Shown: positions 1-64,000 of the stretch, piece by piece | Numbering within the stretch: the first letter of the stretch is position 1 | How the letters are laid out: each line of letters begins with the position of its first letter | NCBI RefSeq assembly: GCF_013414195.1 | Contig: NZ_JAATTV010000003.1 | Span: forward strand, 62,001-126,000 | DNA from: Psychrobacter sp. BI730 | Lineage (GTDB): Bacteria; Pseudomonadota; Gammaproteobacteria; Pseudomonadales; Moraxellaceae | Direction of reading: 5' to 3' | Length of the DNA: 64,000 bases | Translations under genes and position numbers: made by a program | The notes under the pieces: generated by a model | The model's database searches: none | Seen by the model: only the letters and a program-made list of their open reading frames with translations | What the model was told of the DNA's origin: nothing

Positions 1-183
1 ATCCATGACGTGGTCAAACATTTGCACCGTGATCTATTTATCGAATCAAGCCCTATCCCAGCGAAGTACGCATTGCATAAAATGGGCATTATCGATAAAG
101 GTATCCGTCTGCCATTGGTTTGGCTCGCCGAGCAGCATCATGCGACTATTGATGAAGCATTGGTTCGAGCAAACATACGATAA
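1..183 (+). CDS. dapA: 4-hydroxy-tetrahydrodipicolinate synthase, C-terminal fragment (cut by window start)
   Basis: The window opens inside this gene. Frame 1 reads 60 residues and ends with TAA at 181-183. The tail contains LFIESSPIPAKYALHKMGI, which matches the C-terminal helix region of DapA (E. coli LFVEPNPIPVKWACKELGL, from memory). DapA condenses pyruvate with aspartate semialdehyde in lysine and diaminopimelate synthesis in the cytoplasm. The catalytic lysine and tyrosine lie upstream of the window, so activity cannot be judged. The following order, lipoprotein then purC, is the dapA-bamC-purC order of many Gammaproteobacteria and supports the call. Confidence 0.88.
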   Translation: MHDVVKHLHRDLFIESSPIPAKYALHKMGIIDKGIRLPLVWLAEQHHATIDEALVRANIR

Positions 184-324
184 ATTGATATTTAGCCAAT
201 TGATATTCGGCGATTTTAGATTTGTTGCTAGTTCGATGATTGATATTCGAGCTAGCAGCAAGTCAACTTATCATGATAAGTCAATCGCCTACATGAGCAA
301 TAACTGCTAACTCAGAGAGACAAC

Positions 325-654
325 ATGATGACAGTATCATCAAAAACAGTATCATCAAAGACGACAAAATTACTTCCAGCAATGCTGACCTTGGTTTTGG
401 GTAGCACTTTGGTATTAAGCGGCTGTCAAGCGACTAAAAATTTGCTTGGTAAACGTGATAACGGTAGCTTAGATTATCAACAAAGCAAAAAGCTTGCACC
501 GATAGAGCTACCTGCCGCCCAAGAAACGGCACCTTTTGTCCCTTTATATTCAACACCTAATGCTGGGGCAAACACGCTCCAACTACAAAATGAGTCAGGC
601 AATCAGTATCAGCTGCCAAAACCTCAGCGTGCTGTTAGTAACACTTCGAACTAA
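325..654 (+). CDS. Short BamC/NlpB-like outer-membrane lipoprotein
   Basis: This 109-residue protein has a lipoprotein signal peptide with lipobox LSGC and the acylated Cys at about residue 34. The first 12 residues contain a small duplication (TVSSK twice), made by a 15-bp tandem repeat at 331-360. The mature part is only about 75 residues, rich in Gln, Pro and Ala, with no predicted globular core. It sits between dapA and purC, exactly where bamC (nlpB) lies in E. coli. The segment DYQQSKKLAPIELPA resembles the unstructured N-terminal region of BamC that contacts BamD. The two large helix-grip domains of E. coli BamC are absent. I infer a reduced BamC; an unrelated small lipoprotein is the alternative. 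An RBS-like AGAGAGA precedes the ATG. Confidence 0.72.
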   Translation: MMTVSSKTVSSKTTKLLPAMLTLVLGSTLVLSGCQATKNLLGKRDNGSLDYQQSKKLAPIELPAAQETAPFVPLYSTPNAGANTLQLQNESGNQYQLPKPQRAVSNTSN

Positions 655-781
655 ACTTACTCCCTTATCTATATCGCTGACTGTTGCGTTTTTATCATAG
701 CCGCAAACCATGTATCTTACATCAGTCAGCGGTAGCTGCGCGTTTTTACCACATAAGCTTGAACGAACAGGAACCCCCATA

Positions 782-1495
782 ATGCAAAAGCAACAACTGC
801 TGTATAAAGGTAAAGCCAAATCTGTCTATGAAACAGAAGACAATGATCTTCTGATTTTGCACTTCCGTGATGATACCTCAGCGCTTGATGGTAAGCGTAT
901 CGAACAATTAGCACGTAAAGGTGTGGTTAATAACCGCTTTAATGCTTTTATCATGCAAAAATTGTCTGATGCTGGTATCGAAACACATCTCGAAAAGCAA
1001 TTGTCTGATGACGAAGTGTTGGTTAAACGCTTGGACATGATTCCTGTAGAGTGCGTGGTGCGTAACTTTGCAGCAGGTAGTTTGGTGCGTCGTTTAGGCT
1101 TAGAAGAAGGGCAGGCATTAACGCCGCCAACGTATGAGCTGTTTTATAAAGATGATGCGTTAGGTGATCCGATGGTTAACGAATCACTTTCTGTATCTCT
1201 TGGCTGGGCGACCAAAGAGCAACTGGCTAAGATGGAAGAGCTGACTTATCAAGTCAACGATGTATTAAAGGCATTGTTTGATGCGGGTAATTTAATCCTA
1301 GTTGATTTTAAACTAGAGTTTGGCGTATTCCATGACCGTATCGTGTTAGGTGACGAGTTCTCACCAGATGGCTGCCGTATCTGGGACAAGAACACTAAGA
1401 AGAAACTTGATAAAGACCGTTTCCGTCAGTCACTAGGTGATGTGATTGAAGCTTATGAAGAAGTGGCTGACCGTATTGGTGTACCATTAAAATAA
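782..1495 (+). CDS. purC: Phosphoribosylaminoimidazole-succinocarboxamide synthase
   Basis: PurC (SAICAR synthetase) joins CAIR and aspartate using ATP in purine synthesis. From the ATG at 782 it is 237 residues, the usual length for E. coli-type PurC. The open frame extends upstream to 710, but those 24 codons do not resemble PurC, and AGGAACC lies just before 782. Family motifs visible include the N-terminal [14 protein letters not shown], the basic [16 protein letters not shown] segment near residue 85, and the C-terminal [13 protein letters not shown] strong terminator follows 24 nt after the stop. The gene is probably co-transcribed with dapA and the lipoprotein. Confidence 0.96.
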
Positions 1496-1517
1496 GTATC
1501 TGATACTTAGCATAAAA

Positions 1518-1549
1518 TAAAAAACTGAGCCATGTGCTCAGTTTTTTTA
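1518..1549 (+). terminator. Rho-independent terminator after purC
   Basis: The stem AAAACTGAGC / GCTCAGTTTT with a short ATGT-type loop is followed by a run of T. It ends the dapA-lipoprotein-purC unit. Confidence 0.88.
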
Positions 1550-1825
1550 TGGCATTATATCTATGATGGCACCCTAGTGAGGACTTGAATATTAAGCTGT
1601 CGGCTAATGGCATCAACGTTTTAACTCGCTAAAACAGTCACAGTGTACTTCGTGGTGTACTTACCATACATATTCTATCTGTGATCGATGCGCTATACAG
1701 GCATCAATGTGGTAGGTATATGAGACACCTCGGAATTTTAATACTCTCTAAGATTGTTGGATATCAAACAATCCCAGCGTGGTTCAGCATATGTATCAAA
1801 AAAACATTTTTTATTAGGAAAGGCC

Positions 1826-2767
1826 ATGCTTCTTAGTTTTATTGCGCGCCATAGCACATTAATTATGCCAGTTTGTGCAATTATGGGCTTTGTTTTTCCA
1901 AACTTATCCAATGCAGTATTGGTATATTTACCCCAAATATTGTTCTTCTTGATGTTTTTTACTTTACTAGGCATTGACCAATATGCACTTTTAAAGCGTA
2001 TAGCGACAAGCTATGTATGGGTTTTTGCCTTGTTACAAAGCGGGGGCATGAGTCTAGCTTTAATAGTAATTGCTTATGCACTCGGTGTACGTGGCGATTG
2101 GCTATTGGCGATTGCAGGTCTTGGTGCCACTGCCCCATTATTCGGTAGTGGTGCGTTGGTCAATGCGGTGGGATTTGATGCACAACTGGCGACGGCAAAA
2201 ACTATCGCTGCTACGCTCGTTATGCCCTGTACATTATTAGGCGTATTATGGCTATTAGGCGATGAAAGTTCGAATTTAGACGTTGGTCTTTATGTCAAAC
2301 GCTTGTTAGTTTATATTTTCATGCCAATGGTGCTAGCTGTGGGAGTGCGTCGGTTTGTTCCACCTGCTATTTTGTCACGTTATTATCCCAAAATTGGGCA
2401 GTTTAATATTTTACTGCTGATGTTGTTTCCACTGGGACTGATGGCAGGATTTCGTACTACGTTTGACCATAATCCCTGGCAAGCGTTGTTATTACTAGTG
2501 CTAAGTTCGGTATTGGCATTGGTGTTTTATTTTACCGCTTATATAATATATCGGCGTTTTGGCTATGAGAATGCTATTGTCGCGGCGCTGGTATGTGGCG
2601 GACGCAATGTATTACTTTCTTACACCATAACTGTACCCTTTATGGGTGCGGTGTTTCTACCGTTACTGGGTGCTTTTCAATTACCAATGTTTTGCTTACC
2701 CTTACTGGGCAAATATATGGCAAAACGCCATACAACTAGGCCTATGGATTTAAAATCAAGTTTTTGA
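1826..2767 (+). CDS. BASS-type (bile acid:sodium symporter family-like) membrane transporter
   Basis: This integral membrane protein of 313 residues has about nine to ten hydrophobic segments. The C-terminal part, CGGRNVLLSY followed by FQLPMFCLPLL, resembles the conserved helix region of the bile acid:sodium symporter (BASS/SBF) superfamily. The substrate is unknown. I chose ATG 1826 because AGGAAAGG stands just upstream; the frame is open from 1754, but that extension is polar and has no ribosome site. The gene is monocistronic as far as can be seen, between the purC terminator and a gene-poor stretch. Another auxin-carrier-like or BASS-related permease subfamily is possible. Confidence 0.6.
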   Translation: MLLSFIARHSTLIMPVCAIMGFVFPNLSNAVLVYLPQILFFLMFFTLLGIDQYALLKRIATSYVWVFALLQSGGMSLALIVIAYALGVRGDWLLAIAGLGATAPLFGSGALVNAVGFDAQLATAKTIAATLVMPCTLLGVLWLLGDESSNLDVGLYVKRLLVYIFMPMVLAVGVRRFVPPAILSRYYPKIGQFNILLLMLFPLGLMAGFRTTFDHNPWQALLLLVLSSVLALVFYFTAYIIYRRFGYENAIVAALVCGGRNVLLSYTITVPFMGAVFLPLLGAFQLPMFCLPLLGKYMAKRHTTRPMDLKSSF

Positions 2768-3090
2768 ACAGCCAGACTGTTAATAGATGATTTATCGTTT
2801 AAAGGATTTATTTTTTGAGTATACCCCAACGGAACCAGCTATTTCACTCGACAAACCTATTAACAGACTATTTAAAATAGACCACTATAATGGAACCACT
2901 TATAAAAGACTGCAGCTTCTATCTATTTATCAAACAGTATTACTCTTTAGGCACAGGCTTGTAGTTTAGCTCGTATAAAAAATCAAACATAGCGCCAACA
3001 TTGTCCTCGATACCTTGTCTTACTTTTATGCTAATTTGTTATTGCTTACTCATATCAATTAGACCATAAAAATAAGAAAAGGTTTTGCTA
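2768..3090. other. Intergenic stretch, no gene supported
   Basis: These 323 AT-rich bases lie between the transporter and the glycosylase gene. A 60-codon open frame at 2787-2969 has no ribosome site and no recognisable protein character. The promoter of the next gene is presumably near 3010-3070. I see no strong hairpin. Confidence 0.5.
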
Positions 3091-3723
3091 ATGTCTACTG
3101 CCTCATCAACTATTTTAGAGCCTGACTGGTTCGCTCGTCCAACCTGTGTGGTCGCTGCTGACCTGATTGGTAAAGTCTTATGTCGACAGTTAACCGATAG
3201 TGATGGACAGCAAAAAACGCTACGTATGCGTATTTCTGAGACCGAAGCCTATATTGGTCAAGATGATCCTGCGTGCCATTCACATGCAGGTACTCGAACG
3301 GCGCGCACAGAGATTATGTATGAGCAAGGCGGAGTGTTCTATGTCTATTTGACCTATGGCGTGCATCATATGCTAAATTTGATTAGCGGCTCTATAGAGT
3401 CGCCTGAGTCTGTATTGATACGCGCTGGGTTTTTGACTGACGATAGTGACCGTCTGATTGAAGAGCAACAACTCAGTCCAGATAAGCAGTTTACACATCC
3501 TAAGCAGTTCGCAGGCCCTGGTAAATTGACCAAACGCTTGCAAATTGATCGCGATTTATATGGCAAACCTATTTCGCCGGCATCAGAAGTTTGGATAGAA
3601 GATGATAGTTGCCAGCCGCCTGTATCACTACGCCCACGTATTGGTATTGATTATGCCGGTGATGCCAAAGACTGGCTGCTACGTTATATATGGACCGAGC
3701 ATCCTTCCTTATCTAAGAACTAG
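3091..3723 (+). CDS. DNA-3-methyladenine glycosylase, AAG/MPG family
   Basis: This is a 210-residue base-excision repair glycosylase of the mammalian AAG (MPG) type, which removes 3-methyladenine, hypoxanthine and related lesions. The SETEAY motif at residues 49-54 carries the catalytic Glu. It is followed by HSHAGTRTARTEIMY, the aromatic FYVYLTYGVHHMLN strand and GPGKLTKRLQID, all in family order. ATG 3091 is preceded by AAGAAAAGG; a TTG two codons earlier is less likely. A small NIF3-type gene follows after 37 nt and may be co-transcribed. Confidence 0.92.
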   Translation: MSTASSTILEPDWFARPTCVVAADLIGKVLCRQLTDSDGQQKTLRMRISETEAYIGQDDPACHSHAGTRTARTEIMYEQGGVFYVYLTYGVHHMLNLISGSIESPESVLIRAGFLTDDSDRLIEEQQLSPDKQFTHPKQFAGPGKLTKRLQIDRDLYGKPISPASEVWIEDDSCQPPVSLRPRIGIDYAGDAKDWLLRYIWTEHPSLSKN

Positions 3724-3760
3724 CAGATTGAGATTCAAAACTATTCTATGAGGTAAGCCT

Positions 3761-4072
3761 ATGTATAAGTTGACCGTTTTTATTCCTGATGCAGCGTTAG
3801 ACCAAGTGAAATCTGCTCTGTTTACTGTTGGCGCTGGGAAGATTGGAAACTATGAGCAATGCTGTTGGCAGGTACAAGGAGTCGGTCAGTTTATGCCATT
3901 ATCAGGTAGTACGCCGCACATTGGTACACAGGATAGTTTAGAAATGGTCGATGAATGGCGAGTGGAAATGGTGGTAGATGAAGCATTTATCGATGCTACC
4001 ATTGCCGCGTTAAAAGAGGCGCACCCGTATGAAACACCAGCCTATGATGTGATAAAAGTCTTGGGTTTTTAG
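3761..4072 (+). CDS. NIF3/YqfO-type small domain protein
   Basis: This 103-residue cytoplasmic protein matches the CutA-like inserted domain of Nif3/YqfO proteins, occurring alone. The ends are diagnostic: MYKLTVFIPDAALDQVKSAL at the start, the central GAGKIGNYEQCCWQ, and the C-terminal EAHPYETPAYDVIKV. Stand-alone versions are widespread in proteobacteria and have no settled function; a regulatory or metal-related role is often assumed. A GAGGTAAG ribosome site precedes the ATG. It lies close behind the glycosylase gene. Confidence 0.82.
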   Translation: MYKLTVFIPDAALDQVKSALFTVGAGKIGNYEQCCWQVQGVGQFMPLSGSTPHIGTQDSLEMVDEWRVEMVVDEAFIDATIAALKEAHPYETPAYDVIKVLGF

Positions 4073-4115
4073 TCTTATATAGAAAAATATCAGCTTATGG
4101 AGTGTAAGACTTCTC

Positions 4116-4152
4116 ATAAAAAAAACAAATAAGCCACTTAATGACTTATTTG
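4116..4152 (-). terminator. Terminator of the PepSY-like lipoprotein pair
   Basis: Read on the minus strand, the stem CAAATAAG / CTTATTTG is followed by a run of about ten T. It lies 63 nt past the stop at 4215. The oppositely transcribed NIF3-type gene ends at 4072. Confidence 0.75.
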
Positions 4153-4214
4153 GTTATAAAGTTTTTGATGTTCCAACTGAGTATTAATAGTGAATATTAG
4201 TATTTAAAAACTGA

Positions 4215-4577
4215 TTAATCTTTCTTAAGCTTAATCACGTTGTAGCTTGGGTAGCCTAGCTCGATTTTATAATCGTCGCGTCCGCGCTCAGCCTTTATCT
4301 TAATCTTACGATCACCATTTTTATATTTGACGTCTTTGACGCGATATCCCATGCTACGGACTTTACTAGCAGCTCGTTGCTCGACAACGGAGACATAGCT
4401 GTCTTTATCGTTCTTTTTATCTTTGTGTTTTTTATGGCCTTTATTGTCCTTATGAGTGTGCTCGTAAAGGTTGTCATAGCCATTGTAGCCATTCGGCGCA
4501 GTTACACAGCCTGTGGTCACTGCTAATAAAGCTGCGACTATGCTGCCAGTCGCTACTGTTTTTAATGTTGAAAGCGA
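4215..4577 (-). pseudogene. PepSY-like lipoprotein lacking an in-frame start (frameshifted or unusually initiated)
   Basis: Frame-open sequence from 4577 encodes a good lipoprotein signal segment (KTVATGSIVAALLAVTTGC, lipobox ending in Cys at 4506-4508), a Lys/Asp/His-rich linker and one C-terminal PepSY-like unit (SKVRSMGYRVKDVKYKNG, then IKIKAERG and YKIELGYPS). No ATG, GTG or TTG lies in this frame before the hydrophobic stretch; the only candidate, GTG at 4520, would remove the signal peptide. The frame is that of the upstream lipoprotein gene and is separated from it only by TGA 4578-4580. A TTG at 4579-4581, overlapping that stop, would give a 24-residue signal peptide if one A were lost from the A5 tract at 4559-4563. 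It is either a recent frameshift or unusual initiation. Confidence 0.6.
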
Positions 4578-5237
4578 TCAATCTTTTCTGACTTTGATCA
4601 CATCTAAATTTGGATAACTTAATAGTATCTCGTACTTCTGTGAACCGCGTTTAGCCTCAATCTCAAAGATACCGCGCTTATTTTTTTCTTCAAGATCGAT
4701 ATCTTCGACACGGTAGCCCATCGCTCTTACTTTATTGACAGCGCGGCGTTTTATAGCTGGGTATCGTGATTCTCTTTTAATAGTGTCTTCGACATCGCCT
4801 TTTTTATAGCGCTGACCATTCTGATAATTATCTTTATGTTTGTTTTCTTTATAGCGGTTATTATTATTTTGCGACTTATTATCCCAGTTATCTGGCCATG
4901 CTTTTTTGCTTGAGCTGATGAGTCTTAGGGCAGGGTAAGTATATTTTAGCTCGTAGGCTTGGTTGTTCTTTTTAGCATACGCCGTAAGAGCTCGATCACC
5001 ACGGTAACTATCAGCTCTGATATCTATAACCTGATAGCCTTTGCGGCGGAAGTCTTGTCGAAGCTGCTGACTTACGCGATTAAAATTATTGTTTTGGCTA
5101 TTATTATCACCACGATAGACAGGCTGATTGTCATATCCTGAGCCTACAACCGCACAACCTACTGTCGTACCCAATAATGCAACGACAAGACTAGTAGACA
5201 GAGTGGCCTTAATAGAAAAGGGTTTTATTATTTTCAT
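4578..5237 (-). CDS. Lipoprotein with two PepSY-like repeats
   Basis: The 219-residue lipoprotein has signal peptide MKIIKPFSIKATLSTSLVV and lipobox TTVGC with Cys at about residue 28. Two repeat units follow, at roughly residues 55-110 and 165-219, each with the pattern basic helix, GYxVxDI strand, (L/I)xAxA(K)xG strand, YELxxxYP. The fold pattern resembles PepSY domains. The units are joined by an Asn/Lys/Gln-rich linker. A paralogous single-unit lipoprotein frame follows immediately downstream. TAGGAT precedes the start. The family role is unknown; an envelope stress or protease-inhibitor function is only a guess from the PepSY likeness. Confidence 0.75.
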   Translation of the reverse strand: MKIIKPFSIKATLSTSLVVALLGTTVGCAVVGSGYDNQPVYRGDNNSQNNNFNRVSQQLRQDFRRKGYQVIDIRADSYRGDRALTAYAKKNNQAYELKYTYPALRLISSSKKAWPDNWDNKSQNNNNRYKENKHKDNYQNGQRYKKGDVEDTIKRESRYPAIKRRAVNKVRAMGYRVEDIDLEEKNKRGIFEIEAKRGSQKYEILLSYPNLDVIKVRKD

Positions 5238-5478
5238 GAGGCAATATCCTATGATGGTATTAAGTAGGTCGTGTAGGTTAAAGGTACCTATATTCTCTAT
5301 AACTATAAGATTTTAAAAGTATTCTGACGAATTAAATTAGATCGTAGTTAATAAATATTTCTAGTGATTTATTTTTCGAAATATTTCCTTACATTATCTA
5401 TAATAGAGTACAAAACTTTGCGGTAGGTGTCATTTGCGTTAATAAGTTGTAATAATTGTGGTAAGTAAAATATATTGT

Positions 5479-5496
5479 TGTAAGCATATGCTTACA
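5479..5496. promoter_or_regulatory. 18-bp perfect palindrome, possible operator
   Basis: TGTAAGCATATGCTTACA reads identically on both strands. It lies about 240 bp upstream of the minus-strand PepSY-like lipoprotein operon in otherwise non-coding DNA. The form suits binding of a dimeric regulator. No regulator can be named from the sequence. Confidence 0.4.
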
Positions 5497-5792
5497 CGCA
5501 ATGACGTTTACGCGACTTAACATACGAGTGAGAGTTAGGCATTATAGTCACACGGCATTAGGGAATGTGACTCAAGGATTGAGTTGACCGCATTAAGGAT
5601 AATGATTCGATAACTAGCGTCAGGATGACAATAGCGATTGAAGTAAGGACACAGTCCCTTTGCTGATAGCAGCAAGTAATACTGAAGCTGTAGTGTAGTA
5701 AAAAGGGCAGGATGCCCAGTATCACAATATACTGAATATTTGTGCAAGGATGCATGAAAAGCAGTCGTGATAGGTAACATGGATAGTTAACA

Positions 5793-5830
5793 ATAAAACC
5801 GCATAACAATTGATTGCTATGCGGTTTTAT
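5793..5830. terminator. Long near-perfect inverted repeat, terminator-like
   Basis: The arm ATAAAACCGCATA pairs with TATGCGGTTTTAT around a partly paired centre. It is downstream of csbD on the minus strand, behind a second hairpin with the same CCGCATA stem. It could stop transcription in either direction. Confidence 0.6.
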
Positions 5831-5892
5831 CGTGTCTGGAGAATGGTAATTTGTTTCTCCAATAGCTTATCTGTACAGTATAAATCTGCCAT

Positions 5893-5925
5893 AAAAAAAC
5901 CGCATATATTTCTATGCGGTTTTTC
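5893..5925 (-). terminator. Terminator of the CsbD gene
   Basis: On the minus strand the hairpin AAAAACCGCATAG ... ATGCGG is followed by a T run. It is about 50 nt past the CsbD stop. Confidence 0.75.
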
Positions 5926-5975
5926 AGTTTATTTAGTACAGTAACTATGCAGCGAATAAATATGCAACGAATATA

Positions 5976-6179
5976 TTAATATTTGTTTTCTACACGCCAA
6001 TCATCTACTTCACGCTCCGCATCTTCTTTGGCATGGCCATAACGCTCTTGTACACGGCCAACCAACTTATCACGACTACCTTCGATATGGGTGAGATCGT
6101 CATCAGTGAGCTCTGCCCATTTCTGTTTGACTGACCCTTTCATCTGGTTCCATTCACCTTTTAGCGTATGTTCGTTCAT
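5976..6179 (-). CDS. CsbD family general-stress protein
   Basis: The small acidic and hydrophilic 67-residue protein is typical of CsbD (YjbJ-like) proteins. It contains LKGEWNQMKGSVKQKWAELTD, then a GxxDKLVGRVQERYG segment and a charged C-terminus. Many members are strongly induced by stress in other bacteria; the biochemical role is unknown. I chose the ATG at 6177-6179 because AAGGA precedes it and the family starts here. The frame is open up to 6251, but that part is not CsbD-like. It is monocistronic with its own terminator. Confidence 0.9.
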   Translation of the reverse strand: MNEHTLKGEWNQMKGSVKQKWAELTDDDLTHIEGSRDKLVGRVQERYGHAKEDAEREVDDWRVENKY

Positions 6180-6677
6180 TGTTATATTCCTTTTTATTAT
6201 TTGGTTGTTTATCGAGATTATTATTCCATCTGTTTTTATTTCACACTTCACTCAGCTGCTTTGGGTAAAACTTAAGCCAACTGGTGATATTTAATATAAG
6301 CGTTCAAAATCCCGTTGTCTGTATACGCAATGTTTAGAGTGTTGCTTCATTATGGGAATCTGCACATCTGTGTTATGAGTCATCTATTTGTGTAATAAAT
6401 AGCGTACTTTATCAGTGATATACGTAAAGCTACTCAGTAATTTTGGCCGTAAATTATAAAACTGACAGCATAAATATTTTTAAGTTGATAGATAAAAAAC
6501 ACTAAAAATTGGCAGTCGTTATCAACACGATCTAAGACTAATAATAGAGAGTGAATGCCGTGTAACATTTAATGATAGACTTCTTGTTAAAATGACTATA
6601 GCCTTATAGTTAAGATGAAATTCTATGAATTATTTTTGATAAGCGAGTGTATATTGATAGCGAATACACCTAACAAA
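6180..6677. other. Divergent intergenic region between csbD-type gene and tetR-type gene
   Basis: The region holds the divergent promoters of the two flanking genes and is strongly AT-rich around 6420-6600. The TetR frame is open from 6615, so its first 21 codons are a possible longer N-terminus. I see no clear operator palindrome. Confidence 0.4.
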
Positions 6678-7358
6678 ATGAGCGTTGAAAAAGTGCAAAC
6701 GAAACGTGAGCTGGCGAAAGCCAAGACGCGGCGTGCGTTATTAAAAAGTGCCTTGCGGTTGTATAGTTTGGAAGGTGCTCAGGGCATGAGCATGAATAAA
6801 ATTGCCAAAGGTGCAGGGATTGCACAGCCCAGTTTTTACAATCATTTTGAGAGCCTAGAGGCGCTGCAAAACGAGCTGAGCACCCAACTAAAAGACAATT
6901 ATCTATCCCCGATGCGACTGGCATGGGTCAATATGCTCAAAGATTATGATGTGTTGAGTAAAGATCAGTTTAATCAGCAATGTCGACAATGCCTGATTAT
7001 GATTTTTGATTCTGCATTTGAGAATATCGCATTGTTTCAACACTTACTCGAAGACCGTCCTAGATTTAGTGACAGTATAGAAAACCAGTCATCATTAAAT
7101 AATGGACTGGGCAATCTGATTACCGAAATACAAGAAGAATGGACAGAGATATTTATTCAAGGATTGCAATTATCCAATCGTACTTGCGAGCGTAGTGCTG
7201 TCAATCTATGCGTCGATATGGCGGCGGCACAGGTACATGAGTTGATATTGGGCTGTCATCAGCAGCGTTACTCAAGACAACAAGCGATTGCCACGTTGAG
7301 TATCAGTTTTGACGCACTGTTCGCCAATTTTTTGCACGGAAGCAATACTAGTCAGTAG
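6678..7358 (+). CDS. TetR/AcrR family transcriptional regulator
   Basis: From ATG 6678 the protein is 226 residues, a normal TetR length. The N-terminal DNA-binding domain is clear: a basic lead (KRELAKAKTRRALLKSALRLY) and the helix-turn-helix MNKIAKGAGIAQPSFYNHFE. The remaining part is a helical ligand-binding domain without a recognisable ligand class. The frame is open from 6615 and an ATG there is possible; neither start has a strong ribosome site. The molybdopterin oxidoreductase begins 63 nt downstream on the same strand, so the regulator may control that gene and itself. The N-terminal half is somewhat FabR-like. Confidence 0.85.
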   Translation: MSVEKVQTKRELAKAKTRRALLKSALRLYSLEGAQGMSMNKIAKGAGIAQPSFYNHFESLEALQNELSTQLKDNYLSPMRLAWVNMLKDYDVLSKDQFNQQCRQCLIMIFDSAFENIALFQHLLEDRPRFSDSIENQSSLNNGLGNLITEIQEEWTEIFIQGLQLSNRTCERSAVNLCVDMAAAQVHELILGCHQQRYSRQQAIATLSISFDALFANFLHGSNTSQ

Positions 7359-7421
7359 TGATAATAAGCAAAAATTATTGTCATGAAATCTAGAACAAAA
7401 AACACAACAGGGAGAGTGACT

Positions 7422-9620
7422 ATGGCCACAAACACGGCTACACCAACGTTAGGCGAAGCGCAAACGCATTTTAGAACTTGTACATTGTGCGAGGCAATGT
7501 GCGGCGTCGAAATAAAGCACGATGGCGAAAAAGTCTTGTCGATTAAAGGGGACAAAAACGATCCCTTTTCGCAAGGCTATATTTGTCCGAAAGCCACTGT
7601 TTTGCAAGATTTGCATGAAGATCCTGACCGTTTGCGTCAGCCTGTAGAGAGAACGGCAGACGGTTGGAAATCTATTAGTTGGCCAGAAGCGTTGGATAAA
7701 GTCGCCGCAGGTATTCAATCCATACAGCAAAAGTATGGTCAAAATGCGTTGGGTGTTTATCTAGGTAATCCTAACGTACATAACATGGGTGGTATGTTGA
7801 CCATCAAACAACTACTTACCAGTTTAAAGACGCGCAGTCGTTTTTCTGCCACTTCTATCGACCAGCTGCCGCATCATATTATTAGCATGCATCTGTTTGG
7901 TCATATGCTGCGTATTCCAGTTCCCGATGTCAATCACACCCAATACATGCTTATCATCGGTGGCAATCCGCTGGCTTCTAACGGCAGTATCATGACTGCG
8001 CCTAACATGCGCCAAAAGCTAAAAGATATCAAAGCGCGCGATGGCAAGGTGGTAGTAGTTGATCCAAGACGTACCGAAACTGCTGACATCGCTAGTGAGC
8101 ACCACTTTATTCGTCCAGCGACGGACGTATTGCTGCTATTGGCCATGCTCAATGAAATCTATACGCAAGGCTATGCGAAGCTCGATACTAGAGTGGCGGC
8201 CTTGGCACCAGAAATAGATCGACTTGCTTTGTTTGCTGAACAATACACGCCTGAGTCAGTGGCAGACATCACGGGTATTACCGCAGCCGAAATCAAACGT
8301 ATCGTCAAAGAGTTTTGTGAAGCAGAAAGCTCGGTTTGTTACGGCCGTATGGGCATCTCAGTGCAAGAGTTTGGTTTGCTCAGCCAATATCTATCTATGG
8401 TCATCAATATCGTCACGGGTCGTTTAGATGAAGTAGGCGGATTAATGTTCCCAAATCCTGCCGTCGATGTTGTGAATAGCTCTGGCCCAGGCTATTTGGG
8501 TAAACGTCATAGCCGCGTCAGCAACTTGCCAGATTTTAATGGTGAGTATCCAGTGGTTGCGATGGCGGATGAAATGTTGGTAGAAGGGGAAGGTCAGTTA
8601 AAGGGATTCATTACGGTCGCTGGCAACCCTGTTCTGAGTACCCCAAATGGTGAAAAGTTAGACGAAGCATTATCTCAGTTAGAGTTTATGGTTTCGCTTG
8701 ATTATTTTGTGACTGAGACCAGTCGCCATGCCAATATTATTTTACCGCCTGTATCGCCGTTAGAGCGCGACCATTATGACATTACTTTTAACGGCTTTGC
8801 CGTGCACAATGTCGCTAAATATTCGCCTGCCTTGTTTGATAAAACCGACGATACCAAGCATGACTGGGAGATTTATTTAGGATTGGCAGAGCGCTTAGAC
8901 AAAGATGCGCCAGAAGCAACGCAAAAAGAACGTGCCGCGACAAAAGCCTTTGGTCCTAAGTTCTTGTTAGAGCAAGGTCTAAAGTATGGACCTCATAAAG
9001 ACGTGACATTTGAAGCACTGGTCGAAAACCCACATGGTATTGATTTGGGTCCGTTGCATCGGATGTTGCCAGAGGCTATTAAACACGCCGACAAACAAAT
9101 TCATCTTCATGTCGATTTTTATCAGTCAGATTTAGCCCGTGTTAAAGAAATGGTGCAAGAGTACAACAGTAATGAGATTTTGCTAATCGGTCGTCGTCAT
9201 GTACGTAGCAATAACTCATGGTTGCACAATAGCCATCGACTGGTAAAAGGTAAGTCTCGCTGTACATTGATGTTGCATCCGCAAACGGCAGCGCAACATG
9301 GCATTGTAGACGGTCAAGATGTCAGAGTAACTTCTCGAGTGAGTAGCGTGGTCATTGTAGCAGAAGTGACGGATGAGCTGATGCCAGGAGTGGTCAGCAT
9401 TCCGCATGGCTTTGGTCACGGTCGTAAAGGGGTTAAGCAAAAGATTGCGCAAGCGCATGCAGGTGTCAGTGTTAATGATTTGACCGATGAGACGTTGATT
9501 GATCAGTTGAGTGGTAATGCCGCAGTCAACGGTGTGCCTGTGCAATTAGAAGCATTGGATATGGGTGTAGATGGTTTATCTACTGCTACAGAGACTGTAG
9601 CGGAAGGCGCACTAGCATAA
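7422..9620 (+). CDS. Molybdopterin-dependent oxidoreductase (formate dehydrogenase/BisC-like)
   Basis: The 732-residue protein is of the prokaryotic molybdopterin oxidoreductase superfamily. An N-terminal 4Fe-4S site is formed by C20, C23, C27 and C55 (CTLCEAMC ... YICPKA). The bis-MGD binding regions follow, including IIGGNPLASN and VVDPRRTETA, and a C-terminal dinucleotide-binding barrel (LMLHPQTAAQHGIVDG, GFGHGR). No Cys or selenocysteine codon is seen near residues 135-150, where SATSIDQLPHH occurs, so it is not a typical Sec/Cys formate dehydrogenase; the substrate is unknown. There is no twin-arginine signal, so it is likely cytoplasmic. ATG 7422 is preceded by GGGAGAG; an earlier in-frame ATG at 7383 is less likely. 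No electron-transfer partner subunits are adjacent. Confidence 0.87.
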   Translation: MATNTATPTLGEAQTHFRTCTLCEAMCGVEIKHDGEKVLSIKGDKNDPFSQGYICPKATVLQDLHEDPDRLRQPVERTADGWKSISWPEALDKVAAGIQSIQQKYGQNALGVYLGNPNVHNMGGMLTIKQLLTSLKTRSRFSATSIDQLPHHIISMHLFGHMLRIPVPDVNHTQYMLIIGGNPLASNGSIMTAPNMRQKLKDIKARDGKVVVVDPRRTETADIASEHHFIRPATDVLLLLAMLNEIYTQGYAKLDTRVAALAPEIDRLALFAEQYTPESVADITGITAAEIKRIVKEFCEAESSVCYGRMGISVQEFGLLSQYLSMVINIVTGRLDEVGGLMFPNPAVDVVNSSGPGYLGKRHSRVSNLPDFNGEYPVVAMADEMLVEGEGQLKGFITVAGNPVLSTPNGEKLDEALSQLEFMVSLDYFVTETSRHANIILPPVSPLERDHYDITFNGFAVHNVAKYSPALFDKTDDTKHDWEIYLGLAERLDKDAPEATQKERAATKAFGPKFLLEQGLKYGPHKDVTFEALVENPHGIDLGPLHRMLPEAIKHADKQIHLHVDFYQSDLARVKEMVQEYNSNEILLIGRRHVRSNNSWLHNSHRLVKGKSRCTLMLHPQTAAQHGIVDGQDVRVTSRVSSVVIVAEVTDELMPGVVSIPHGFGHGRKGVKQKIAQAHAGVSVNDLTDETLIDQLSGNAAVNGVPVQLEALDMGVDGLSTATETVAEGALA

Positions 9621-9647
9621 AATTAATGATAAGTTTGTAGAAATACA

Positions 9648-9681
9648 AAAAAGGCGTTCACGTAAAGTGAGCGCCTTTTAT
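9648..9681. terminator. Bidirectional terminator between molybdoenzyme and dadA
   Basis: AAAAGGCGTTCAC pairs with GTGAGCGCCTTTT (one wobble) around a TAAA-type loop. It has A and T runs on both sides and lies between convergent genes. Confidence 0.85.
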
Positions 9682-9712
9682 TGTTTGTAATCTGCATATA
9701 TCACTGATCTGA

Positions 9713-11038
9713 TTAAACGCTCATACCGATAAAATCAAAATCGACATTCGGGGTTTCGCCTTGGATTAATAAACTAAGGGCCTTTGCAGAACCGCAAGAG
9801 TGTGTCCATCCCAATGTGCCATGCCCAGTGTTAAGCCATAAATTATCAAAAGTGGCTGAAGCGTTATGACTGCCATGTTTGACTTGACCGCAGTGCGCGC
9901 GACCAATTAAAGGTACGTTCGATGGGGTCATCGGGCGCAGTCCTGTCCAATATTGCACCGAGTTTGCAATGATGCCTTTTGGAAATAATTGCTGCACACG
10001 CCGAGTGATGGCTTCACAGCGCGTGGCATTTAAGTCTAGGTTATAGCCATTAAATTCAGCTGTGCCAGCGACTCGCAATTTGTCACCCAGTCGTGAGGTG
10101 ACTAGCTTAAACTCATCATCAATCAGACTGACAAAAGGCGCTAAGTGCGGTGCACGTGGATTCACCGTATAAGTAGCGGAATAACCTTTTGCTGGAAAAA
10201 TAGGTACATGGATGCCCAAAGGATTTAGCAGAGGTACGCTATAGCTGCCAAGCGCGACCACATGACTATCAGCTGTGAAAGTCTGCGCATTTTCGCCTTT
10301 TGGACGGATAGTCATACTGTGTACATGCGGACGGGCAGAGTCAGCATCAGCATTGAGTGCTAAGATCTCGGTATCATATAAAAACTGTACACCAGCATCG
10401 ATACAGCGCTGCGCTAAACGTTGGGTAAACAGGTGCGCATTGCCAGACTCATCACGACTGGTATAAGTTGCTCCAGTGAGCTTATGCGCAATTGGGTAAA
10501 GCGCTGGTTCTAAGTTGACAGCATTATTAATATCAATCACATGGCGCTCACAACCAAGCGCTTGCATGCGTTCAGTTGGTTCGATAGCCGCATCAAACTC
10601 TGCCTGATTGGTATAAAAATGCATGATACCGCGTGTTTGCTGTTCGTAGTTGATGCCAATATCCGCGCGCAGCTGTTGTAAGGTATCTCTTGAATATAGA
10701 CCTAGGCGCACCATTTGCACCAGATTGGCATCGGCTCTATCGGCGCGGCACTCTTGCAAAAACTGCATGGCCCATTTGAGCTGCGCTTTATCCGCACGCA
10801 AGCGATACAGTAGCGGAGCATCTTCTTTAAACAGCCACTTGAGCGCTTTCATCGGGGTCGCAGGATTGGCCCAAGGCGTGGCATGTGAGACAGAGATTTG
10901 ACCGCCATTGGCAAATGATGTCTGCATACCTGCTGCTGATTCGCGCTCAATCACAGTCACATCATAGCCTGCCTGACGTAGATACCATGCGGTGGTCACG
11001 CCCACCACGCCTGCTCCAAGTACCGCAATATGTGTCAT
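9713..11038 (-). CDS. dadA: D-amino acid dehydrogenase, small subunit type
   Basis: This FAD enzyme of the DadA/DAO family oxidises D-amino acids (typically D-alanine) at the inner membrane and passes electrons to quinone. The N-terminal Rossmann motif is IAVLGAGVVGVTTAWYLRQAG, followed by VIERE. The C-terminal GLRPMTPSNVPLIGR and NTGHGTLGWT are typical. From ATG 11038 it has 441 residues, close to E. coli DadA (432). The frame is open to 11149, which would overlap ygfZ, so the internal start is preferred; an ATG six codons upstream is an alternative. No alanine racemase (dadX) is adjacent. Confidence 0.9.
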   Translation of the reverse strand: MTHIAVLGAGVVGVTTAWYLRQAGYDVTVIERESAAGMQTSFANGGQISVSHATPWANPATPMKALKWLFKEDAPLLYRLRADKAQLKWAMQFLQECRADRADANLVQMVRLGLYSRDTLQQLRADIGINYEQQTRGIMHFYTNQAEFDAAIEPTERMQALGCERHVIDINNAVNLEPALYPIAHKLTGATYTSRDESGNAHLFTQRLAQRCIDAGVQFLYDTEILALNADADSARPHVHSMTIRPKGENAQTFTADSHVVALGSYSVPLLNPLGIHVPIFPAKGYSATYTVNPRAPHLAPFVSLIDDEFKLVTSRLGDKLRVAGTAEFNGYNLDLNATRCEAITRRVQQLFPKGIIANSVQYWTGLRPMTPSNVPLIGRAHCGQVKHGSHNASATFDNLWLNTGHGTLGWTHSCGSAKALSLLIQGETPNVDFDFIGMSV

Positions 11039-11129
11039 AGGATTCTCTATGCTCATGTTAATCATGACGGTAGCTATATAGTAAACTACCATCACCTTCG
11101 CTACGTCGCTTGCTTGATTCGATGTGCTT

Positions 11130-11882
11130 TTATTTCGGGCGCGCAACATCTATCTGTAGTGCAGCTGGCAAGTCCAATATGCTCAAATCGCTTTCTGCCA
11201 ATTGTTCAGGACGTGCCACGACCAAAGCGGTAAAGCCATCGTCATTTTTCATCGCATTGACCACTTGGATTTTATCGAGCTTGTCACCTGCGTTTGGTGT
11301 CTCACCGGTGCCTTGTACATAGTGCAAAAATGCTTTGGGTGCAGATTTAAAGTAGATGCGAGCGATGACTTCCTGACCTAAGTAGCAGCCTTTATCATAG
11401 TCCATGCCGCCGCGCTGATGTAGACGCAGCTCTTGCGGTTGAAACTCACCTTGAGTGGTAGCTACGATCCAATAGTTACCAGTGGCAATACTGCATTGCA
11501 TCCAAGCTTGTGTATCCTCAGTCGTATTATGGTCGTCTTTATGACTAAAAGTTGGTACATTATCAAGGACACAAGGATAAATTGGCGTCGGCGCACTGGT
11601 CTCGAATTTAGAAAACGCCCCGTACTTATTAAGGTGTGCCTGAAAAGACTCAGCACAATCGCTACTTATGACCACATCATAATGTTTCTCTGATTGTTTT
11701 TTGATCCAGATACCGAACTCAATACGACCTTTTAGGTTACCGATAGCGGCAGCCTGATAGCTAAGCCCGAGTTTGGTAACGTCACAAGTTAATTGCCCTT
11801 GCAAGAATTTTTCGGCATCTTCGCCTTGGATAGTTAATTGCGAAAACTGCGGTACGGCTGCTAGATTGGAAGACTGAGTCAT
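11130..11882 (-). CDS. ygfZ: YgfZ/GcvT-domain folate-binding protein
   Basis: A 250-residue member of the YgfZ family, which helps Fe-S cluster enzymes such as MiaB through folate-dependent repair. The diagnostic motif K-G-C-Y-x-G-Q-E is present as DKGCYLGQEVIARIYFKS near residues 164-181. The N-terminal FLQGQLTCDV is also typical. It is shorter than the E. coli protein (326). AAGGATAA precedes the start. dadA follows 91 nt downstream on the same strand. Confidence 0.9.
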   Translation of the reverse strand: MTQSSNLAAVPQFSQLTIQGEDAEKFLQGQLTCDVTKLGLSYQAAAIGNLKGRIEFGIWIKKQSEKHYDVVISSDCAESFQAHLNKYGAFSKFETSAPTPIYPCVLDNVPTFSHKDDHNTTEDTQAWMQCSIATGNYWIVATTQGEFQPQELRLHQRGGMDYDKGCYLGQEVIARIYFKSAPKAFLHYVQGTGETPNAGDKLDKIQVVNAMKNDDGFTALVVARPEQLAESDLSILDLPAALQIDVARPK

Positions 11883-12180
11883 TGTTATTATCCTTCTGAT
11901 GAGAGCTTACTTAGTAATAATATAGAGAATAAATCGAAGTGATAAAAATTATATGGGCGCTTTTATCATTGACAGTATTTGTGCACATAAATCTAAATGA
12001 GGCTAAGAAGAGTACCACAAAAACCCCTGTCATAAAAAACGTCATCAATAAGCGATGAGTTAAGTGTTAAATTGGGCATAGCGTTTGATTTTCAAGCGTA
12101 CAAATTGGTTAAAGATGGTGAGTTACGGTACAATATCAGCTCTACAATTAACCTAATGTACGATGACTGCCGAGGAAATA

Positions 12181-12534
12181 ATGAGCTTACCAAATTGCCC
12201 TAAATGTGATGCTGAATATACGTACGAAGATGGTGCGTTACTGGTATGTCCTATGTGTGCTCATGAATGGACGGCAGCTGAGACTGATGCAGCGCAAGCT
12301 GAAGACCAAGACGCAGTTATACGTGATGCTGTTGGCAATGAGCTACAGGACGGCGATGCGGTGACGGTCATTAAAGACCTAAAAGTTAAAGGCTCTTCAA
12401 TTGTGATTAAAGTAGGAACGAAAGCGAAAAGTATTCGCCTGTTGCCAGATGCTACTGACGGTCATGATATTGACTGCAAACTTGATGGCTATGGCCCGAT
12501 GAAGCTCAAGTCTTCTGTGGTCAAAAAAGCTTAA
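12181..12534 (+). CDS. yjdM: Zinc-ribbon protein YjdM (PhnA family)
   Basis: The 117-residue protein has an N-terminal zinc ribbon, C-x2-C (NCPKCDAEY) and C-x2-C ([11 protein letters not shown]), and a C-terminal SH3-like domain with [17 protein letters not shown]. This matches the YjdM/PhnA family; despite the old name it is not a proven phosphonoacetate hydrolase. The start at 12181 is set by GAGGAAAT directly upstream; six further upstream codons are open. hemL follows after about 100 nt. Confidence 0.92.
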
Positions 12535-12637
12535 ATTGTAAAAACTTCTTGAAAGATTCGATAATAAACAAATATAAAATAGACGCTCAATCAAAAAACA
12601 TTGTCGTTATAAATGTCACTATAAGTAGAGAATAATT

Positions 12638-13939
12638 ATGAGTACTAAAAACGAACAGCTCTTTGCACAAGCACGTAAACATATCCCAGGTGGTGTTAAC
12701 TCACCGGTTCGCGCCTTTGCAGGGGTTGGTGGTACGCCAATCTTTATGCACCGTGCCAATGGCAGCAAAATTTATGATACCGAAGACAATGCTTATATTG
12801 ACTATGTTGGCTCGTGGGGCCCAATGATTTTGGGTCATGCGCACCCCAAAGTCATCGATGCGGTGAAAAAAGCGGCTGATGACGGTTTGAGCTTTGGTAC
12901 ACCAACGCCGTTTGAAACCACCGTTGCTGACAAAATTTGCGAAATCGTACCGAGCGTTGAGATGATTCGTATGACCAGCTCTGGTACAGAAGCCACCATG
13001 AGTGCGATTCGCTTAGCACGTGGTTATACTCAGCGTGATAAAATCGTTAAGTTTGAAGGTTGTTATCATGGGCATTCAGACAGCCTATTAGTAAAAGCAG
13101 GTTCCGGCATGCTTGATATCGGCGAACCAACGTCGAAAGGTGTACCTGCTGATTTTGCTAAGCATACGATTACGATTCCTTATAATGATCCGCAAGCGAT
13201 TAAAGATTGTTTTGAGAAATGGGGTGAAGAAATTGCCTGCGTTATCTTAGAGCCTATCGCTGGCAACATGAACATGGTTATCCCGACACAAGAGTTTCAT
13301 GATACGTTGCGCGCAGAATGTACAGCTAATGGCGCAGTATTAATTTTTGATGAAGTGATGACGGGCTTCCGCGTTGGTCTTGGCGGCGCGCAAGCCCATT
13401 TCGGTATTGACCCAGACTTGACCTGTTTCGGTAAAATCATCGGTGCTGGCTTACCCGTTGGTGCTTTCGGTGGTAAAAAAGAAGTCATGTCCTGCATCGC
13501 GCCACTTGGCGGCGTCTATCAAGCTGGCACGTTATCAGGCAATCCACTAGCGATGCGCGCTGGTATCGCTATGTTTGAAGATTTAACCGCAGAAGGTTTC
13601 TACGACGAGTTAGCAGCGAAAGTTGATCACCTAGTAGACGGTTTCCAAGCAGCAGCTGATAAACATGGTATTCATCTACGTACCAATAAGCTTGGCGGCA
13701 TGTTTGGCATGTTCTTTGTCAAAGACAGCGCAACCGAAACACCAGAGAACTTCGATGACGTGACAGAGTGCGATATGGACGTATTTAATACTTTCTTCCA
13801 CGGTATGCTAGATCGTGGTATTTACTTGGCACCCTCAGCTTATGAAGCAGGCTTTATGTCTATCAAACATAGCGATGAAGACATTGATGCGTCAATCAAA
13901 GCAGCTGATGAGATATTTGCAGAAATGGCAAAAGCATAG
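12638..13939 (+). CDS. hemL: Glutamate-1-semialdehyde 2,1-aminomutase
   Basis: HemL converts glutamate-1-semialdehyde to 5-aminolevulinate, the step after HemA (33122 in this window). The 433 residues match the family length. N-terminal [18 protein letters not shown], central [19 protein letters not shown] and the PLP lysine K266 in [17 protein letters not shown] are present. It is monocistronic with a strong terminator behind it. Confidence 0.97.
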
Positions 13940-13984
13940 TTTAGCCATGTAAGTTATTAGCTAACTAAAAAGTTAAAGTTTAAA

Positions 13985-14025
13985 AAACCAGCAAGGTCAT
14001 CCCGTGATCTTTGCTGGTTTTTTTG
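13985..14025 (+). terminator. Rho-independent terminator after hemL
   Basis: AACCAGCAA pairs with TTGCTGGTT, with extra inner pairing, and is followed by seven T. Confidence 0.85.
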
Positions 14026-14100
14026 TTTATCGATATCTTATTTATAATCGTATTGGGAAGAATATAAAGTTTGTCACTTAATTTATATGACGACTAAACG

Positions 14101-14505
14101 TTATCGTGCTTTATCAAACTTGCGATCTCTCAAGCTTAGATTGCCTCGTAGCACATCGTTATACATACGAAAATCACTGACAAAGCTTTTCAATGGAAAC
14201 TTAAAAGAAGCGGGTTTGTTCTTTTCAAAGAAAAAGTGTCCAACCCATGCACAGGCATATCCGGCGGCAATGCCCTTTACCAAAGGTTTGGCTGAGCCAG
14301 TTTTGACAGACTTTGCCAGTCCTAATAAGCCAAAGCTACTACCTGCAAAATGTAGGCGGCGACAGGCGATATTTTGATGCTCATCTAAGTAAAAATCATA
14401 AAATGCCTGTTTGGGCGAACTTTCAGTTTTTACCATGTCTTTTTTAGCGCTACTGATAGGGGTCTCAGTATTTTGGGTCGCGTCTTTTGTGATGGTCTGA
14501 TTCAT
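14101..14505 (-). CDS. DUF962 / Mpo1-like membrane protein
   Basis: The 134-residue protein shows the DUF962 (Mpo1-like) signature: FYDFYLDEHQNIACRRLHFAG near residues 34-54 and WVGHFFFEKNKPASFKFPL further on. The conserved His residues are present in both. Yeast Mpo1 is an iron-dependent dioxygenase acting on 2-hydroxy fatty acids; the bacterial role is not established. About 35 polar residues precede the domain. Two short hydrophobic stretches suggest membrane association. AAGGAAG precedes the start. Confidence 0.8.
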   Translation of the reverse strand: MNQTITKDATQNTETPISSAKKDMVKTESSPKQAFYDFYLDEHQNIACRRLHFAGSSFGLLGLAKSVKTGSAKPLVKGIAAGYACAWVGHFFFEKNKPASFKFPLKSFVSDFRMYNDVLRGNLSLRDRKFDKAR

Positions 14506-14896
14506 GTGACTAGCTTCCTTGCTGGTGAGGTTGATAACTATTAATTGCAGATGGTTTTTAACCGATTAGTTGGTGACTTTTGAAGTAAGTGATACGGATA
14601 AACTAGCTGTAAATAACGGTTTTTTATCATGATATTGATAGCTTTCAATGTAGCAAACCGATATGCGTAACACAAGCGCTAGATGCTGAGCCGATACCTG
14701 TCAGCTGATAGGGTGGTCTCCGATGTTCCCACTACATTTTTGCATCGCTTGCGAGTGTTTGGCATAAATGCTTTAATGATAAAATTGCCCTGATTTTTGT
14801 GGTTACTACTTTTTTCTATACATGTGATTTTATAACTATATAGCACGTGATTTTGGTAAACTATCCACTCTCTCTAACACGGTGACGACTTGTCCT
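14506..14896. other. Intergenic region upstream of ppx
   Basis: About 390 bases hold the divergent promoters of the DUF962 gene and the exopolyphosphatase gene. The stretch 14800-14860 is AT-rich and promoter-like. No gene, strong hairpin or repeat is seen. Confidence 0.4.
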
Positions 14897-16462
14897 ATGC
14901 CTATTGACTACCTTACGAATCCGCCAATTGGCGATGATGAAATGATGGCAGCCATCGATATTGGTTCCAACAGTTTTCACTTAGCCATTGCTCGTCTTGA
15001 CCATGGCGAGGTGCGAAAAGTAGTGTCTATGTCCGAAAAGGTACAGCTCGCAGCTGGTCTAGATGAAAATAATATCCTAAGTGCTGCTGCCGAAAAGCGC
15101 GGACTTGAATGTCTAAGCCGGTTTGTGGCGCGTTTAGATTCGGTGCCGCCCGAGCGTATTCGTGTGGTCGCCACCAATGCATTGCGTCAAGCCAAAAACG
15201 CCAACGACTTTATTTCCCGTGCCAATAAAATCCTGCCAAAACCTATTGAGATTATTGCGGGCCGCGAAGAGGCGCGATTGATTTATTTGGGCGTCTCGCA
15301 TACCAATGAGAGTAGTGATAAACGCTTGGTTATGGATATTGGCGGCGGTTCGACAGAGTTCATTATTGGTCAAAATTTCGATCCATTATTGACTGAAAGT
15401 TTACAAATGGGCTGTGTTTCTTTTACCCAAAAATTCTTTGCTGGCGGACTGATTACTAAAGAAGCTTTTAATAGTGCAATTTCAGGTGCACGTAAAGAAG
15501 TCTTAGCGATTAATGGTCGCTACCAAAAAACGGGCTGGAGCAGTGTAGTCGGCTCAAGCGGTACAATCAAAGCGGTGCGCAATGTCCTAGTGTCAAAGGG
15601 TTGGGCCGATGAGCAAGAACGCATTACTTACAAAGGTGTCAAAAAGTTAGAGAAATTGCTGATTAAGATTGGCAATATTGATGATATCGAGTTAGAAGGC
15701 GTCAAAGAACATCGTAAAGCCGTATTTCCTGCTGGCGTGGCAGTATTGCGCGCGGTGATGAAAGTGCTGGGCGTTGAGACCATTACCTACTCAGACGGTG
15801 CGTTACGCGAAGGCGTTATGTACGACATGCTTGGCCGTTTTGCTAGTGAAGATGTGCGTGACCGCAGTGTATTGGCGTTAATCAAGCGTTATTCAGGGGA
15901 CAAAAAGCAAGCCAAGCAAGTGGTAAAAACCAGCCGTCATTTGTTTGAACAAGTAAAAGACAAGCTTGCGCTGTCCAATGATGATTGCGACTTGCTCAGA
16001 CGTGCTGCATTCTTGCATGAGATAGGGCTGGCAATCAGTCATAGTAGCTATCACAAGCATAGCGCATATTTGCTTGAATACTCTGATATTCCAGGGTTTT
16101 CGCAAGTCGATCAAAAACGCATGGCGCAGCTGATGCTTAACCATCGCCGCAAGCTTAAAGCCGATATGCTAGAGCAGACTTGTCAGATTGGTGGCGATCA
16201 GTTGGTTTACCTTTGTTTACTGTTGCGCCTCGCCGTACTGGCACATCATAGTCGCAGTGACTATGCGCTACCAGAGCTGGAACTAAAGGTAGTCGCTGAA
16301 AACAGTTGGCAAATAACTTTGGCGGATAGCAGCGAGCATTATGCGTTCTTGCTCGCAGATTTGCGTACTGAGATTGACCAGTTTGCCAAATGGGGCGTAC
16401 AGCTTAGTGTGATTGAAGCTCAAGAGGCTGAGACTCCAGAGGTTGAGCAGTTACCATTGTAA
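14897..16462 (+). CDS. ppx: Exopolyphosphatase / guanosine pentaphosphatase (Ppx/GppA)
   Basis: A member of the ASKHA-fold Ppx/GppA family that hydrolyses inorganic polyphosphate and/or pppGpp. The first phosphate-binding motif is AAIDIGSNSFHLAIARL near the N-terminus and the second is MDIGGGSTEFIIG. The C-terminal half is HD-like (AAFLHEIGLAISHSSYHKHS). About 521 residues is the long, two-part form. I used ATG 14897; a GTG five codons earlier at 14882 is also possible, and neither has a clear ribosome site. Whether it prefers polyphosphate or pppGpp cannot be told by sight. Confidence 0.92.
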   Translation: MPIDYLTNPPIGDDEMMAAIDIGSNSFHLAIARLDHGEVRKVVSMSEKVQLAAGLDENNILSAAAEKRGLECLSRFVARLDSVPPERIRVVATNALRQAKNANDFISRANKILPKPIEIIAGREEARLIYLGVSHTNESSDKRLVMDIGGGSTEFIIGQNFDPLLTESLQMGCVSFTQKFFAGGLITKEAFNSAISGARKEVLAINGRYQKTGWSSVVGSSGTIKAVRNVLVSKGWADEQERITYKGVKKLEKLLIKIGNIDDIELEGVKEHRKAVFPAGVAVLRAVMKVLGVETITYSDGALREGVMYDMLGRFASEDVRDRSVLALIKRYSGDKKQAKQVVKTSRHLFEQVKDKLALSNDDCDLLRRAAFLHEIGLAISHSSYHKHSAYLLEYSDIPGFSQVDQKRMAQLMLNHRRKLKADMLEQTCQIGGDQLVYLCLLLRLAVLAHHSRSDYALPELELKVVAENSWQITLADSSEHYAFLLADLRTEIDQFAKWGVQLSVIEAQEAETPEVEQLPL

Positions 16463-16639
16463 GTATTGAGTTAAAGATTAACGTAACAAAAGCGGTGTTG
16501 TCGATAATGTCATGCTATTTAAGATGTGCTACTATAGCTTCTACTCAGTTTACAACTGTACTTTCATTATCTGAACACGGATAACGATATTATTCTTAAA
16601 CATAAATACATTAAGTATAATTATTAAAGGGAAGCGTCT

Positions 16640-17443
16640 ATGAGCACTGTCTGGGATAGTGTGCAGCTTGCACGACACGCCAAGCGTCCATTATTTATGG
16701 ACTATGTTAATCAGCTTTTTACCGAATTTGACGAGTTGCATGGCGACCGTGCTTTTGCCGATGACAAAGCCATTTTAGGTGGTCTTGCGCGTTTTAATGA
16801 CCAGCCTGTGATGGTGATTGGTCAACATCGTGGTCGTAGCACCCGTGAGCGTATTGCTCATAACTTTGGTATGGCCAATCCTGAAGGCTATCGCAAGGTG
16901 ATTCGTTTGGTCAAAATGGCTGAGCGCTTTAACATTCCTGTGATGACCTTTGTGGATACCCAAGGTGCTTATCCTGGTATTGGCGCAGAAGAGCGCGGAC
17001 AAGCGCAAGCGATTGCAGAAAGTATCGCTGTATTCTCTAGCCTTAAAGTGCCTGTGATTGTGACTATCATTGGTGAAGGCGGCTCAGGCGGCGCATTGGC
17101 AATTGGTGTTGGTGATAAAGTAAATATGCTACAAAATAGCATCTACTCAGTGATCTCGCCAGAAGGTTGTGCTTCTATTCTTTGGAAAACTGCTGAAAAA
17201 GCACAAGATGCTAGTGAAGCATTGAAATTAAATGCAATCAACCTTTACCAAATGGGTTTGATTGACGCTGTCATCGAAGAGGGCGAAGGCGCACATGTAC
17301 AGCCACAACCTGTGATGAATGCCTTAAAAGCATTAATCACTGAACAGCTCGATGAAATTAAAGACTTAGATCCTCAAGAGCGTTGTGAGCTACGTTATGA
17401 AAAGCTAAAGTCTTTTAACTCAGAAGTGATGTTGCCTGCCTAG
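16640..17443 (+). CDS. accA: Acetyl-CoA carboxylase carboxyltransferase subunit alpha
   Basis: AccA with AccD transfers carboxyl from biotin to acetyl-CoA, giving malonyl-CoA. The 267 residues lack about 50 residues at the N-terminus compared with E. coli AccA (319), a short form that I recall also in Acinetobacter. Core motifs are intact: [51 protein letters not shown] and [12 protein letters not shown]. The start is preceded by AAAGGGAAG. A terminator follows the gene; tilS is next. Confidence 0.95.
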
Positions 17444-17525
17444 TTGGCTAATACTGTACCAACCTAATATTAAACGTCACAAATGCGTGGCTTTTAATAT
17501 TAGAGTCTGAGTCTTAGTGCTAAAA

Positions 17526-17558
17526 TAAAAACGTGTCATTCAATGGCGCGTTTTTTTA
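17526..17558 (+). terminator. Rho-independent terminator after accA
   Basis: The imperfect palindrome with arms AAAACGTG and CGCGTTTT and an inner CATT / AATG pairing is followed by a T7 run. Confidence 0.75.
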
Positions 17559-17680
17559 TGGCTGTTATTATACAAAGCCCTTAATACAAAGCACCTAACG
17601 CAATGTATTGATTAACGTAGGTGCTTACACATCGGCACGATAGTAAATGTACAACCGCTTAATAATAACTAAGGCTGAAT

Positions 17681-19243
17681 ATGACCAGCAGTGCAATCAT
17701 CTCACATCCTATTAAAGCAATTGCAGATTTGCCAGTTGATAAGACACTAGCAACCGCATTATTGAGCAGTATGTCTGAGTATAGTGGTCAGTTGCATGGT
17801 CGTCGCCTGTGGCTAGCCTGTAGTGGTGGGCGTGATTCATTGGCGCTTGCAGCGTTATGTGTGCAGCTCTATCGGCAAGGTAAATTGCCATGTCTGCCGC
17901 AGCTGTTACATGTCGATCATGGGCTACAATCGGATAGTCGGCATTGGGCTAAGCATGTTGCCAATTGGGCAGCGGCTCAAAAAATACCTTGTCGCATTTT
18001 ACAGGCACAAGTGAATGGACATGATGAGCAGGCCGCTCGGCAAGCACGCTATAATGTTATGCGCGCTCATATCAACCAAGACGATGTATTACTATTAGCG
18101 CATCACGCTGATGACCAAGCTGAAACGGTATTAATGCGATTGATTCAAGGAGCAGGAGTCAATGGTCTGTCTGGTATGCAGCCATGGCGAGTGCAAACGC
18201 AGGGCGTACAGTGCAATATCCTGTGGCGACCTTGGCTCACGATACGACGAGCCAATATTAGCGCCTACGCCAAGCGCTTAGAGTTGCCTTATATAGATGA
18301 TCCTACGAATGACAGCGGCGATAACGTACGTAGTGGGCTACGCCGCGACATCATGCCAATACTGGCTACATACAATCACAATGTCATCGATAATATTGCT
18401 CGTAGTGCGCAGCTGTTAAGTGATGCACAGGAAACAGTCAATGCTCAAGCTATGCAGGATATGCAGCAGACAGAAAATACAGACCTGCAACTTTTACCTG
18501 CACAGCGCGTGCTAAATATCGATACGTTGCAAAAGCTACCCATGTATCGTCAGCGGCAACTATTGCACTATTGGTTGGGTCAAGATGAGCCATTACCACC
18601 TGCTAAGCAACTCGTCGATGACGTACTAACTCTCAGCCAACGTGATGACCAAGATCATCAGACAGAACTGTTTTGGCAAGGTCGTAAGGCATCTTATACC
18701 ATTCGCCGCTATCGTCAGCAGCTCTATCGTATGAGCAGCGAATGGCTATCTTGGCTAAATGCACCGCTGACCGAGCAGGTACTACCATTATCTAGTAACT
18801 CATCTAGTCATTCAGCTGATAATAGCTTCGAATTAGTCACCTTGTGCAGCAGTAATGACTACATTTGGCAATTACGAGTGATGGGAGATGCGCTGTTACG
18901 ATTATTAGAAAATAGTGCGGACGGTATAGCTCAGCAGGCAGTGTTAAAAGTAGCACCGTTAGAACGTAAGCTACGGTTGAAAACTGAGATGGCTGCGCGC
19001 CCACAAGCAGGCAAAAAACTGTATCAAACGCTCGGGATCCCATTATGGCTACGAGAAAGGTTAATGGTAGTCAGCATTACCCTTACAAAAAAATCTGAAG
19101 ATGGAAGCGAAATAGAAACTGATATTCCTCTATTACTAGCATCACCATTTGAGAGTTGGCTTTTGAGTTCTGAGCAGACAGATAGCGATGCCAAAAGCAA
19201 TCAATTAGCTGAGTACATCAAAAGTGAGCTTAGTCTAAAATAG
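17681..19243 (+). CDS. tilS: tRNA(Ile)-lysidine synthetase
   Basis: TilS adds lysine to C34 of the CAU-anticodon tRNA-Ile, so that it reads AUA. The PP-loop ATP site SGGRDS is at residues 48-53. The N-domain contains LLHVDHGLQSDS and HHADDQAETVLMRLIQGAG. Later TilS substrate-binding domains follow, with GIPLWLRERL near the C-terminus. At 520 residues it is longer than E. coli TilS (432), with extra Gln/Ser-rich linker sequence around residues 365-390. TAAGG precedes the ATG. Confidence 0.95.
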   Translation: MTSSAIISHPIKAIADLPVDKTLATALLSSMSEYSGQLHGRRLWLACSGGRDSLALAALCVQLYRQGKLPCLPQLLHVDHGLQSDSRHWAKHVANWAAAQKIPCRILQAQVNGHDEQAARQARYNVMRAHINQDDVLLLAHHADDQAETVLMRLIQGAGVNGLSGMQPWRVQTQGVQCNILWRPWLTIRRANISAYAKRLELPYIDDPTNDSGDNVRSGLRRDIMPILATYNHNVIDNIARSAQLLSDAQETVNAQAMQDMQQTENTDLQLLPAQRVLNIDTLQKLPMYRQRQLLHYWLGQDEPLPPAKQLVDDVLTLSQRDDQDHQTELFWQGRKASYTIRRYRQQLYRMSSEWLSWLNAPLTEQVLPLSSNSSSHSADNSFELVTLCSSNDYIWQLRVMGDALLRLLENSADGIAQQAVLKVAPLERKLRLKTEMAARPQAGKKLYQTLGIPLWLRERLMVVSITLTKKSEDGSEIETDIPLLLASPFESWLLSSEQTDSDAKSNQLAEYIKSELSLK

Positions 19244-19420
19244 AAAGCGTTAAAAGTTTAATATCCGTTGGCTGACTCATTGATTTTTATCAGGTTGATG
19301 TCAGGCGTGACATTTTGAATTTATCAAACGGTAATAGTGGCAGTATGATAAACTGAGTGTCGTTTTACATATCAGTATGTTAAGTTGAATACCTTTGAAT
19401 TTTGTGACTAGGAGACAAGT

Positions 19421-20254
19421 ATGTCGGTATTAGATAATAAAAAAATCAGTTTTATTGGTGGCGGAAACATGGCACAAGCGCTCATTAGCGGGCTTGTGGG
19501 TTGCGGCATCAAACCAAATCTAATCACGGTCGCCGATCCTAGCAGCGATGCACGTGAGCAATTAGCCGCTAAAGGTCTAAATACTGTTGATCCAATGGCT
19601 GATCCAAAGTCTGCTGTGATCGGTGCGGATATCGTGGTGCTAGCAGTCAAACCACAAATGATGAAAGTAGTGGTAAGTGCTTTTGCTGACGTATTAGACA
19701 CTCAGTTGGTCATTTCAGTGGCGGCAGGTTTGTCGACTGATCTTTTATCAAACATGCTAGGCGGCTATAGCAATATCGTGCGTGCAATGCCAAACACGCC
19801 TTCTATGATTCAGATGGGTGCGACTGGCCTTTATGGTACAGACAATATCTCAGCAGAACAGAAGCAGCTAGCAACAGCCGTTATGGAAGCATCAGGTTTG
19901 GTCATGTGGGTTGATGACGAAGAACATATGCATGCGGTTACAGCTGTATCAGGTTCAGCGCCAGCGTATATGTTTTACTTCATCGAATCGATGGTCGATG
20001 GGGCAGTTGCATTAGGGCTGGATAAAGAACAAGCCTCAGCGCTTGCTATGCAGACCATGTTAGGTGCTGCAAAAATGGCGATGAATAGTAATGATGCACC
20101 AGCTGAGTTACGCCGTAAAGTTACTTCGCCGAACGGTACTACTCAAGCAGCGGTTGAGTCAATGCAAGCCAATGAGATTGGCCGTCAAATCAGCGAGGCC
20201 ATGCAAGCTTGTTATGATCGTAGCCAAGCGTTAAGTGAAGAGATGAGCAAGTAA
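19421..20254 (+). CDS. proC: Pyrroline-5-carboxylate reductase
   Basis: ProC makes proline from pyrroline-5-carboxylate with NAD(P)H. The 277 residues carry the N-terminal Rossmann motif FIGGGNMAQALISGLVG, the central VRAMPNTPSMIQMGATGLY and the C-terminal signature region RRKVTSPNGTTQAAVESM. TAGGAGA lies before the ATG. yggT follows 119 nt downstream, the common proC-yggT order. Confidence 0.97.
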   Translation: MSVLDNKKISFIGGGNMAQALISGLVGCGIKPNLITVADPSSDAREQLAAKGLNTVDPMADPKSAVIGADIVVLAVKPQMMKVVVSAFADVLDTQLVISVAAGLSTDLLSNMLGGYSNIVRAMPNTPSMIQMGATGLYGTDNISAEQKQLATAVMEASGLVMWVDDEEHMHAVTAVSGSAPAYMFYFIESMVDGAVALGLDKEQASALAMQTMLGAAKMAMNSNDAPAELRRKVTSPNGTTQAAVESMQANEIGRQISEAMQACYDRSQALSEEMSK

Positions 20255-20261
20255 ACACTGA

Positions 20262-20302
20262 CAAGGTGTGCTGTGAGTCACCACTGACGTCACACCTTAT
20301 GT
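20262..20302. other. Hairpin between proC and yggT
   Basis: AAGGTGTG pairs with CACACCTT, with further inner pairs (TGAGTCA / TGAC). No T-run follows, so it is not a standard terminator. It may be an mRNA processing or stability structure between the two genes. Confidence 0.45.
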
Positions 20303-20373
20303 AATCATCAGCATCTGATAATGACATTTGTCATCCTAGAATCTGTTAATAATGTCACATTGAGTAGCACTTC

Positions 20374-20943
20374 ATGAACAACATGTTATTTCAAATTTTT
20401 GATTTGGTCACCACATTCGCTATGATGCTGGTGTTTATTCGTTTTATGTTGCAGTTTGCAGGGATGGATGCGAGCAATCCGATGATTGCACCTGCTTATA
20501 AAGCGACGCATATCGTCGATGTATTCGGGCGTATTTTTCCGACTGTTGCACAGGGACGCATTAGCATTGCCGCTATCGTGCTGATGTTTTTGATTCGTCT
20601 AATCGATATCTCTGGAAAAGCCGCATTGACACATAAAGGTATTGCGCCTGTACCGCTATTCTTTACGGGTACGACTAGCTTATTGTTAGACTTTTTACGC
20701 ATGTGTCGCTATCTAGTGATTGGTTCTATCATCGTTAGCTGGATTGTGGTGTTTACCAGATCTGAGCATCCGATTATTGGCATTATCATTAATTTGGCTG
20801 AGCCTATTTTGGCTCCGTTTCGTCGTATCACGCCGAATTTAGGTATGCTCGACTTATCGCCAATGGTTGCTTTCTTAGCCTTTTATTTGCTGGAGGTATT
20901 CATCGGCGGTTTGGCCGCGAGTGTGTTGCCAACCTTGGGTTAA
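20374..20943 (+). CDS. yggT: YggT family membrane protein
   Basis: The 189-residue protein has two tandem YGGT units, each with hydrophobic helices around a short polar turn. The second unit has the marked LAEPILAPFRRITPNLGMLD motif. YggT proteins are inner-membrane proteins of unclear role, commonly next to proC. The start ATG lacks a strong ribosome site. A terminator follows, shared with the convergent thiD. Confidence 0.9.
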   Translation: MNNMLFQIFDLVTTFAMMLVFIRFMLQFAGMDASNPMIAPAYKATHIVDVFGRIFPTVAQGRISIAAIVLMFLIRLIDISGKAALTHKGIAPVPLFFTGTTSLLLDFLRMCRYLVIGSIIVSWIVVFTRSEHPIIGIIINLAEPILAPFRRITPNLGMLDLSPMVAFLAFYLLEVFIGGLAASVLPTLG

Positions 20944-20967
20944 ACCTAATTAAATGTAAAAACTGGT

Positions 20968-21009
20968 ATAAAAAAGGCGTTCTATAAAAATATAGAGCGC
21001 CTTTTTTGC
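20968..21009. terminator. Bidirectional terminator between yggT and thiD
   Basis: AAAAAAGGCGTTCTATA pairs with TATAGAGCGCCTTTTTT through one wobble, with a small A-rich loop. The poly-A and poly-T flanks suit both directions. Confidence 0.88.
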
Positions 21010-21046
21010 GTCTGCTACTTGGGTAAGCTATTGCTTTGTAAATATT

Positions 21047-22192
<1,146 letters not shown>

Positions 22193-22282
22193 GGTGAAGT
22201 GGGTGAGTGGCTGAAACCAGTTCCCTGCTAAGGAACCATACGTGTAAGCGTATCGAGGGTTCGAATCCCTCCTTCACCGCCA
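22193..22282 (+). tRNA. tRNA-Ser (GCT anticodon)
   Basis: The 90-nt cloverleaf includes encoded CCA. The acceptor arms GGTGAAG and CTTCACC pair, the anticodon loop CTGCTAA gives GCT (codons AGC/AGU), a long variable arm is present as in class II serine tRNAs, and the T-loop is GGTTCGAATCC. Confidence 0.96.
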
Positions 22283-22377
22283 TTTATTCAGTTGTTATTA
22301 AAGTAATAACGCAATATACTGCGTTAAACATTTTAATAATTAATTCAAAAAATAATTTGTTTTAATTAAAAAAGATG

Positions 22378-22405
22378 TTGACACAAGCGATATTATCTAT
22401 ATAAT
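22378..22405 (+). promoter_or_regulatory. Consensus sigma70 promoter of tRNA-Arg
   Basis: Perfect TTGACA (22378-22383) and TATAAT (22400-22405) are spaced by 16 bp. It lies about 58 bp before tRNA-Arg. Confidence 0.85.
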
Positions 22406-22463
22406 GACCAACCTAATTTACTGTAAAAGATATTATCTGCGCAGTGGATAAAGTGCAAAATAC

Positions 22464-22540
22464 GCGCCTGTAGCTCAGTTGGATAGAGCACTTGGCTACG
22501 AACTAAGGGGTCGGGAGTTCGAATCTCTCCAGGCGCACCA
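22464..22540 (+). tRNA. tRNA-Arg (ACG anticodon)
   Basis: The 77-nt cloverleaf includes encoded CCA. The acceptor arms GCGCCTG and CAGGCGC pair, the anticodon loop CTACGAA gives ACG, which needs A34-to-inosine editing to read CGN, and the T-loop is GTTCGAATC. Confidence 0.97.
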
Positions 22541-22581
22541 TTTGCATAATAGCTTAATTTAAGCTGATAAAACATTAAAAT

Positions 22582-22616
22582 AATCGCCTGTCTTATGACA
22601 ATTGGCGGTTTTTTTA
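22582..22616 (+). terminator. Terminator after tRNA-Arg
   Basis: AATCGCC pairs with GGCGGTT, with an inner TGTC / GACA helix, and is followed by a T7 run. Confidence 0.8.
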
Positions 22617-22785
22617 TGTCTGTAACTTTCACCCTTCTACTTATTTATTCTTCGACCATCTCTTGTATGTAGCATGATTGGACAGCCATCTACGATGTTA
22701 AATAGTCATCTAGGATAATGTACGATAGCCCCACCATTTACGGTACAATAGCGTTACTATTCACTGCTTGCTATGAGCTTGTACC

Positions 22786-23448
22786 ATGTCAAAAAGTCCA
22801 TCTAAACGTCCGTCAAAAACGACTCGCAAATCAAAGCCTCAATCTAGTGCGCCTGTACAGCAAGATCCTAACGAAGAGCCAACCATCGCTAAGCCTATGA
22901 TTCGTGTCGTGGCGATTCTCTATGATGGTATGCTGATTTTGGCATTACTGTTTTTGGTCGGTACTATATTGACTGTGGTGGGTACACTGTTGACCATGGA
23001 GACGGGTACTGAGTCCTCACAAGCTCAGTCACTGCCGCTCTGGTATCAGAACGCCATTATGACGCCATCGTTTGTACTAACACTTGTGGCATTCTACGGA
23101 ATATTTTGGCGCCGTGGTGGTCAGACATTAGGTATGCAGACGTGGCGATTAAAAACGATTAATGATGCAGGCCAATGGCTAACGTGGGGTCAGTCGTTTA
23201 AGCGTATTTTGGCCGCTTGTTTGATGCCGTTGATTTTCGGCATTATTGGCAGTCTTATTGATGGGTCACGCGCAGCCTTATTGGCCAGCGCGTTTCTTGG
23301 TTTGGTATTCAACTATGTGTTCTGTCTGTTCAACCCTCGCGGTCTGGCGGTACAAGATATGCTGTCCAACACCATAACCCTAAAAATGCCAAAAGTGGCA
23401 CATGAAGGGCTATGGCGCGGTTTTAAAAATCGTAAGAAAAAATCTTAA
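22786..23448 (+). CDS. RDD family membrane protein
   Basis: The 220-residue protein begins with about 38 basic, Ser/Lys-rich residues. The RDD domain follows: ILYDGMLILALLFLVG as the first helix (the Asp of the family signature present), FYGIFWRRGGQTLGMQTWRL in the centre, and FNPRGLAVQDMLSNT at the end. RDD proteins are polytopic membrane proteins, some linked to ion transport. The C-terminus is again very basic. The function is not assignable. Confidence 0.88.
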   Translation: MSKSPSKRPSKTTRKSKPQSSAPVQQDPNEEPTIAKPMIRVVAILYDGMLILALLFLVGTILTVVGTLLTMETGTESSQAQSLPLWYQNAIMTPSFVLTLVAFYGIFWRRGGQTLGMQTWRLKTINDAGQWLTWGQSFKRILAACLMPLIFGIIGSLIDGSRAALLASAFLGLVFNYVFCLFNPRGLAVQDMLSNTITLKMPKVAHEGLWRGFKNRKKKS

Positions 23449-23545
23449 TCTGATTTTATTGACGTAACAATTTTTATTAACCTAGTAACTCTTATCGACG
23501 TGATAATTTAGTTGTAGCACTGCTCAGCTGGTTTAGCCTAAACAG

Positions 23546-24607
23546 TTACATACTAACGCTTTGAATCAGCCATGCGGTGTAGCCCATAAAGAACAGCACC
23601 AACGTAGCACCTGACGTACGACCGAATTGGCGCTTTGTTTTAAAGGCAAACACGCATAGTGTCACTAGCAATATCGTCAATAGTCCCATTGCCATTACAT
23701 CACGCGATAGAATCACTGGGTCGGCGGCAATAGGAGCGATGACCGTTGCCAAGCCGACAACTGCCAAAGTATTGAAAATATTAGAGCCAATGATATTGCC
23801 AAGCGCCATATCATGTTCGCCTTTACGGGCAGCTGACAAGCTCGATACCAGTTCAGGTAATGAGGTCCCAACGGCGACAATCGTTAGACCAATGATGAGC
23901 TCACTAAGACCCCATAGCGTTGCTAACTCGACAGCACCCCAAACGATAGCGCGTGAGCTGGCTACGAGCATCAGCATACCGATAATTAAACTGACAAGAC
24001 CACGCGTTACACTTGGTTCTAGCTTTTCTAAGCTCTCTGAGTTATTTAAGTGCTCTAAGTTATTTAAGTGCTCTAAGTTATTTAAGTGCTCTAAGTTATT
24101 TGAGTGCGCTGAGTCAGCATTAGCCACGACTATATCGTCTTCGTGCTCATGATAGCCTTCGCGTATACTCATTATGATCTGTAGCCCTAAAACGGCGACC
24201 AACAAAATCAATAATACGATACCATCAACTTGGCTCAATGTCCCATCACGTAGCTGCCAAGCGGCAATGACAGTAATTAGCAGCAGCAAGGGCAAGTCGC
24301 GTTTTACGATGCCTCTACGGATGATAATAGGGCTAATCAATACGGTTGCACCGAGTACCAATGCGATGTTGATGATATTTGAGCCATAAGCGTTACCTAG
24401 AGCCAGCTCAGGGCTGCCTTCTATTGCTGCTAGTACTGATACCACCATCTCAGGCGCTGACGTGCCTATACCCAATATTAAGACACCAATTAAGAAGCTA
24501 GGCACACTAAACTTCTTTGCTAGTGCTGTTGCCCCATCAATGAAGACATCGGCACTCCAAACTAAAATTGCTAACCCAATCAGTATTGCAAGCGCGGCCA
24601 ACCACAT
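23546..24607 (-). CDS. Calcium/sodium antiporter (CaCA family, YrbG-like)
   Basis: The 353-residue polytopic protein has two inverted halves, each with the alpha-repeat core of the cation/Ca exchanger family: LILGIGTSAPEMVVSVLAAI with ALGNAYGSNIINIALVLG in the first, and IVAVGTSLPELVSSLSAARKG with ALGNIIGSNIFNTLAVVG in the second. The two halves are joined by a cytoplasmic loop containing a hexapeptide array (NLEHLN repeated), coded by an 18-bp tandem repeat at about 24035-24108. AAGGAAAC precedes the ATG. It acts at the inner membrane, exporting Ca2+ in exchange for Na+, by family. Confidence 0.93.
   Translation of the reverse strand: MWLAALAILIGLAILVWSADVFIDGATALAKKFSVPSFLIGVLILGIGTSAPEMVVSVLAAIEGSPELALGNAYGSNIINIALVLGATVLISPIIIRRGIVKRDLPLLLLITVIAAWQLRDGTLSQVDGIVLLILLVAVLGLQIIMSIREGYHEHEDDIVVANADSAHSNNLEHLNNLEHLNNLEHLNNSESLEKLEPSVTRGLVSLIIGMLMLVASSRAIVWGAVELATLWGLSELIIGLTIVAVGTSLPELVSSLSAARKGEHDMALGNIIGSNIFNTLAVVGLATVIAPIAADPVILSRDVMAMGLLTILLVTLCVFAFKTKRQFGRTSGATLVLFFMGYTAWLIQSVSM
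24035..24108. repeat. 18-bp in-frame tandem repeat within the antiporter gene
   Basis: Three perfect copies of TTATTTAAGTGCTCTAAG are followed by one degenerate copy (TTATTTGAGTGCGCTGAG) and preceded by a weaker one. Read on the minus strand the unit encodes a Leu/Glu/His/Asn hexapeptide. Because it is a multiple of three, copy-number changes keep the frame. Confidence 0.9.
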
Positions 24608-24663
24608 CAGTATGTTTCCTTGTATATGATGAAAAATGTGAATTTGATAAATAAAAGTGGTAT

Positions 24664-24698
24664 AAAAAAAGCCGAATCTTGATTTAGATTCAGCTTTC
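24664..24698 (-). terminator. Terminator downstream of panD
   Basis: On the minus strand AAGCTGAATCT pairs with AGATTCGGCTT (one wobble) and is followed by a T7 run. It separates panD from the antiporter gene. Confidence 0.78.
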
Positions 24699-24795
24699 CT
24701 TTTAGCATCGAGATTTTTAGTAATAATAACAGCTAATTCAAAGATGTAACTTTGTGTTTATCTTAAATTTACCAAAACCTCACCATCCTGTCATA

Positions 24796-25176
24796 TTAAG
24801 CAACTTGTACAGGAATGATATTTGCTGTGTCTTTTACGGTGTTGTCTTCGTTGCAATAGACAAGTTTTGGCTGATACGTTGACGCTTCAACTTCATCAAA
24901 ATGTGCATACGCACAAATGATAACGATATCGCCCAAATCTGCCATATGAGCCGCAGCACCATTTAATGAGATAATACCAGAGCCCGCCTCAGCACGGATA
25001 GCATAGGTGCGAAAGCGCTTACCGTTGGTCACGTTATAGATATCAATAGATTCGTTTTCGCGTAGACCAGCAAGATCTAATAGATCGCCGTCGATACCGC
25101 AAGAGCCTTCGTAATGAAGCTCGGCATGGGTAACACGGGCACGGTGTAATTTGCATTTAAGCATATTAAGTAGCAT
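24796..25176 (-). CDS. panD: Aspartate 1-decarboxylase precursor
   Basis: PanD makes beta-alanine for pantothenate and CoA. It is translated as a proenzyme and self-cleaved between Gly24 and Ser25 ([11 protein letters not shown] here), leaving a pyruvoyl group on the new N-terminus. The 126 residues match the E. coli length and the [20 protein letters not shown] start aligns with it. The C-terminus IPVQVA is identical to what I recall for E. coli. AAGGAACC precedes the start. Confidence 0.97.
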
Positions 25177-25276
25177 AGGTTGGTTCCTTGGCGTAACTGA
25201 TATTAATTAACTAAATCAAAAGGTTAATGGGGATAAAACTGCCAAAATAAAAGGTCATTATAATTTAATGACTATA

Positions 25277-25858
25277 TTATTCTGGTAATTTAAAGCCATT
25301 AATTTGTGAACGTGCTTTTTCGACATCACCATCTAACAACAATGGGAGCGCTTCAAAAGCAGCTGTCAGCGCGCTATCAATCGCAATCTGCTCATCAGGA
25401 GATGCTTTAGAGAGAACGTGTCCACTAACTTTAGACTTGTGACCAGGATGGCCGATACCCACACGCAGGCGATGAAAATCATTGCCAATATGCGGCGTGA
25501 TATCACGTAGGCCGTTGTGACCACCATGTCCACCGTCTGTTTTGAGTTTGATACTACCAGCTGGAATATCGAGCTCATCATGAGCAATCAACAATTCATC
25601 ATTTTTGATGCCATAGAAATTTACCATAGGCACCACTGACTGACCAGATTTATTCATAAACGTCAGCGGCATAAGTAAACGCACATCAGACCCATGAATT
25701 TGCCCACGCCCTGTCACTCCATGAAACTTCTTATCAGGGGAGAGCGTGATATTAAACTGCTGAGCCAAATGATGGACAAACCAAAATCCTGCATTATGAC
25801 GCGTAAACATATACTGCTGACCAGGATTACCAAGACCGACAATAAGCTTTATGGCCAT
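25277..25858 (-). CDS. pth: Peptidyl-tRNA hydrolase
   Basis: Pth frees tRNA from peptidyl-tRNA that has dropped off the ribosome. From ATG 25858 it is 193 residues. The catalytic region is MAIKLIVGLGNPGQQYMFTR followed by HNAG (H21), with N11, and the later MNKSGQSV and HDELDIPAGSIKLK motifs. The 23 further open codons upstream do not fit the family. It follows rplY on the same strand, the usual rplY-pth order, with a terminator between them. Confidence 0.96.
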   Translation of the reverse strand: MAIKLIVGLGNPGQQYMFTRHNAGFWFVHHLAQQFNITLSPDKKFHGVTGRGQIHGSDVRLLMPLTFMNKSGQSVVPMVNFYGIKNDELLIAHDELDIPAGSIKLKTDGGHGGHNGLRDITPHIGNDFHRLRVGIGHPGHKSKVSGHVLSKASPDEQIAIDSALTAAFEALPLLLDGDVEKARSQINGFKLPE

Positions 25859-25937
25859 AAAAACACCCTGCTTGAATTTGATAAATAGGGGTAAGGTTTG
25901 AAGTACTGATAGACAGTTTATTTTCAAACCTTACTTA

Positions 25938-25977
25938 CAAAAACAGCAGGAGATTTTAATCACCTGCTGTTTTATTG
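25938..25977 (-). terminator. Terminator between rplY and pth
   Basis: AAAACAGCAGG and CCTGCTGTTTT arms with an inner TGATT / AATC helix are followed by T residues on the minus strand. It could attenuate readthrough from rplY into pth. Confidence 0.78.
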
Positions 25978-26033
25978 ACTAAACGAATGTATCACTAACC
26001 AGCACAAAATAATGCACTGGTTAGAAATAGTTA

Positions 26034-26714
26034 TTACTCGCTGTCTTTGTTTTCTTCAGTACCGTCGTTTTGCTCAGTTGCTGGTACTTCATCAGCATCA
26101 ACGTCAGCATCAGCATCAACTTCTTCTACTGTTGGTGGCTGCATGTTAACGATAGTACGGTCATGGCCGTCTTCTAGCTCAAGCTCATGAATTACAACGC
26201 CTTCAGGAAGTTTGATGTCTGATAGACGGAACAAATCACCGATTTCCATGCCAGATACATCTACTTCTAGGTATTCAGGAAGTTGTGATGGTAAGCAGAT
26301 AACTTCGATATCAGATACTAGAGTAGATAGTACACCAGCAGCAGCAGTACCAGGCGCATCTTCACGACCAGTGAAATGAACAGGAACGTTCATGTGAATT
26401 TTCTGACCTTTTACAATGCGCTGGAAATCAGCATGCATTGGGAAGCCTTTAGCAGGATGGCGCTGCAAGTCTTTGATAACTGCTTGATGCTCTTCACCGT
26501 CAACGTTGATAGTCAAGATGTGTGAGAAAAACGCTTCGAATTCTAGTGATTTTACTAGTTCGTTAAGCTTGATAGAGATAGCTGTTGGCTCTTCGTTGCC
26601 ACCATAGATGATAGCAGGAACTAGGTTCTGCTTACGTAGGCGGCGGCTCGCACCTTTACCTTGTAGTTCAGCAGCACGATCAACGGCGTTTAGTTCAAAA
26701 TGATTAATGCTCAT
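26034..26714 (-). CDS. rplY: 50S ribosomal protein L25/general stress protein Ctc
   Basis: A 226-residue two-domain L25 (Ctc type), binding 5S rRNA. The N-terminal L25 domain has GKGASRRLRKQNLVPAIIYG and the C-terminal TL5 domain has VPVHFTGREDAPG. The last 30 residues are an acidic Asp/Glu/Ala tail. ATG 26714 has AGGATT upstream; the frame is open to 26777 without protein resemblance. It is encoded between prs and pth as in many Gammaproteobacteria. Confidence 0.96.
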   Translation of the reverse strand: MSINHFELNAVDRAAELQGKGASRRLRKQNLVPAIIYGGNEEPTAISIKLNELVKSLEFEAFFSHILTINVDGEEHQAVIKDLQRHPAKGFPMHADFQRIVKGQKIHMNVPVHFTGREDAPGTAAAGVLSTLVSDIEVICLPSQLPEYLEVDVSGMEIGDLFRLSDIKLPEGVVIHELELEDGHDRTIVNMQPPTVEEVDADADVDADEVPATEQNDGTEENKDSE

Positions 26715-27135
26715 GGATATAATCCTATAAAAAAAATGATGAAGTGTCTGGTCATAAAAAAGTGGATTTGCGACCAATCCACTAATACGTGATGATAGCT
26801 AATATTATCATTACGAATAAACCTCATAATGTCTAAGCTTAGCCATTTGCTTATAGCAGTGCTCGCTATGATAATTACCATAACGATGGTTGCTGTTAAG
26901 CATGATCAGCACTTTTGATAGTGCCAGCCTAATAAAAACAACGAAAAGGTCAGCACAGGCGCGCATTATACGTGATTCTGTAGCAATAATAAAGACCTAC
27001 GCAAAACGCCTATACAAAACAAAGCGCCAAGTAAGGATACTTGACGCTCTATTTTTTAACTATTCAAGATGTCTTACTACAGTCATTGCTATTCGAAATT
27101 ACTGCAATAGCTGTTGAAAAGGCAGTTGTATCAAC
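26715..27135. other. Intergenic region between prs and rplY
   Basis: These 421 bases contain the prs terminator at 27015-27050 and the rplY promoter and leader. The sequence just upstream of rplY could hold an autoregulatory leader, but I see no defined structure. No gene is supported. Confidence 0.4.
27015..27050 (-). terminator. Terminator downstream of prs
   Basis: Read on the minus strand AGCGTCAAGTA pairs with TACTTGGCGCT (one G-U) around TCCT and is followed by a weak T-rich tract. An A/T tract on the other side could allow plus-strand function too. Confidence 0.65.
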
Positions 27136-28083
27136 TTAGGCATCAAACATCGCGCTAATAGATTCTTCGTTATTGATACGGCGTAAGCTTTCAGCCAGCA
27201 TCGGTGCAATACTTACCTGACGGATTTTGCTACAGGCTTTGGCTTCAGCAGATAGTGGAATTGTATCGGTCACAACCACTTCATCCAATGCAGATTCGCT
27301 GATGTTTTTAAGTGCGTTGCCTGATAGGACAGGGTGCGTGATGTAAGCTAAGACGCGACGGGCACCATTTTCTTTCAATGCTTCGGCAGCTTTACACAAT
27401 GTACCTGCAGTATCGACCATATCATCAACGATAACGCAATCACGGTCACGAACATCACCGATGATATGCATTACTTGTGACTCATTGGCACGAGCACGGC
27501 GCTTGTCAATAATTGCCATATCGGTATCGCCTAACTGCTTAGCCATCGCACGTGCACGAACCACGCCGCCTACATCAGGTGAAACAACCATGATATTGTC
27601 ATAGTCTTGCTTTTGTAGGTCGTTTAGTAATACAGGTGTGCCGTAGATGTTGTCTACAGGAATATCAAAGAAACCCTGAATCTGATCTGAGTGCAAATCA
27701 ACAGTCATTACGCGATCGATACTAACGATGTTCAGCATGTCAGCGACCACTTTAGCCGAGATAGGTACACGAGCTGAGCGTGGACGACGATCCTGACGAG
27801 CATAACCAAAATAAGGCATGACAGCTGTGATACGGCCAGCACTAGAGCGACGCAAGGCGTCAGCCATCATCATGATTTCCATCAAGTTGTCGTTGGTCGG
27901 TGCACAAGTAGGCTGCATGATAAACACATCTTTACCACGTACGTGTTCTTTGATTTCCACGGCAATTTCGCCATCAGAAAAACGCGTGATGTCAGCTTTA
28001 CCAAGAGGTATGTGAAGATGATCGGCTACGGTTTTTGCTAATTCTGGGTGGGCATTACCCGTAAAAATCGCCAAATAAGGCAT
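27136..28083 (-). CDS. prs: Ribose-phosphate pyrophosphokinase
   Basis: Prs makes PRPP from ribose-5-phosphate and ATP, feeding purine, pyrimidine, His and Trp pathways. The 315 residues equal the E. coli length. [17 protein letters not shown] at the start, [20 protein letters not shown], the flexible-loop and PRPP-binding motif [12 protein letters not shown] and [17 protein letters not shown] are all present. AGGACTT lies before the ATG. It is preceded by two tRNA-Gln genes and ispE. Confidence 0.98.
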
Positions 28084-28192
28084 GACAGAAGTCCTATTGA
28101 TTGACTCAAGCAGCGACCGCTAAGCAGTGTCAAACTGCTCAAATTAAGAAAAGAGTGGTGAAGGTGTTGAAGTATACTATTACAGTAAAAAA

Positions 28193-28268
28193 TGGCAGGG
28201 GTAGCTGGACTCGAACCAACGGATGTCAGGATCAAAACCTGATGCCTTACCAACTTGGCTATACCCCT
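28193..28268 (-). tRNA. tRNA-Gln (TTG anticodon), copy 2 in transcription order
   Basis: The 76-nt cloverleaf ends in CCA. The acceptor arms AGGGGTA and TACCCCT pair, the anticodon loop TTTTGAT gives TTG, and the T-loop is GGTTCGAGTCC. It is identical in sequence to the copy at 28509-28584. Confidence 0.95.
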
Positions 28269-28508
28269 GTAATGTCTAGGCTATGAACAACCGATATATA
28301 ATAGCGACTAAGTAGTCGTTCTTAATATGGTGTCATGACCTGTCAGTTATCTAAAAAACGGATAAACCGTTTAAAACATAACTTTTCCCTAGCGGTGTCC
28401 ATTGCGAACTATACCGAAACTGGGATAACGTTGTCAATGACAATAAGATAAGTGGCTGTCTATAAACCGCTTATACTCGATGTATCTCTAACGCTTTGTA
28501 CTAAAAAA

Positions 28509-28584
28509 TGGCAGGGGTAGCTGGACTCGAACCAACGGATGTCAGGATCAAAACCTGATGCCTTACCAACTTGGCTATACCCCT
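28509..28584 (-). tRNA. tRNA-Gln (TTG anticodon), copy 1 in transcription order
   Basis: Same 76-nt sequence, structure and CCA end as the copy at 28193-28268. The two are separated by 240 nt of non-coding spacer. A promoter-like sequence lies directly upstream at 28598-28625. Confidence 0.95.
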
Positions 28585-28597
28585 ATTGTGGCGACCT

Positions 28598-28625
28598 ATT
28601 ATAAGTAAATTTTCAGATTTTGCAA
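28598..28625 (-). promoter_or_regulatory. Sigma70-type promoter of tRNA-Gln genes
   Basis: On the minus strand the -35 is TTGCAA and the -10 is TATAAT with a 16-bp spacer, ending 14 bp before the first tRNA-Gln. The same -35/-10 pair and spacing occur before tRNA-Ser. Confidence 0.78.
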
Positions 28626-28751
28626 GTCATTTGCAGCTTTTTCTGGTATTTATTCATCATAGGTTACTGCTGGCGCTATTTTAGCAAATTAAAATAGGCA
28701 ATCCTACCGTTGTCATTATTTAGATGATAAGAAATCTAAAGGTTATATGTG

Positions 28752-29729
28752 CTATTTTAAGTTTCCAACGATATATGCCGCACAAGGCGCATCTGCAATC
28801 CACTTCGCCACAAGTTTTTTGTTAGTAGCCACACTCGCATCTAGAGGTAAAAACACGGCACTACCAGAGCCAGTCATTCGTGCTGTGCTCAATGCTTGCG
28901 CTTCTAACCCCTGTAGATAACTTAAGGCATCTGCAACAGCAGAAGCGAGGCTTGTGACGACTGGGGTAAAGACATTATGATAGGGCGTAGTGAGCGTTTG
29001 TACATAGTCAGCGTATTGGTTTTGGATAGTTGCAACCGATAGGGGCGCGATATCTCGCTGTAGTTTGGAATGTGCAAACAGCTTGGCAGTATTTACATGA
29101 GCGTTAGGCGTCAGTACTAAATATTGCTGGTCAGGCAACTCAATCGTAGTCAGTTCTTCACCAATTCCCATGGCAATAGCGTCTTGGCCAAAGATAAATA
29201 TAGGTACATCCGCACCTACAGTCGCGCCAATCTTTATAAGCTCATCACAGGTAAAATTAAGCTGCCAAATCTCATTGAGCACTAGCATAGTCGTTGCTGC
29301 ATTAGATGAGCCACCGCCTAGACCCGCGCCCATTGGCAAGTGCTTATCTAAAGTAACATGCACTTTTGCCAACTGCTCAGGTAAAGTATTTGACTGTCTG
29401 GCAAATGCTAGCAATGCGCGTGCTGCTTTGAAAATTAAATTATCTTCTATACTGGTAGTGATAGCCTCTGCACCATCTAGTATCAGTAGCTGATGACAGA
29501 ATTGATTAGCACTTAATTCACTAGCTATAGTAGAAATAACAGCATCATCACTGACCGAAAAATGCAAGTAATCGCCCCAGTCAAGCAGGCGAAATACCGT
29601 TTGCAAATTATGATAGCCGTCGGTACGTTTACCAGTGATGTGCAAAAACAGATTGAGTTTTGCAGGTGATAAACGAGTAATCGTACAAGCAAATGATGCG
29701 GCTATATTTTCAGTCATATTTTTTATCAT
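28752..29729 (-). CDS. ispE: 4-diphosphocytidyl-2-C-methyl-D-erythritol kinase
   Basis: IspE is the GHMP kinase of the non-mevalonate isoprenoid pathway. The first motif LSPAKLNLFLHITGKRTDGY, the ATP loop LPMGAGLGGGSSNAA and the C-terminal MTGSGSAVFLP are in place. At 325 residues it is longer than E. coli IspE (283), with some insertions. The start may be ATG 29729 or ATG 29717 four codons later; neither has a good ribosome site. It lies between lolB and the tRNA-Gln/prs genes, as in E. coli. Confidence 0.95.
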   Translation of the reverse strand: MIKNMTENIAASFACTITRLSPAKLNLFLHITGKRTDGYHNLQTVFRLLDWGDYLHFSVSDDAVISTIASELSANQFCHQLLILDGAEAITTSIEDNLIFKAARALLAFARQSNTLPEQLAKVHVTLDKHLPMGAGLGGGSSNAATTMLVLNEIWQLNFTCDELIKIGATVGADVPIFIFGQDAIAMGIGEELTTIELPDQQYLVLTPNAHVNTAKLFAHSKLQRDIAPLSVATIQNQYADYVQTLTTPYHNVFTPVVTSLASAVADALSYLQGLEAQALSTARMTGSGSAVFLPLDASVATNKKLVAKWIADAPCAAYIVGNLK

Positions 29730-29806
29730 AAGGTGCAGTTATAAATAGCTATCTTAATTAACAATGCTAGTTTTTAGCAGGCTTTCTGTTGTTAATGAAA
29801 GATGGA

Positions 29807-30439
29807 TTAATGATTGATCGTCATTACAACTTTGTTGCCTTGTGGCTGTACTGCACTAATTTTACTAGGTAGCTTATCCGTACCTTTATAAGTAAAGCTG
29901 GCTGTCCACTCACCATTGACTGAGCTAACTAAACGGCTCTGATCATCCAGCTGTGGCGCACTATCTGAAGGCGCTGGGCGACCAGAAATCCAGTAAGGCA
30001 TTTGTGAAATTGGGGCTTGCCAACCAGTGGCTTTCTTTAGCAAGGTTTCGGGATCATCAGCGGTCAATGTACCTGTCTTTTCGCTAACTAGAGTAGCGGT
30101 CTGACCATTGTATTCGATGTTGGTTTTACCAATACCAAGTGCGCCAATCAGCTCAATGGCAAATCGGTCATTTTGCTGACCCCATGCATAGAACGCACTA
30201 CCACCTCGGGTACCGGTCGAATCATTCGCAGGTGTCGTCACTCCAATCTTGCCCGTGATATTAAAGCTCTCTAGCTTTTTGGGTTGATCAGCGTTTTGAC
30301 CTTGTACAGTAGTCGTTGGCTGGTTGGTCGCGTTGGCTGTTTTTAATGACTGACAACCAGAGGTAATGACCATTGCTGCAGTCATAGCAGTAAACAGAGC
30401 CAATTTATTTGGTTTATAAGAAGTGATTAATGCTGACAT
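29807..30439 (-). CDS. lolB: Outer-membrane lipoprotein LolB
   Basis: LolB receives lipoproteins from LolA and inserts them into the outer membrane. The 210 residues begin with a signal peptide ending at lipobox VITSGC (Cys about 29). The mature domain shows LolB traits: FNITGKIGVTTP, a GGSAFYAWGQQNDRFAIELIG strand pair, LLKKATGWQAPISQMPYWI and the C-terminal strands. It precedes ispE, the order hemA-lolB-ispE-prs found in Gammaproteobacteria. Confidence 0.92.
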   Translation of the reverse strand: MSALITSYKPNKLALFTAMTAAMVITSGCQSLKTANATNQPTTTVQGQNADQPKKLESFNITGKIGVTTPANDSTGTRGGSAFYAWGQQNDRFAIELIGALGIGKTNIEYNGQTATLVSEKTGTLTADDPETLLKKATGWQAPISQMPYWISGRPAPSDSAPQLDDQSRLVSSVNGEWTASFTYKGTDKLPSKISAVQPQGNKVVMTINH

Positions 30440-30629
30440 AATAGTTTCTCAAAATGGAAAGATGAACAAAGATATTAGCTTAAGCGTTATTTGTTGCTCG
30501 GTTATGCACGGCTGTTAGCTTCTTATAACGACCTTGTAATTTATAAATGCTTCGGTTTTATAAGAACCTTATCAATTATCATATCTCTGTGACTACAAAG
30601 CTCGAATAACATATCCAAAATCAGCGCTA

Positions 30630-32570
30630 TTAATACAGCTGTATGCGGTCATTGATATTATGCTGTCCAAATGAAAAGCGCTGCTGCAAATCTGCGAGTA
30701 ATGCCTCAACTTTGTCATTGTTACCTAAGCCTTGATAGGCGCGCAATAACAGCGTGCCTGAGCGCAGAGTTGGTAGCACATCATAAGGTGTCTGTAGGTA
30801 GTCGATGACCTGCTGATAGTTCTCTTTGGCTAATGCATTGCCTGCCAAGACATTTAGGGCTTGTAGATGTAGGTCGTTATCATAACGTGGATCATCATAG
30901 CGAATCTGAATAATCGCTGTCGCTAGTGCCAGTCCTTGCTCTGAGCTGCGCTCATTTGCCAGTAGTAAATGTGCATAGCTCAACTGATACGATAAGTTGC
31001 TAGGATCTAATGCTTGCAAATGGTTAAGCAGGGTACGCTTAACGACATAGTCTGCTTTATCATCTAACAGCTGAGCCCGCGCAAAGAGTAGCATCTCATT
31101 ATCAGGATATTTACGAGCGGCACGGGTCAGTAAGCGCAGAGCTTCATCAGATTCGTTTTGTTGCCACAAGATATCGGCCTGCATGACAAAAGTGTCAGGC
31201 GCGAATACTGTGAAGTCTTTGCGCAGCTTCTCTAACGTCGCGATTGCCCCATCGACGTCGTTATCGAGTAATTCAAACGCCACTACTTTTCTACGAGCTT
31301 CTAATACCAAATCCTCTTGCATGACGCCATTGAGATAGTATTTGGCTTGATCGAACAACTGCTGACGCTCAGCACTGATACCCAGATAATAATAGGCTTG
31401 ATCAAGATAAGCTGGACTCTTGGCAAGCATATTGAGTAGCTCATCGGCACTAGCGTACTCTTCAATATCCAAGCTCACTAAAGCTGCGAGTAGAGTAATC
31501 TCAGAATCATCACTGAAACGGCTATGCGCCTCAAGCAGTAACTTCCACGCTTGTTCGCTTTGTTTTAAATCTAATAGATAGCGAATCTCATATAAATACA
31601 AGCTTTTGCTATCAGGGTTGCGTAGGCGAGCTTGACTGACATAATTGATGACAGTCTCTGCGGTGACAATTTTGCGCAATATATCGGCTTTTAAGGTAAT
31701 AAAGGGCACGTAGTCTGGCTGACGCTCTAGCGCTCGATTGATATGAACGATGGCGACTTCAGGTTCGTTAAACTGATAGAGTAAACCTGCTTTTAATACC
31801 GACAATGAGGCGTTTTGCTCGCTATCTAATGGCTGCAACGCGGCAAGAAGTTCACGTTTGTCATCATCATTATTTGGGTAAATGCCTATAAGGATTTCGC
31901 TTAAGTCTGCGCGTGGGTCATAGCGCAAGATACGGTTTAAAGTTTCACCCGCTAATATATAGTCATGGGCGCGTAGGGCCAAATGCGCGACATAAAACCA
32001 AGCGGGTACGTGGTCAGGGTTTTGGTCTTGCCATGTCTTGGCAAACTGTAATGAGTCTTCAACCCTTTCGTTACGCAAAGACAGGCTAAGCGCTCTCTCA
32101 AACACGGCTGTCGCATCTTCTTTAAAAGACTGTTGCTTATAAATAGAGACCGCGCGTCGTTTGTCATCGCGATCAGCAGCAAACTCGGCATCCAGTAGAG
32201 CGTACAAGCTTGGTTCACTAAGCTCAGGTTGCCATAGACTGGTTGGCGCTAAGCCATTAATGTTTTTTACGTTCTCTATGGTGAGCGTATCTTCATTATA
32301 AGGTGTATCAATCGCAGCACTATCATCATTTAGCTTATTGTTAGCTGCTTTATTATCGGTAGCAACGGATACTTTAGGAATTTTTGCTTCTAGCAATACA
32401 TCGGGATGGCTAGCATGAACAGGGGCTGCCAAACACAGGCACACGGCTAGAGACAACGCTAGCTTATACCGTTGACACAGGCGCTTAATAGCGACATGCA
32501 ATAAAGCACGGAAGCTAGAGTATTCGCTATAGGGATGTGGTGACCGAAGTAATGACCCAAAAAAAATCAT
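30630..32570 (-). CDS. Tetratricopeptide-repeat protein, exported
   Basis: The 646-residue protein has a late hydrophobic signal segment (LALSLAVCLCLAAPVHA at about residues 36-52), suggesting export, and then many helical TPR units. Examples are AVFERALSLSLRNERVEDSL, AIVHINRALERQPDYVPF and ALRLLTRAARKYPDNEMLLF. The start at 32570 gives an unusually long n-region; no internal ATG exists before the signal core. It lies between hemA (divergent) and lolB. The role is unknown; its position hints at envelope or lipoprotein function, which is inference only. Confidence 0.82.
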   Translation of the reverse strand: MIFFGSLLRSPHPYSEYSSFRALLHVAIKRLCQRYKLALSLAVCLCLAAPVHASHPDVLLEAKIPKVSVATDNKAANNKLNDDSAAIDTPYNEDTLTIENVKNINGLAPTSLWQPELSEPSLYALLDAEFAADRDDKRRAVSIYKQQSFKEDATAVFERALSLSLRNERVEDSLQFAKTWQDQNPDHVPAWFYVAHLALRAHDYILAGETLNRILRYDPRADLSEILIGIYPNNDDDKRELLAALQPLDSEQNASLSVLKAGLLYQFNEPEVAIVHINRALERQPDYVPFITLKADILRKIVTAETVINYVSQARLRNPDSKSLYLYEIRYLLDLKQSEQAWKLLLEAHSRFSDDSEITLLAALVSLDIEEYASADELLNMLAKSPAYLDQAYYYLGISAERQQLFDQAKYYLNGVMQEDLVLEARRKVVAFELLDNDVDGAIATLEKLRKDFTVFAPDTFVMQADILWQQNESDEALRLLTRAARKYPDNEMLLFARAQLLDDKADYVVKRTLLNHLQALDPSNLSYQLSYAHLLLANERSSEQGLALATAIIQIRYDDPRYDNDLHLQALNVLAGNALAKENYQQVIDYLQTPYDVLPTLRSGTLLLRAYQGLGNNDKVEALLADLQQRFSFGQHNINDRIQLY

Positions 32571-33121
32571 AGATAGCCGTATTCGCCCATGGTTTACCTA
32601 CACAGATAAGGCAAGTTTGTTTTAATCATTTTAAGTTAAATATTGGCAATATGTACCCATGACAAACATTATACGAGTAGACCGATGAGATAAACAATAG
32701 CATCCGTGTTACTCAGATAGTGGCATGTCTGACCGTATGAATATGCTACTAGTAGCGAGCACGTTGCCAAAGAACGACACTGAAGATGATTAAATATAGA
32801 TATGTCTGTCGAACTGAATATTATAGAAATATAACAAGTTAAGATAGAGTAAGCGAATGATTTAACATTATATTATTGACCATAAGTTAAAACCCAGCTA
32901 TTGATTTTATAAATCGTATGAGTAGTTGATTTGTTACATTTGCGACCAGATACAGAGATATGGTTATCATAGATGGGTGAGTGTTAATTAAAGCCCGCAA
33001 TAATGATATAATAGGCGGTTTTTAGGGTCTTCCTTTTTAGCGCTGTCGTCAAAAACTGTCTTTTAAAAATAATAAGATAGCGTAAGGGGCAACTGAGCGT
33101 CATGTTTATGGTCTATCGATA
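32571..33121. other. Divergent intergenic region between the TPR gene and hemA
   Basis: These 551 AT-rich bases include a -10-like TATAAT near 33006 with a weak -35 (TTAATT, 17-bp spacer), probably driving hemA. A six-codon open frame at 33102-33122 overlaps the hemA start. No other gene is seen. Confidence 0.5.
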
Positions 33122-33122
33122 A
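33102..33122 (+). promoter_or_regulatory. Possible leader mini-cistron overlapping the hemA start
   Basis: ATG at 33102 opens six codons (MFMVYR) and ends with TAA, whose last A is the A of the hemA ATG (TAATG). AAGGGG at 33084-33089 is 12 nt before this mini-ORF but over 30 nt before hemA. Translation of hemA may therefore depend on re-initiation. Confidence 0.45.
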
Positions 33123-34534
33123 TGAGATTAGTGGTCATTGGGGTCAATCACAAAACTGCACCAGTCGCTCTGCGAGAGCGCTTGGCGCTTGTGGGTGACG
33201 ATGTAAATGTCGCGCTCAAACAAATAGAAGCCTTTACTGATGGTAGCGTGATCGTCTCTACTTGTAACCGCACCGAAATCTATGCGCTAGTGCCGCACAC
33301 TTCAACGTCGCATCATGTTAATAGCCAATTGTCTGACTCACAATTACCCAATGTGCAGGATGTCAAAGCTGCTGGCCAATCATCATCCAACAATACTTTT
33401 AGTAGTAGCATGAATATCTCGTCTGCTGCGATTAGTGCGCATATTACCAAAATCAAAACGTGGCTGGCTGATTTCAAGCAATTACCACTCGTTGATATTG
33501 ATCCTTATCTCTATGTACATCGTGATACTCATGCATTGACTCATTGGTTAAGAGTAGCGGCTGGTCTCGACTCTATGATATTGGGTGAGCCGCAGATTCT
33601 CGGGCAAATCAAAAACTCTGTGCATCTGGCTCAAGACCAAAAAGTACTCAGCAATCAGCTAGGCTGGATCATCGATCAAGTATTCGCTGCCGCCAAACGA
33701 GTGCGTAACGAGACTCAAGTTGGCGCACAGGCCGTATCGCTTAGCTTTGCTGCTGCCAAATTGGTCACACAGATATTTGATGATTTACCCAGTCGTACTC
33801 TACTGGTCGTTGCAGCAGGCGAGATGAATCGCTTGGTGGCCACCCATATCGCAGGGCTAGGGGTCGGACGAGTCATTATCTGTAACCGTAATCCCGAACG
33901 TGCCGAAGCATTAGCGGCTGAGCTACGTGGCCCTAATCGCCGCGTAGACGTTAGACCTTTACAAGAGTTGCCGCAAGTATTGGCGGAAGCTGATATTGTC
34001 AGCAGTTGTAGTGGCAGTATGGATTTGTTGATTGATAAGACAATGACCATACAAGCGCTCAAGCGTCGCCGTTATCAACCAATGCTTATGATAGATTTGG
34101 CCGTACCGCGCGATATCGATTCTACCATTAGCCGTATTGATGATGTTTATCTGTACTCTGTCGATGATTTGCAGCATGTCATTGCAGGTAATATCGAACA
34201 GCGTCGCCAAGCCGCAGTAGATGCTGAACTGTTAGTGAGTCAATTGGTGGTCGAGATAGATCGCCGCTTTCAGGTTCGCCAAGTCGGCAAAGACATTCAG
34301 CAGTACCGCGCGTGTACTCAAGGTCAGGTGGATAAGCTGCTGCATGAGTCTATTGCTAAGCTGCAACAAGACGATGTCAGTCCAGAAGATATCATCACTG
34401 AGCTGTCACGACGTCTGACTCAAACATTGACCCATGCACCATCGAAACTGATGCGTAAAGCTGCCCGCGAAGGCGATAGTGAGTTGCTAGACTTCGTGGT
34501 GTCAGGACTACAAGATGCTCATCGAGGGCATTGA
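33122..34534 (+). CDS. hemA: Glutamyl-tRNA reductase
   Basis: HemA reduces glutamyl-tRNA-Glu to glutamate-1-semialdehyde, which HemL (12638) converts to 5-aminolevulinate. The catalytic Cys48 is in IVSTCNRTEIY. AGLDSMILGEPQILGQIK, the Rossmann region and the C-terminal dimerisation helices are present. It has 470 residues against 418 in E. coli; much of the excess is a Ser/Asn/Gln-rich insertion at about residues 58-103 in the catalytic domain. No ribosome site lies at normal distance before this ATG (see the mini-cistron). Confidence 0.96.
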   Translation: MRLVVIGVNHKTAPVALRERLALVGDDVNVALKQIEAFTDGSVIVSTCNRTEIYALVPHTSTSHHVNSQLSDSQLPNVQDVKAAGQSSSNNTFSSSMNISSAAISAHITKIKTWLADFKQLPLVDIDPYLYVHRDTHALTHWLRVAAGLDSMILGEPQILGQIKNSVHLAQDQKVLSNQLGWIIDQVFAAAKRVRNETQVGAQAVSLSFAAAKLVTQIFDDLPSRTLLVVAAGEMNRLVATHIAGLGVGRVIICNRNPERAEALAAELRGPNRRVDVRPLQELPQVLAEADIVSSCSGSMDLLIDKTMTIQALKRRRYQPMLMIDLAVPRDIDSTISRIDDVYLYSVDDLQHVIAGNIEQRRQAAVDAELLVSQLVVEIDRRFQVRQVGKDIQQYRACTQGQVDKLLHESIAKLQQDDVSPEDIITELSRRLTQTLTHAPSKLMRKAAREGDSELLDFVVSGLQDAHRGH

Positions 34535-34890
34535 TGTTTTTATCGTGGCTTTATAAATCAAAACTTATCAACCAATACCTACCAATAAATGATCGATAGC
34601 GCAAGTCATATCGTTGCCTGAGCGTATCGTTGTCAACCTTCAGTATCAGTGCTAATATCAAGCTCTCATGGATGGCTTAGGTCAAGATATGTGCTGGTGT
34701 TTGCTCGTAATATGACTATAAATATATTAGCTTCACGTTAGTAGACCTCATCAGTGTTCGTTGTTTTTTATTTGTTTAGAAACAATGCATCTCTAGACAG
34801 CGCAAGACCTCACCATCAAATAATAGTACTTGATTATAGTGCTATCTAATCCATGTCGCATATTATCTAACCATACACTAGGAGTGTTCA
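34535..34890. other. Intergenic region before the class V aminotransferase
   Basis: These 356 bases have no supported gene. In E. coli prfA follows hemA; here it does not. No clear terminator is seen after hemA. The promoter of the aminotransferase is presumably within 34740-34870. Confidence 0.4.
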
Positions 34891-36027
34891 ATGCCTGCAT
34901 TACGTCAAGATATCGATCCAAACGGCTTATTAGAGTATTCAGTGGTTTATACTGATCGCGCGCTGAACCATATGTCAAAAGCCTTTCAGCAAGTGATGAA
35001 CGACCTATCTAGTGACCTAAAATCTGTGTATAACGCTGACGCAGTGGTGATCGTTCCAGGATCTGGTACTTATGGTATGGAAGCAGTCGCTCGCCAGTTG
35101 GCAAATGATGAAGACTGCCTAATCATTCGTAATGGCTGGTTCAGCTATCGTTGGACGCAAATCCTAGAAAAAGGCAAAATCGCCAAGTCATCTACAGTCC
35201 TCACGGCCAATCGTGCTGATGATAGTGAGTCGCCAAAGCCGTTTGCTCCAGTCGATATCGACGTTGCTGTAGCCAAAATCAAAGAAGAAAAGCCAGCAGT
35301 GGTATTTGCGCCGCATGTCGAAACCTCATCGGGCATCATCTTATCAGATGACTATATCAAAGCGTTGAGTGAGGCTGTGCATAGCGTTGGCGGACTGTTA
35401 GTCATTGATTGCATCGCTTCAGGCTGTGTATGGCTAGATATGAAAGCATTGGGCATCGATGTACTGATTAGCGCACCGCAAAAAGGTTGGAGCAGTACGC
35501 CGGGCGCTGGTTTGGTCATGCTAAGCGATACTGCTGTCAAAAAAGTAGACAGTACTGAATCTGATAGCTTTAGTATCGACTTAAAGCAATGGTTGAACAT
35601 CATGCGTGCTTACGAAAATGGCGGTCATGCGTACCATGCGACTATGCCGACAGACAGCTTACGTCAGTTCCGTGATGCCGTGAATGAAGCCAAAGCAATC
35701 GGTTTTGATAAATTGTGTGACGCGCAGTGGACACTTGGCCAACGTATCCGTGAAGTATTAGAAGCTAAAGGTGTTGAGAGCGTCGCTGCCGAAGGTTTTA
35801 AAGCGCCTGGTGTGGTCGTTTCTTATACCGATCGTGATGACATGCATAAAGGTAACGCGTTTGCTGAAATCGGAGTGCAAATCGCTGCTGGCGTACCATT
35901 GAAAGTGGGCGAGCCTGATAACTTTAAAACTTTCCGTTTGGGTCTATTTGGCTTGGACAAATTGACTGATATCGATGGCACAGTAGAGCGTTTTGAGGCA
36001 GCACTTGATAAAGTGTTAGGCCAGTAA
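34891..36027 (+). CDS. Class V (AGXT/SPT-type) PLP aminotransferase
   Basis: The 378-residue fold-type I PLP enzyme resembles alanine-glyoxylate and serine-pyruvate aminotransferases. The phosphate-binding GSGTYGMEAVARQL, the Asp of LLVIDCIASGC, and the PLP lysine K198 in SAPQKGWSSTPGAGL are seen. A C-terminal FRLGLFGLDK carries the carboxylate-binding Arg. The substrate is not deducible. TAGGAG precedes the ATG. A strong terminator follows at 36132, so it is transcribed separately from the YeeE/YedE pair. Confidence 0.88.
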   Translation: MPALRQDIDPNGLLEYSVVYTDRALNHMSKAFQQVMNDLSSDLKSVYNADAVVIVPGSGTYGMEAVARQLANDEDCLIIRNGWFSYRWTQILEKGKIAKSSTVLTANRADDSESPKPFAPVDIDVAVAKIKEEKPAVVFAPHVETSSGIILSDDYIKALSEAVHSVGGLLVIDCIASGCVWLDMKALGIDVLISAPQKGWSSTPGAGLVMLSDTAVKKVDSTESDSFSIDLKQWLNIMRAYENGGHAYHATMPTDSLRQFRDAVNEAKAIGFDKLCDAQWTLGQRIREVLEAKGVESVAAEGFKAPGVVVSYTDRDDMHKGNAFAEIGVQIAAGVPLKVGEPDNFKTFRLGLFGLDKLTDIDGTVERFEAALDKVLGQ

Positions 36028-36131
36028 AGATACCAATTAAGAGGGCTGATAAAGATATTAATATGATAGCTGATTAAGTCTTTTTCACTGCCCTTTTTAA
36101 AGCCTTTACAGTATAGTCCTAACAGTTATAG

Positions 36132-36176
36132 AAAATACTGAACTATTCGCATTATGCTAGGTTCAGTATTTTTTTA
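36132..36176 (+). terminator. Terminator after the class V aminotransferase
   Basis: AAAATACTGAAC and GTTCAGTATTTT form a perfect 12-bp stem with a 17-nt loop, followed by a T run. Confidence 0.85.
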
Positions 36177-36262
36177 CCTTTTTATTATATTTTATAATAT
36201 AATGTATTTTTATAAATTAAAACTCAAGTACGTATTTAATGAACTTAATTAGGTAGTCCGTT

Positions 36263-36700
36263 ATGAGCATACAAATAGACTGGCAAGCATTTACGTCGAT
36301 CTCCTTAGTTGGGGGTCTGATGCTAGGCGTAGCGACGGTTATCTTACTGCTAGGTATCGGTCGTATAGCAGGTATCAGTGGTATTTTTTCAAGCCTACTA
36401 AAGCCCAAGCGTGTAGAGATGTGGCAGGTGCTGTTTATACTGGGTCTGGTCATCTCACCACTGCTATATCAGTTGGCAAGACCGCTACCTGAGGTAGCTA
36501 TCAGTACTTCCGTGCCATTATTGATTGGTGCAGGGTTATTGGTCGGCTTCGGCACGCGTTTAGGTTCAGGATGCACGAGTGGGCATGGTATCTGTGGTAA
36601 CGCACGGCTGTCTCCACGGTCATTGGCAGCGACTGTCACCTTTATGCTGTTTGGGATTTTGACCGTTTATATCGGTCGTCACGTACTAAGCCTACTATAG
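36263..36700 (+). CDS. YeeE/YedE family membrane protein, N-terminal half type
   Basis: The 145-residue protein has about four membrane helices. The family motif [17 protein letters not shown] has conserved Cys residues near residue 107. The YeeE/YedE family imports thiosulfate or other sulfur compounds through Cys relays in E. coli YeeE. Here the transporter is split into two genes, with the partner at 36799. The pair resembles the PmpA/PmpB arrangement, known from memory. AGGTAG lies before the ATG at a loose distance. Confidence 0.85.
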
Positions 36701-36798
36701 CGAACTCATGGCAGATTGCCAGATGAAGACTGATGGTCGGACTCATACGCGAACGACATATGATGGTTAATAAAAGATAATAATAGCGAGATACGACG

Positions 36799-37218
36799 AT
36801 GCTAAAAAATATAATCGGATTGCTAGCAGGACTGCTGTTTGGACTGGGACTACTGGTGTCAGGTATGACTGATCCTATAAAGGTACAAGGGTTTTTGGAC
36901 GTATTTGGTGCATGGGATATCTCCCTTGCTCTTGTGATGGGCGGTGGTCTGATTGTCGCTTTCTTCGGTGTACGATTAGCAAAGCGTCAACAAAGCAGCT
37001 GGATTGGTACACCGATTGATATGCCAAGCAAAACTGTCATTAATAAAAAATTGCTTATCGGTGCGATGTTGTTCGGTATCGGCTGGGGGCTAGTTGGTAT
37101 TTGCCCAGGACCAGGAATTGTATTGCTTGGTACTGGGCAATGGCAAGCCTATGTCTTTATTCCTTCCATGATTATAGGAATGCTAGTTTATCAATGGCTT
37201 GAGCCTAAGCTTGGCTGA
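36799..37218 (+). CDS. YeeE/YedE family membrane protein, C-terminal half type (DUF6691)
   Basis: The 139-residue, four-helix partner of the gene at 36263. The N-terminal GLLFGLGLLVSGMTDPIKVQ and the later GIGWGLVGICPGPGIVLLG, with its conserved Cys, are typical of the second YeeE half. The two genes are 98 nt apart on the same strand and very likely form one sulfur-compound transporter at the inner membrane. No rhodanese or SdhA-like sulfur-transfer gene is beside them. Confidence 0.85.
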   Translation: MLKNIIGLLAGLLFGLGLLVSGMTDPIKVQGFLDVFGAWDISLALVMGGGLIVAFFGVRLAKRQQSSWIGTPIDMPSKTVINKKLLIGAMLFGIGWGLVGICPGPGIVLLGTGQWQAYVFIPSMIIGMLVYQWLEPKLG

Positions 37219-37245
37219 TATAGTTAGTTCTCTATAAATATAGTT

Positions 37246-37279
37246 AAAGAAGGTCAGCTATATATCGCTGACCTTTTTG
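37246..37279. terminator. Terminator between YeeE half and acyl-CoA ligase gene
   Basis: AAGGTCAGC and GCTGACCTT pair around TATATATC; T and A flanks make it usable in both directions between convergent genes. Confidence 0.82.
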
Positions 37280-37319
37280 ATGGATGTTAATTAATGATAT
37301 GACTTAATAGATTGCCGTT

Positions 37320-38984
37320 TTATTTCGCACTGGCAGTTACTTTTGGCGTTTCGTGTGCCAATGATTTTGCTGTTTGACGTAGCTCAAATTTTTGCACTTT
37401 ACCGGTACTGGTCTTCGGTATTTCTGCAAAGACAATATATTTGGGCACTTTAAAACCTGCTAGGTGCTGACTACAATGCTCCATCACCGTATCACGTTGC
37501 AGAGTGCTACCGGCGTGAATCTCGATAAAGGCGACAGGTACTTCGCCCCATTTATCATGTGGCGCGGCGACCACAGCGCAGCTTTCAATCGCAGGTAGTT
37601 TATACAAGACGTTTTCTACCTCGATACTAGAGATGTTCTCACCGCCTGAGATGATGATATCTTTGAGTCGATCCATAATTTTGATATAGCCATCAGGGTA
37701 CTTAACCCCCAAATCGCCTGTACGGAACCAGCCATCAGCGAATGCTTCTTCGGTAGCCTTGCGGCTTTTTAGATAGCCTTTCATCACCATATTGCCACGT
37801 AGCGCCAGCTCGCCCATCTCTTCCCCGTCAGCGGCGACTGGCTCGGTAGTACCTTGCTTAAATACTTCAAACCCTGCCATTAGATGAGAAGTCATACCTT
37901 GACGTGATTTCTTTTGGGCGCGTGTGGCCACATCAAGCTCATTCCATTCTTCCTGCTCAGCACAAACCGTTACTGGCCCATATACTTCAGTGAGACCGTA
38001 GACATGCGAGATATGAAAGCCCATTGCTTCCATAGCGGCCAGCATGGTTTCAGACGGCGGTGCACCAGCGACCCAGCCTTTGACCGTATGGGTGATAGCT
38101 TCTTTATACTCTGGTTTGCCGCCAGCAATCATATTGTGCACGACTGGCGCAGAGCAATAATGGCTAACTTGATGCTTGGCAATCAGCTGCAATATCAAAT
38201 CAGCATCAATTTTTCTCAAGCATACATTGACCCCAGCACGTTCAGCGATAGTCCACGGAAAGCACCAGCCGTTACAGTGAAACAGCGGCAGCGTCCACAG
38301 ATACATCGGGTGCTTGGGCATGTCCCAATCTAAAATATTAGAGATAGCATTGAGAGTTGCACCACGATGATGATAGACCACGCCTTTAGGTTTGCCTGTC
38401 GTCCCAGAGGTATAATTTAGCGCAATGGCATCCCATTCATCTTTCGGCATCTCCCAGTTATTCAGGCTGTCTGAACTGGCTACTAATGCTTCATAGCTCA
38501 TGTGCCCAAAGCGCTCGACATCGACAGCCTTGTCCGTTGAGTGAATGACGATTAAGTCTGGAAAAGTCTCATTGATGATTTCAGCATGTTCAGCAAATTC
38601 GCTGTCTAAGATTAAGACCTTCGCTTCGGAATGCTGCAAACAAAAGGTAAGCGCATTGATGTCGAGACGAGTGTTCAAAGTACAGAGGACACCGCCTGAC
38701 ATCGGCACACCAAAAGCGCATTCGACCATCGCTGGGGTATTCGGTAGCATCACGGCTACGGTGTCGTTTTTATCGATGCCCAATTTTCGCAGGCCATCAG
38801 CCAGTTGGCGACAGCGAGTATAAGTCTGTTGCCATGTCTGAGTGAGGTTATTGTGTTCTAGGTCGTCATAAACGATGGCAGTCTTATTAGGATAAACTTG
38901 CGCGCTGCGAATGATAAAATCAATAGGAGTAAGTGGTTGATGGTTGGCGGCATTTTTGCCGAGACCTGTATGGAAATCTGTCAT
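37320..38984 (-). CDS. AMP-dependent acyl-CoA synthetase (medium/long chain, AlkK-like)
   Basis: The 554-residue ANL-family enzyme activates a carboxylic acid to its CoA ester. The P-loop [17 protein letters not shown], the LPLFHCNGW segment, VYGLTEVYGP, the WFRTGDLG motif and the C-terminal catalytic Lys in PKTSTGKVQKFEL are present. The overall pattern is of medium-chain acyl-CoA ligases (AlkK, or DmdB-like). It is divergent from fadH, so a fatty-acid substrate is plausible. AAAGGACT precedes the start. Confidence 0.87.
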   Translation of the reverse strand: MTDFHTGLGKNAANHQPLTPIDFIIRSAQVYPNKTAIVYDDLEHNNLTQTWQQTYTRCRQLADGLRKLGIDKNDTVAVMLPNTPAMVECAFGVPMSGGVLCTLNTRLDINALTFCLQHSEAKVLILDSEFAEHAEIINETFPDLIVIHSTDKAVDVERFGHMSYEALVASSDSLNNWEMPKDEWDAIALNYTSGTTGKPKGVVYHHRGATLNAISNILDWDMPKHPMYLWTLPLFHCNGWCFPWTIAERAGVNVCLRKIDADLILQLIAKHQVSHYCSAPVVHNMIAGGKPEYKEAITHTVKGWVAGAPPSETMLAAMEAMGFHISHVYGLTEVYGPVTVCAEQEEWNELDVATRAQKKSRQGMTSHLMAGFEVFKQGTTEPVAADGEEMGELALRGNMVMKGYLKSRKATEEAFADGWFRTGDLGVKYPDGYIKIMDRLKDIIISGGENISSIEVENVLYKLPAIESCAVVAAPHDKWGEVPVAFIEIHAGSTLQRDTVMEHCSQHLAGFKVPKYIVFAEIPKTSTGKVQKFELRQTAKSLAHETPKVTASAK

Positions 38985-41523
<2,539 letters not shown>

Positions 41524-41550
41524 ACTCTTTAGCATGAGTGTTAAATAATG

Positions 41551-41587
41551 GACGGCGAGGGGGTATCTCTTGCCGTCTTTTTTTATT
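41551..41587 (+). terminator. Rho-independent terminator after fadH
   Basis: GACGGCGAG pairs with CTTGCCGTC (one wobble), followed by a T7 run. Confidence 0.85.
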
Positions 41588-41668
41588 TAGAATGAAAATT
41601 TGACTTATTAAATTAGATCTTCAGTTCAACTTATGTTTATTCTGAGAGAATCGAGAGGTGTTGTTTAC

Positions 41669-42439
41669 TTACTCACGCTCTAATACAATACCGTCAAAAT
41701 ATCCTCGCGCACCACAACGCCCCCACCTAAACTGATCATCAATATCTTTTAATAACAAATGCGATTTACCTTTATAAGTTGCTGGATACAAGCGTAGTTC
41801 TAGGGTTTCATCTGGCTGATTATTATCGTTAATGACCCAATGGTTTTGTGACCATATGGCTTTACTCTCTCCCAAATCGCAGGTATGAGCATTGGTAAAA
41901 ATTAAAACGCCCTCGATGATAGAAAGATAAGGCTTATTAGCGACACTATGAATCGATACCGTGTTTTTTGCCTTTCCCGTATCTTCCCAGCGTTGAGTAC
42001 CTGAATTATATATTGAGATTTGAGAGGTTTGAGAAAACTTACCAAAGGCATTTTTTCTCGGTAAATCAGAAGAATTTAATTCATCTGAAAAATTCCAAGC
42101 CACACCGTAATTGGTTTGCTCTTCGATGTGTTCTGTATACTCACGAATGAGGCATTCGGTATCTTTACAAGTATTGCGTTGAAAAGTTAGCCATAATTTC
42201 TGATCTATAATCACATTGTTTCTATAGACTTCACTGTCTTCGTTGTTAGCTGCATTGTTGATATCTTCTCTATATTTTTTTGCCATAGCTTCGTCAAGAT
42301 CAGACAATTCAGTGTTCGTACAAATAGTTTTTTCTATCCAAGTAGTCGCTTTATTGCAATCGAAACTTGCTGCATTTGCATGAGTGGAGAGTAGGCAAGT
42401 GCCTAAAATACCGATTATAGCGATGCATAACTTTTTCAT
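41669..42439 (-). CDS. Secreted LprI/DUF1311-domain protein
   Basis: The 256-residue protein has a signal peptide (MKKLCIAIIGILGTCLLSTH, cleavage near ANA-AS). The LprI-type N-terminal domain follows: ASFDCNKATTWIEKTICTN, ELSDLDEAMAKKYRE and QRNTCKDTECLIREY, with the paired cysteines of this family. Mycobacterial LprI inhibits lysozyme; many proteobacterial members are uncharacterised periplasmic proteins. The C-terminal half (residues about 140-256) has no recognisable domain. GAGGGTAAT precedes the ATG. Confidence 0.83.
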   Translation of the reverse strand: MKKLCIAIIGILGTCLLSTHANAASFDCNKATTWIEKTICTNTELSDLDEAMAKKYREDINNAANNEDSEVYRNNVIIDQKLWLTFQRNTCKDTECLIREYTEHIEEQTNYGVAWNFSDELNSSDLPRKNAFGKFSQTSQISIYNSGTQRWEDTGKAKNTVSIHSVANKPYLSIIEGVLIFTNAHTCDLGESKAIWSQNHWVINDNNQPDETLELRLYPATYKGKSHLLLKDIDDQFRWGRCGARGYFDGIVLERE

Positions 42440-42568
42440 ATTACCCTCATTTTTTAGAGCTTGATTGTATTTTAAAAACGCTATAACTGTGATATACGTG
42501 TCATCATCACTATCTTCAAAAAATGAATCAGTCCATTCATCCTAGCCCAACTAACTAGCCTCACTCAT

Positions 42569-42985
42569 TTACCAACTGCCAATATTTTCCATCGAAATCC
42601 AAGGCTCAATAGGCTCTAGGTCTTCGCCATTTTGTAGCAGCTCAATTGAGATGTTGTTAGGGTCTTTAACAAAAGCCATATGGCCATCTCTAGGTGGTCT
42701 TAATATCTCGACCCCTGCCTGTATAAAGGTGTCGCACTGCGTGTATATGTTGTCGACTCTAAAGGCAAAGTGCCCAAAATTATCGCCATTGGAATACTCT
42801 TTTTCATCCCAGTTGTGTGTCACCTCAATCTCTGGCGCACCCTCATGCGTTGCTAAAAAATATAAGCTGAATCTGCCTGATTCAGAGTCTCTCTTTCTTA
42901 GCAGTTGTAAGCCCATAAGGTCACAATAGAAAGATAACGTTTCTTCTAATTTGTTGGTTCTAATCATTGCATGTAAGTACTTCAT
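42569..42985 (-). CDS. Glyoxalase I-like VOC-fold protein (lactoylglutathione lyase-like)
   Basis: A 138-residue vicinal-oxygen-chelate protein resembling GloA. Candidate metal ligands match GloA positions: His5 (YLHAMIR), Glu in EIEVTHNW, His in FGHFAFRV and Glu in ISIELLQNG. Nickel- or zinc-dependent isomerisation of the methylglyoxal-glutathione adduct is the family activity; some close relatives act on other substrates. AAGGC lies before the start. It is probably transcribed alone. Confidence 0.82.
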   Translation of the reverse strand: MKYLHAMIRTNKLEETLSFYCDLMGLQLLRKRDSESGRFSLYFLATHEGAPEIEVTHNWDEKEYSNGDNFGHFAFRVDNIYTQCDTFIQAGVEILRPPRDGHMAFVKDPNNISIELLQNGEDLEPIEPWISMENIGSW

Positions 42986-43193
42986 AAAAATGCCTTAATA
43001 TTTATTATTCATAAAAATGGAGTAATGGTAGGGTGCTTGTTATGCATCATTAATATACAAAATCTCAAATGGCGTCTGTATGATATCAATACCATTAACT
43101 ATATACAGCGCATTTGTGTCAGTAGCTTTTTATCAAGCAGTGTAAGCAGCATACCCTGCAATACTTGCTAGCTTAAATCTGACGTCGCAAAAT

Positions 43194-44198
43194 CTAACCT
43201 TCCATCTCACCAACCAACCATTTTTCAAAATCACTAACTTGCGCTACCAACTCAGGTTGCGTTTTTGCTAGGTCATCGAGCTTGTTTTTAATCTCAGGCT
43301 TATTATATTTAACGCCAGTCAATGTATTCTTAAGCAGGTCGATAAGCTCAACATTTAGCGCGTCAGAGAAGATGACAACTTCGGTAATCATCGCTTGCTT
43401 CACATCTATATGCACATCCATCATGCCCCAATCAAAGCGCGTCTCGATATGATGAGTGAACTCAGGCGTTTTACCAAAGCGCCAATCCCAGTCTGCCATT
43501 TGCTGATAGTAAGCGTTTAGCGTGGGCTGCTTAGCAAGGCTGGCCTCATCTAATTGCTCAACCTGTGCAGTCTCTCCATGATATTCACAGAACGCTTCGA
43601 TAATCGCCTCAGACAATGTCTCGTGATTGATAGTCTCATTGAAATCTACCAAGTTTGCCACGCGAGCGCGCACAGATTTGATGCCTTTTGCTTTAAGCTT
43701 TAGTAGATGCGGGTTTAGATAGTCGCCAAGCTTTTGCATATTGGCATTGACCAGCAATGTGCCATGATGAAAGCTGCGATCGGCTGCATGTTTAAATGCG
43801 CTGCCCGATATTTTGCGGTCGCCGACCTGCATATCGTTGCGACCAGACAGCGTAGCGTCTATGCCGAGTTTCTTAAGCGCATTGATGATGATAGTGAAGT
43901 TTGCTTCTTGATCGTAAGCATCACTGGGCGATAAAAAGGTAAAATTGGTATTGCCCAAATCATGAAATACCGCGCCGCCGCCGCTCTGACGCCGCGCTAA
44001 AAATACATCGTCTGCTTCCATCTTATCGGTTTTGCACTCTACCCATGGATTTTGCGAGCGTCCAATAACCACGGTCTCAGAGTTACGCCATAAAAATAGA
44101 GTATGCGAGTCGGGGTTGAGCGTATTAAATATCCAATCTTCGGTGGCAAGATTAAACCAAGGATTGGTCACAGCAGACTTTAGGATGCGCAGTTTCAT
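43194..44198 (-). CDS. lplA: Lipoate-protein ligase A
   Basis: LplA activates free lipoate with ATP and attaches it to lipoyl domains of E2 and GcvH. The 334 residues match the E. coli size (338). RRQSGGGAVFHDLGNTNFTF, GRNDMQVGDRKISGSAFKH and HHGTLLVNANMQKLGDYL are the conserved blocks. The C-terminal accessory domain is present. A short ORF on the same strand just upstream is not convincing. Confidence 0.95.
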   Translation of the reverse strand: MKLRILKSAVTNPWFNLATEDWIFNTLNPDSHTLFLWRNSETVVIGRSQNPWVECKTDKMEADDVFLARRQSGGGAVFHDLGNTNFTFLSPSDAYDQEANFTIIINALKKLGIDATLSGRNDMQVGDRKISGSAFKHAADRSFHHGTLLVNANMQKLGDYLNPHLLKLKAKGIKSVRARVANLVDFNETINHETLSEAIIEAFCEYHGETAQVEQLDEASLAKQPTLNAYYQQMADWDWRFGKTPEFTHHIETRFDWGMMDVHIDVKQAMITEVVIFSDALNVELIDLLKNTLTGVKYNKPEIKNKLDDLAKTQPELVAQVSDFEKWLVGEMEG

Positions 44199-44478
44199 GT
44201 ATTTGACTCGTTAATAAACTGGGTTGGTGAGTAGGTTTCATAAATAGGTAGCATCATTCTTACCGATGCAGGGTTGTAATTCAATGGCTGTCTAATAGGA
44301 AGAGTGATTTTATCAGTGGCTTTGACAGTGGTGAAGACGTTGAGTATATAGAAAAAACGGTGAGAAAATTTTATAGAAGAGGGCGCTAAGGTTGATGCTT
44401 CAGCTTTTAGCGGGTGGCAATAAAAGCCAAGCAAAACACTCAGCTTTATTGCACTATAAATTGCCAGAGTATTTTGTT

Positions 44479-44892
44479 CTATTTAGCACAAATCTCCCAC
44501 TGCGATTTTGTACTGAGATAACACTGCATAACCTCTTTACCAGACTGCGCATAGGCATCACTGACGATACGCTGATTGGTTGGCAGACGATATCTGATGA
44601 TCGCGGGCTCATCATTGACGGTGGTCGTCCATCCAGTCACTTCATTACGGTCATTATAGTTTGCGCTGGTGGATGTTGCCATTTTGCCAAATCCTGGCAG
44701 GTTATAGGAGACCTGCCTAAAACTATAACTCATCGCTGCACCCTCAGCGCCCTCATACTGACAGTTTAGCTTTTTTTGTAGTTTATCTTGTTTATAAACA
44801 TAGCAAGTGGTCTCATCTGAGAACTGACCAACCCCGCAAAAACCTGCCGTTGCAACTGATATCATACCGACAAATAACGCTATCCTTTTCAT
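44479..44892 (-). CDS. Small secreted protein of unknown function
   Basis: A 137-residue protein with signal peptide MKRIALFVGMISVATAG. The mature part has four Cys residues (CGVGQFSDETTCYVY, NCQYEG, MQCYLS), which could form two disulfides, and beta-strand-like alternating sequence. I do not recognise the family. ATG 44892 fits the ribosome site GAGGA six nt upstream; the ATG two codons earlier is too close to it. Neighbours give no functional hint. Confidence 0.72.
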   Translation of the reverse strand: MKRIALFVGMISVATAGFCGVGQFSDETTCYVYKQDKLQKKLNCQYEGAEGAAMSYSFRQVSYNLPGFGKMATSTSANYNDRNEVTGWTTTVNDEPAIIRYRLPTNQRIVSDAYAQSGKEVMQCYLSTKSQWEICAK

Positions 44893-45497
44893 AATCATTC
44901 CTCAATAATTTATAAATCCTACTAATGATGTTTGCCATCTATTTTTTGTATTGCCAAATATTAACCAATACCTTGTAGATAGTAAAAAATTAGTAAACAA
45001 ATATCAACTAATATATTTTAAGAAAATCTTGAACTGATGTATTAAAGCTACTTTTATCATCAGCATTATTAAGCATAGCTGTTATAGAGCAGTGTTATAA
45101 GAAGGATTTACTATGATTGTGAATCTGTTTTTGTAGATATTGAACTGATGACTTACTTAAGGATGACTTTGGAGTTCTTTAGTATGTGAATAGAAAGGCG
45201 CTGGAATAGGCTACATTATAAGAAATATAGGATAAGCGCTGCTTGCTATATGGTGCTTACTAAAAAGGATTTGTCCAAATTTACAGATTATCAAAAAGGT
45301 GAAAACCTTAAAACTGTGCTAAAAAAATTAATAAATGGATAAAAACTCACTATAAGTTTTATAAAAAATTACCCATCAAACAATTAAAAAGTTATCATCA
45401 TGAGTTTTTAATCACATGATAATTTTTACAACGCATCAGACGCTTATGACCGACACGAGTTGGTAAACGCAGTCTAAGCGCTTAATAGGATTACCCA
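44893..45497. other. AT-rich intergenic region with a possible coding remnant
   Basis: These 605 bases separate the secreted-protein gene from the EamA gene. A 50-codon open frame at 45190-45342 ends in a Lys-rich sequence (MVLTKKDLSKFTDYQKG and on) that looks protein-like but is unrecognised and has no clear start. The rest appears non-coding. Confidence 0.35.
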
Positions 45498-46427
45498 ATG
45501 ACCAACCGTGACCTCATCATCTTTGTGACGCTCTCTTTTATGTGGTCACTCTCTTTCGTTTTTTATCGTATCGGCGTGCCTGAGTTTGGCTCATTGGCAT
45601 TCGCCAGCTTGCGTGTGATATTCGCCGGATTGGTCATGTTGGTCTTTGTATTGCTCAATAAGAAAAACAGAGTAGGCATCAAGGAGCATTGGAAAATGCT
45701 AGCGCTCGTTGGCTTGTTTTCAGCAGCGCTGCCTTTTGTGTTGTTCTCGTTTTCCGCGCAGTCAGTGAACGCAGGCGTGCTAGCCGTACTAAATGCCTCT
45801 GTGCCGATGATGAGTGGTTTTATCGCCAGAGTCTTTTTTAAAGATAGGCTATCAAAAAAACAAGCACTAGGTTTGGTGATCGGGGTGATCGGGGTAATCA
45901 TACTGATGAGCGAAAGCTTGTTTGGTGGCGGCGAGCCAGGCAAAGGATTGATCGAAGGACTCCTACCGATGGGCTACGCGCTACTAGCCTGTGTAGGTTA
46001 TGCGCTTGGGGCCAACATCACCAAGAACTATCTGTACGAAGTATCGCCAGTCGCTATCACTGCAGGCTCGCTCATTATCGGTAGTATTATTATGCTGCCT
46101 GTGGCTTTTAATGAGTTCCCTTATGGTAAAGATATCAGCATAAAGGCGTGGGTATCCGTGATCTGTATCGGTGTATTTTCGACCGCCATTGCCCTTATCT
46201 TTATGAATCAGCTGATTAAAAATATTGGCCCGACGCGCGCCACCAGTATTACTTTAGTCATCCCAATTTTTGCTATTATTTTAGGGTATCTATTGCTTGG
46301 CGAGGCGCTAAATATACAAGCTATCATTGGTTCGATTGTGATATTGATCGGCACATATCTGTCATTAGAGCTATCAATTAAGAAAATGCTAAAGCCAAAA
46401 GACAAGACCCAGACGAACAGTATTTAA
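45498..46427 (+). CDS. EamA/DMT-superfamily transporter
   Basis: The 309-residue inner-membrane protein has about ten helices in two EamA repeats. The repeats begin LIIFVTLSFMWSLSFVFYRI and LLACVGYALGANITKNYLYE. SAALPFVLFSFSAQSVNAG and ATSITLVIPIFAIILGYLLL are typical signature stretches. The family exports amino acids and metabolites; the substrate is unknown. TAGGATT precedes the ATG. Confidence 0.88.
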   Translation: MTNRDLIIFVTLSFMWSLSFVFYRIGVPEFGSLAFASLRVIFAGLVMLVFVLLNKKNRVGIKEHWKMLALVGLFSAALPFVLFSFSAQSVNAGVLAVLNASVPMMSGFIARVFFKDRLSKKQALGLVIGVIGVIILMSESLFGGGEPGKGLIEGLLPMGYALLACVGYALGANITKNYLYEVSPVAITAGSLIIGSIIMLPVAFNEFPYGKDISIKAWVSVICIGVFSTAIALIFMNQLIKNIGPTRATSITLVIPIFAIILGYLLLGEALNIQAIIGSIVILIGTYLSLELSIKKMLKPKDKTQTNSI

Positions 46428-46668
46428 GGCTTAGTAAACAGTCTTCGTAGTAAACAGATACGAATATTTGTATAGGTGAATATTGTTGTATCTGTTTGTA
46501 AATATTGCTTGGAATAATGAAATCTGTTCCCTATAAAGGTAGGCGCTAAACGTAGATTTACTAATGATATTATAAGTTTTTCTAAACAGCATTCGATAAT
46601 AATCAGTATGAATGATGGTTGCTATAACTAAAGATCATAAATAGCGACAATAACCAATAGGACAGATT

Positions 46669-47772
46669 ATGGCACACGATATTTTATTTGAGCCTGTAAA
46701 AATGGGCACACAAACGCTAAAAAACCGCATTATGATGGCCCCACTGACACGTCTGCGTGCCGTTGAGCCAGGCGATGTCCCTATCACATGGGCAGCAGAG
46801 TACTACTCGCAGCGTGCAGGGGCGGGCCTTGTCATCACTGAGGCAACGCAAGTATCGTTTCAAGCAAAAGGCTATGCAGGCGCACCAGGGCTACATACTC
46901 AAGATCAAGTCACTGCATGGAAAGCCATCGTTGACAATGTCCATGCCAAAGGTGGCAAGATCGTCGTCCAGCTATGGCACACAGGACTTGTCTCACATGA
47001 AAGCGTACAACCTGAACGCCGTGCGCCAATTTCAGCCTCAGATGTCGATGTAGGTATCCGTACCTCATTGCGTGATAGTGACAACCAAGCCATTCGCGCG
47101 GATGCCACGCCGCCGCGCCCAGCCAGTCTTGATGAGATTCAGCAAGTGGTTACTGACTTTGCGCATGCAACCAAGTGCGCGCAGGAAGCGGGGTTTGATG
47201 GTATTGAGATTCATGGCGCGCATGGTTATTTGCTGCATCAGTTTTGGGCCGAGCATACCAATCAGCGTGACGATGAATACGGTGGCAGCCGCGAAAACCG
47301 CGCGCGTCTGACCTTAGATGTTATCGATGCATGTGTGGATGCTTGGGATGCAGATCATATTGGTATTCGTATCTCGCCACTGGGCACATTCAACAATGTT
47401 GAGGGAGGCTACGAAGAAGACGATAACATTTGGCTGATTGAACAAATCAATAAGCGTGGTCTAATGTATTTGCATCTGTCAGAGCCAGATTGGGCAGGTG
47501 GTACGCCGTATAGCGATGAGTTCCGTCAGCGTGTCCGTGATGCGTTCGATCAGACCATCATCGCGGCGGGTGGCTATGATGCGGACAAAGCTGAGAAGAA
47601 CATCAAAGCAGGCTATATCGATGCGGTAGCATTCGGTCGTGATTATATTGCCAACCCTGATCTCGCTGAACGTATTCAAGAGGGCGCACCGCTCAACGAG
47701 CAGCATCCAGAGAGCTTCTATGGTGGCAGCACGGTTGGCTACACTGATTATCCGTTTATGAATGAAGTGTAA
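46669..47772 (+). CDS. NADH:flavin oxidoreductase / ene-reductase (Old Yellow Enzyme, NemA-like)
   Basis: The 367-residue FMN TIM-barrel enzyme is of the classical OYE type (N-ethylmaleimide reductase, xenobiotic reductase). MMAPLTRLRA, VQLWHTGLVSH, and the substrate-binding HGAHGYLLHQFWAEHTNQR pair of His residues are clear, as is AVAFGRDYIANPDLAER for FMN phosphate binding. It reduces activated alkenes with NAD(P)H. TAGGACAG lies before the ATG. It is followed by a terminator and a convergent pirin gene. Confidence 0.92.
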   Translation: MAHDILFEPVKMGTQTLKNRIMMAPLTRLRAVEPGDVPITWAAEYYSQRAGAGLVITEATQVSFQAKGYAGAPGLHTQDQVTAWKAIVDNVHAKGGKIVVQLWHTGLVSHESVQPERRAPISASDVDVGIRTSLRDSDNQAIRADATPPRPASLDEIQQVVTDFAHATKCAQEAGFDGIEIHGAHGYLLHQFWAEHTNQRDDEYGGSRENRARLTLDVIDACVDAWDADHIGIRISPLGTFNNVEGGYEEDDNIWLIEQINKRGLMYLHLSEPDWAGGTPYSDEFRQRVRDAFDQTIIAAGGYDADKAEKNIKAGYIDAVAFGRDYIANPDLAERIQEGAPLNEQHPESFYGGSTVGYTDYPFMNEV

Positions 47773-47821
47773 GCAATTATCCATCCGTCAGTATCACTGA
47801 ATAGGCAGACAAACGCGTTAT

Positions 47822-47864
47822 AAAAAAGCCCTTTGACTATCGATAGTTAGAGGGCTTTTTTTTA
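47822..47864. terminator. Bidirectional terminator between ene-reductase and pirin genes
   Basis: AAAAAAGCCCT and AGGGCTTTTTT arms with an inner GACTATCGATAGTT palindrome. A and T runs flank both sides. Confidence 0.88.
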
Positions 47865-47878
47865 CGCATTTATTTTGA

Positions 47879-48844
47879 TTAATATCCAAAATTGCCTGTT
47901 TGATAATCACGGAACGTTTGTCGTAGCTCATCTTGGGTATTCATCACAAAGGGGCCGTGACCTGCGATAGGTTCACCGATTGGCTCGCCGCTTAGCAGTA
48001 GCAATTTGATAGGTGTGTCTTCATCGGTAGTTGCAGGGTAGGTCAATTCGATAGTATCAGTAGCAGGTAATGATGAATGTTCAGATTGAGTGCCTACATG
48101 ATTTCGAATAGGCGCTGAAAATTCAATTAGGCTGCCTGCGCTGACGGCTGTACCGTTGACCAATATTTGACCTTCTTGTACCAGGAGTAGGGTATTGTGC
48201 GTTTTCGGTACTTGTAGCGTGGTTGTACCTGCTGTATGTAGCTCAATATCCCACATATTGACTGGCGTAAAGGTCGTTGCTGCTCCCGCTATCCCATGCC
48301 AGTCACCGGCAATAATGGCAGCTTGGCCAATGACAGTTTGCTCGTCGCTATTGTCTATCAGATCAACGATAGGCATATCAGCACGTTTGATAGATTGGTA
48401 TTTTGGGTCGGTCAGTTTATGGGCGCTTGGCAAGTTGACCCATAACTGCACCATACTAAATATACCACCACGTTGCCCAAAGGCTTCAGAGTGGAACTCT
48501 TCGTGCAGAATACCGCGACCAGCAGTCATCCACTGTACATCACCTTCTAAAATATCACCGCGCCCACCTGTCGAATCTACATGACTAATCTCACCTGCAT
48601 AAGCAATGGTGACAGTTTCAAAACCTTTATGTGGGTGTTGACCAACGCCATGTGGCTGCATTTTATAAGAGGGATTGGGTGAAAACGTTGTTGGCTTGGC
48701 ATAATCTAATAATAAGAAAGGATCAGTATGGCTATAATTAAGGTCTGGATTGTCATCTAAATGACTGATCAGAGTTTTTACAAAAAAGCCGTCACCTACC
48801 CAGTGCGACTCTTTTTCACCGTGAATGTGTTTAATTGAACGCAT
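47879..48844 (-). CDS. Pirin family protein
   Basis: A 321-residue bicupin. The N-terminal cupin holds the metal ligands in QHPHKGFETVT and ILHEEFH; PFLLLDYAKP and the MQLW-like MVQLWVNLP strand are typical. Bacterial pirins are iron-dependent, some with quercetinase-like dioxygenase activity, some regulating metabolic enzymes. The C-terminal cupin ends with GPFVMNTQDELRQTFRDYQ, as usual. GAGGTGACCC precedes the ATG. Confidence 0.93.
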   Translation of the reverse strand: MRSIKHIHGEKESHWVGDGFFVKTLISHLDDNPDLNYSHTDPFLLLDYAKPTTFSPNPSYKMQPHGVGQHPHKGFETVTIAYAGEISHVDSTGGRGDILEGDVQWMTAGRGILHEEFHSEAFGQRGGIFSMVQLWVNLPSAHKLTDPKYQSIKRADMPIVDLIDNSDEQTVIGQAAIIAGDWHGIAGAATTFTPVNMWDIELHTAGTTTLQVPKTHNTLLLVQEGQILVNGTAVSAGSLIEFSAPIRNHVGTQSEHSSLPATDTIELTYPATTDEDTPIKLLLLSGEPIGEPIAGHGPFVMNTQDELRQTFRDYQTGNFGY

Positions 48845-49009
48845 GGGTCACCTCATTAGTCTAATTAGAATTACTATCAATAGAAAAGCTATTATTAAGT
48901 AATACTACTATGAATATAAGAGTGGATTGTATGAGTTTTTATTACTATTTCATTCCTAGTGCTGTCAGCAGCGATTAAGCAAATGTTAAACACTTATAAG
49001 TGTCCATGA

Positions 49010-50293
49010 TTAGACGGTCTCACCACTCACAAAACCACTTGCCCATGCCCACTGAAAATTATAACCACCAAGCCAGCCGGTCACATCAAGCACTTCACCG
49101 ATAAAGTATAAGCCGTCTTGTAAATTGCTTTGCATCGTTTTTGAAGAAACCTCATTAGTTTTGACGCCGCCGCGTGTGACCTCAGCGGTACGGTAGCCTT
49201 CCGTGCCAGAAGGTTTGAGCTGCCAACCATTAAGGGTAATACCAAGCTCTGTGAGACGTTCGTTTTTAATATTAGCAAGCTCCGTATCTTTGATGTCTTC
49301 CCACAGATGCGTCTGTAGTGCTGCTAATAGCTTCTTGGGTAATACATTATCTGTGTTTTCTGCCAATACGGTACGAATAAGCTGGCGTGGATGTGACTTT
49401 TTGCGAGCAAGTAAAAGCTCAGTGACGTCTATTTCAGGCAACAAATTGATACTGATGGTTTCCCCAGTCTGCCAATAGTTGGAGAGCTGTAGCATGGCAG
49501 GGCCAGAGAGACCACGATGGGTAAATAGGACGGGCAATTTAAAAGAGATACGCTCATTACTGGCAATAACTGGCAAACTGATACCAGCCAAAGCACGGAT
49601 AAGCTCGCCTGTTTTGTCAGTGAAGGTAAAGGGTACAAGGCTAGCGTCAGTTGGCACAAGAGTATGCCCGAACTGCTGCGCCAACTCATAGCCGATACCA
49701 CTTGCTCCCATGGTCGGGATAGATAGTCCACCAGTGGCGATGACTAAAGACTCACAGCTATAGCCTGTTTGCGAAGATTGAGTGCCGTTCGCAATGTCTT
49801 TTTTACCAAGCTTTTTACTCGTCGTTAGATAAAAGCGCTCACCGTTATCATGAGCAGCAGTTTTAACGTGATCAATCTGAGCATTAAGCTTTACTTGTAC
49901 GCCTACAGCCGTGCATTCATCTAGGAGCATAGACAAGATATCTTGTGCCGAGTCGTCACAGAACAGCTGACCGTGTTCGCGTTCATGGTAGGCAATCTTA
50001 TGCGACTCTACCATGCCGATAAACTCCCAACTTGGGTAACGACTTAGCGCTGATTTGCAGAAGTGGGGATTGGCACCAATAAAGTGCTCAGGCTCTACAA
50101 AGTAATTGGTGAAGTTGCAGCGACCACCACCTGACATCAAAATCTTTTTACCAGCTTTATTGGCATGATCCAAAACCAATACGCGGCGACCGCGCCGTCC
50201 GGCAGTCAGTGCACAGTACAACCCTGAAGCGCCAGCACCAATAATAACGACATCATAGTGAGTATGGTTTTGTGCATTGCGTTGATTAGTCAT
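49010..50293 (-). CDS. HI0933/BaiN-type FAD-dependent oxidoreductase
   Basis: A 427-residue flavoprotein of the HI0933 (YhiN/BaiN) family. The Rossmann motif is VVIIGAGASGLYCALTAGRR; KKILMSGGGRCNFTN is the strong family signature; the C-terminus has VTRGGVKTNEVSSKTM and GGYNFQWAWASGFVSG. The physiological substrate in most bacteria is unknown; the bile-acid role of BaiN is special to gut clostridia. GAGACCG precedes the ATG. Confidence 0.93.
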   Translation of the reverse strand: MTNQRNAQNHTHYDVVIIGAGASGLYCALTAGRRGRRVLVLDHANKAGKKILMSGGGRCNFTNYFVEPEHFIGANPHFCKSALSRYPSWEFIGMVESHKIAYHEREHGQLFCDDSAQDILSMLLDECTAVGVQVKLNAQIDHVKTAAHDNGERFYLTTSKKLGKKDIANGTQSSQTGYSCESLVIATGGLSIPTMGASGIGYELAQQFGHTLVPTDASLVPFTFTDKTGELIRALAGISLPVIASNERISFKLPVLFTHRGLSGPAMLQLSNYWQTGETISINLLPEIDVTELLLARKKSHPRQLIRTVLAENTDNVLPKKLLAALQTHLWEDIKDTELANIKNERLTELGITLNGWQLKPSGTEGYRTAEVTRGGVKTNEVSSKTMQSNLQDGLYFIGEVLDVTGWLGGYNFQWAWASGFVSGETV

Positions 50294-50744
50294 TGCGGTC
50301 TCGTAAAACGATGGGGTGAAAAAAGTATAACCAGGCCAAGCATTGTTTTTATTAAAAACGCGGCTGACATTTTGTTAAATGAAGCAGTATGTTTAGTGTA
50401 GCTATTGTCCATATTTCACTAAAGGTTACAAGGATTAAATGCCCTAAGCCATACGCTGTTACCGTGTGATCACAACCAGCTGTCATTTTAGTACTATCGT
50501 TATGATAGCTGCCCCTATAAATAGCATTATACGTACCAGTATAAGTACTAATATAATTATCTAAACATACAGATGTACAGTGAAATTGTTATGTTTGGCT
50601 TTTGATGTCTTGCAACGGTCACGCTTATTTGTCAAACTAACGATGAGCGTCACACATTATGGAAGATGACTCTTATTGCTTACATGGGGCGCATCATAGA
50701 CGAACACCCATGTAGGTCATAATAATTAAAAGGGACCAAATACT
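50294..50744. other. Divergent intergenic region upstream of acs
   Basis: These 451 bases carry the acs control region. TGTGATCACA at 50465-50474 is a perfect 10-bp palindrome. The region 50510-50560 is rich in short GTAC/AGTACT-type palindromes. No gene is supported. Confidence 0.45.
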
Positions 50745-52706
50745 ATGACTCAGAAATCATTTCCTATCTCAGCCGAGTTTATGGCTGCTGCCAATACCAC
50801 ACCTGATAAGTACGTTACAGACTACCAGCAATCTATCGAATCAGCCGAAGCCATTGATGCTTTTTGGGCGAAGCGTGCTGAGCTAATCGATTGGATAAAA
50901 AAACCAACTAAGGTTAGTAACGTCAATTATGATTTAGATGATTTTCGCATCAAATGGTTTGAAGATGGTGAGCTAAATATCTCAGTTAACTGTCTTGATC
51001 GTCACCTCGAAGAAAACCCATATAAGCCTGCTATCATCTGGGAAGGTGATCACCCTTCATTACATAAAATCATTTCTTTTAAAGAGCTGCACGAAGCTGT
51101 CTGCCGCTTAGGTAATTCATTACGCAAGCTTGGCGTTGTAAAAGGTGATCGCGTAACACTATATATGCCAATGATACCGGAAGCCATGGTAGCGATGCTG
51201 GCATGTGCGCGTATCGGTGCGGTGCATTCAGTGGTGTTTGGTGGTTTTTCTGCCGAGAGTTTGGGTAATCGCTTGATAGACAGTCGCTCAAAAGTTGTTA
51301 TTACCGCTGATGAAGGTTTACGCGGCGGCAAGCACACACCGCTTAAAGCCAATGTCGATCACGCACTCGACATGGATGGCACTGAGAGTGTCGAAAAAGT
51401 CATCGTCGTTCATCGTACGGGTAACTCTATACCGATGAGTGGCCGCCGTGATGTGTGGTATCACAATTTGGTCGATGGTCAATCAGAGATCTGCGAGCCT
51501 GAAGTCATGAACGCCGAAGACCCGCTATTTTTATTATATACCTCTGGTTCGACAGGTAAGCCAAAAGGTGTAGTGCACACTACAGGCGGCTATATCACCT
51601 ATGCTATCTCAACGTTCCGTGATGTTTTTGATATCAAAGAAGATGACGTCTACTGGTGTACGGCAGATGTGGGCTGGATTACTGGTCACACGTATTCAAC
51701 CTATGCACCACTGGCCAATGGTACGACAACGGTAATGTTTGAAGGTGTGCCAGAGCATCCAACATGGGCGCGTATCGGTCATATTATCGATAAGCATGAC
51801 GTGACTATTTTATACACTGCACCGACAGCCATTCGCGCGATGATGAAAGAGGGCGATGCTTTTGTTCGAGAGTCGGATCGTTCTAGTTTGCGTCTGCTAG
51901 GGTCGGTCGGTGAGCCGATCAACCCAGAAGCGTGGGACTGGTATTACAATGTCGTCGGTGATGGTAAATGTCCTATCGTCGATACATGGTGGCAGACCGA
52001 GACTGGTGGCATCTTGATGGCACCAATACCAGGTACGGTCGATCTCAAGCCAGGCGCGGCCATGACACCACTATATGGCGTCAAACCAGAAATCGTTGAT
52101 AGCGATGGTGCGATTTTAGAAGGCCCTGCAGAAGGCAACTTGGTGATCAGTAGCGGTTGGCCAGGGCAGATGCGTACTATCTACAATGACCATCCACGTT
52201 TCTTAAAGACTTACTTTAGCGATTATCCAGGTCATTATTTCACGGGTGATGGCGCTCAGCGTGATGAAGATGGGCATTACTGGATTACTGGTCGTGTCGA
52301 TGATGTACTCAATGTTGCAGGGCATCGCTTGGGTACAGCAGAGATTGAGAGCGCCGTGGTTGCGCATCCTGCAACTGCTGAAGCTGCGATTGTCGGTATG
52401 CCGCATGAGATACGCGGTACAGGTATCTGTGCATTTATCATTCTAAAGTCAGGTGAAGAAAAGACCGACGATCTAAAAGCAGAACTAAAACGTCATGTGC
52501 GTGCCGAGATTGGACCAATTGCGACTTTAGATGCCATTTATATGGTTGATGCACTACCAAAAACGCGCTCAGGAAAAATCATGCGCCGTATCTTGCGTAA
52601 CCTTGCAGCAGGTCAATATGTAGGACTGGGCGACCTATCTACGCTTGCCGATAGCTCAGTGATTAATGACTTGGTTGAAGAAGTCAAAGCGGGCCGCGGA
52701 GAGTAA
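50745..52706 (+). CDS. acs: Acetyl-CoA synthetase
   Basis: Acs converts acetate, ATP and CoA to acetyl-CoA via acetyl-AMP. The 653 residues match E. coli Acs (652). [20 protein letters not shown], the P-loop [32 protein letters not shown] and the catalytic Lys611 in [13 protein letters not shown], the usual acetylation-regulated site, are in place. AAGGGA precedes the ATG and a terminator follows. No yjcH/actP genes are adjacent. Confidence 0.97.
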
Positions 52707-52785
52707 GTTAGCCTGATAACGAACCTATAGTGTTAAGGATAGTGACTCAATACTAGCCATTGATATTTGTATATTAAAGTTGAGT

Positions 52786-52822
52786 AAAAGCCATGTTATT
52801 GAGAATAGCATGGCTTTTTTAC
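52786..52822 (+). terminator. Rho-independent terminator after acs
   Basis: AAAAGCCATG and CATGGCTTTT pair, with an inner TTATT / AATA extension, and are followed by T. Confidence 0.83.
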
Positions 52823-52976
52823 GTAGACGATATTGATATTGGCGCATTTTGAAGGTTCAATAATACTAACAAGACAATATCGCTACCATGTTAATTTACG
52901 AGTCACTCGGTATTTACTAGGCTAGATACTTAATATAGTAGCGACTCATAAATACTTTATAAGGTCTACTGTCATC

Positions 52977-54173
52977 ATGACTGATCATGCTTTGTGCTCA
53001 CCTGTTCTATTTGCCCCAAAAATCGCCATCATTGGTGGTGGCCTAACGGGATTGCTCACAGCAACACTATTAGAGCGCGCGTCAAACCAGACAGGCAATA
53101 CCCCGCAAATCACTATCTTCGAAAAATCACGTAGTGTGGGCCGTTTAGCGACCCGCTATCGTAGCGATAGTGAGACTGGTAAAAACTGGCAATGGTCGTT
53201 CGGCGCACAGTTTTTTACTGCGAAAACTGCTGACTTTCAACAGTTTATCGCGCCTTGGTTAGATACAGGGTTGCTACAGCCGTGGTGTGCCGAAGTGGTT
53301 GAATTAACTCCTGCAAGTAACAATGAGCAGTCGCCTAATATCCAAAGCAAAGAGCAATGGGACGCGGTGCATGCACGCTATATCAGTAAACCAAAAATGA
53401 CCAGTTGGGGCCGTGAATTGGCCGCCGCGCTCAAGCATACGACCATAGTATTTAAGACCCGTGTCGCACCGCTTGCTCAGTATTTGCACCATCAAAACCC
53501 GCAGCAGTCTCAGCATCAGATCCAGAACCAGACTCATAATCAAGACAGCAAACAAACTGAGCTGTTCGACGAAACTGGCGCCAGTCTGGGCTGGTTTGAT
53601 TGGGTAATCTGTACAGCGCCAAATGGTCAGGCGGTAGAGCTAATGGCAGATAGCGGTTTTGCTCAACAAGAAAAAATTACTAAACCGCAAATGCAAGCCT
53701 GCTATACGCTGATGCTTGGTTGGGATGATGTACAAAAGCTACCTGAAACATTAAAGGGCCAACTAACACCGCAATGGGATGTCGCTTATTTAAATAGCAC
53801 TATTCTCGATAGGATATTTATTGAGCATCAAAAGCCTGCTCATGGTGAACTACTACCAAGTGTCACCATTCATGCACGTAATGACTGGTCAGAATCCCAC
53901 GTCGATGATGATATTGAGTTGGTAAAAGAACAATTATTACAGGCGGCAAAACAAGCATTGAACTGGAATGAGGACAGCGCACCTAGCCAAATAGACTGCC
54001 ATCGTTGGCGCTATGCAGCTACTATCGTAAATAAGGATACTGAAGAGCTAGGCATCTTAATCGATGCAACCAAGCAATGGATCGTCAGTGGTGACTGGTG
54101 TGCAAAAGGTAATATTGAGAGCTGCTATCGAATGGCGCAGCAAACTGTTAAAGCAATCATGCAAACGCAGTAA
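52977..54173 (+). CDS. FAD-dependent oxidoreductase, renalase-like
   Basis: A 398-residue flavoprotein with N-terminal Rossmann motif IAIIGGGLTGLLTATLLERA and FEKSRSVGRLATRYR, typical of renalase-like amine-oxidase-fold proteins. It also has WSFGAQFFTAKTADFQQFI and, near the C-terminus, HRWRYA and IVSGDWCAKGNIESCYRMAQ, which bind FAD. A Gln/His/Asn-rich insertion lies at about residues 166-190. Bacterial renalases oxidise wrongly reduced dihydro-NAD(P) isomers; this may apply here. No strong ribosome site is seen, but TAAGG lies upstream. Confidence 0.85.
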   Translation: MTDHALCSPVLFAPKIAIIGGGLTGLLTATLLERASNQTGNTPQITIFEKSRSVGRLATRYRSDSETGKNWQWSFGAQFFTAKTADFQQFIAPWLDTGLLQPWCAEVVELTPASNNEQSPNIQSKEQWDAVHARYISKPKMTSWGRELAAALKHTTIVFKTRVAPLAQYLHHQNPQQSQHQIQNQTHNQDSKQTELFDETGASLGWFDWVICTAPNGQAVELMADSGFAQQEKITKPQMQACYTLMLGWDDVQKLPETLKGQLTPQWDVAYLNSTILDRIFIEHQKPAHGELLPSVTIHARNDWSESHVDDDIELVKEQLLQAAKQALNWNEDSAPSQIDCHRWRYAATIVNKDTEELGILIDATKQWIVSGDWCAKGNIESCYRMAQQTVKAIMQTQ

Positions 54174-54251
54174 GCGCAATATCCATGCTCATTATTTTGC
54201 ATCGTTTAACGATATTTGGACAGTCGAAAACTCAACATTTAGCAAAATGTA

Positions 54252-54358
54252 AGCAAAAAAAGGCCCACAGAGGAGGTACTGTGGGCTGAGGAAAACGGGT
54301 CATGTATTAGCTACACAGGCCGTGGTCAAGAGTTGTTGTAATTATTGGTGCTCTCTAC
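54252..54358 (-). ncRNA. Candidate small RNA with anti-Shine-Dalgarno terminator loop
   Basis: On the minus strand a promoter at 54364-54391 is followed by about 105 nt and a perfect terminator: stem GCCCACAG / CTGTGGGC, loop TACCTCCT, then T7. No ORF is present. The loop sequence is complementary to AGGAGGTA, so the RNA could pair with ribosome-binding sites. It does not resemble 6S, 4.5S, tmRNA or RNase P RNA. The start coordinate is estimated from the -10 position. It is a prediction without homology support. Confidence 0.55.
54255..54286 (-). terminator. Orphan minus-strand terminator
   Basis: The 8-bp GC-rich stem GCCCACAG / CTGTGGGC with an 8-nt loop is followed on the minus strand by seven T. 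The nearest plus-strand gene ends 80 nt before it, but the T-run is on the wrong side for that gene. Confidence 0.78.
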
Positions 54359-54363
54359 TGTTA

Positions 54364-54391
54364 TTTATAAGGGTAATAATTATCAATACAA
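54364..54391 (-). promoter_or_regulatory. Promoter of the candidate small RNA
   Basis: Minus strand: -35 TTGTAT (54386-54391), 16-bp spacer, -10 TATAAA (54364-54369). Its spacing equals that of the tRNA promoters in this window. It faces the orphan terminator at 54255-54286. Confidence 0.5.
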
Positions 54392-54768
54392 TAGGTGGAG
54401 ATATTTACTTAGCTATTAATATTTACTGATTTAAGTGTACAAGTGTTCTGGTACAGTCGCTATGATAGCGCAATTGAGTGCTGTCTGGCGGTTTTGGTTA
54501 CAGTATATTACGTTGTAAAAATCCAAAAGATGCAAAGACTGGTATGAAGCACTGATATTTAGAGTAAGTAGCGCAGCTCTATGATGAAATCATTCATAAA
54601 GGCTTCCAATAATTTCAATACGTTATGTCGATAGGAGGTCATCTAGTCGATCTTGATACCTTTCTTTATATATTTGATAACTCAATCGCTGCAGAGATGG
54701 CATGACGCCTTGTCCGAAAAATGCTAAGCTATCTGCCATTATTATGTTCATATTAAACTGGGTTTGCC

Positions 54769-55452
54769 ATGACTGACAGCACGCATTTGCATACGCAGGA
54801 AGAACCGCCAAGTTCGCAAAATACCAAGAGTATTTTTAACTTGCCTAACAACCTTACGATTGCGCGTATCTTGATGATTCCGCTATTCGTCGCGATTGCC
54901 TATTGGCCGCCAGCCATGGGTATTGGTATGCCTGCGATTTCAGACAATGTTATTGCGCGCGTTGGTATGAGCGAGTTTAGCGATAGTTTGTTGCGCCATT
55001 TATTATTGACCGGCGTCTTTATTATTGCCGCGATTACCGATTGGCTCGATGGCTATTTCGCTCGTAAACTAAACGTTATGTCAGCTTTTGGTCGCTTTTT
55101 GGACCCTGTTGCTGATAAATTAATGGTAGCTGTAGCGCTCATCGTCCTTGTACAGTGGCATCCCAATATCATTATGGCAATAGCGGCTATCGTCATTATC
55201 TCGCGTGAGATCGCTGTATCAGCCTTACGCGAATGGATGGCAGAGCTGGGTAAGAGCACTAGCGTCGCGGTATCTTATGTTGGAAAACTGAAAACCACGT
55301 TCCAGATGGTGGCGATTACCGTACTACTGCTTAACTGGCAGTCGCTTGAAACCATTGGTTATGTATTAATGGTCGCCGCTGTGATACTTACCTTGTGGTC
55401 GATGATGATTTATCTCAGAGCGGCTTGGCCATATTTAAAGCAAAGCGGATAA
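54769..55452 (+). CDS. pgsA: CDP-diacylglycerol-glycerol-3-phosphate 3-phosphatidyltransferase
   Basis: PgsA makes phosphatidylglycerol phosphate at the inner membrane. The CDP-alcohol phosphotransferase motif D-x2-D-G-x2-A-R-x8-G-x3-D-x3-D spans residues 91-116 with all Asp present. At 227 residues it is longer than E. coli PgsA (182); the excess is a polar N-terminus and a loop after the first helix (residues about 46-70). NLPNNLTIARILMIPLFV is the typical start of the domain. The ribosome site is weak. Confidence 0.93.
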   Translation: MTDSTHLHTQEEPPSSQNTKSIFNLPNNLTIARILMIPLFVAIAYWPPAMGIGMPAISDNVIARVGMSEFSDSLLRHLLLTGVFIIAAITDWLDGYFARKLNVMSAFGRFLDPVADKLMVAVALIVLVQWHPNIIMAIAAIVIISREIAVSALREWMAELGKSTSVAVSYVGKLKTTFQMVAITVLLLNWQSLETIGYVLMVAAVILTLWSMMIYLRAAWPYLKQSG

Positions 55453-55482
55453 CGCTATAGCATAACCTACCTTAACAGGCAT

Positions 55483-55519
55483 AAAAAATACCAGTCGCAT
55501 GAGCCACTGGTATTTTTTA
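55483..55519 (+). terminator. Terminator after pgsA, shared-loop family
   Basis: A perfect 12-bp stem AAAAATACCAGT / ACTGGTATTTTT has loop CGCATGAGCC. The same loop, with one base changed, occurs in the terminators at 56475 and 57869. Confidence 0.88.
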
Positions 55520-55677
55520 TGGCTGACTGTAAACACTGATTTTTGGCCGATTTACTTTAGCCATTGATTGTTTGCATCGTTTCTATATACTCAGAAATAG
55601 TAGATAAAATACAAAAGAGCAAACACAGGGAAGTTGATTGAAGTGTGGCCATATGTCATTTAAATAGGGAGATCGGT

Positions 55678-56445
55678 ATGACGTTACATCAGAAACAGTC
55701 AGGTGCTGCCATTTTATTACTGGCATTGCTAACGGGCTGCTCATCAGGGCCAAGCATGCAGGAGTCGTCCACCCCAACGATTCAGCAAGACAAGTCTATC
55801 CAAGCAGAGTCGTCTAAAATGTCGGCGACCCAAGACGCGACAGAGTCAGAACGTTTGGGTACCAAATGGGGCGATGACGTTGATTCTCAAGTGACAACGG
55901 TTGATTTGCGTCGCATGAGTAGTCAGCCTATCGAGCAAATGCAAGTCCGTTATGCCGACAAATCTTACAAAGGACGTGCGGTTAATAGCATGTCTCTGCT
56001 GGCAGGTAAGGTTGATTTTTCGATAGAGACGGATACGGGTGAGCTGTCACTATATCGAGACTCAGGCAATTATTATGTGCAAGGTCAAGCAGGGCAGGCC
56101 TATCGTTTGGTGTACAACAATAACAGCCCCAACACGTATGAGATCGTCGCTAGTGTGGATGGTATAAACGTCATCGATGGTAGTGCTGCTAGTCGTCAGG
56201 ACAGCGGATATGTGCTACGTCCCAATGATGATTTGGTGATTGAGGGTTTTCGCAAGAGCCAAAGCGCGGTGGCATCCTTTATATTTAGCAAACCAGAAAG
56301 TGCTTATGCTGCCAATACCAGATCGGGTTCTATCAACAATACAGGTGTGATTGGTACGGCTATCTATAAACTATATGATCCTGCTAAGCCAAAGCAACCG
56401 CAAGCGTATCCAGCAGATAATGGCTACGCCAAACCACCACAGTAA
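55678..56445 (+). CDS. Lipoprotein of unknown function
   Basis: The 255-residue lipoprotein has signal MTLHQKQSGAAILLLALLTG and lipobox LLTGC. A Ser/Thr/Gln-rich linker of about 50 residues is followed by a beta-rich domain with an internal YRLVYNNNSPNTYEIVASVD strand set. The segment VDGINVIDGSAASRQDSGYV and following VLRPNDDLVIEGF resemble proteins with a small beta-sandwich, but I cannot name a family. ATG 55678 has GGGAGA upstream; 11 further open codons before it are not needed. It is flanked by terminators and so is monocistronic. Confidence 0.75.
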   Translation: MTLHQKQSGAAILLLALLTGCSSGPSMQESSTPTIQQDKSIQAESSKMSATQDATESERLGTKWGDDVDSQVTTVDLRRMSSQPIEQMQVRYADKSYKGRAVNSMSLLAGKVDFSIETDTGELSLYRDSGNYYVQGQAGQAYRLVYNNNSPNTYEIVASVDGINVIDGSAASRQDSGYVLRPNDDLVIEGFRKSQSAVASFIFSKPESAYAANTRSGSINNTGVIGTAIYKLYDPAKPKQPQAYPADNGYAKPPQ

Positions 56446-56474
56446 TGCCTATCAATAGATAATAGATAACGCAT

Positions 56475-56517
56475 AAAAAAACGCCAGTCGCATTAGCCAC
56501 TGGCGTTTTTGTTTTTA
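56475..56517 (+). terminator. Terminator after the lipoprotein gene, shared-loop family
   Basis: The 9-bp stem AACGCCAGT / ACTGGCGTT with loop CGCATTAGCC is followed by TTTTTGTTTTT. It is identical to the terminator at 57869-57908. Confidence 0.9.
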
Positions 56518-56719
56518 TTCTAGTAGGTGATGCATCTACTTTGCTTATTTGCTTAAGTTTTATCACTCAAGCTATTAAAATTAGGGTGATTTATGTATGT
56601 AATTGATAGTATTAGTTTTGGAGAAAATAATAAAAAAATGTTTAATTTTTTATACCTTATTAAATTTTTTTATTCTAGAATGATTGATTTCTACGTCTAG
56701 AATATTAAAAGGAATTCTA

Positions 56720-57361
56720 ATGGTATACAAAACATTACTGGCTATATTTGTTCTTAGCGGTCTGACGGCTTGCTCGGCTTTTACTAGCCCAACTACCCAA
56801 AGAGGAAGAGATGCAAGCTTACCTCAATTGAATGTAGAAGGTATTTCTTATGACCAGAGATTGTCTAAGTACGCCAATCAATTTGTAGTAAGCGATGAGC
56901 AAGAGTTTGCTATAGTGCGAGGCTATCCTTATGCTGAATTCACAGGTAGTGGTATTTTTGCTACCGACCCTCTTCGTGTTATGAAGGTAGATGATCAATG
57001 GGTCAAAAATATACCAATTAGTTTGAATGTTAATCAAACTCTCAATGCTTATAGAATGAGTATTAGGCCTATCAAAATTCCTACAGGTAACCATCAGCTA
57101 TTAGTAAGTGGTGCAGGATGGGAAAATAAAGCGTTGTATACGCAACTGCCTACAGTCAACTATCAGAGTGGCAAGAGCTATGTGTTCAAACCAAGCTTTG
57201 CTAAAGGGGAAGTTAGTACTCTCACAGTATATGAATACGAAGCCGACTCAAGATTTGAGCCAGCTGATAAGGAAGGTATTGTTCTAAAATCAGCGGTTAG
57301 TAGTCCTGTTGAAATCGGTAATTATGACAATCAAAAAGTGGCTGATATTTTTGAAAAATAG
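56720..57361 (+). CDS. Lipoprotein of unknown function, first gene of a pair
   Basis: The 213-residue lipoprotein has signal MVYKTLLAIFVLSGLTAC with lipobox LTAC. The mature part has beta-strand character (QEFAIVRGYPYAEFTGSG; SLNVNQTLNAYRMSIRP; GNHQLLVSGAGWENKALYT) without a family that I recognise. ATG 56720 is preceded by AAGGAA. Base composition is more AT-rich than most of the window. It ends 25 nt before a second small lipoprotein gene, and the two probably form an operon closed by the terminator at 57869. Confidence 0.75.
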   Translation: MVYKTLLAIFVLSGLTACSAFTSPTTQRGRDASLPQLNVEGISYDQRLSKYANQFVVSDEQEFAIVRGYPYAEFTGSGIFATDPLRVMKVDDQWVKNIPISLNVNQTLNAYRMSIRPIKIPTGNHQLLVSGAGWENKALYTQLPTVNYQSGKSYVFKPSFAKGEVSTLTVYEYEADSRFEPADKEGIVLKSAVSSPVEIGNYDNQKVADIFEK

Positions 57362-57386
57362 TCCTTAATTAAGAAGAGTTTTAGTC

Positions 57387-57842
57387 ATGATATTACAAAA
57401 AAAACTATCTGCTATTTTTAGTATTCTTTTATTAAGTACCTATTTAACAGGCTGTGTGAGAGCAATTTTACCAACTTCTGAAACAGAGCTTACTACTAAT
57501 GCAAGAATAGTTTCGACCGAGGTCGAACTCGATATTGTCTCTTCTTATGCTAATTTAAAAAAGTATATGAGTAAATGTTTCGAATACCGGAACCAAAATG
57601 GGTATCAGGTTATTGACGCCAATTTAGACAGAGAGCAAAACAAGGCTTATTTCATCGGTAAATCTAATTTTGATACTTATACTTTTAAAGTCTTACTAGA
57701 GTCTGTAGGTAATGAACAAACTAAAATAACTTATTTCTCACCAAAGAAAAAAATTGGTTTTAGTGAATCTAATCCACAGAAGACCTTAGATAAATTAACA
57801 GCTTTTAGTCTTTACGACGGCAAGGCAGTTTGTAAACTTTGA
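57387..57842 (+). CDS. Lipoprotein of unknown function, second gene of a pair
   Basis: A 151-residue lipoprotein with signal MILQKKLSAIFSILLLSTY and lipobox LTGC. The mature part contains YMSKCFEYRNQNGYQVIDAN and a C-terminal KAVCKL; the two Cys residues could form a disulfide. It is likely outer-membrane or periplasm-facing. I do not recognise it. It is AT-rich like the preceding gene and is followed 30 nt later by a terminator. Confidence 0.73.
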   Translation: MILQKKLSAIFSILLLSTYLTGCVRAILPTSETELTTNARIVSTEVELDIVSSYANLKKYMSKCFEYRNQNGYQVIDANLDREQNKAYFIGKSNFDTYTFKVLLESVGNEQTKITYFSPKKKIGFSESNPQKTLDKLTAFSLYDGKAVCKL

Positions 57843-57868
57843 CTAAGACTACACGAATAATTTATCAG

Positions 57869-57909
57869 TAAAAACGCCAGTCGCATTAGCCACTGGCGTT
57901 TTTGTTTTC
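57869..57909. terminator. Terminator after the lipoprotein pair, shared-loop family
   Basis: Same 9-bp stem and CGCATTAGCC loop as at 56475, followed by TTTTTGTTTT. It also stands between convergent genes, so it may serve the PPOX gene as well. Confidence 0.88.
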
Positions 57910-57930
57910 GCTATTTATAGTTTAGGGAGC

Positions 57931-58425
57931 TTATAACGTCACTGAATTATTTTCACCCAAGTTAGTCGCTTTTTTGCCGTCCATTACTGCAGCAGTCGTC
58001 ATCTTAAACATATTGACGACTGAGCTGCCACTTAACCAATATTCGGCACCATGTGGGACGACTTTGATTAACTGGACGTTTGGATCTTCTTTACCTTGCT
58101 CATAAAACGCATTGTAGATTGGGGACCACAGTTCATCTAGCTTTTCTTGGTCTTCAACCAATTCTGCTTTACCGTTAATTGAGACATAATCTTTTGAATC
58201 TTGACTGACATAGGCCAAATTCACTTGTGGGTCTTTTTCGATATCTTTGATGGTTTCAGTGGTTTTATCACCAATGAACCAAATCTCTTTTGCGCCAATG
58301 CTCGTCTCGCTAGTGGTCATCGGGCAGGCATGTAAGTGGCCTTCGTGAGTACGAGTGGTCATCATGGCAAATTTCACTTCTTTTACCAGTTCTTGTACTT
58401 TATCAATATGGTCTTGTCTACTCAT
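57931..58425 (-). CDS. Pyridoxamine 5'-phosphate oxidase-like general stress protein
   Basis: A 164-residue split-barrel flavin-binding protein of the PPOX-like general stress (GS26-type) class. VKFAMMTTRTHEGHLHACPM is the N-terminal strand pair, EIWFIGDKTTETIKDIEKDP and VNLAYVSQDSKDYVSINGKA follow, and the C-terminal EYWLSGSSVVNMFKM is typical. Members bind FMN or FAD, often with unknown substrate. AAGGAAATT precedes the ATG. Confidence 0.9.
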   Translation of the reverse strand: MSRQDHIDKVQELVKEVKFAMMTTRTHEGHLHACPMTTSETSIGAKEIWFIGDKTTETIKDIEKDPQVNLAYVSQDSKDYVSINGKAELVEDQEKLDELWSPIYNAFYEQGKEDPNVQLIKVVPHGAEYWLSGSSVVNMFKMTTAAVMDGKKATNLGENNSVTL

Positions 58426-58907
58426 AATAAATTTCCTTTTTTATAGTGTTTTAATTGGGCTCATGTAGCGTTGTTTTAATTAGCCGAATTAAACAGTTGA
58501 TTATTTATAGTAATTTTTCTTTAGGCTAGATATGTCTAACTATTAAATAAATCTAAAAATTAAACGTCATCGTCGCCTTGACAACTGAGACTAGAGTACC
58601 GAGTTGTCACCCTACATTTATATAGGTTCCCAGTAATGCGATGTGAGTGTTTGTAAGGAATATGAAGGTTAGGTAAAAATTGTGACAGCGTAGATTTGAG
58701 CGTTCTATTTTTCGATGGATAATTCAAAAACGACTTAAAAAGATATTTTTTTGAATTATCGATTCGCAAATAGTAAGTCGCGATAGAATGCAACTTATCG
58801 GCAATTTATCTTGGTTTAGACCTGCTTATTACAGGTCTTCTTGTTATAATACCCAGACCATTTACTTAGCATGGCAGAGATGCCTTGATCTTACGGATTA
58901 TGCCTTT
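58426..58907. other. Divergent intergenic region upstream of purL
   Basis: These 482 bases lie between the PPOX gene and purL. The purL frame is open from 58788, but the 40 extra codons do not resemble PurL. No purine riboswitch or clear PurR box is seen. A minus-strand frame at 58560-58793 is unconvincing. Confidence 0.4.
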
Positions 58908-61900
58908 ATGATGACCATCGCCGGACAACCGTTTCTTACCGATTTTCAGACGCAGCAACTCATCAGTCAGTTTCAGCAAAAAACCGAGCTAAATGTCAGT
59001 CAAATAAGTACACAGCAAGTGTATGTGCTATCACGAGAGCTATCTGGTGATGAACATAAAAAAGCGCTAGATTTACTAGCGGTTGACCAGTCAGCAACGC
59101 TAAATGCGCCGCAAGACAACCAACTACAAGTCATCGTTGGGCCACGTTTTGGTACGATATCGCCATGGGCAAGTAAAGCGACAGATATCTTTAATAACTG
59201 TGAAATCGAGATCAACCGCGTTGAGCGTGTCGTTGTTTATACGTTAACCCTCGATGAAAAAATAGACGGTGACGCAGGCGAAAAACTACCAGTAGACGCT
59301 GAGCAATTGTTGTTTGACCGTATGACGCAGAGCTTGGTTTATGACTTGAGCGATGTGAGCAAATTGTTCGATGATCAAGCGCCAGCATCACTGAATCATA
59401 TCGACGTGATCGGACAAGGTCAGGCAGCGCTAGAGTCTGCCAATACAGAGTTCGGCTTTGCGTTATCAAGTGAAGACATTGATTATTTAATGAATGCCTA
59501 TGTCAATGAGCTAAAGCGTAATCCAACGGACGTTGAGCTGATGATGTTTGCACAGGCCAACTCAGAGCATTGCCGTCATAAGATCTTCAATGCCCAATGG
59601 ACAGTCGATGGTGAAGTGCAGCCAAAGTCACTGTTCCAAATGATTAAAAACACGTACCAGTCGAACCCACAAGGTATCTTATCAGCCTATAAAGACAACG
59701 CCGCGGTCATGGCAGGGTCTGACGGCATGCGTTTTTATCCTATTCCAACCGACGCGATGGATGCCAATTCAATCCATCCTTACGACTTTCATCAAGAAAA
59801 CATCGATATCTTAATGAAAGTTGAGACGCATAACCACCCAACAGCGATTGCCCCTTATTCTGGTGCGGCAACAGGTGCTGGCGGTGAGATTCGTGACGAA
59901 GGTGCGACTGGTCGTGGCGGTAAGCCAAAAGCGGGTCTAACAGGGTTCCATGTGTCACATCTGCATATCCCAGAGCTTAGCGAAAAGTGGGAGCAGTCAG
60001 GTCAATTGAGCACGCAGGATTATGGTACGCCAGATCGTATGGCTACCAGCCTTGAGATCATGACCGAAGCGCCATTAGGCTCAGCCAATTTCTCAAACGA
60101 ATTTGGTCGTCCAAACCTATGCGGTTACTTCCGTAGTTTTCAGCTAGATACCTCTGCGGCAAAAGACGGTAGCGAGATGCGCGGCTATCATAAGCCAATC
60201 ATGTTGGCAGGTGGTTACGGCAATATCAAACGCAACCTGATTGAAAAAAATGCAATCACAAAAGGCGATTTGCTAATTGTTCTTGGTGGTCCTGCGATGC
60301 AAATCGGTCTGGGCGGCGGTGCCGCATCGTCAGTCGATAGTGGTGACCTTGATGAAGGTTTGGATTTTGCCTCAGTTCAGCGCGATAACGCTGAGATGGA
60401 GCGTCGTTGCCAAGAAGTCCTTGATCGCTGCTGGGCACTCGCTGGTGATGATGTCGATGTAAGTAATAACAGTAAAGACGGCAACCCAATTGTCTCACTA
60501 CATGATGTAGGGGCAGGTGGTCTGTCTAATGCAATGCCAGAGCTGGTCAATGATCATGAAATGGGCGCGCATCTGAACTTGCGTAAGATTCCATCATTAG
60601 AAGCTGGCATGTCGCCAATGGCCATCTGGTCAAACGAAGCGCAAGAACGTTATGTGCTGGCGATTCGCCCAGAGAGTAAAGATCAGTTCGATGCTATCTG
60701 TGCCCGTGAGCGCTGCCCATATGCCATCTTGGGCGAGGCGACGGATATCCGTCAGCTAATCGTTGATGATGAGCTGTTGGACGAGCAACCAGTCGATATG
60801 CCGATGCAAGTACTGCTCGGCGGTACACCAAAAATGCAACGCAGCTTTGAGCGTACCGAGAGCACGTTACCAGCATTAGAGCTTGATGACGTTAATCTAG
60901 CCGAGTCAATTACCGATGTATTGCGTCACCCAACTGTCGCGAGCAAATCATTCTTGATTAGCATTGGTGACCGCTCTATCACAGGTATGGTCGTGCGTGA
61001 TCAGTATGTGGGTCGCTATCAAGTGCCTGTATCAGATTGTGCGGTGACGGCTTCTGGCTTGGTGGCATTAGATGGTCAGCCAATGACTGGCGAAGCAATG
61101 AGTGTCGGCGAGCGTACGCCTGTTGCGCTTATCAGTCCAAAAGCCTCTGCGCGTCTAGCAGTCGGTGAAGCGATTACTAACATTGCTGGTGCGCGTATCG
61201 CTCAATTGTCTGATATCACTATGTCAGCGAACTGGATGGCCGCGTGTGGTGATGACGTAGAAGATGCGGCATTGTTCGACGCGGTACATGCCGTCGGTGA
61301 AGAGCTGTGCCCAGCACTCGGTATCGCTATCCCAGTCGGTAAAGACTCGCTATCGATGCGTGCTAACTGGACTGATAACGCCAATGACAATGGTGAAAAT
61401 CAAGATAAGTCCGTTGTGTCGCCAATGAGCTTGGTCGTGACTGCGTTTGCCCCTGTCGTTGACGTCGCAAAAACGCTAACCCCTGAGCTCATCAATGGCG
61501 ACAGCGCGTTCTACCGTATTGACTTGTCTAAAGGCAAATTACGTCTAGGCGGTTCAATCCTTGCGCAAACGCTTAGCCAATTGGGTAACGATTGCCCAGA
61601 TTTAGCGCAACCAAGCGACCTGATCGACTTCTTTAACTTTATCCAAGCGGGTAATGCACAAGGCGTCATCAGTGCTTATCACGATATCGGTGATGGTGGT
61701 CTACTTGCGACTATCGCGGAGATGCAATTCACCAGCCGTCAGGGTATCAAGCTGTCATTAAATGACGATAACTTACTTGGTCAGCTGTTCAGTGAAGAGC
61801 TGGGCGCAGTTATCCAAGTATTGCCAGAAAACGTTGCGGCGCTCATGCAATTGGCAGAAGAATTTAACGTCAGCGACATGCTAAGCCTCGTTGGTCAAAG

Positions 61901-62924
61901 CTCTGAAGAAGATAGCCTGCTTATCCAAACGCCAACGCTCATGGGTGACGACACTTTACGCTTTAGCCGTAGCGAGTTACAGCAAGCATGGACGCAGGTC
62001 AGCTATCAAATCGCGCGTCGCCGTGATAACCCAGCCTGCGTACAGCAGGAGTATGACTTGATTGCTGATGCGAGCCATAAAGGCCTCATCGCTGCGCCAA
62101 ACTTTGATCTGAATCAAAAGGTGGAAGAACCATACTTAGCTAGTCGTGACAATAAACCAAGAGTTGCCATCCTCCGTGAGCAAGGCGTCAATGGTCAGAC
62201 AGAGATGGCAGCAGGCTTTACCCAAGCAGGATTTGAAGCGGTCGATGTACACATGAGTGATCTACTCAGTGGTCGTATCAATCTACGTGATTTCGACGGT
62301 TTGGTCGCTTGTGGTGGCTTTAGTTATGGTGATGTATTGGGTGCTGGCTCTGGTTGGGCGAACTCTATCTTGTTCCATGACGAGCTACGCATGCAGTTTG
62401 TTCGCTTCTTTGCCCGTCCTGATACCTTCTCACTAGGTGTCTGTAACGGTTGTCAAATGATGGCTCAGTTAAAAGACCTCATCCCAGGTGCAGAAAACTT
62501 CCCACGTTTCGTCGCGAACAAATCAGCTCGTTTTGAAGCGCGTACGGTCAACGTGAAAGTTGAGCGTACCAAGTCGATCCTGTTCAAAGGTATGCAAGAC
62601 AGTATCTTGCCAATCGCGGTGGCGCATGGTGAAGGTTATGCCACGCTAGACAACAACGAAATCGACGGTATGGCAAACCACGGTCAGCTCGCGATGCGTT
62701 ATGTCGATAGCCAAGGTCATCCAACCGAGACCTATCCGCTCAATCCAAACGGCTCGCTCGGCGGGGTCACGGGTCTGTGTAGCACTGATGGTCGCGTCAC
62801 TATCATGATGCCACACCCTGAGCGTAACCTAAAAGCCTATAACCACAGCTGGAAGCCAGAAGAGTGGGACGAGGACGGCGCGTGGATGCGTATGTTCCGT
62901 AACGCGCGTGCTTGGTTTAGATAG
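58908..62924 (+). CDS. purL: Phosphoribosylformylglycinamidine synthase
   Basis: The large single-chain PurL (FGAM synthase) of 1338 residues converts FGAR and glutamine to FGAM in purine synthesis. Landmarks in order are FAQANSEHCRHKIFNA, VETHNHPTAIAPYSGAATGA, the ATP-grasp-like GGAAASSVDSG region, and the C-terminal glutaminase with Cys in SLGVCNGCQMMAQL and His/Glu in PHPERN. The start at 58908 (ATGATG) fits the E. coli protein; no strong ribosome site is seen. A hairpin terminator follows. Confidence 0.97.
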   Translation: MMTIAGQPFLTDFQTQQLISQFQQKTELNVSQISTQQVYVLSRELSGDEHKKALDLLAVDQSATLNAPQDNQLQVIVGPRFGTISPWASKATDIFNNCEIEINRVERVVVYTLTLDEKIDGDAGEKLPVDAEQLLFDRMTQSLVYDLSDVSKLFDDQAPASLNHIDVIGQGQAALESANTEFGFALSSEDIDYLMNAYVNELKRNPTDVELMMFAQANSEHCRHKIFNAQWTVDGEVQPKSLFQMIKNTYQSNPQGILSAYKDNAAVMAGSDGMRFYPIPTDAMDANSIHPYDFHQENIDILMKVETHNHPTAIAPYSGAATGAGGEIRDEGATGRGGKPKAGLTGFHVSHLHIPELSEKWEQSGQLSTQDYGTPDRMATSLEIMTEAPLGSANFSNEFGRPNLCGYFRSFQLDTSAAKDGSEMRGYHKPIMLAGGYGNIKRNLIEKNAITKGDLLIVLGGPAMQIGLGGGAASSVDSGDLDEGLDFASVQRDNAEMERRCQEVLDRCWALAGDDVDVSNNSKDGNPIVSLHDVGAGGLSNAMPELVNDHEMGAHLNLRKIPSLEAGMSPMAIWSNEAQERYVLAIRPESKDQFDAICARERCPYAILGEATDIRQLIVDDELLDEQPVDMPMQVLLGGTPKMQRSFERTESTLPALELDDVNLAESITDVLRHPTVASKSFLISIGDRSITGMVVRDQYVGRYQVPVSDCAVTASGLVALDGQPMTGEAMSVGERTPVALISPKASARLAVGEAITNIAGARIAQLSDITMSANWMAACGDDVEDAALFDAVHAVGEELCPALGIAIPVGKDSLSMRANWTDNANDNGENQDKSVVSPMSLVVTAFAPVVDVAKTLTPELINGDSAFYRIDLSKGKLRLGGSILAQTLSQLGNDCPDLAQPSDLIDFFNFIQAGNAQGVISAYHDIGDGGLLATIAEMQFTSRQGIKLSLNDDNLLGQLFSEELGAVIQVLPENVAALMQLAEEFNVSDMLSLVGQSSEEDSLLIQTPTLMGDDTLRFSRSELQQAWTQVSYQIARRRDNPACVQQEYDLIADASHKGLIAAPNFDLNQKVEEPYLASRDNKPRVAILREQGVNGQTEMAAGFTQAGFEAVDVHMSDLLSGRINLRDFDGLVACGGFSYGDVLGAGSGWANSILFHDELRMQFVRFFARPDTFSLGVCNGCQMMAQLKDLIPGAENFPRFVANKSARFEARTVNVKVERTKSILFKGMQDSILPIAVAHGEGYATLDNNEIDGMANHGQLAMRYVDSQGHPTETYPLNPNGSLGGVTGLCSTDGRVTIMMPHPERNLKAYNHSWKPEEWDEDGAWMRMFRNARAWFR

Positions 62925-63273
62925 AAGATTTTTGTTTTTAGATAATAGGAAAGTGAGCTAATTGGCTCACTTTCTTTAGTCTTGGGTAGAATATTTGATA
63001 ATCTACATAGATAAATTTGGTCTAAGAAATAACTATAGGGTAGGCTAGCGATTATAATCTATCAAACCATAGATTTTCTTATATCACAATGGTAATGTTT
63101 AACTACACTATAGTCACGTAAATATAAAGAAGATACAACGGGTCAGGATAAGTTTTATGTAGCCTCTGTCTACGTAAGCAAACTACCCCAGTTATGTTGT
63201 ATAGCGTAGTGTATTTATTTTCTTCAGTACCGACTATATATCTATAAAATAGTTAAAATTAATTGGAATCGTT
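62925..63273. other. AT-rich intergenic region after purL
   Basis: These 349 bases lie between purL and the AAA ATPase gene. They hold the purL terminator and then a region markedly richer in A and T than the rest of the window, with presumed promoter sequence for the ATPase. No tRNA or attachment-site-like repeat is seen. Confidence 0.45.
62948..62979 (+). terminator. Terminator after purL
   Basis: GAAAGTGAGC pairs with GCTCACTTTC around a TAATTG-type loop. The T tract is short. Confidence 0.75.
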
Positions 63274-64000
63274 ATGGTAAATGATAGCAGACCTACTACG
63301 AGCTTGAAATCTATACACATAAGAGGGTTATTCGAAATCTTCGATTATGATATTAATTATGCTACTGATGGTAATGTGCTTATTTTGACAGGTGCTAATG
63401 GCTTTGGTAAAACTCAAGTACTAAATATTATTTATAGTTTGTTTAATAGAAAGTTCTCTTTTTTTCATCAATTAGTATTTTCTGAGATATTTATACATTT
63501 GAATAATGGGACGCAAATAAATATTAGTAAGGTTAAGGGATCGCAAGTTATTCAAGAAAGTCTTTTTGAAATGGATGAAAATGAGCCTGTAGAAGATGTG
63601 AAAATAGAGTTTATTCAAAATAACAAATCTGTAGAATCTTTCTTATTGAATAAATTAATTCCTAGTAATATGATTGATCGCCTTGAAAACTATCTGCATG
63701 TATCACGATTAGGTGATGAAGTTTGGTTTGATCATTTTCATGATGAAGAATTAAATTTGACACAAGTGATTCAAAGATATGGTTCAGAACTACCACTCAG
63801 TTATAGAAAGAATATAAATAAATTTGAAATTGGAGAAATTTCTAATAGCATACTGAATTCGATGCAAGTACATCTAATTGAAGAGCAACGCTTATTTAAA
63901 AAAGTTAATAGCTCCTCTATAGGTATTAGAAATAGGTCGGAAAAAAATCAAACAGTAATGACAGAAACAGTCAATGCTTATGCTGAAGAGCTTACTTTAT
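63274..64000 (+). CDS. AAA-family ATPase, N-terminal part (cut by window end)
   Basis: From ATG 63274 (TGGAA upstream) 242 codons run to the window end without a stop. The N-terminus LKSIHIRGLFEIFDYDI is a typical SMC/RecF-like first strand and is followed by the Walker A motif GANGFGKT at residues 40-47. QVHLIEEQRLF near residue 201 also occurs in large AAA proteins of defence loci. Walker B and signature motifs are beyond the window. It could be a phage-defence ATPase (AAA_15/OLD-like), but partner genes cannot be seen. The strong AT bias suggests transfer. Confidence 0.75.
   Translation, partial: MVNDSRPTTSLKSIHIRGLFEIFDYDINYATDGNVLILTGANGFGKTQVLNIIYSLFNRKFSFFHQLVFSEIFIHLNNGTQINISKVKGSQVIQESLFEMDENEPVEDVKIEFIQNNKSVESFLLNKLIPSNMIDRLENYLHVSRLGDEVWFDHFHDEELNLTQVIQRYGSELPLSYRKNINKFEIGEISNSILNSMQVHLIEEQRLFKKVNSSSIGIRNRSEKNQTVMTETVNAYAEELTL

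Follow-up and report, generated by a model that had tools for sequence, protein, structure and literature searches.

What does the minus strand of the gene-free interval between a renalase-like gene and pgsA encode in Psychrobacter sp. BI730, and could its product act on translation? The interval spans positions 54174-54768 (595 bp) of the window, that is, the whole analysed stretch of 64,000 nucleotides, and both flanking genes lie on the plus strand. A first-pass annotation had proposed that a minus-strand small RNA ends here in a terminator. Its description of the site was accurate: the hairpin, the T-run and TTGTAT-16-TATAAA are found where it placed them, a transcript of about 105 nt ending at 54252 is predicted, and the minus-strand open reading frames are short (the longest listed has 62 aa and a TTG start). 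Our analysis indicates that the interval very probably harbours a real, hitherto uncatalogued small-RNA gene on its minus strand. The sequence of this RNA is fixed in part and could mask the ribosome-binding sites of mRNAs. The features of the locus are collected in Table 1.

Table 1 Features of the candidate small-RNA gene, with window coordinates and the observations on which each assignment is based.
Feature	Position	Strand	Basis
Predicted small RNA, ~105 nt, from the proximal promoter	54252..54357	minus	Promoter-like site and terminator, conserved 3' end
Terminator hairpin GCCCACAG-UACCUCCU-CUGUGGGC, 8 bp stem	54263..54286	minus	Covariation
Terminator loop UACCUCCU with CUCCU core	54271..54278	minus	CUCCU in 85/89 loci
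U tail, seven T	54255..54261	minus	Follows one C 3' of the hairpin; present in aligned copies
Linker UUUCCUCA, proposed seed	54287..54294	minus	UUUCCUC in 89/89 loci
Upstream hairpin, closing helix ACGG/CCGU	54295..54323	minus	Paired and covarying in 26 selected copies
AAY-repeat stretch, possible Hfq site	54330..54348	minus	AAYAAYAA in 57/89 loci
Proximal promoter-like TTGTAT (54391-54386)-16 bp-TATAAA (54369-54364)	54364..54391	minus	Related sites in relatives
Conserved TTGTACACT element	54434..54442	minus	≤1 mismatch in 77/89 loci
TATCAT, candidate −10 hexamer of a second, distal promoter (RNA of ~200 nt)	54462..54467	minus	TAT[GC]AT after the box
Box GTAATATACTGTAA (GTAA-N6-GTAA), possible response-regulator site	54498..54511	minus	GTAA-N5-7-GTAA in 85/89 loci

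The anatomy of the site alone does not exceed chance, since a scan yielded two terminator-like sites compared to 2.4 expected in shuffled sequences and seven promoter-like sites compared to 6.2, the TTGTAT-16-TATAAA promoter not being among them; the comparison with related genomes does exceed it. The predicted fold of the 105 nt has a z of −2.7. None of the Rfam 15 covariance models matched within the interval at E ≤ 5. Elsewhere in the window, the minus strand of 56464-56575 has overlapping Rfam matches to rliE, Thr_leader, NsiR1 and SurA, all four below threshold, which probably reflect a strong hairpin or terminator.

A DNA search of 105 genomes of the genus gave matches in 92, which often covered no more than the hairpin region and the DNA next to pgsA; 89 loci were extracted, and a partial copy (L093) was left out of all counts. 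The core is far better conserved than either flank. Its 45 nt (54298-54254) are 89-100% identical to those of five relatives at medium distance (L018, L019, L023, L024 and L040). With the same relatives, identity is 66-87% over the RNA body, 62-70% over the promoter stretch, 62-83% over 54519-54460, 39-67% over the 249 bp upstream and 41-80% over the 80 bp downstream. For nine closer relatives the corresponding values are 98-100% in the core and 66-90% downstream. No reading frame is conserved over the last ~175 nt, where the longest ORF has a median length of 11 aa and ORFs of at least 20 aa occur in 6 of the 89 loci. A covariance model (R1) found a single match in the genome of the strain itself and matches in 90 of the 105 genus genomes at E ≤ 3.3e-8, or 97 at E ≤ 0.1. 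These data indicate a single-copy RNA gene that is kept through most of the genus and usually adjoins pgsA, at least nine genus genomes having pgsA without the RNA element there.

Within the family Moraxellaceae the same model matched 175 of 348 genomes at E ≤ 0.1, including five of genus g8 and nine of genus g14. Matches were weaker in g2 and g4, and weaker in Moraxella than in Psychrobacter. pgsA stands beside the match in 11 of the 20 distant loci that were retrieved, but not in the other nine; as this adjacency is an independent check, it lends support to weak distant matches. In genus g2, presumed to be Acinetobacter, which belongs to the Moraxellaceae, none of 18 fetched loci lies beside pgsA and the model matches are weak (E 0.001 and above). 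Two types of weak match recur in g2 away from pgsA (L147, L149, L156 and L157; L151, L152, L155, L159 and L160), one of which has GUUUUCC ahead of a terminator. Two loci of g8 (L133 and L135) carry a terminator that shares the UACCUCCUU loop and the CCCACAG stem but lacks UUUCCUC, directly after the apparent end of a protein gene; this likeness is perhaps convergent. Ten genomes in which the model gave nothing better than E 0.05 were read upstream of pgsA, and UUUCCUC was found there in none; one of these loci (L251) is cut by a contig end. A sequence pattern run over named genomes, which required an extra base after CUCCU, gave four real matches (three Moraxella and one Psychrobacter MAG); its silence in the other named genomes says little, because 0 of the 89 genus copies and 8 of the 20 distant copies match it.

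Compensatory changes support both predicted hairpins. In the 8-bp terminator stem, 99.8% of the cells in an alignment of 56 copies (55 distinct) are paired, and five of the eight pairs change on both sides, a number reached in none of 500 shuffles. For the three-helix structure we used 26 copies, chosen from the 55 distinct ones for the apparent fold seen when the linker was held unpaired; 12 copies of another clade were aligned apart and left uncounted, and 17 were not aligned over the upstream hairpin. Among the 26, 95.2% of cells are paired (99.0% in the closing and 84.6% in the inner helix of the upstream hairpin, with two-sided changes in each), and seven pairs change on both sides, as many as in 1 of 500 shuffles, while the number of further pair types is reached in 36 of 500; since these copies were selected, the upstream hairpin should be read as a majority feature only. 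Some copies of the 12-copy clade close it, as judged by eye, with ACUUA/UAAGU. Unconstrained RNAalifold returned the same architecture with 15 pairs and an unpaired linker, and two linker bases pair weakly in the single-sequence fold of the window copy. The first-pass annotation had named covariation of the stem and conservation relative to neighbouring bases as checks on its small-RNA gene. Both came out in its favour, and genus-wide conservation together with covariation supports a minus-strand gene that ends in the terminator.

The emphasis which that annotation placed on the terminator loop was not borne out in the form proposed. CUCCU is kept in the loop of 85 of the 89 loci and UUUCCUC in the linker of all 89, counts that are biased upwards because core similarity was the criterion by which the loci were retrieved, the counts of upstream elements being less affected. 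The linker is also present in all 11 distant pgsA-linked copies, five of which (L129, L130, L131, L136 and L138) lack CUCCU while retaining linker and stem. The most constant part of the predicted RNA is the linker UUUCCUC between the hairpins and not the loop.

Further elements lie upstream. Their rates are indications and not probabilities, because the shuffles were mononucleotide and the relatives are not independent: of the 89 loci, 57 carry AAYAAYAA (shuffles 4.7%; 36 of the 49 clusters left after removal of redundancy), 52 carry TTGnAW-15/17-TAWHWW (4.6%; 20 of 49 clusters), 77 carry TTGTACACT with at most one mismatch (5.4%), 85 carry GTAA-N5-7-GTAA (3.2%) and 62 carry TAT[GC]AT after the GTAA box (0 in shuffles), with a spacing of 29-30 nt in 59 of these 62. 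A box resembling TGTAAGCAGATGTAA, three mismatches being allowed, is found in 31 of the 89 loci. In the window copy the 8-mer AAYAAYAA is missing, and only the 6-mers AAUAAU and AACAAC are present. An A/ARN-type 5' motif is a feature of Hfq-dependent trans-acting small RNAs; another, an intrinsic terminator with a U tail, is present here and conserved in the aligned copies. The genome contains one match to Hfq (E 2.6e-29).

The near-fixed distance between the GTAA boxes and a −10-like hexamer suggests control by an OmpR-type response regulator. Nine OmpR-family regulators are encoded in the genome, one of them BfmR/RstA-like (PDB BfmR, E 5e-67; the NCBIfam RstA model scores best, below its cut-off) and a second CpxR-like (CpxR model best, below cut-off). 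The combination of box and −10 occurs at six places in the genome, one of which is the RNA gene, and at none in the reversed control. The RstA box is given as TACA-N6-TACA in PMC4117788. On that description, TGTAAGCAGATGTA, a sequence seen in some relatives, reads TACA-N6-TACA on the opposite strand, and the half-sites of the GTAA box are spaced like those of the RstA box read on the opposite strand; in contrast to the RstA box described there, one half of the distal box is imperfect and the proximal box of the window is degenerate. We did not adopt BfmR as the regulator: the box is RstA-like and a homologue exists, but a CpxR-like regulator is present too, and a GTAA-N6-GTAA box upstream of bfmR is not conserved (3 of 30 regions, compared to 3.3% in shuffles). 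A GTAA-N6-GTAA box with a −10 also lies ahead of a lipoprotein gene, Pal/OmpA-like by eye, elsewhere in the genome (L271 ~1501; G000:C41:55751-55798); this gene possibly shares its regulator with the RNA gene.

Which mRNAs the linker could address was analysed in several ways. The strain's own genome has 13 occurrences of the pattern TGAGGAAA-N1-12-ATG, as many as of the reversed-pattern control; in three relatives the pattern and control counts are 15 and 11, 16 and 13, and 21 and 5, where some excess is expected because the pattern resembles a ribosome site. The pairing energy of the linker is −4.5 with the 42 start regions of the window compared to −3.4 with gene interiors, and 80 of 200 shuffled linkers paired at least as low with these start regions. 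The pattern recurs at nuoE, a TPM-domain-like gene and ilvC (all named by eye) in two or three genomes out of four, a recurrence for which stop codons lying upstream or ordinary ribosome sites may be responsible. In the strain's own genome TGAGGAAAA lies at the ribosome site of mscL. As a target mscL was nevertheless rejected: TGAGGAAA is present in 14 of 24 readable mscL loci (30 fetched), mostly in near relatives, the others having AGGAG-type sites, and two genomes (G034 and G072) contain the RNA without an mscL match.

Several explanations of the element can be weighed against these data. We lean slightly towards a trans-acting RNA that would block ribosome sites mainly via UUUCCUC. The first-pass annotation had instead suggested a broad translational repressor, in which the exposed UACCUCCU loop mimics the anti-Shine-Dalgarno tail of 16S rRNA and pairs with many AGGAGG sites. 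The loop is indeed exposed in both the single-sequence and the RNAalifold folds and its CUCCU is widely kept, but the distant copies that lose CUCCU keep UUUCCUC, and the loop pairs about equally well with start regions (−4.29, n = 42) and with gene interiors (−4.07), 181 of 200 shuffled loops being at least as low. A broad repressor is therefore unlikely on this evidence, and the loop as the sole functional part was discarded because of the same distant copies, which also keep the stem, and the null pairing test.

Titration of a protein would be another function, in the manner of CrcZ of Pseudomonas, an RNA of ~400 nt with several AANAANAA motifs that is under the control of CbrB. AAY repeats would then sequester Hfq or Hfq/Crc, and the 3' part would serve stability and termination. 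The candidate RNA resembles CrcZ in its AANAANAA motif, found in 58 of 89 loci compared to 16% in shuffles, and Hfq is present in the genome. It differs in its predicted length of 105-200 nt and in having one short AAY stretch only, which in the window copy is reduced to 6-mers, and its most constant letters are those of linker and hairpin; such a decoy thus seems improbable. The element could also be no separate RNA at all, merely a conserved terminator at which antisense or background transcription arriving from the direction of pgsA would stop. The scan counts, which do not surpass those of shuffled sequences, are compatible with this. A terminator would, however, not need an invariant UUUCCUC, a second covarying hairpin or promoter elements at a fixed distance; moreover, the element stays in place in the 3.2-kb loci L024-L030, in which the renalase-like gene was not found, and some distant copies do not adjoin pgsA. 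We regard this explanation as very unlikely.

With somewhat more belief than doubt, we propose a stress-controlled RNA of the Hfq type that would block ribosome sites through UUUCCUC. An OmpR-family response regulator bound at the GTAA-N6-GTAA boxes would turn the gene on under some stress, yielding an RNA of ~105 nt here or of ~200 nt from the distal promoter. Hfq would hold this RNA via the U tail and the 5' AAY repeats, and UUUCCUC, aided by the CUCCU loop, would pair with ribosome sites of the GAGGAAA or AGGAG type, thereby stopping translation of a limited set of mRNAs.

Known RNAs appear to act in similar ways. Aar, a small RNA of Acinetobacter, represses carO and bfnH (PMC11472050). It is described as having a CUCC seed that covers ribosome sites and two hairpins, features that it shares with the candidate, as it does the family; its seed, however, lies in a single-stranded 5' part ahead of both hairpins, whereas the seed proposed here is the linker between them, and none of the 18 loci from g2, presumed to be Acinetobacter, yielded a pgsA-linked match. 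The comparison with anti-Shine-Dalgarno RNAs of Alphaproteobacteria, drawn in the first-pass annotation, stands as an analogy only. The NfeR1/alpha-r14 (cuckoo) RNAs of rhizobia likewise expose a C/U-rich anti-Shine-Dalgarno motif in an unpaired loop, but are described in PMC10746234 as Hfq-independent and as having three hairpins with an identical CCUCCUCCC in each, whereas two hairpins, one CUCCU loop and the UUUCCUC linker are predicted here. Aar and NfeR1 differ from the candidate RNA in the features tested.

In one relative, an island has inserted at the 3' end of the gene. In genome G058 an island of ~12.5 kb (L265 1382-13952; G058:C14) with a tyrosine integrase (PF00589) separates the renalase-like gene from the RNA. 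Each edge bears an A run with GCCCACAGAGG-GGT, the two forming an imperfect direct repeat, so that the insertion point is within the terminator and an intact 3' end of the RNA remains towards pgsA. The 3' end of the small-RNA gene may thus have been used as an attachment site; this integrase was seen in no other fetched locus.

A more specific scenario combines these elements into an envelope-stress RNA so far found only in the Moraxellaceae, in which BfmR/RstA-type control would act via tandem GTAA-N6-GTAA promoters, the anti-Shine-Dalgarno motifs of linker and loop would silence envelope mRNAs, and the terminator would serve as an integration site for mobile islands; we consider this whole combination rather doubtful. 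No description of this RNA, or of any other small RNA from Psychrobacter, was found in the literature on small RNAs of Psychrobacter and Moraxella, most of the subscription papers being outside our reach. A single-copy RNA that most of a cold-living genus retains, whose seed is fixed and whose upstream boxes are conserved, offers a clear entry point for experiments. If it is under the control of a BfmR-type regulator, it would represent the RNA arm of an envelope-stress system in the Moraxellaceae.
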